This document shows positions 1-21,116 of a stretch of 21,116 nucleotides of DNA, piece by piece. The notes under the pieces are model-generated. The model did not search any database. It saw only the letters and a list, made by a program, of their open reading frames with translations, and was not told where the DNA came from. The stretch is from a virus, in IMG/VR virus record IMGVR_UViG_3300000117_000252, positions 1 to 21,116 of that record; one strand, written 5' to 3'. Positions within the stretch are counted from its first letter, which is position 1; the number at the start of each line of letters is the position of its first letter. A program made the translations under genes and the position numbers.

Positions 1-2344
1 TACCGCTCACGTTTTCTTGACCGAACCAACCATGACGGTCATCGGCAAAGTCTTGCGTGTTCGTGATGAACGCGATACCGATAGCCGACCCAGTGGTCGC
101 ACTACGGTTCTGTAACATCATGCCGCTCGCCTGTGCTCCAGCACTGTCGTTGCGGACATGAAGCATTTGTTGCGGTGTTGAAGCGCCGATGCCGAGGTTA
201 CCCGAAGAGTCAAGGCGCATCCCTTCTAAGCCCGCGCCGGTCAGGAAAACCGTGTAGCCGCTAGCGACGTTGGTCCCGATCAGGAGTCTCTTGTAGTCGT
301 ACCGCCACCTCAAGTAAGCGCCCGGCACAGCCGTCGGTGATCCGAAGGCGAGAGTGCTGTCAGAGGTGTCCGGGGAAAGAATCGTGATACCGGATTGTCC
401 AGAATTCTCGACCGTGAGTTCGTCGGCATCAACCCACGCCGTCACCGAACCAGCACTCGCCGTATGCGCGTGCAGAGTTCCATCCGGCGTAGTTGTGCCG
501 ATACCAACATTACCGCTGCTGTCGATGCGCATACGTTCTGTGTTATTTGTTAGAATGATTAACGGATGATTGGTTTCTGTTCCAATCTGTGCAAGTGCTC
601 CCGCAGCAGCGATATCGAATTTTCCAACGTATGCCCCACTTTGTGCTGTAATTTTTAGTCCTGTGCCACCAGCGGTGCCATTGTTTGTTTGCGTTAGATA
701 GGTTACTGAAGAATTTACAGACTGTGTAAATGTTGGAACGCCGTTGTTATCGATCCGCATGGCTACGGTAGCACGACTATTTTGACCAAATTGAAGCGCA
801 TCGTTTGTGCGATCAGCCCAAATCTGCCAGTTGCGTTGACCTTGATTTTCAAATGCAATACCTGCGCTGTTTGTGCCAGAATTGGTCGCACTAATCCAAG
901 CCTGTGTATCGCCGTTTTGATTTAAATGAAGCAGATAGCTGGGGGATGACGTGCCAATTCCCAAATTACCGCTGCTGTCGAAGCGGGCGACTTCGGTATT
1001 GTTTGTGCGGATCTCCAAAGCGTCATTCGTAAAAGTTCCGAAAACTACATTTGCGCCTCCGGTGTTGCCAAAAATGCCAACAGGATTGGTCTCGTTCGTG
1101 ATGTCCCCAAACGCCGCAAAACCTTCAACACTAAAATCTTCCCCCGCGCTGGTGGTGGACGAAGCTCCGACCAGGACACTACCGCTGCTGTCGATGCGCA
1201 TCCGTTCTGCGGCGTTTGTTGAAAATACAAACGGATCAGCACCACTGTTATACAGCCAGCTTTCGCCGTTACTGCGTCGGCTAATCAGGAAGTTATTGGC
1301 AGACCCTACGTTATTAACATAGATGTCAGTGTTAGTTGCAGCCGTTAGCTGATAGAAGTTTGCTACGGGTGCCGTTGTACCACGTACATCAAGTTTGAAG
1401 GTTGGAGACGAAGTACCAATACCGACGTTGCCTTGATTCCAAGTCATTAAGTTATTACTTGCAGCGTCTTTCCAATTCCATTGGATGTGACTGCCACTAA
1501 CGTGCTGCTGCTCTAACTCAATACCCCAATTTACATCATAAGTGTGTTTCCATATTGAATCTGTACTACCTGCTGAAGTAACTCCGAGCGTATGAAATAA
1601 AGCCGCCGGTGCCGTAGTGCCAATTCCAAAACCCGTGCCATCTAGTCTCATGCGTTCTGTACCAGCGCGCATGAAAATGATGTCGCCGCTTGACGCGGGC
1701 GCGCTGTAGGTGCCGAACAGCAGTTGGTTCGACGCACTCAGGAACAGCGTTGGGATCATCGTCCCCGCGCTATCCTTCAGCCGAAACGCCGTGTTGTTCG
1801 TCGTGATATCAAGGGTTGAGGTGATCGACGCGCCGCCCGTGGACACCAGCCCCGTTGCCGTCACCGCCGCAGGCGTTGTGCCGCCGATCACGGTGCCGTC
1901 GATCGTGCCGCCGCTGATCGTCGGGCTCGTCAGGGTTTTGTTGGTCAGCGTGTCGGTCGTGTCGCGCCCCACCAGAGTGGTGGTAGCCGTCGGCAGCGTG
2001 ACCGTGCCGGTGTTCGAGATGGTCGAAATGACCGGGGATGTGAGCGTCTTGTTCGTCAGGGTCTGGCTATCGGTCGTACCGACAATCGTTCCGGTCACGC
2101 CGTGAACCCCGCTCGACGGGTTGTCGACCTCGGACCCGTGTTCGAGGTTCGTGATCGTATTGCTGTCGGCGTCGATGGTGCTGTTCGTGATCGTGACGCC
2201 GTCCAAGGACGTCAACGCGGTGAAGAACTGGTTTACGGTCGCCTTGCCCGTGATGCTTGCCGTCTGCACCAACACAATGTCGGTCAACGCCACGGACGAC
2301 AGGGCCGCGAAATCTCCAAAGCGTTTGGCGGGTCCGACTGTCAT
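1..2344 (-). CDS. Tail fiber / repeat-rich receptor-binding protein, partial (C-terminus outside window)
   Basis: The frame opens at ATG 2344, three bases after the stop of the CxxC gene, behind a GGAG ribosome binding site, and stays open to the left edge (781 codons, no stop). The N-terminal part has two copies of a TLTNKTLTSP motif (about residues 90-107 and 128-144), common near the N-terminus of phage fibers. From about residue 230 on it carries repeated units of the type ERMRIDSSGNVGIGTTTP (for example 482-541, about 1160-1213, and variants near 180-240, 728-766, 943-996, 1390-1450 and 1600-1665), separated by variable beta-rich sequence. Such repeats are typical of trimeric distal fibers, many of which end in an S74-type chaperone peptidase domain; that end is not visible here. 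The role is inferred: host attachment at the tail tip. The DNA from about 540 to 1660 is clearly richer in A and T than the rest of the window, as expected if distal modules were exchanged. Confidence 0.85.
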   Translation of the reverse strand, partial: MTVGPAKRFGDFAALSSVALTDIVLVQTASITGKATVNQFFTALTSLDGVTITNSTIDADSNTITNLEHGSEVDNPSSGVHGVTGTIVGTTDSQTLTNKTLTSPVISTISNTGTVTLPTATTTLVGRDTTDTLTNKTLTSPTISGGTIDGTVIGGTTPAAVTATGLVSTGGASITSTLDITTNNTAFRLKDSAGTMIPTLFLSASNQLLFGTYSAPASSGDIIFMRAGTERMRLDGTGFGIGTTAPAALFHTLGVTSAGSTDSIWKHTYDVNWGIELEQQHVSGSHIQWNWKDAASNNLMTWNQGNVGIGTSSPTFKLDVRGTTAPVANFYQLTAATNTDIYVNNVGSANNFLISRRSNGESWLYNSGADPFVFSTNAAERMRIDSSGSVLVGASSTTSAGEDFSVEGFAAFGDITNETNPVGIFGNTGGANVVFGTFTNDALEIRTNNTEVARFDSSGNLGIGTSSPSYLLHLNQNGDTQAWISATNSGTNSAGIAFENQGQRNWQIWADRTNDALQFGQNSRATVAMRIDNNGVPTFTQSVNSSVTYLTQTNNGTAGGTGLKITAQSGAYVGKFDIAAAGALAQIGTETNHPLIILTNNTERMRIDSSGNVGIGTTTPDGTLHAHTASAGSVTAWVDADELTVENSGQSGITILSPDTSDSTLAFGSPTAVPGAYLRWRYDYKRLLIGTNVASGYTVFLTGAGLEGMRLDSSGNLGIGASTPQQMLHVRNDSAGAQASGMMLQNRSATTGSAIGIAFITNTQDFADDRHGWFGQENVSG
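180..1665 (-). repeat. Degenerate protein-level repeats (M-R-[IL]-D-S-S-G-N-[VL]-G-I-G-[TA]) in the fiber
   Basis: At least seven variants of one short unit occur in the fiber frame, spaced by about 200-300 nt. The clearest is at 482-541 (TERMRIDSSGNVGIGTTTPD). Others include RMRIDSSGSVLVGASS near 1160-1213, VARFDSSGNLGIGTSSP near 943-996, GMRLDSSGNLGIGASTP near 180-240 and RMRLDGTGFGIGTTAP near 1600-1665. The plus-strand string gctgctgtcgatgcgcat is nearly identical in two copies, near 505 and 1184, so some copies are also similar at the DNA level. Confidence 0.8.
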
Positions 2345-2347
2345 ATC

Positions 2348-2656
2348 CTACTCCGACAAATACCACTCGTTGCCGAGTTCATCGACACCGAGAATGTTGT
2401 GGTCGTAAGCACCGAGGATCAGCGTGCCGTCCGTCTCTTCCGAGCGAACGACGGCCTCGTCTGGCCGCGCGTTGCGGATGACGGTGCTTTCCGTCTGCCG
2501 CGACGGCTTGCGATATGGATCCATTTCATCGTTGCACGGCGGGCAGACCAACAGGCCGGGGCTATTGCCGTCCGGCTTCAGAACGTCGTGCTCGACCTTG
2601 AACCTGCAGCGGTCGCAGATCCCGATCCTTGTCGTCGTGGAGAGGTACTTAGGCAT
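2348..2656 (-). CDS. Small CxxC/CxxC (zinc-ribbon-like) phage protein, unknown function
   Basis: This is a 102-residue protein. The N-terminal third has four cysteines as Cys14-x2-Cys17 and Cys38-x2-Cys41 (ICDRC and VCPPC), a spacing expected for a small zinc ribbon. The C-terminal half is acidic and ends near ILGVDELGNEWYLSE. ATG 2656 overlaps the stop of the upstream connector gene by 8 bases and has GGAG six bases in front, so the start is secure and translation is probably coupled. The gene lies between the connector and the fiber, which suggests a virion or assembly role, but I do not recognise a family with known function. Metal binding is inferred from the cysteines only. Confidence 0.75.
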   Translation of the reverse strand: MPKYLSTTTRIGICDRCRFKVEHDVLKPDGNSPGLLVCPPCNDEMDPYRKPSRQTESTVIRNARPDEAVVRSEETDGTLILGAYDHNILGVDELGNEWYLSE

Positions 2657-3719
2657 TGTACACTCCGATCTGCGGGATCAGGTACGTCGGCGAATCGTCG
2701 CGCTCCTCGTCAGCGGCTTCCTCGAACAGCGATACCGCCTCGATCTTGTTGTTCTGGTGCCGCACCAGACGGTCCTGGGACCACTCCCCGGGCAATTCCG
2801 GCATCATCGCCACCGCGAGCGCGTACCGCAGCGCCATGCGCCACCGATCCGGCACGTCGATATCAAGCGTCATGTCGCGCCCCAGGTCTTGGATCTGGGC
2901 ATGCCTCCACACGACGAGTTGGTTTAAGGCGCTGCTCGACGTGGGGTTGATCCACATGCGCGCTTGGTCCCGCTGGCGATCAAGCCAGTATTGGTTCGGC
3001 TGCCCCTGCCCCTCCTTGGACGGCAGAGCGGTATAGGTGTCCCGGTTAATCCGGGAGAGTGGCACCTCGGACTGATTGCGCCCGAACACAATCTGCCGCG
3101 CGACGATCGTCCCGGTGGACGTTTCGCGGACGCGGAAATATTGAGCGGATTGCGGCTCGTCGATGTCCTTCCAGACCCACTCGCGATCGGTATACGTCGC
3201 GCTGTCCAGGTCGAGGATCGTGCGCCATGTCGACCCGTCGTCGGAGATTTCGAGGATCAGGTCCAGCGTGCCCGTCGCCCCGGGGAGATACCCGAATGAC
3301 GTGACGTAAACTGCGGACCCGAAATTGTATGAGACGTTGCCGCCGGTCGCCGTCTGGGTCAGAAGCGTGGTGATGTCGCTATCGAAGGCATTGGCGACCG
3401 TGCCGCCCGCAGACGTAGCGGGGGTGCCGCCACTCGGGAGCGTCAACGAGCGATGGTTGGCGTCCAGGACGTCAATGGTGCCTGTGGGCAGCGTGACAAA
3501 CTGCGCGCCCTGGTACAGCCCCTGGACGACCTTCTCGATCCGCCACAGATTGATGCCCTTGTTCGACCACGATTTCAGAAGCTCGTCGAGGGCCTGGAAG
3601 GCGACATCGAGCATCTCGGCGTTCAGCATCTGTGGCGTGATGCCGCACAGACGGAACGACCGATCGAAGATCTGCTGGACCTTTAAGGTCGAAGTCGAGA
3701 CAGTGCCTGACGTGGCCAT
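2649..3719 (-). CDS. P22 gp4-like head-tail connector / tail accessory protein with inserted discoidin-like domain
   Basis: A 356-residue protein. Residues 12-90 (helix LDVAFQALDELLKSW, then INLWRIEKVVQ and LPTGTIDVLDA) and 215-310 (SRINRDTYTALPSKEGQGQP, WINP, LDIDVPDRWRMALRYALA) match the pattern of P22 gp4-type proteins, which bind under the portal, stabilise packaged DNA and start tail assembly. Between these halves, at about residues 105-212, lies a beta-rich segment with a factor V/VIII C-type (discoidin) pattern: AFDSDITTLL, VSYNFGSAVYVTSFGY, LILEISDDGSTWRTI, AQYFRVRET. P22 gp4 itself is about 166 residues, so the extra length is explained by this insert. The start at 3719 follows the upstream stop by three bases; the ribosome binding site is weak (GGGTGAT). 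The connector assignment is by family pattern; a sugar- or surface-binding role for the insert is inference. Confidence 0.75.
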   Translation of the reverse strand: MATSGTVSTSTLKVQQIFDRSFRLCGITPQMLNAEMLDVAFQALDELLKSWSNKGINLWRIEKVVQGLYQGAQFVTLPTGTIDVLDANHRSLTLPSGGTPATSAGGTVANAFDSDITTLLTQTATGGNVSYNFGSAVYVTSFGYLPGATGTLDLILEISDDGSTWRTILDLDSATYTDREWVWKDIDEPQSAQYFRVRETSTGTIVARQIVFGRNQSEVPLSRINRDTYTALPSKEGQGQPNQYWLDRQRDQARMWINPTSSSALNQLVVWRHAQIQDLGRDMTLDIDVPDRWRMALRYALAVAMMPELPGEWSQDRLVRHQNNKIEAVSLFEEAADEERDDSPTYLIPQIGVYNA

Positions 3720-3722
3720 GGA

Positions 3723-3941
3723 TCACCCATACGGCTGATCCCCGTTGGCCACGCCGTCCGGCGCAGGCTCTTCGCTGGGGCTGTTGTTGTTCAACGCGTC
3801 GTTCTGCTGTCGCGTCTGGGCCAGTATGCCCACGATGAGGCCGTTCGCCTCACGCCATGGACGCGCCGAGAGAACCTCGAGCACATAATCCACCTCTTCG
3901 CGAGATAGATCAAGGTCATACTTTGGCGGGGCGTCGATCAT
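3723..3941 (-). CDS. Small helical phage protein, unknown function
   Basis: A 72-residue protein. Residues 8-46 form a predicted pair of amphipathic helices (YDLDLSREEVDYVLEVLSA, then EANGLIVGILAQTRQQND), followed by a polar tail rich in Asn, Ser, Pro and Glu. Short ORFs of this pattern are common beside tail genes in short-tailed phages, but I know no assigned role. ATG 3941 overlaps the stop of the upstream gene in an ATGA junction, with GGAG seven bases in front, which indicates translational coupling and a genuine start. It ends three bases before the connector gene. Confidence 0.7.
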   Translation of the reverse strand: MIDAPPKYDLDLSREEVDYVLEVLSARPWREANGLIVGILAQTRQQNDALNNNSPSEEPAPDGVANGDQPYG

Positions 3942-4264
3942 GGACCCACTCCGATCTGGACAATGGTCAGTTTCACGCCGCCGCCGCCGCCGCTAGTGAC
4001 GTTCAGGCGGATGGCGCGGCATGGCTCGGTGATCACGCCCTGGATACTGCCCGTCGCCCCCACCAGAGATGCGTCGTGGCAGTCGAACCACGTCATCCCC
4101 GACTGATCCGTGACGAACGGGTCATCCAGGCTAATTTGCACGCTGGCACCGATGGCCCCCGTGGCCGTGATCGCGAGGCCGACGTTGAAGGCACTTAGGT
4201 TGATGTCCAGCGGGACCACGGGACTCGTCGTGTTGTCGGTAACGGTAACGTATGTCGGCCTCAT
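3938..4264 (-). CDS. Small virion-associated beta-sandwich-type protein
   Basis: A 108-residue protein rich in Val, Thr and Gly with alternating hydrophobic strands: VTVTDNTTSPVVPLDINLS, VGLAITATGAIGASVQISLD, a conserved-looking DDPF..MTWFDCHDASLVGA stretch, and the C-terminal AIRLNVTSGGGGGVKLTIVQ. The ending AIRLNVTS...VKLTIVQ is a recurring pattern in small phage structural proteins of unknown role. There is no signal peptide or membrane segment. The start has an excellent AGGGAGG site seven bases before ATG 4264, 12 bases after the stop of the 412-residue gene. I infer a virion component; a minor tail or decoration role is possible. Confidence 0.65.
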   Translation of the reverse strand: MRPTYVTVTDNTTSPVVPLDINLSAFNVGLAITATGAIGASVQISLDDPFVTDQSGMTWFDCHDASLVGATGSIQGVITEPCRAIRLNVTSGGGGGVKLTIVQIGVGP

Positions 4265-4276
4265 GACCAGACCTCC

Positions 4277-5515
4277 CTATCGCGTTTCTTGCCAGAAAAC
4301 ATTGGCCGACAGGCTGCCAGTGGTGCCCGTGAACTCCAATCCTGTCACCCAAAATTCCGTCGGGTTCGCCCCATCAATATCCAGCGTCATCGGCAACCGA
4401 CCCAGCAGGCCAGCGCCGCCAGATCCCGGATTATTGTTACTCCCCTGAGACGCGGCTGGCACACTGAATGCGTTTACCGGGATGCCTCCGGTCACCGAGG
4501 TGCCGGTGACGTTGTACTCGACGATACTGTCGGGATGGACGCTGACCCACGCCCCGCCGGTAATCGTGGCGTCCCACCGGCCCCTGACGTGGATGATCTC
4601 GTTCTGCGCCAGCGCGCTCACGCCGCTGATGATGATGCGGCCACGGTTCGTGATGCCGTTGAACGTCGCTTTCGGGCGGATGCCGATGATCGGCACCGGG
4701 GTGGTGCCGCCATTTACCGTGATGGGCACGATGCCATTTGACGCGCAGAACGGGATGCCGCGCGGCGACTCCTGTAACCCGCCCTCGGAAATCACGCTGC
4801 AGCAGATAGCCTTCATGGAAGCGCCTGCGGCCACCCCGGTATCGTTTACGATTTCCCACCGGACCGGAAGGTTGGCCGTCGTTATATACACGCTGTCGAC
4901 GACATTGGCGTGATCAAACCGGTGGACCGGCACGACTTGACGACCCACCATGAGCCCCGCGAACACCGAACCGACGCCGAGCCACTCGAAATCGAACCAC
5001 AAGATCTGTGCCTGCTCCGGGTCCAGCGTCACGCCGCTCGGGCCATTGCCGTCGAGCTGATCAATATTCCAGGCCGTCTGAGCGACCTCAGTGTCGACAA
5101 CCGATCCCGTGATCTTTGAACGCTTCACGAGTGCGACCGACCCGGCCTCCTCCTTCAAGAAAAGCCCGTTATCGTCGTCGCCATAGCCCATGTACTGCTT
5201 CATGTTCGTTTGCCCGGAGGCAAACACGCCGGTCATCAGGATTAGCTGCGACTTGCCGGGCTGATAGCGCACATACTCACGCGTTTGCCGGACGACCCGG
5301 TCACCGCTCGCGGTCGTAACGTCCAGACGCGCTGCACCCTCATTGGGCAGATGCGTTACCGACGCCGCCCCGACGGTCTTCTCGTAGAACACGACGTTCG
5401 ACAGGGTGTCGTACTGCGACTGACTGTCGAACAGCGTCACCGGATTGCTTGTGCGGACGCGCGCGAACGCGTCGAGCGAGATTGGATTTGTCCGAGGTTG
5501 TGAAAATTCCAGCAT
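4277..5515 (-). CDS. Virion structural protein of the marine-phage FDSQ..YD type, unknown function
   Basis: A 412-residue protein starting MLEFSQPRTNPISLDAFARV. The order RTSNPVTLFDSQSQYD, REYVRYQPGKSQLILMTGVF, MGYGDDDNGLFL, WNIDQLDGNGPSGVTLD, VHRFDHANVVDSVYI, TTANLPVRWEI, CCSVISEGG is, from memory, a pattern shared by many phage-encoded structural proteins from aquatic viruses, usually annotated only as hypothetical or virion protein. The C-terminal third (residues 265-412) has Gly/Ser/Asn-rich beta sequence ending in an FWVTGLEFTG...NVFWQET strand pair. I chose ATG 5515 because it overlaps the upstream stop as TAATG; an ATG at 5530 would add five residues (MGVRI). It lies between head genes and the connector, so a tail or adsorption role is likely but unproven. 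Confidence 0.7.
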   Translation of the reverse strand: MLEFSQPRTNPISLDAFARVRTSNPVTLFDSQSQYDTLSNVVFYEKTVGAASVTHLPNEGAARLDVTTASGDRVVRQTREYVRYQPGKSQLILMTGVFASGQTNMKQYMGYGDDDNGLFLKEEAGSVALVKRSKITGSVVDTEVAQTAWNIDQLDGNGPSGVTLDPEQAQILWFDFEWLGVGSVFAGLMVGRQVVPVHRFDHANVVDSVYITTANLPVRWEIVNDTGVAAGASMKAICCSVISEGGLQESPRGIPFCASNGIVPITVNGGTTPVPIIGIRPKATFNGITNRGRIIISGVSALAQNEIIHVRGRWDATITGGAWVSVHPDSIVEYNVTGTSVTGGIPVNAFSVPAASQGSNNNPGSGGAGLLGRLPMTLDIDGANPTEFWVTGLEFTGTTGSLSANVFWQETR

Positions 5516-5787
5516 TATCCGAACGCCCATACCCTGTACGCGGCCGCCCCCGAGCCCACCTGGAGCGAGATCTCTTTGGTCGAGTAATTTTCGATCTGAA
5601 ACGATTCACCCGCCTTCAGGGTGATCGTCTCGGCGTGGTTCGGCGTCAGCTTCAGCAACAAATCAGCGTTGCCGCTGTCGTTCATCACCATGATTTTGAG
5701 AGACCTCCACGGGAACGTGATCGTTGCCGCCGTAGTGGTCGCGGTCCCTTCAGTCGAGGCGTAGTTAGCAATCGAGCCGTAATCCAT
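5515..5787 (-). CDS. Small beta-rich virion protein, unknown function
   Basis: A 90-residue protein beginning MDYGSIANYASTEGTATTTA. An upstream in-frame start at 5877 would add 30 Arg-rich residues that read as the shadow of the overlapping gene, so I reject it. The start at 5787 forms a TGATG overlap with the upstream stop and has GGAG seven bases in front. The body is a compact beta pattern: ATITFPWRSLKIMVMNDSG, LLLKLTPNHAETITLKAGES, FQIENYSTKEISLQVGSGAA, YRVWAFG. It looks like a small single-domain particle protein. No family with known function is recognised. Confidence 0.7.
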   Translation of the reverse strand: MDYGSIANYASTEGTATTTAATITFPWRSLKIMVMNDSGNADLLLKLTPNHAETITLKAGESFQIENYSTKEISLQVGSGAAAYRVWAFG

Positions 5788-6524
5788 CACGCGTCTCCGC
5801 CGCGAATCTCCTCGATGGTCTTGCCGCCGTAGCCGTACAGCTCGCGGCGGTCGCTCCAACTGTCGAGCAGGACGCAACGTCCCGCCGTCACGACCTTGAT
5901 GCCTTTGGCCGACGCGAACCCCAGCCAGTATTCGGTACAGGCCCGGCCAGCCTCTCCAGCATTCTGCTTCGGGTAGGCGTAGTCGCAGCCGAACATCCAG
6001 ATCTCGGGGCGCTTCTCATAGACCGCGAGCGCCACGGCATATGCCACCGTGCTGTTCAGATACGGCAGGGACACCATCCCGAGAACCTCTTCGAGCGGGA
6101 ACGCCACGCTGGTGGGGAACCGGGGATCAGGCACGCCGGTGTAAATCGGAACGCCCAGTTCCTGGTATCGCTTCGCCATCACCGGGTCGGGATCTATGAC
6201 CACGTCCTCGGGGGTTTCGTGGTAGCCGGACATGCTCCCCTTGGGGATAGTGAACCCGTCGATGTAGTCGCCGAGCGGGTCGATATGGAACGCACGGTCG
6301 CAGCGGATCACCGTCGACATCGTATTGATCCCCCAGATCTCGTGATCCGCGATCATCGGTCGGTTGCCATCCAGCAAATTCATGTGCATGTAGCTGATAT
6401 GCGAATTGCCCATCGCCACGATGCACACGGGCTTGGGTTTGGACAGAGCAACCGCCCCCGATTTCTCAGGGGCGGCTTTACTCGTCTTCCGGCTCTTCGC
6501 CGGTTTAGGCTTGGTCGACGCCAT
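5787..6524 (-). CDS. Rossmann-like phage protein resembling MptE/DUF115-type proteins
   Basis: A 245-residue protein. Residues 1-32 are a Lys/Ala/Pro-rich basic tail. Then comes a Rossmann-like start, VCIVAMGNSHISYM (33-46), followed by HEIWGINTM (61-69), CDRAFHIDP (75-83), and a second conserved block, PYLNSTVAYAVALAVYE (154-170) with EIWMFGCDYAYP (174-185) and ACTEYWLGFASAKGIKVV (195-212). This arrangement is seen in phage proteins usually called hypothetical and weakly resembles 6-hydroxymethylpterin diphosphokinase MptE-like / motility-accessory (DUF115) proteins. The relation is from memory of the pattern and is not tested. It overlaps the upstream virion gene by 20 bases, with AAGGAAA eight bases before ATG 6524. 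A metabolic-type fold inside a block of structural genes is odd; it may modify a virion or host glycan, or act only as a binding domain. Confidence 0.6.
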   Translation of the reverse strand: MASTKPKPAKSRKTSKAAPEKSGAVALSKPKPVCIVAMGNSHISYMHMNLLDGNRPMIADHEIWGINTMSTVIRCDRAFHIDPLGDYIDGFTIPKGSMSGYHETPEDVVIDPDPVMAKRYQELGVPIYTGVPDPRFPTSVAFPLEEVLGMVSLPYLNSTVAYAVALAVYEKRPEIWMFGCDYAYPKQNAGEAGRACTEYWLGFASAKGIKVVTAGRCVLLDSWSDRRELYGYGGKTIEEIRGGDA

Positions 6525-7224
6525 ACAGCGTTTCCTTCGCGGATGCGTCGACGATCATCGTCAGAGTGACGTATGTCGACCCATTCATGGTCGTCTGCGG
6601 ATCAATCGTGCCGCGAGTGTCGCCCTTGGTCGCGGTGGCGGCGGTTGTCACCCCCACCACGAGGGTTCCGCCCGTGACGGACAGACCGTTTTCGGTATGG
6701 CCCGCGCACTTGCCCAGATCGTCAAGCAGGTACGGCAGGCCGAGAATGTCAGCGGTGCCGATGTTGATGGCATCGCCCGCCGTCGTCGTGGCGAGATCCG
6801 AACTGGCACCCGACACAGTCAGAAACGCCTTCTGCCCGTTTACGGTGCCGGTCGGACCGACGATGTCCTCGGAGAGCGCTTCGCCGTACTTGTCGGTGCC
6901 GCTGATGGTGAACGTCACGCTCGAATTGTCCGCCGTCGCGGTGATGGACACCGCCCGAGGAACGTCGAACGTCGCCACACTCGTCGAGACCAACGCCCCG
7001 TTGAGAGTGAAGCTCCCCCCGGCTGTCGCCGTGGTGTAGGCCCCGTCCACCACACCGTCCGCGTCCAGCGTGGCCGGAGCGCCGAGTTGCACGACCACCG
7101 CCACAGCGGATTCGTCATGAACCTGGACGCCCAGGTCGTGTCGACCCGCCGGGTTGCTGGAGCCGAGGATGTTTCGACCGTAGTAAGCGCCACCGATCTG
7201 AAGGCCGTCTTTATGGTGGGTCAT
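6505..7224 (-). CDS. Virion structural protein downstream of capsid (probable head or decoration protein)
   Basis: A 239-residue Thr/Ala/Val-rich protein. The central segment PRAVSITATADNSSVTFTIS, GTDKYGEALSEDIVGP, NGQKAFLTVSGAS and ADILGLPYLLDD is a pattern found in phage proteins coded next to the capsid gene. Residues 200-225 (KGDTRGTIDPQTTMNGSTYV) are the matching C-terminal block. The sequence is beta-rich and has no membrane segment. ATG 7224 has a very strong GGGAGG site six bases in front and follows the hairpin behind the capsid gene, so it may be translated at a level set by that hairpin. Head decoration is a reasonable guess; the exact location in the particle cannot be read from sequence. 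Confidence 0.65.
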   Translation of the reverse strand: MTHHKDGLQIGGAYYGRNILGSSNPAGRHDLGVQVHDESAVAVVVQLGAPATLDADGVVDGAYTTATAGGSFTLNGALVSTSVATFDVPRAVSITATADNSSVTFTISGTDKYGEALSEDIVGPTGTVNGQKAFLTVSGASSDLATTTAGDAINIGTADILGLPYLLDDLGKCAGHTENGLSVTGGTLVVGVTTAATATKGDTRGTIDPQTTMNGSTYVTLTMIVDASAKETLYGVDQA

Positions 7225-7242
7225 ATCTGACCTCCCTTGCTA

Positions 7243-7264
7243 GGGGGCGGCCACCGCCGCCCCC
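7243..7264 (-). terminator. Strong GC hairpin between capsid gene and next virion gene
   Basis: Positions 7243-7251 (gggggcggc) pair perfectly with 7256-7264 (gccgccccc) around a 4-base loop: nine G-C pairs. It lies 17 bases past the capsid stop and 18 bases before the ribosome binding site of the next gene. No T-run follows on the minus strand (the next bases are ctagcaagg), so it is not a standard intrinsic terminator. It could pause or partly stop transcription, or protect the capsid mRNA 3' end. Confidence 0.6.
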
Positions 7265-7281
7265 GTTGAACGGTCTCCGAG

Positions 7282-8196
7282 CTAGACGCCCGCAGTACCC
7301 CACACGCAGCGCGGGTCGGTCCATCCGGGGATGTACCGTTCCGTGCATTTATAGCGCATGGAGTCGGTTTCAAAATCACCTTCCATCGACTTGTCCATCG
7401 GACGGCGCATGGCCAGACGCAGGCCCTTGGGGGCGTCGGTCTGGATCCACCAAGCCGTGGACGACGTCAGGCGGGTGAGCGTGGTCGCGCCCTTGCGGAG
7501 CAGTCCCATCGACCGAACGGGGTTGATGTCGTTGTCCGCCGTGCCCGGGCGCAGAGCCGTCTTGAGGATGGTCTCCGCCTGGAACATATTGTCAGGGCTG
7601 ACGATCAACTGCTCCGGCACCAACCGGATCTTCAGGCCGTTATTGTTAACGGCCTTGCGGATCTGGATCAGCATCTGCTCCACCGACGTCTGCGAGAGGT
7701 TCGCCGCCGTCGCCAGTTGATTGCTGAAGGTGGAGTTTTTAATCGGATGCCCGGTGTTCACGAGGGACACACCGTCGCCGCCGACGTAGGAACTGTTGAA
7801 CGCTCGGTTCAGGATGTTCGCGCAGAGCGTCTCCTTGGTCTCAATCATCGACTGAGAGAGATGCTCCGAGAACGTCCGACCGATGGAGATATGATCCCCG
7901 TCTTCGACCAGCACGCGCGTCAGAGCGAATGCGAGGCCGTAGACCCGGTAGACGTACCGCGCGAGGAAGAGCACGCCACCGGCATCGTAGGTCACCGGAG
8001 TGCCGTCAGGCAACTCGGGGGCCGATCCGAAACCGTACATGACGGGCTCTTCATGGTAATTCCGGGGCGTGCCTCGGAACTGCTTGAACACCGCCTTCCA
8101 CTCATCCCCGCGTTGGGAATAAATGCCGTCGAAGGCCTCGTTCATGATCGGTTCAACGATGGACTTGAACCGAGTGGATGTCATCGGGGTTGCCAT
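7282..8196 (-). CDS. Major capsid protein (HK97-fold type)
   Basis: A 304-residue protein. The order MTSTRFKSIVEPIMNEAFDG, a Gly/Pro/Tyr-rich loop (EELPDGTPVTYDAG-like at about 60-73), TRVLVEDGDHISIGR, a long helix ending KETLCANILNRAF, GGDGVSLVNTGHPI, then VPEQLIVSPDNMFQAETILK, NDINPVRSMGLL, STAWWIQTDAPKGLRLAMRR and ERYIPGWTDPRCVWGTAG fits HK97-fold major capsid proteins of the group related to Mu-type heads: an N-arm, E-loop, spine helix and P-domain, then a C-terminal strand with the D.R.V..T.G ending. Length is normal for this group. The GGGGAG site seven bases before ATG 8196 is among the best in the window, as expected for the most abundant protein. A strong hairpin follows the stop. 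The gene sits directly after scaffold and accessory genes. Confidence 0.88.
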   Translation of the reverse strand: MATPMTSTRFKSIVEPIMNEAFDGIYSQRGDEWKAVFKQFRGTPRNYHEEPVMYGFGSAPELPDGTPVTYDAGGVLFLARYVYRVYGLAFALTRVLVEDGDHISIGRTFSEHLSQSMIETKETLCANILNRAFNSSYVGGDGVSLVNTGHPIKNSTFSNQLATAANLSQTSVEQMLIQIRKAVNNNGLKIRLVPEQLIVSPDNMFQAETILKTALRPGTADNDINPVRSMGLLRKGATTLTRLTSSTAWWIQTDAPKGLRLAMRRPMDKSMEGDFETDSMRYKCTERYIPGWTDPRCVWGTAGV

Positions 8197-8210
8197 TGAT
8201 CATCTCCCCA

Positions 8211-8789
8211 TTAAATCGCGGCACGATCAGCGGTATAGGTATGCTCGCTGATCCGCACGTAAACGCGGGTGTAGGTGTTACCCCAGTCCTCGTTCACATC
8301 GTTGGAGAGATCCACGACGCGGAAGCCCGCGTTGTTGCCCGCGCCCACAAGAGAGGCGGACAGCGTGCAGGACGACAGACCGGTGTCGGTCGAACCGTTC
8401 GTGGCGTTCGAATGGTCAGCCTGATCGCCGATCGCGGTCTGGGCGAGACTTCCGTCGCACTCACACTCGTAGATGATCGACTGATCCGTGTACACGTAAC
8501 AATAAATGTCCGTGTTGGCCTTGGTCGTGGTCGAGGCGGGCCAGTGCGCGCTGACGACCTGACGACCCTGAGCGTCGGTATACTCGCACCCGGCGAAGAC
8601 GCCGAGAATGCGGTTACCGGCGGTCGCCGGGACGATCAGGCCAGCGGTGCCCATCTCGATCGGTTGGTTGCAGTAAATTGTCGTGCCGTAACCAGAAGCG
8701 AGACCACCTTTAATGATCTCATGCTGGACGGGACGACCCGATTCGGTCCGCACGGGGCGGAAACCGAAAGGAGCGGCTGTATCAGCCAT
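8211..8789 (-). CDS. Capsid accessory protein (probable decoration/stabilising protein)
   Basis: A 192-residue protein starting MADTAAPFGFRPVRTESGRP. A small protein starting with [AP]FGFRPV and containing a repeated-looking beta pattern (GTTIYCNQPIEMGTAG, GNRILGVFAGCEYTDAQGRQ, NTDIYCYVYTDQSIIYECEC, NAGFRVVDLSNDVNEDWGN, YTRVYVRISEHTY) is often coded directly before a phage capsid gene. It has six cysteines, unusual in this window, some of which could pair or bind metal (Tyr-Glu-Cys-Glu-Cys near residue 110). The start has AGGGAG eight bases before ATG 8789 and the gene ends 14 bases before the capsid start. The decoration role is inferred from position and length. Confidence 0.65.
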   Translation of the reverse strand: MADTAAPFGFRPVRTESGRPVQHEIIKGGLASGYGTTIYCNQPIEMGTAGLIVPATAGNRILGVFAGCEYTDAQGRQVVSAHWPASTTTKANTDIYCYVYTDQSIIYECECDGSLAQTAIGDQADHSNATNGSTDTGLSSCTLSASLVGAGNNAGFRVVDLSNDVNEDWGNTYTRVYVRISEHTYTADRAAI

Positions 8790-8801
8790 GGTGGGGTCTC
8801 C

Positions 8802-9461
8802 CTAGGTTTCAAACGTCGGTTTCTTGGGCACCTTGCCCAGTTCCCTGATCGCCGCACCCACCATCACGTTCGAACCATACTCGGTTAGCTGATCCTCCAT
8901 GGCCCCGACATCCTGGCGGATGGCTTGCTCGGTACCAATCGGCTCGTTGTGATGCACATGCATCATGTAAGCCTCGTAGATGTCCTGCGGAATCTTGAAC
9001 AGGACCATCTCCCGGATCTGCACGCCGTTCGCGAACTGACCTTCCTTGACCTTCCCGAACTCAAAGTCGGGGCCGACCTCGTCGGCAGTGACCAATTCGT
9101 AGCCCATCCGCATTCGGTTCTGGATGGAGTCCTGCACGTTGGTTGTACTCAACCAGCACAGGTGCCATCCGTCGATCTTTGGGGGTTCCGGCAGAATGTC
9201 GAAGTTCATCGGGGTGATCAGCGTCCCAGTGTTATCGTCACGGGTCGCCCTTGGATCATCCCCACCTCGTTTTCCCGCCCTACGGGACGACCGGGGGTCG
9301 TCGTCGGTTCGCTCTCGCCGCATCGCGCGCCTTCCGCTCTTCGGCTTCTCGTTGAGGGGTGTTAAATCCTCATCTCCGCCGCCGGTCGCGCGCTGTTGCG
9401 GTGGCAGGCCGTCCTCATCATCGAAGATCGGCCCGATCGCTTGCGTCTTAGGTTCGCTCAT
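8802..9461 (-). CDS. Head-region protein sharing a DEDLxPLNE motif with the scaffold
   Basis: A 219-residue protein starting MSEPKTQAIGPI. An in-frame start at 9548 would add 29 Arg-rich residues inside the scaffold gene; ATG 9461 has a perfect AGGGAG site at seven bases and overlaps the scaffold stop region only slightly, so I prefer it. Residues 1-80 are low-complexity and charged, with DEDLTPLNE at 30-38, almost identical to residues 20-28 of the neighbouring scaffold. Residues 82-219 are a folded domain: KIDGWHLCWLSTTNVQDSIQ, NRMRMGYELV, EFGKVKEGQF, MVLFKIPQDIYEAYMMHVH. The WHLCWLSTTN...RM.LGYE pattern recurs in phage head gene clusters without known function. A scaffold partner or capsid-associated factor is plausible. 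Confidence 0.65.
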   Translation of the reverse strand: MSEPKTQAIGPIFDDEDGLPPQQRATGGGDEDLTPLNEKPKSGRRAMRRERTDDDPRSSRRAGKRGGDDPRATRDDNTGTLITPMNFDILPEPPKIDGWHLCWLSTTNVQDSIQNRMRMGYELVTADEVGPDFEFGKVKEGQFANGVQIREMVLFKIPQDIYEAYMMHVHHNEPIGTEQAIRQDVGAMEDQLTEYGSNVMVGAAIRELGKVPKKPTFET

Positions 9462-9475
9462 TTTTAGTCTCCCTG

Positions 9476-10588
9476 TCAACCCGTCGCGCCAGCGGCGCTC
9501 TGACGGTAGCGTTGAATCATCTCTTTGCGCTTCTCGGGTTCGTCCCACATTCCGAGGTCTTTCAGGTGGTTAATGTACTCTCGGGGGATGCCGTTGATGT
9601 CATCAGCCCCGCTTCCGACACCTCGGTCGTCACCGCCTCCGCCAGCGTTTGGAGACCTCCGACCCCTGTTGCCCCTCGGACGCGGCGCGGGTTTCGCCGG
9701 TCCGTCATCATCCAGATCGCCGCCACGCCGACCCGCCGGGAACCTATCCGGCAGGGCTCTGCTCGCGCGTGAACGAAGCTCGTCCCAGTATTCCTTCTGA
9801 GACGGGTCGAACCCCTTGTTGGTGAGGGCCGTATCGAGCGCGTCCACGATCAGGCTGTCCTCGTCCTGCCCGCCGACCGTGTACCAGGATTTGTTTTCCT
9901 CCATGAACGCCTCGGCATGACGCCGGACCGCCTCGTCGACCTTCGGCGCACTAGGCCGCCCAGCGCCCTTCGTGACCTGCCACTTGTAGGCCTTGAGTTG
10001 CCGCTCCTGATCGCGGAAATCAGCCCACTCATCCTGCGCCTGCGCGGCGGCTCCCAGATCCCCCTCGTCGCGGGCCGCCTCTTGGCGCTGGAGAGCGATA
10101 CGCTTGTTTTTCTCCGCAATAACAATCGCCTCGTCGAGTCGCGCCATGTCGGCGGATCCGGCGCGGTTCTCCAGGTTGTACAGCCGGGCGTTTGTCTCGG
10201 CGAGTTGACGCGCCTGCTGATCGATCAGGCGTTGCTGGCTCTCCTTGGCGGCGTCGCGTCGCTCCTTTTTGCGCTGCCGTTCCGCGCGGCGACGCTCGCG
10301 CTTTTCTTCCGCCGTCTCCTCGCCTTTTGCCCCTTTCTTACCGGGGTCGCGGTCCTGGAATCCCTCGTCGACGTCGTCAATGTCGTCAGCGAGATCATCA
10401 TCACTACGCAGTTGTTTCGGGTCGTCGTCGTCGCCGAATAGATCATCGACGTCATCGTCATCGTCATCGTTACCGGCTGCCGCTTCGACGGTATCATCGC
10501 CATCCTCGTTCAGGGGGACCAGATCCTCGTCATCACCCGCGCCGACGTCGTCGAGCCCGCCCACCAAAAAAGTCTGATTTCCGGCCAT
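9476..10588 (-). CDS. Scaffolding protein
   Basis: A 370-residue, highly charged protein lying two genes before the capsid. Residues 14-80 are extremely acidic, with runs of Asp (DDDDDD near 41-46). Residues 90-205 are a long predicted coiled coil with a very basic start (EEKRERRRAERQRKKERR) followed by heptad-like sequence (IDQQARQLAETNARLYNLEN). Residues 285-325 are a Gly/Pro/Arg/Asp linker, and the C-terminus (330-365, INGIPREYINHLKDLGMW, then KRKEMIQRYRQS) is a short helical basic segment, the part that contacts capsid protein in several known scaffolds. This build and position are typical of phage scaffolds, although the sequence itself diverges. AGGGAGG lies seven bases before ATG 10588. 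No protease gene is visible in the window, so scaffold exit without cleavage is possible. Confidence 0.75.
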   Translation of the reverse strand: MAGNQTFLVGGLDDVGAGDDEDLVPLNEDGDDTVEAAAGNDDDDDDVDDLFGDDDDPKQLRSDDDLADDIDDVDEGFQDRDPGKKGAKGEETAEEKRERRRAERQRKKERRDAAKESQQRLIDQQARQLAETNARLYNLENRAGSADMARLDEAIVIAEKNKRIALQRQEAARDEGDLGAAAQAQDEWADFRDQERQLKAYKWQVTKGAGRPSAPKVDEAVRRHAEAFMEENKSWYTVGGQDEDSLIVDALDTALTNKGFDPSQKEYWDELRSRASRALPDRFPAGRRGGDLDDDGPAKPAPRPRGNRGRRSPNAGGGGDDRGVGSGADDINGIPREYINHLKDLGMWDEPEKRKEMIQRYRQSAAGATG

Positions 10589-10600
10589 GCTGCAGCCTCC

Positions 10601-11053
10601 CTATTCAGTCATGTGGTCGAGCGGGTTGCCATGCACCGTCCCGATCACGTCAGTGTCCTGGAAGATCACAAACAGCGCCGACGTGCCGTTTCGCTTGATC
10701 TCCCACTTATCGCCGCCGTATTGCGGCACGCGCACGTAATCGCCCACAGCGACCCACGCACCCTCCGGCCAGTCATCCATGGTCTTCCGGTCCTTGTAGG
10801 CGACCGGGCCCATGTGGACGATCTTGCCGAGTTGAGCCCGCCACTTATCCAGTTCCTGGGTTTCGTCCGGCTTGAAAATGCCGCCCGATGTCTGCGCTTT
10901 CGGCAGGGCGAGTTGCACGAGAACGCGATCGCCGAACACGGTCACGCCGGGGTCGATATCGGGGAAATGCTCTTTGAGCACGGCCTCCGACACCTTCTTG
11001 CCTCCGCCCAGGCGGACGCCTCGCATTTTCCTAGAAGTTGTCGCGTCGCTCAT
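10601..11053 (-). CDS. GroES-like co-chaperonin (phage Cpn10 homologue)
   Basis: A 150-residue protein. Residues 36-118 match the GroES fold: VTVFGDRVLVQLALPK (38-52), the mobile-loop region AQTSGGIFKPDETQELDKWR (53-72), LGKIVHMGPVAY (75-86), WPEGAWVAVGDYVRVPQYGG (95-114), then KWEI and a final strand SALFVIFQDTDVIGTV. GroES itself is about 97 residues; the extra residues here are an N-terminal extension (1-35, basic then helical) and a short C-terminal tail. In T4, gp31 replaces GroES so that GroEL can fold the large capsid protein; a similar job is inferred here because the gene lies among head genes. The start at 11053 has GGAG ten bases in front; 11086 would add 11 residues from inside the neighbouring gene and is less likely. 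Confidence 0.75.
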   Translation of the reverse strand: MSDATTSRKMRGVRLGGGKKVSEAVLKEHFPDIDPGVTVFGDRVLVQLALPKAQTSGGIFKPDETQELDKWRAQLGKIVHMGPVAYKDRKTMDDWPEGAWVAVGDYVRVPQYGGDKWEIKRNGTSALFVIFQDTDVIGTVHGNPLDHMTE

Positions 11054-11225
11054 TGTCTTCGTTCTCCAAGTTGTCCATCTGCTCAAGCACCCAATGCAGG
11101 CCCTGGCAGAACCCGACCTTCACTTCGTGATTGTCTCGGTCGTAGCGCCTGTGCAGGCCCTCTTCCCGGTCACGAAGTGCGTCGGCAACCTGGGATCGAA
11201 GAAGATCCAATAGGTCTCTGTTCAA
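11031..11225 (-). CDS. Small charged helical protein, unknown function
   Basis: A 64-residue ORF starting with TTG at 11225, two bases after the portal stop (TAATTTG), and overlapping the start of the GroES-like gene by 23 bases. The sequence is one or two charged helices (LLDLLRSQVADALRDREEGL, HEVKVGFCQGLHWVLEQMDN, LENEDNERRDN). A GGGGA lies about six bases in front of the TTG. The tight fit between two firm genes and the absence of a better frame support it, but the rare start codon and short length leave doubt. No function is assigned. Confidence 0.5.
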   Translation of the reverse strand: MNRDLLDLLRSQVADALRDREEGLHRRYDRDNHEVKVGFCQGLHWVLEQMDNLENEDNERRDNF

Positions 11226-11226
11226 A

Positions 11227-13866
11227 TTAATCCCCAGGCTGTCGCGTGCTAAAGGACGATCCGTCCTTCAAGTTGCCCGGGTTGCCCCCCCGATCGCGCA
11301 TGCGCGCAATTTCCAACGCCGTGCGGTTGTCGTCGTCGTTCAATTCGACAGCGACGTCGAGTTTCTCCATCTCGACTGCCTCGCGGCTTTCGCGGTCCTC
11401 ATCGGCCTGATCCGCTCGGATCGCCGCCTCCTCGGCCCGCAAATCCAGTTCCTCGTCTTTCTGGTCGACTTTCGCTTCCTCGACCTCGGCCCGTTGCGCG
11501 GCCTCTTCCGCGCGCTCGGCGGCCTTGCGTTCGTTCTCGCGGTCCTGCAGAGCCAGTTTCCCCTGGCGCTCGCGGTCCTTGCTCTCGACGTCTTGCAGCG
11601 CGGCCTGGGCCTGCGCCTGAATGATCTCGGTTCCATCCGACGGGCTGACCTGCTCCAGCAGGTTCATGGCGGCTTCGACGACCGGCAGAACGATCTGCCC
11701 CTGCTGGGCGGCCATCTCGTCGAACTTCGGGTGTACCTGCGCTTGCGTTGCCGCGAGTTGGTCCGTGCCCTGCGTCGCCTCGGCCATGACCTCCGGCGGG
11801 AACCCGGTCATCGCGGTCATCGCGGCCTTCATCGTCGCCTCGTACCACATCAGCAGGTGGTCCTTGACGTGTTCCAGCATGCCCGGGATTAGCTTGCCCG
11901 CGAACATCTTCGACCCGCCGAACAGCGGATTCGCCAGGAACGATAGATGCACGCGCAGGTGCGCCTCGTGAATCTGATCCGGGAACGCCTGCTGCATCTC
12001 ACCGAGGGCCAGCGCCACGTTCTCCTGGACTGGATCCGTCGGCTGCGGCTTCGGCTTGCGCGGCAGCAGTTCCTCGGCGTTCGGCGTCTTCAGGTGGGAT
12101 AGGAACCGACGCGCCATGGCGTCCCAGTCCCAATTCAATTCCGGGAACATCTCCTTCGCGACGCGGACAGTCTCCTGCATCACGATCAGGCGTTGCGTCT
12201 CGCTGAATATGTTCGGATCCGACACCGGCTGAATATCGGTCGGGCCCTCGTAGTCGGCCCGCCGCGCGATGTCGAGGCCGGTCTCGCCGTAGGCGCGCTC
12301 CTCGTCGAGGTAGTCGCGGTTCATCCGCGCCAGGATGGACAGCGTGGCCGCCATCGACCGGTGCATGCGCCCCATGATCGACGACGTCACTTTCGACCCG
12401 CTCTCAAGCAGGGCCATCGCGGTGCCGACCGGCATGTTGTTGCCCGCCTCGGCAATCTTCTCCTCCGACGTCGTCACGACGCCCTTGCCGACGTCAGTCA
12501 GGAACCCGAGGAGGGAAAACAGCACCGTGTTGGGCTGCGGGTACGGGAGCGGCATCGCCAGCTTGCGAATATCGTCCGCGCCACCCGTGGTCGATACCTC
12601 GACGTTCTCCGTCGGGTTGATGCGTTCGGTGTCGCCGCTGTTGCGCCCGCCCTTCAAGCGGACCAGACCCGGGAAGTTCGCGATGTGCGCGCTATTCAGC
12701 AGGCTTCGCAGCGCGCCGGTGAGCGCCGCCGAAATCGACCCGATCAGGTGCGGGAACCCGACCGCATACGGGCCTTTCCACGGAATGAAGTTCCAGTCGA
12801 CGACCCAATGGACCTCCTCAACGTCACCGAACTGGGACACCTTCTCCTTGTCCCAGTTCCGGTAAATCGCGAGGATCTTCCGTTCGAGGACGTCGACCGC
12901 GATGATGTACGGGATGTCGCCGACGCTTTCGCCGGTCTCCTCGTCGGTCGCGAGCGGGTCCAGCCCCTCGAAATCATGCCAGACATACATCTGATAGATG
13001 CGACGCTCGCCGTCCTCGTTGTTGCCGGACGGCTGGACGCCCTGGACCTTGTCTTGCGCCTGTTGCGACTTTGAATCAGTGGGCTCAGAGGATGGCGCGA
13101 CATCGGGGTCGATCACGTCGGCGTACATGCCGCCTCGGATCCGCTCCTTGACGACCGACGCGCTCAGATCCCAGACGATCGTCCGCCGACGCGCGGCCCT
13201 GAAACTGGACGCGGAATATGGCAGCCACACCCGGTCCACCGGGACGAACTCGCACCGGGGGCCGCCGTTCTCCCAATAGTGGATGATGTACTGCGACCCG
13301 CCCAGGCCGAGTTGAATCGCCATCTGCTCGTGCGCGTCGATGAACCCGGGCGACTGGGTCGTGATCTGATAGTTGAGATGCTTCTTTTTGCGGTCAGCGG
13401 CCTCGGAGCGTTCCTCAGTCACGTCGTCGATCATCTTGACCTTGACGGGGCCATCCGGCGGGAACAGTTCCTTCATCATCATCGCGCCGAAATCGACGCA
13501 GGCCTCGGCAATCAGCGGATGCACGACCTCGCTCGCGCCCTCAAACGCAGGCCCGCCCGGCGCGTCCTTGCCCAGGCCGGATCGGCGCACGCCCTCGGCG
13601 TACTGCTCGTCGCGCTTTGTCGTGGATTCCTTGTCGCGCTCGGCGGCCTCGATCAGCTTCTCGGCCAACCGGCCCAGGTCGCCCTCGTCCATGAACGGCA
13701 CGAGATTGACCTCGAACTCCTGCATCTCCGGCGCGGGGCCCTCATCGGCGGGGTCGCCGTCGACCTCCTCGATCTCGGCCATGAGGAGGGCGTCTTCGTC
13801 CGTCATCTCGTCGATGGGGACGATGTTCGTCGGCGACCCGACGTCGAACTCTTGTTCCAGCGCCAT
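11227..13866 (-). CDS. Portal protein with long charged C-terminal extension
   Basis: An 879-residue protein. Portal features in order: acidic N-terminus (1-60), helix LGRLAEKLIEAAERDKESTT (64-83), PLIAEACVDFGAMMMKELFP (117-136), QMAIQLGLGGSQYIIHYWEN (181-200), VPVDRVWLPYSAS (208-220), VHWVVDWNFIPWKGPYAVGF (352-371), the helix around GSISAALTGALRSLLNSAHI, and residues 455-540, which contain the GKGVVTTSEEKIAEAGNNMP region and the long helix SIMGRMHRSMAATLSILARM. Residues 630-700 form the crown-side helices. Residues 746-857 are an almost uninterrupted charged helical tail rich in Glu, Ala, Arg and Gln, longer than in most portals and reminiscent of the P22 portal barrel. The portal is the dodecameric ring through which TerL pumps DNA. 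The start at 13866 is two bases after the previous stop, with a modest AGGGA site ten bases away. Confidence 0.88.
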   Translation of the reverse strand: MALEQEFDVGSPTNIVPIDEMTDEDALLMAEIEEVDGDPADEGPAPEMQEFEVNLVPFMDEGDLGRLAEKLIEAAERDKESTTKRDEQYAEGVRRSGLGKDAPGGPAFEGASEVVHPLIAEACVDFGAMMMKELFPPDGPVKVKMIDDVTEERSEAADRKKKHLNYQITTQSPGFIDAHEQMAIQLGLGGSQYIIHYWENGGPRCEFVPVDRVWLPYSASSFRAARRRTIVWDLSASVVKERIRGGMYADVIDPDVAPSSEPTDSKSQQAQDKVQGVQPSGNNEDGERRIYQMYVWHDFEGLDPLATDEETGESVGDIPYIIAVDVLERKILAIYRNWDKEKVSQFGDVEEVHWVVDWNFIPWKGPYAVGFPHLIGSISAALTGALRSLLNSAHIANFPGLVRLKGGRNSGDTERINPTENVEVSTTGGADDIRKLAMPLPYPQPNTVLFSLLGFLTDVGKGVVTTSEEKIAEAGNNMPVGTAMALLESGSKVTSSIMGRMHRSMAATLSILARMNRDYLDEERAYGETGLDIARRADYEGPTDIQPVSDPNIFSETQRLIVMQETVRVAKEMFPELNWDWDAMARRFLSHLKTPNAEELLPRKPKPQPTDPVQENVALALGEMQQAFPDQIHEAHLRVHLSFLANPLFGGSKMFAGKLIPGMLEHVKDHLLMWYEATMKAAMTAMTGFPPEVMAEATQGTDQLAATQAQVHPKFDEMAAQQGQIVLPVVEAAMNLLEQVSPSDGTEIIQAQAQAALQDVESKDRERQGKLALQDRENERKAAERAEEAAQRAEVEEAKVDQKDEELDLRAEEAAIRADQADEDRESREAVEMEKLDVAVELNDDDNRTALEIARMRDRGGNPGNLKDGSSFSTRQPGD

Positions 13867-13868
13867 GA

Positions 13869-14096
13869 TTAGATATCCCTAAACCGTGGTGATGGAAGGT
13901 AAAGTTGCGTGGCCACGCGCTTTCTGGTAGTATCGTTTTCTGCCATCGGGCGTTTGTGAGGTACGCCTAGACGGGATCCTCCTTCGTGAGTTTGCTGTCC
14001 GATTTGATCGCCCGGTGGCTCCTCGTTCAGCATGCTCCCGCCGCCGAGATGCATAGCACGAGCCATCATTTGTCTGGCTGACTTACGGTCTAGCAC
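13869..14096 (-). CDS. Small hypothetical protein between the 1214-residue protein and portal
   Basis: A 75-residue ORF starting with GTG at 14096, overlapping the end of the 1214-residue gene by 14 bases and ending two bases before the portal start. An AGGA eight bases in front of the GTG is a good ribosome binding site. The first 22 residues (LDRKSARQMMARAMHLGGG) form a basic amphipathic helix with a Gly-rich end; the remainder is polar and looks disordered. No homologous family comes to mind. Tight packing supports a real gene; composition alone would be weak evidence. Confidence 0.55.
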   Translation of the reverse strand: MLDRKSARQMMARAMHLGGGSMLNEEPPGDQIGQQTHEGGSRLGVPHKRPMAENDTTRKRVATQLYLPSPRFRDI

Positions 14097-17000
14097 GGCC
14101 TCGTTCCTTTATGAGCTTGTCCAGGGCTTCGCGATCAACTCCCGGCATCTCATAGAATGCCCTGTCAGCCTGACTGATCTTGAACCCCTTCGGGACAACT
14201 CCGAACTTGGGCTTGGATCTGTCCTTGTCGCTCCTAATATCCGAGATCATCTTTTTGAAATCAACCGGGTCGAAATAATACGGCGTCCCGTCAGATGTTT
14301 TGTATTTGTAAACCCCGCGACGTCCCGGCGGCCTCAGGTATTCAGCGCCGTATTCGTATTGATGGAAGCGCCCCTCCCTGGATGGCACGTCGGCTTCAGG
14401 CGCGTTTTTCCCGGCGATTTTATTCAGCATCACATCCAGTGATCCGTGGCCGACCTCTTGGTTCGAGGCCCCGACCCAACTCTCCCAGTGATAACGACCA
14501 ACCGACCCTTCGCCGGGGCGTCCTAGGCGCTCATACACTCCAGGCAGCACATCATTCAGGCCCCGCTCGATGGCCTCGTATCGGGCCAACCCCTTCGGTC
14601 CAGATAGCTCCGCCTGCAACCCAGATCCTGTTGCTGGCGCACCAGCCGCGTCTGAAAACCCGTCGTATATGTTCTCGCCATTATAGCGCCCGTCATCCCA
14701 TGCATTCCGAATTTGGATCCGATCCATGACCATCATGTCAGGACGGCCTGACACCAACAGCGTGAAACTGAGAACCTTATTGTCGATTCCCGGCTTCTCC
14801 ACCATCGAATAAAACTGTCGGCGGATTTCTGGACCACTCATTTCAGGGTTCGACATCATGTCGTGCAAGCGCGCGAGTTTAGATTCTCCAGACGCTGTCG
14901 GCTCGCTCATTTTCTTGAGAAAATGAGATCCAAAGCTGTTCAGGTTAGACGTGTTTGATCGGCCGGGCACACCCTCAGGAAACACTGTTTTGGCCCAGTT
15001 CAGATAGCTCTCAAGCACCGCGTCATCGAACTCGCCTCTATAGGCTGCGGCTATGTACGGCGCGACCCCCTCTCCCACGGCGTCCAGAAATGCTGCTTCC
15101 TGCGGGAACGCCGACTGCATCCGAGAAAGATAAGACCACAAGAACAATTCACCCGTCACATCTGGCGTAACATTCCCCGCCCGGTACTCGTCACCGAATT
15201 TACGGCTGATCTCCAGGCCCTCGTTTGCCATCTGCTGCTGGGCCGGGGTCAGGGACGCGATCTCGTCCTCCAATGCCTTCGGGTTCTGGAGCTTCTTGAT
15301 CAGATTGAATGGCGGCGCAACCGCATCATCAATTGGAACCTTCTTGGCATCATGCGTTCCGTTCATGCGGCGCTCAAAAATCTTCCAAGCATCCTCGCTA
15401 TAAACCGCGTCGGCGTGATCCATTTCAAGCACCGACAGGCCCTCGGTCTGCCGCTCTGCATTGGCCTGGGTCATGTCCTTAACCAGAAGAGGCTTCTGCG
15501 GAGTGTTAAACGCAATACTGTCTACAGGCACGCGCAGGTGCGGCAGCAGGCCGCCTCGCCGATATTCCGCAAGTTGCTCGTTTGTCATGCCACGCAACTG
15601 GCTGACCTCTCCAGGAATTTTATCTGTCTGATCCGCGATGCCCCGTCCGACAGATCGAGTCGAAGTCTTAGCCCCCTTTGATCGCTTTGGTTTTGGCGTG
15701 CGCGCGATGTCGTCGACGATCGACGGGTTCAGCACGTCGTCGACCAATTTCGCCCCAGACCGCAGTGCGCGCTTCGCACCCTTGGCAACGATACCGGGCG
15801 CGCCCACGGCGGTCATCGCCACCCCGAGGCTGTTGATGTAGTCAGGGTTGGCCAGCCAGTCGTCGCCCATCGCCACGCCGCCAGCGAACGGCGCTATATC
15901 AACCATGCCCAGGTCCATGGGCAGTTCGGATCCAGGGCCGCCAGCAATGGTCTGTGCCGCGTTCCCGGGGAGGCCGGACAGGGCGGACGTCAGCGCTTCT
16001 CGTGCAGTGGCTGGCGCGGCCCTCGCCGTCGGCATAGGCGCGGCACGGACGGACAGATAATTCGGATCGGACGGGGACGGCATGACGGACGCGCGCACGG
16101 CGGCGTCGATGTCGATTGGTAGCTGGGGTGATTTTATATACGACGCGGTTTTTGGCGTGGCGGGCGTCTGCGGCAAATATCTCACGACTGAAGGATCGTC
16201 TGGCCTGCGATACCCGATAGCCTCGCCGCTCTCACCCAGGAACGGCTCCGAAAATTCCTCTGGCATTGGCAGATAGTCTGGCACCCTTCCGCCCTCCGCC
16301 AATCCCCGTCGTGGGGGCTGGTCGCCTTCATCGCCAAGCATCACGCGCGCCGCCGCCAGGGCAGCAGCGGGCGCAATCACCATCCCGCCCAGCATCGGCA
16401 AGTTGACCTTCGACGCCCAACGCGGCATCAGGCCTACCTTCTGATCGGCGAACACCGTGTCCGCGCCGCTGGCCGTCCGGTTGGCTTCGCCATGGGGCCC
16501 GTAATTCACCCAGGAATTTTGGCCCCTGGTCTCCGACGCCATCGCCCCGCGCGCCTCGTCGCTATACATCCCCGCATGCTCCAGGAACGCGCGCTCTTCC
16601 CCAGGCGCTCGAAAAAACGGGTTCCCCGGGGCGAAGTGACCGAACACGTCATGGACCACGCGAAACGCATCGTTTGCCACGGCGTCGCTCTTGTCTCCCA
16701 CGCGGCCCACGCGCTTCAGCAGGGGGTTCCCCAGGGTGTCGAACGCCTCGTCGGACCCATGCCCCAATTCTGTCGGGAACACCCACAGTCGCCCGTTCTC
16801 TACGATGTCCTTGTAGCCCAGCGACGGCGATGCCGCATACGGGTCGGCCATGTCGCTAGTCATGAATTTAACATCCAGCCCTGAATCCTGCAGCGCCCGG
16901 TACTGTTGGATCGTCTCCTCGACCATGGCGTCGTAGGCCCTCTTGACGCGCGGGTCGTCTGGCTTGTGCTGCATGATGTCGAACGCGCGGGCGATCCTCT

Positions 17001-17727
17001 CGGCCTCCCTCTTGTCGAATTTCGGGTACTCCGGGATCTCCTTTCCCGGCGCGCCAAAATTCAACTGCATGTATTTGCTCTTCGCGTCCTGAAGTTGCTT
17101 GATGGGCCGCGCCTCGACAGGGCCCACTCCCGGGATCTTCACCGCTGCGGGCTTCCCTGGGACGGGGACATATTCGCCTGCCTCCGCAGGAACCAGCCCT
17201 GCGGGCGACCCTACATCATACGACGGGTTCGTCAGCCCCTTCACCGCTCGGATCGTCCCGCCTATACTCGGCAGTACCGCGCCGATAACGGGCGCGGCGG
17301 ACAGGTACTCGTAGCCACCCATGATGGCGTCCGACGTCGCCTTGCCGTAATCACCGGCCTCTATCGACCGGCCCATGTCCTGGAAATTCTTGCGGCCTTC
17401 GCGGATTGCAATCGCATCGCCAGACCCCGGCAGGAACGACAGCGGAATCTCCGCGAGCGCGTTTGGGTCGACTTTTGTTCGGTATGGTGTGATTTCCTCG
17501 CCACCACGCGGGATCAGCGGGGCCGACACGCGACCGGCGGGGTCGATTGGTGTCTGGGATGCCTTCCTATACGACGCGATTTTTGGCACGGGCGGTGTCT
17601 GCGGCAAATACTGCACAGTGGAAATATCCGCCGGGTCGCGGTAGCCTATAACGCTCCCGTCGACGCCGAGGAACGGTTCGGTGTACTCCTCTGGCATTGG
17701 CTGATAGTCTGGACGGCTGCGGCCCAT
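14083..17727 (-). CDS. 1214-residue two-module protein (candidate internal/ejected virion protein)
   Basis: The start ATG 17727 has GAGG six bases in front. Residues 7-62 and 484-539 are the same 56-residue head (37 identical positions, no gap), so the protein is two modules joined. Module 1: head; a Gly/Ala-rich hydrophobic region (95-165, LSFLPGSGDAIAIREG, AAPVIGAVLPSIGG); a linker; then a domain at 217-440 with ARAFDIMQHKPDDPRVKRAY, VVHDVFGHFAPGNP, EERAFLEHAGMYSDEARGAM, ETRGQNSWVNYGPHGE and ADQKVGLMPRW. Hydrophobic 443-463 (LPMLGGMVIAPAAALAAARV) closes it. Module 2: head; an analogous hydrophobic region (600-655); linker; then a helical C-terminal domain (715-1214) with FTLLVSGRPDMMVMDRIQIR and GSVGRYHWESWVGASNQEVG. 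The domain at 217-440 recurs in large phage proteins (polyvalent-type or internal virion proteins). Coding between TerL and portal suggests packaging or an ejected cargo role; both are inference. Confidence 0.6.
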   Translation of the reverse strand: MGRSRPDYQPMPEEYTEPFLGVDGSVIGYRDPADISTVQYLPQTPPVPKIASYRKASQTPIDPAGRVSAPLIPRGGEEITPYRTKVDPNALAEIPLSFLPGSGDAIAIREGRKNFQDMGRSIEAGDYGKATSDAIMGGYEYLSAAPVIGAVLPSIGGTIRAVKGLTNPSYDVGSPAGLVPAEAGEYVPVPGKPAAVKIPGVGPVEARPIKQLQDAKSKYMQLNFGAPGKEIPEYPKFDKREAERIARAFDIMQHKPDDPRVKRAYDAMVEETIQQYRALQDSGLDVKFMTSDMADPYAASPSLGYKDIVENGRLWVFPTELGHGSDEAFDTLGNPLLKRVGRVGDKSDAVANDAFRVVHDVFGHFAPGNPFFRAPGEERAFLEHAGMYSDEARGAMASETRGQNSWVNYGPHGEANRTASGADTVFADQKVGLMPRWASKVNLPMLGGMVIAPAAALAAARVMLGDEGDQPPRRGLAEGGRVPDYLPMPEEFSEPFLGESGEAIGYRRPDDPSVVRYLPQTPATPKTASYIKSPQLPIDIDAAVRASVMPSPSDPNYLSVRAAPMPTARAAPATAREALTSALSGLPGNAAQTIAGGPGSELPMDLGMVDIAPFAGGVAMGDDWLANPDYINSLGVAMTAVGAPGIVAKGAKRALRSGAKLVDDVLNPSIVDDIARTPKPKRSKGAKTSTRSVGRGIADQTDKIPGEVSQLRGMTNEQLAEYRRGGLLPHLRVPVDSIAFNTPQKPLLVKDMTQANAERQTEGLSVLEMDHADAVYSEDAWKIFERRMNGTHDAKKVPIDDAVAPPFNLIKKLQNPKALEDEIASLTPAQQQMANEGLEISRKFGDEYRAGNVTPDVTGELFLWSYLSRMQSAFPQEAAFLDAVGEGVAPYIAAAYRGEFDDAVLESYLNWAKTVFPEGVPGRSNTSNLNSFGSHFLKKMSEPTASGESKLARLHDMMSNPEMSGPEIRRQFYSMVEKPGIDNKVLSFTLLVSGRPDMMVMDRIQIRNAWDDGRYNGENIYDGFSDAAGAPATGSGLQAELSGPKGLARYEAIERGLNDVLPGVYERLGRPGEGSVGRYHWESWVGASNQEVGHGSLDVMLNKIAGKNAPEADVPSREGRFHQYEYGAEYLRPPGRRGVYKYKTSDGTPYYFDPVDFKKMISDIRSDKDRSKPKFGVVPKGFKISQADRAFYEMPGVDREALDKLIKERGRARP
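16111..16278 (-). repeat. Second copy of duplicated 56-residue head in the 1214-residue gene
   Basis: Encodes residues 484-539 (DYLPMPEEFSEPFLGESGEA onward). It matches residues 7-62, coded at 17542-17709, without gaps at the protein level (37 of 56 identical by my count), and the DNA is also clearly similar (for example cctctggcattggc and gtctgcggcaaata are shared by both copies). Confidence 0.85.
17542..17709 (-). repeat. First copy of duplicated 56-residue head in the 1214-residue gene
   Basis: Encodes residues 7-62 (DYQPMPEEYTEPFLGVDGSV onward), paired with the copy at 16111-16278. The offset between copies is exactly 477 residues. Confidence 0.85.
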
Positions 17728-17805
17728 GCGTCGCCTCGCGTTCTAGCCCAGCGTCGCCTCCAGCACTAGATCGTGATCAGAAGATGCCTTGAGTTGGTCC
17801 GCGCG
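17728..17805 (-). other. 78-base intergenic gap between TerL and the 1214-residue gene
   Basis: It holds a perfect direct repeat of the 10 bases gcgtcgcctc (17728-17737 and 17751-17760), that is GAGGCGACGC twice on the coding strand, 23 bases apart. The copy nearest the start supplies the ribosome binding site. No terminator hairpin with T-run and no clear promoter is seen. Confidence 0.4.
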
Positions 17806-20460
17806 TCAAGCCGCAGTACGCCGCCGCCTCAATGCCGGGTCGTGGTCGTCCTTCATCGGATCCTTCTTGCCCTCGTCGACGATCAGCCACCCGTCGAGGG
17901 CCATCTGGTGCAGCGCCTGCGTGAACGCGTCGACATAATCGTCGTGCGCGATCGACCCCTCGAATTTGAAACTGCACAATTGCGACACCAGATCGTCGGC
18001 CCAATCCACGACGTGGCCTTTCCGGGTCTCGCTCTCCGGGATCCACACCTTGCCGTTCTCGGCATAGATCGCCATGGCATTCGCCCGGGACGTCTTGCCC
18101 CGCCTGCCCGGCTGATAGCCCTTTACCGGCAACCCCGCGAGGTTCAATTCCTGCTTCACCGCCATGCCGGAGCCCTTGTCCTCGACGAGGACCATGTCCG
18201 CGCGCCGCCCACCGGGCTGAAACGCCTGGGGCCCGTACATCGGGTTCCGCAGATCGTGGATCTCCATGTCCGGCTTCACGGTCGGGCCGTCCTGGCCGAA
18301 CGGATCCTTCAGTTCCCACGACGCCCCGTACTGCATGTTGTATTCCGTCCGCATCCGCTTCCGCAGCGTGGGGTAGGCCATGTGTTCAGACCACGCGTCG
18401 ATGACCATGGCGTTGTAGACCGGCGTGTCCTTCCGGTTATCAATCCAGATCCCGATCGTGACAGCGGCGGTCGGGTCGTTCTTCGTCTCATCGGTGAATG
18501 CCGTATCGTAGGACTGGACGATGAACTCGAAATACGGGAACGGCTTGCCCGCTGGCCACAGCTTGAACCAGTTGCGGTCGAATATGCCGTCCTCGGCGTC
18601 CTTCGGCTCCTGCATGTACAGACCAGCCCAGGCGCGCTTGCCGGAGTTCCGCTTGATACGGTCGAGAGCCTCCAGCGGGTACGCCTCCGGCCACAGCGCC
18701 TCGTCCGGCTTCTTGCCGAGGTATTTCGCCGCCTCTGCGTTCAGGATCGCAGGCATACACAGGACGAACCACTGGTCGCCGCCGTTCTTCTCCTCGTTCA
18801 ACAGGAACGCCGACAGGTCGTCCTCGTGCATGCGGTGATTGATCAGCACGATCTTGCCGCCCGGCTGCAGCCGGTTGTAGACCGTGCCCTGGTACCACTG
18901 CTGGACCTTGCGGCGCTGGGTCGGAGACTCGGCATCCTCCATGGATCCGAACGGGTCATCGATCATGAAAATGTCGGCACCGCGACCGATCGGCCTGCCA
19001 CCCACACCCGTCGCGAAGTAGGTGCCACCCTGATCGGTCTTCCACAGGTTCTTCGCCGTCGTGTCCTCGGCCAGGGTGATCTCCGGGAAGATCTCCTGGT
19101 ACTCTGGGCTCCAGATGATGTTTCGCACCTCGCCGCCGAAATCCTGGGCGAGCGGCATCGTGGCCGAGGCGGAGATGAAATGCAGGGTGGGATCGATGCC
19201 GAGGGCGAAGGCCGGGAACCGGCGTGAGGCGAGTTCGGAATTGTGCGTCGGGATCAGAGATCGGCCAACGAGATACATCCCGTCCTCGGCGTCCACTTGG
19301 ATGCAGTTTCCCATGTGCGGCTCGACGCGGCGAATGTCCGTGATGGCGATCCGGCGACGGTCAGCGAACCTCGTCACCTGTCGCCGGGGTATTTTCGTGT
19401 GCAGCGGGCGGTCCGGCTGGAACCCGACAGTCCAGACGTTTTCCCTTCCCTGAACACCGCCTGACGACAGCGCGGGCGGCTGCATGGTGACGTAGGGCCT
19501 GAAGCCCAAACCGGCACAGAGGTCGTACACACCGTCTCGCAGCGCCTCAGACGTCGTGACGAGGCGACAGCGCCCCGTGGAGGCCTCTACATGGCCGTCA
19601 GTGTCCATCAGTCCCGCGAGCAGGTCCATGCGCTGCTCATCGGACCCCCGCAGGTAGATCTCGGGGATGGCTTTCTCGTAGTAGATGCCGAGAGCCCGCA
19701 GATCTTTGCCGAGACCCTGGCGCGCAAAACTGGTGGTCACCACCCCTGTGTCCGCATGCGTCCACTCTGCCGAAACCGTATACTCCAGCGCCTCAAATTC
19801 TCTTTGCAGAATGTCCGCGTCTTCGCGAGAATTATTCAGCACAGGCTTGCCGCACGACCCATCGCCCAGCCATGCGCCGAGAACGTACGGTTCGACAAAA
19901 TACTCCAGACGTTCATTCTGGATCGGCGCGACAGGCGGGAGCTTGAACCTAGAATTACGCCCCTGCCAGACGCGGCCCTCCATCGCGTGCGTTTCCAGCA
20001 CCTGCTCCTGGTTCGGTCGACGGCCTGTATTGATCACACGCCACTCGTGGTTCTCGTGCGTGCGAATCACTTCACCGTTCGAAAACTCTATCTCGATGTC
20101 CTGCGGGGCTGGGTCAGTAACCGCCAATACCCTTATTGGAGTCCCACTTGGGTGAAACACATAATCACCGGGATGTAGATCCCCGTGATTTTTCCAGCCA
20201 CTTGTGGTCAAGATCGGCGTTTCGACGGCACACTGTTTGCCGTGCCGCGGGCAAGTCAGGATCATCAATCGATCGATCTTGCCCTGGATCACGGACTCCA
20301 GCGTCCGAGCTATCGCCCGATGGTGGATCGCGGTTTTATAGCGAGGAAATGTATACTCAGTGAACGGTATCAGTTTCCGAGACGCCCGGCGGCGTAGATC
20401 CTCCCGGAGTATCGCCTCGGACAGACTGCCCAGGCTCCCCGACCCCTGCTCGCTTGACAT
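17806..20460 (-). CDS. terL: Terminase large subunit (TerL) containing an in-frame class 3 intein
   Basis: The 884-residue precursor would splice to a 552-residue terminase. Extein N-part, residues 1-75: FTEYTFPRYKTAIHHRAIAR and LMILTCPRHGK, ending inside Walker A. The C-part from residue 408 (SELASRRFPAFALG) completes Walker A as RHGKSELAS. Walker B is ADIFMIDDPFGS (495-506); VLINHRMHEDDLS (538-550) is the coupling motif region. The RNase H-like nuclease has acidic residues in QSYDTAFTDE (Asp652), MVLVEDKGSG (Glu760, Asp761) and HDDYVDAFTQAL (Asp841, Asp844). TerL cuts concatemeric DNA and pumps it through the portal, working with TerS. The start at ATG 20460 lies inside the TerS frame (104-base overlap) with AGGGAG ten bases in front; no later start leaves enough N-terminal sequence. 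The tail ends in a basic RRRRTAA. Without splicing the ATPase would be inactive, so the intein should be functional. Confidence 0.93.
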   Translation of the reverse strand: MSSEQGSGSLGSLSEAILREDLRRRASRKLIPFTEYTFPRYKTAIHHRAIARTLESVIQGKIDRLMILTCPRHGKQCAVETPILTTSGWKNHGDLHPGDYVFHPSGTPIRVLAVTDPAPQDIEIEFSNGEVIRTHENHEWRVINTGRRPNQEQVLETHAMEGRVWQGRNSRFKLPPVAPIQNERLEYFVEPYVLGAWLGDGSCGKPVLNNSREDADILQREFEALEYTVSAEWTHADTGVVTTSFARQGLGKDLRALGIYYEKAIPEIYLRGSDEQRMDLLAGLMDTDGHVEASTGRCRLVTTSEALRDGVYDLCAGLGFRPYVTMQPPALSSGGVQGRENVWTVGFQPDRPLHTKIPRRQVTRFADRRRIAITDIRRVEPHMGNCIQVDAEDGMYLVGRSLIPTHNSELASRRFPAFALGIDPTLHFISASATMPLAQDFGGEVRNIIWSPEYQEIFPEITLAEDTTAKNLWKTDQGGTYFATGVGGRPIGRGADIFMIDDPFGSMEDAESPTQRRKVQQWYQGTVYNRLQPGGKIVLINHRMHEDDLSAFLLNEEKNGGDQWFVLCMPAILNAEAAKYLGKKPDEALWPEAYPLEALDRIKRNSGKRAWAGLYMQEPKDAEDGIFDRNWFKLWPAGKPFPYFEFIVQSYDTAFTDETKNDPTAAVTIGIWIDNRKDTPVYNAMVIDAWSEHMAYPTLRKRMRTEYNMQYGASWELKDPFGQDGPTVKPDMEIHDLRNPMYGPQAFQPGGRRADMVLVEDKGSGMAVKQELNLAGLPVKGYQPGRRGKTSRANAMAIYAENGKVWIPESETRKGHVVDWADDLVSQLCSFKFEGSIAHDDYVDAFTQALHQMALDGWLIVDEGKKDPMKDDHDPALRRRRTAA
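19240..20235 (-). mobile_element. Class 3-type intein with LAGLIDADG homing endonuclease, inserted in TerL Walker A
   Basis: A 332-residue intein, residues Gln76 to Asn407. Block A is QCAVETPILTTSG; aligned to the usual numbering (x1-L2-S3-Y4-E5-T6-x7-I8-L9-T10 in Npu DnaE), Gln is position 1. Block B is THENHEW (His138, Trp140). Two homing endonuclease motifs, VLGAWLGDG (193-201) and LLAGLMDTDG (280-289), keep the acidic residues Asp200 and Asp288. Block F is NCIQVDAEDGMYLV, with Cys386 where class 1 inteins have Asp. Block G is PTHN (Thr405, His406, Asn407), followed by Ser408. Trp140, Cys386 and Thr405 form the Trp-Cys-Thr triplet of class 3 inteins, which lack an N-terminal Cys or Ser nucleophile. 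If Cys77 were taken as position 1, an extra Gln would remain in the P-loop. Confidence 0.9.
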
Positions 20461-20764
20461 AATCGACCAACTCCCTCAGATCCGCGTCCGACAGATCCTG
20501 TAGCGGCGTCCGCGTCACGTTGCGGTTTTCGATCTCTTTCGGGATGTACTTGGATATCGCGCCCAGCGTCGAGAGAGGCTTGTTCTCCAGTTCGTTCGCA
20601 AGCAACGCGGCAAGCGGGCGACCTCGTTCGGCCACAATGCCAAACGCGCGCTGGACTTCACGACGCACAAAATCAGCGACGCTCTCGCCGTCCGTGGGGG
20701 TTCCTGGAGCGACCTTTTCTGACGCCGCTACGGCACCCGGTACGATCTTTTTTCGTCTACCCAT
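20357..20764 (-). CDS. Probable terminase small subunit (TerS)
   Basis: A 135-residue protein starting MGRRKKIVPGAVAASEK; a longer form from 20821 would add 19 residues and cannot be excluded, since neither start has a clear ribosome binding site. Residues 28-85 are helical (SVADFVRREVQRAFGIVAER, GRPLAALLANELENKPLSTL, GAISKYIPKEIENRN), followed by LSDADLRELVDYVKRAG (91-107), a short helix common at the C-terminal side of phage TerS-like proteins, and a Gly/Pro/Ser-rich tail. The gene lies directly upstream of TerL and overlaps it by 104 bases in another frame, the usual TerS position. The sequence has no textbook helix-turn-helix, so the call rests mainly on position, size and the basic N-terminus. 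TerS would recognise the packaging start site and stimulate TerL. Confidence 0.6.
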   Translation of the reverse strand: MGRRKKIVPGAVAASEKVAPGTPTDGESVADFVRREVQRAFGIVAERGRPLAALLANELENKPLSTLGAISKYIPKEIENRNVTRTPLQDLSDADLRELVDYVKRAGVGEPGQSVRGDTPGGSTPPGVSETDTVH

Positions 20765-20898
20765 GACGCGAAGATGCGGGGGGTGCCGTAAAAAATCAAT
20801 TGATTTCTGTTGTGGCCTCATTCATGTACGAGGGGCTGGTGGTTGCCCCCCCAGCACATTGAGAGCCGTTCGGGACGTCAAGTTTCGGGCGGCTCTCT
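20765..20898. other. Longest non-coding stretch (about 134 bases), with an inverted repeat
   Basis: Between the regulator stop and the preferred TerS start. It contains the perfect 8-base inverted repeat gagagccg (20861-20868) / cggctctc (20890-20897) around a 21-base loop, a run of seven C near 20847-20853, and a possible TTGACG (minus strand) in the loop. There is no matching -10 box at 17 bases and no T-run for a terminator. It may hold a regulatory element for the operon; part of it is coding if TerS starts at 20821. Confidence 0.3.
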
Positions 20899-21057
20899 TC
20901 ACTCCACCCCCGTCTCCTCCCGCAGAAGCTGCCGAACGAGATCGCTCGTGGTCATGCCCTTGGCCACCGCGTGTTTGTCGGCTGCCAGTTTGAGATGCTC
21001 ATCGATACGAAGTTTCAATATCGACGTCATCGGGATTGGTTGCTGTTCATCGCTCAT
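20899..21057 (-). CDS. Ribbon-helix-helix (CopG/Arc-type) DNA-binding protein
   Basis: A 52-residue protein from ATG 21057 (MSDEQQPIPMTSILKLRIDE). Residues 11-19 (TSILKLRID) form the expected beta strand whose alternate side chains contact DNA; residues 20-34 (EHLKLAADKHAVAKG) are helix A; MTTSDLVRQLLREET (35-49) is helix B after a Gly turn. This is the complete minimal ribbon-helix-helix fold, which works as a dimer on palindromic operators. A longer reading from a GTG at 21093 would add 12 non-conserved residues and is not preferred. A likely operator, with nested inverted repeats, lies just upstream (21069-21113), consistent with self-repression. It may control the packaging operon, or be the last gene of another unit cut by the window edge. 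Confidence 0.75.
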   Translation of the reverse strand: MSDEQQPIPMTSILKLRIDEHLKLAADKHAVAKGMTTSDLVRQLLREETGVE

Positions 21058-21068
21058 AGTGAACTGTT

Positions 21069-21113
21069 GCCACGCCGGAGGGCGGGTGTCCACAATTTTG
21101 TTGACGGCGTGGC
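21069..21113. promoter_or_regulatory. Nested inverted repeats upstream of the ribbon-helix-helix gene (candidate operator)
   Basis: The outer pair is gccacgccg (21069-21077) and cggcgtggc (21105-21113), a perfect 9-base match. Inside is the near-palindrome gtccacaattttgttgac (21088-21105) with seven of eight pairs. Both lie within 60 bases before the start of a small DNA-binding protein. An operator role is inferred; the window ends three bases further on. Confidence 0.4.
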
Positions 21114-21116
21114 CAC

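Follow-up and report, generated by a model that had tools for sequence, protein, structure and literature searches.

TerL inteins of both class 1 and class 3 were surveyed by Kelley et al. in 2016, who described mycobacteriophage inteins of the TerL P-loop and of class 3 and tested some of them for splicing and cutting (PMC5050341). The mycobacteriophage TerL1-a inteins of that survey interrupt TerL after the invariant Lys of the P-loop and before the hydroxyl residue that comes next (PMC5050341). Among solved proteins, the intein described here is closest to class 3 DnaB-1 inteins, those from Mycobacterium smegmatis (Msm DnaBi1, 6bs8 and 6own) and M. chimaera (Mch DnaB1, 6rix and 6riy). These are mini-inteins that interrupt a helicase, have no endonuclease and carry Asp at B:7. 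The Msm DnaB-1 intein has the same GK/S junction (the slash marks the splice point) as the intein studied here (PMC5222942).

The window, which is the whole stretch of 21,116 nucleotides that was analyzed, is part of a virus record of 23,931 bases. Its terL gene contains an insert that is very likely a cis-splicing intein of class 3; it splits the P-loop at Lys75/Ser408 and houses a LAGLIDADG homing endonuclease that is probably active. The intein shares the WCT triplet, the register of block A, the THN ending and the intein fold with the mycobacterial DnaB-1 inteins, but has His at B:7. It shares its place between the P-loop Lys and the following hydroxyl residue with the TerL1-a inteins, while the C-terminal nuclease domain of its host protein is of the Terminase_6C type and not the Terminase_1 type. 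The 884-residue product of the open reading frame is a terminase large subunit, as indicated by matches to PHROG 38 (E=3.7e-90) and Pfam Terminase_6C (E=3e-7). The features are:

17806..20460, minus strand: terL precursor gene, intein included; open reading frame of 884 amino acids
20236..20460, minus strand: N-extein, TerL residues 1-75, ending in ...PRHGK (Walker A Lys); matches the TerL of the intein-free allele L010
19240..20235, minus strand: intein of 332 codons, Gln76-Asn407 (intein Gln1-Asn332); exactly absent from L010 and aligned with about 90 class 3 inteins
20233..20235, minus strand: Gln76 (CAG), intein residue 1, non-nucleophilic; inside the 996-bp insert, Gln in 25 of 91 relatives
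20230..20232, minus strand: Cys77, intein residue 2, an unconserved residue at a hydrophobic position; Cys in 11 of 91 relatives
20047..20049, minus strand: His138, B:10; His in 91 of 91 relatives
20041..20043, minus strand: Trp140 (intein residue 65), B:12 of the WCT triplet by alignment with relatives
19360..19908, minus strand: LAGLIDADG homing endonuclease domain, limits approximate; Pfam LAGLIDADG_3 and a structural match to PI-SceI (E=1.5e-19)
19303..19305, minus strand: Cys386 (intein residue 311), F:4 by alignment, predicted initiating nucleophile and first branch point (role from PMC5222942)
19246..19248, minus strand: Thr405 (intein residue 330), G:5 of the WCT triplet by alignment with relatives
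19240..19242, minus strand: Asn407, the C-terminal residue, preceded by His406; its cyclisation is predicted to release the intein (THN invariant, role from the literature)
17809..19239, minus strand: C-extein, TerL residues 408-884, beginning with Ser+1 of the P-loop GK/S; GK then S or T in 78 of 78 intein-free TerLs

The window also encodes a 161-residue protein (10601-11086, minus strand) that has a match in PF00166, the family of GroES/Cpn10 co-chaperonins (E=5.2e-9). This co-chaperonin is phage-encoded and lies inside the virion gene block.

A search with the C-extein identified a natural empty site in IMGVR_UViG_3300025828_000396 (L010; longer form L220), which encodes an uninterrupted TerL of 552 residues. 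Once the 332 residues are taken out of the window TerL, the two proteins agree at 546 of 552 positions, with 6 differences. The DNA identity is 99.4% over 881 bases of the N flank and 98.3% over 1,554 bases of the C flank, and L010/L220 remain 99.5% identical to the window across a further 3,462 bases downstream. The L010 junction reads GGCACGGTAAA/TCGGAACTC, where AAA runs straight into TCG, and the window junctions read GGCACGGCAAA/CAGTGTGCC...ACGCACAAT/TCCGAACTC. The last base of the insert is not the same as the base just before it, nor is its first base the same as the one that follows it; therefore, the insert cannot slide by even one base and is exactly 996 bp, from Gln to Asn, with the CAG codon of Gln76 inside it. 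The translation is 332 residues without a stop (QCAVETPILTTSGW...YLVGRSLIPTHN) and ends in LIPTHN. The insertion point lies directly after the Walker A Lys and ahead of Ser (RHGK/SELAS), a P-loop site like that of TerL1-a. A second empty TerL (L011) is 88% identical to the window TerL, and each of the 78 intein-free relatives with sequence at the site has GK followed directly by S or T. A DNA pattern scan of viral contigs for the empty site returned L010/L220 and L011/L219 only, and a similar scan for the N-junction of the window intein returned no further copies among the viral contigs, from which the window's own record was possibly excluded.

Relatives of the intein were gathered from IMG/VR, GTDB genomes and isolated phages (about 90), and a 90% identity cut gave a non-redundant set of 91 inteins. 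The triplet is WCT in 86 of these, WST in 3, WCS in 1 and incomplete in 1, and His at B:10 is present in every one. The THN ending is invariant across an alignment of 48 sequences. In the window intein, position 1 is not Cys, Ser or Thr but Gln, as fixed by the empty site, and His138 (B:10), the His406-Asn407 C-terminus and Ser408 at +1 are all present. The Arsp-FB24 class 3 intein, a dead pseudogene, is without Cys F:4 and His B:10 (PMC3196547), whereas the window intein has both. Block A is in register with the solved class 3 inteins, with Thr at position 6. A single-protein phmmer search of the PDB matches the class 3 Msm DnaB intein 6bs8 (E=2.5e-11), and the family profile matches the solved class 3 DnaB-1 inteins with E=2.6e-25. 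The AlphaFold model (pLDDT 94.2, pTM 0.91) matches intein and LAGLIDADG endonuclease folds with the catalytic residues kept. Foldseek matches this model to PI-SceI (E=1.5e-19) and MchDnaB-1 (E=8.6e-8), a similarity at the domain level since the rmsd is large across the whole two-domain chain. Predicted structure and profile matches together indicate a HINT fold related to that of the solved class 3 inteins. Class 3 membership is thus well supported. The first-pass annotation had recognized a class 3 intein in the TerL P-loop, and the near-invariant triplet and the DnaB-1 inteins as closest solved relatives agree with it. Its choice of Gln76 over Cys77 as the start is confirmed by comparison with intein-free TerL homologues, namely the 546/552 empty allele and the GK-S/T junction of the 78, and by the block A register; all of its coordinates and residue numbers were right, including Trp140, Cys386 and Thr405 as B:12, F:4 and G:5.

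Splicing of the window precursor is inferred, and the following steps are taken from class 3 studies (PMC5222942, PMC7664689, PMC4031507). Cys386 would attack the Lys75-Gln76 peptide bond, aided by His138, Thr405 and Trp140, and take the N-extein as a thioester. The N-extein would then be transferred from Cys386 to Ser408 (+1). Cyclisation of Asn407 would release the intein with an N-terminal Gln, and an O-N shift would leave an intact P-loop (RHGKSEL) in a TerL with a predicted length of 552 residues (884 minus 332). Gln1 would play no catalytic role. The ATP site of the unspliced precursor is not expected to work; since the Walker A motif is split until splicing, the precursor should not pump DNA.

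Position 1 is Gln in 25 of the 91 relatives, Leu in 25, Ala in 20, Gly in 6, Glu in 4 and other residues, Arg among them, in the rest. Because similarity to Gln1 inteins guided the sampling, the 27% with Gln cannot be read as the frequency across class 3 inteins as a whole, although position 1 was not part of the search patterns used to collect the relatives. Carriers of Gln1 include inteins of isolated Bacteroides and Porphyromonas phages. The inteins of Bacteroides phages BF702P1 (Glu1) and BK649P1 (Gln1) are 85% identical, yet differ at this position. On a quick SH-aLRT tree the Gln1 label is scattered and needs 16 changes, at least 7 of them forced by well-supported branches. Judging from these alignments, Gln1 is ordinary in the clade and position 1 behaves as catalytically free; the survey shows this position free to vary in TerL class 3 inteins, as expected if it is non-catalytic. 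The description of Gln1 as rare in the first-pass annotation does not hold for this clade. Position 2 is a hydrophobic slot (Leu in 46 of 91, Ile in 15, Cys in 11, Val in 11), which makes Cys77 unlikely as a nucleophile. Thr134 and His135, correctly numbered in the first-pass annotation but taken there for an oddity, are B:6 and B:7; His is at B:7 in 61 of 91 relatives, Cys or Thr at B:6 together with it is the clade norm, and a survey of 1,701 class 3 inteins found no conserved residue at B:7 (PMC7891396).

Other readings of the insert must account for the same residues. If the insert were a class 1 intein with Cys77 as its first residue and N-terminal nucleophile, RHGKQSELAS would remain in the mature protein. 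The presence of a Cys one residue from the true junction speaks for this reading, but the intein-free allele has no such Gln, the 78 intein-free TerLs all read GK and then S or T, and a start at Cys77 moves block A by one so that Thr falls at 5 and not 6. Cys is found at this position in just 11 of 91 relatives, and F:4 is Cys where class 1 inteins usually have Asp (PMC12245125); such an arrangement is extremely improbable. It is very unlikely that Ser+1 attacks the Lys75-Gln76 bond directly, in the manner of class 2, with Cys386 non-catalytic. This route would suit a non-nucleophilic position 1 and the Ser at +1, but it does not explain the conservation of the full WCT triplet, and the known class 2 inteins are KlbA orthologues with Cys+1 (PMC4031507). 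In tested class 3 inteins Ser+1 was unable to start the reaction and mutation of Cys F:4 blocked splicing (PMC5222942).

The insert could also be a degenerate intein that no longer splices, in which case TerL would be broken or the contig would represent a dying allele. The P-loop is indeed split in the unspliced precursor. Against this, the frame is open, all splicing residues and the three alignable endonuclease catalytic residues are intact, and the extein is identical to the intact allele at 546 of 552 residues with no stop; there is little chance that the element is dead. Class 1 membership was rejected, position 1 being Gln by the empty site with Cys at position 2, as was class 2 membership of the KlbA type, the host being TerL with Ser+1 and the WCT triplet being present. 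The preferred reading is a class 3 intein that begins at Gln76 and uses Cys386.

The window intein contains two LAGLIDADG motifs, with the catalytic Asp and the block D Lys present. TerL Asp200, Lys263 and Asp288 align with PI-SceI Asp218, Lys301 and Asp326, and the corresponding intein residues Asp125, Asp213 and Lys188 are kept in 90, 96 and 95 of 96 aligned inteins, respectively. The expectation that automatic tools would start the intein at Cys77 gained no support from Pfam and NCBIfam, which reach the endonuclease domain only; at E up to 10 they gave no splicing-domain border in the window intein. Annotation with these databases finds the endonuclease alone and leaves the borders of splicing unmarked.

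The best match to an isolated-phage intein is 38%. The TerL inteins of Bacteroides phage BK649P1 and Porphyromonas phage005b share the GK/ site, Gln1, Cys F:4, the THN ending and an endonuclease-compatible size with the window intein, but are only 32-34% identical to it and fall in another sub-clade of the tree. The IMG/VR TerL inteins L002, L004, L006 and L116 share the site, Gln1, WCT and the endonuclease at 46-51% identity; they differ in having Leu or Ile at position 2, and their exteins are just 31-36% identical to that of the window. L002, L004 and L116 cluster with the window intein (SH-aLRT 87). A class 3-like TerL intein was also seen in Gordonia phage Gmala1 (L206, 901-1956), with Gln1 and with Ser for Thr at G:5 (VSHN).

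With L002 and L004 the window TerL shares 50-51% identity in the intein and just 31-36% in the exteins, and the exteins nearest to the window TerL (99% and 88%) are without an intein. This discordant divergence points to a horizontally moving element, recently gained in the window TerL or recently lost from L010; loss in L010 would be the alternative to gain in the window. Uninterrupted alleles such as L010 are probably invaded with the help of the endonuclease, and we infer DNA cleavage and homing with the L010 junction as the predicted target. The element itself is ordinary for its known kind and probably mobile; inteins like it, also those with a Gln start, proved to be common in phages. 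Beside terL, the window at about 16278-17683 is diverged from L220, with about 86% identity where alignable and no match elsewhere, and the stretches on either side are 98-99.5% identical to L220; this pattern suggests a local replacement next to terL.

Inteins with Ser at F:4 occur at the same TerL P-loop site in L140, L150 and L151 of the aligned set, and in L222-L224 from a further scan:

L140, 1157-2164: Ser F:4 intein
L150, 224-1231: Ser F:4 intein
L151, 2986-3975: Ser F:4 intein
L222, L223 and L224, 2998-4002: Ser F:4 intein

Among these six IMG/VR contigs there are four different sequences, which share roughly 61-82% identity with L150. They keep Trp B:12 and Thr G:5 in a W-S-T triplet, the F motif is PGNSISV or PGHSISV, the TerL frames are intact and residue +1 is Thr. 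Position 1 is Ser, Leu, Leu and Gln in L140, L150, L151 and L222-L224, respectively. The F:4 codon is TCA or TCT throughout, and since the contigs are independent, sequencing error at F:4 is unlikely. Nei-Gojobori estimates give dN of 0.12-0.36 against dS of 0.85 or more, with similar values for the splicing domain alone, which indicates purifying selection on the sub-clade. The terminase of L140 (944-4411) carries a second insert after RIVIVM, which is class 1-like (CLTGDTPIL...FIADGMVVHN); this single protein appears to hold inteins of two classes. A C-terminal motif similar to that of the second insert, also class 1-like, was seen in L114.

Cys F:4 has been stated to be present in all class 3 inteins (PMC4031507), its mutation blocks class 3 splicing (PMC5222942), and the only class 3 intein known to lack it is a dead variant with Gly (PMC3196547). 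The survey of 1,701 inteins required Cys at F:4, so Ser F:4 forms were invisible to it (PMC7891396). No report of a class 3 intein with a serine nucleophile came up in a literature search. We see an even chance that this sub-clade would splice either through an oxygen ester, with Ser F:4 as the class 3 nucleophile, or by direct attack of Thr+1. The sub-clade is a lead, and its mechanism a candidate only.

The near-identical occupied and empty alleles make the splice borders and the target-site sequence unambiguous; therefore, L010 and the window form a pair well suited to clean tests of class 3 splicing and homing. The Ser F:4 sub-clade is more surprising than the window intein itself and is the part likeliest to change beliefs about class 3 inteins. 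If true, either of its candidate routes would stand as a naturally occurring exception to the published Cys F:4 rule.
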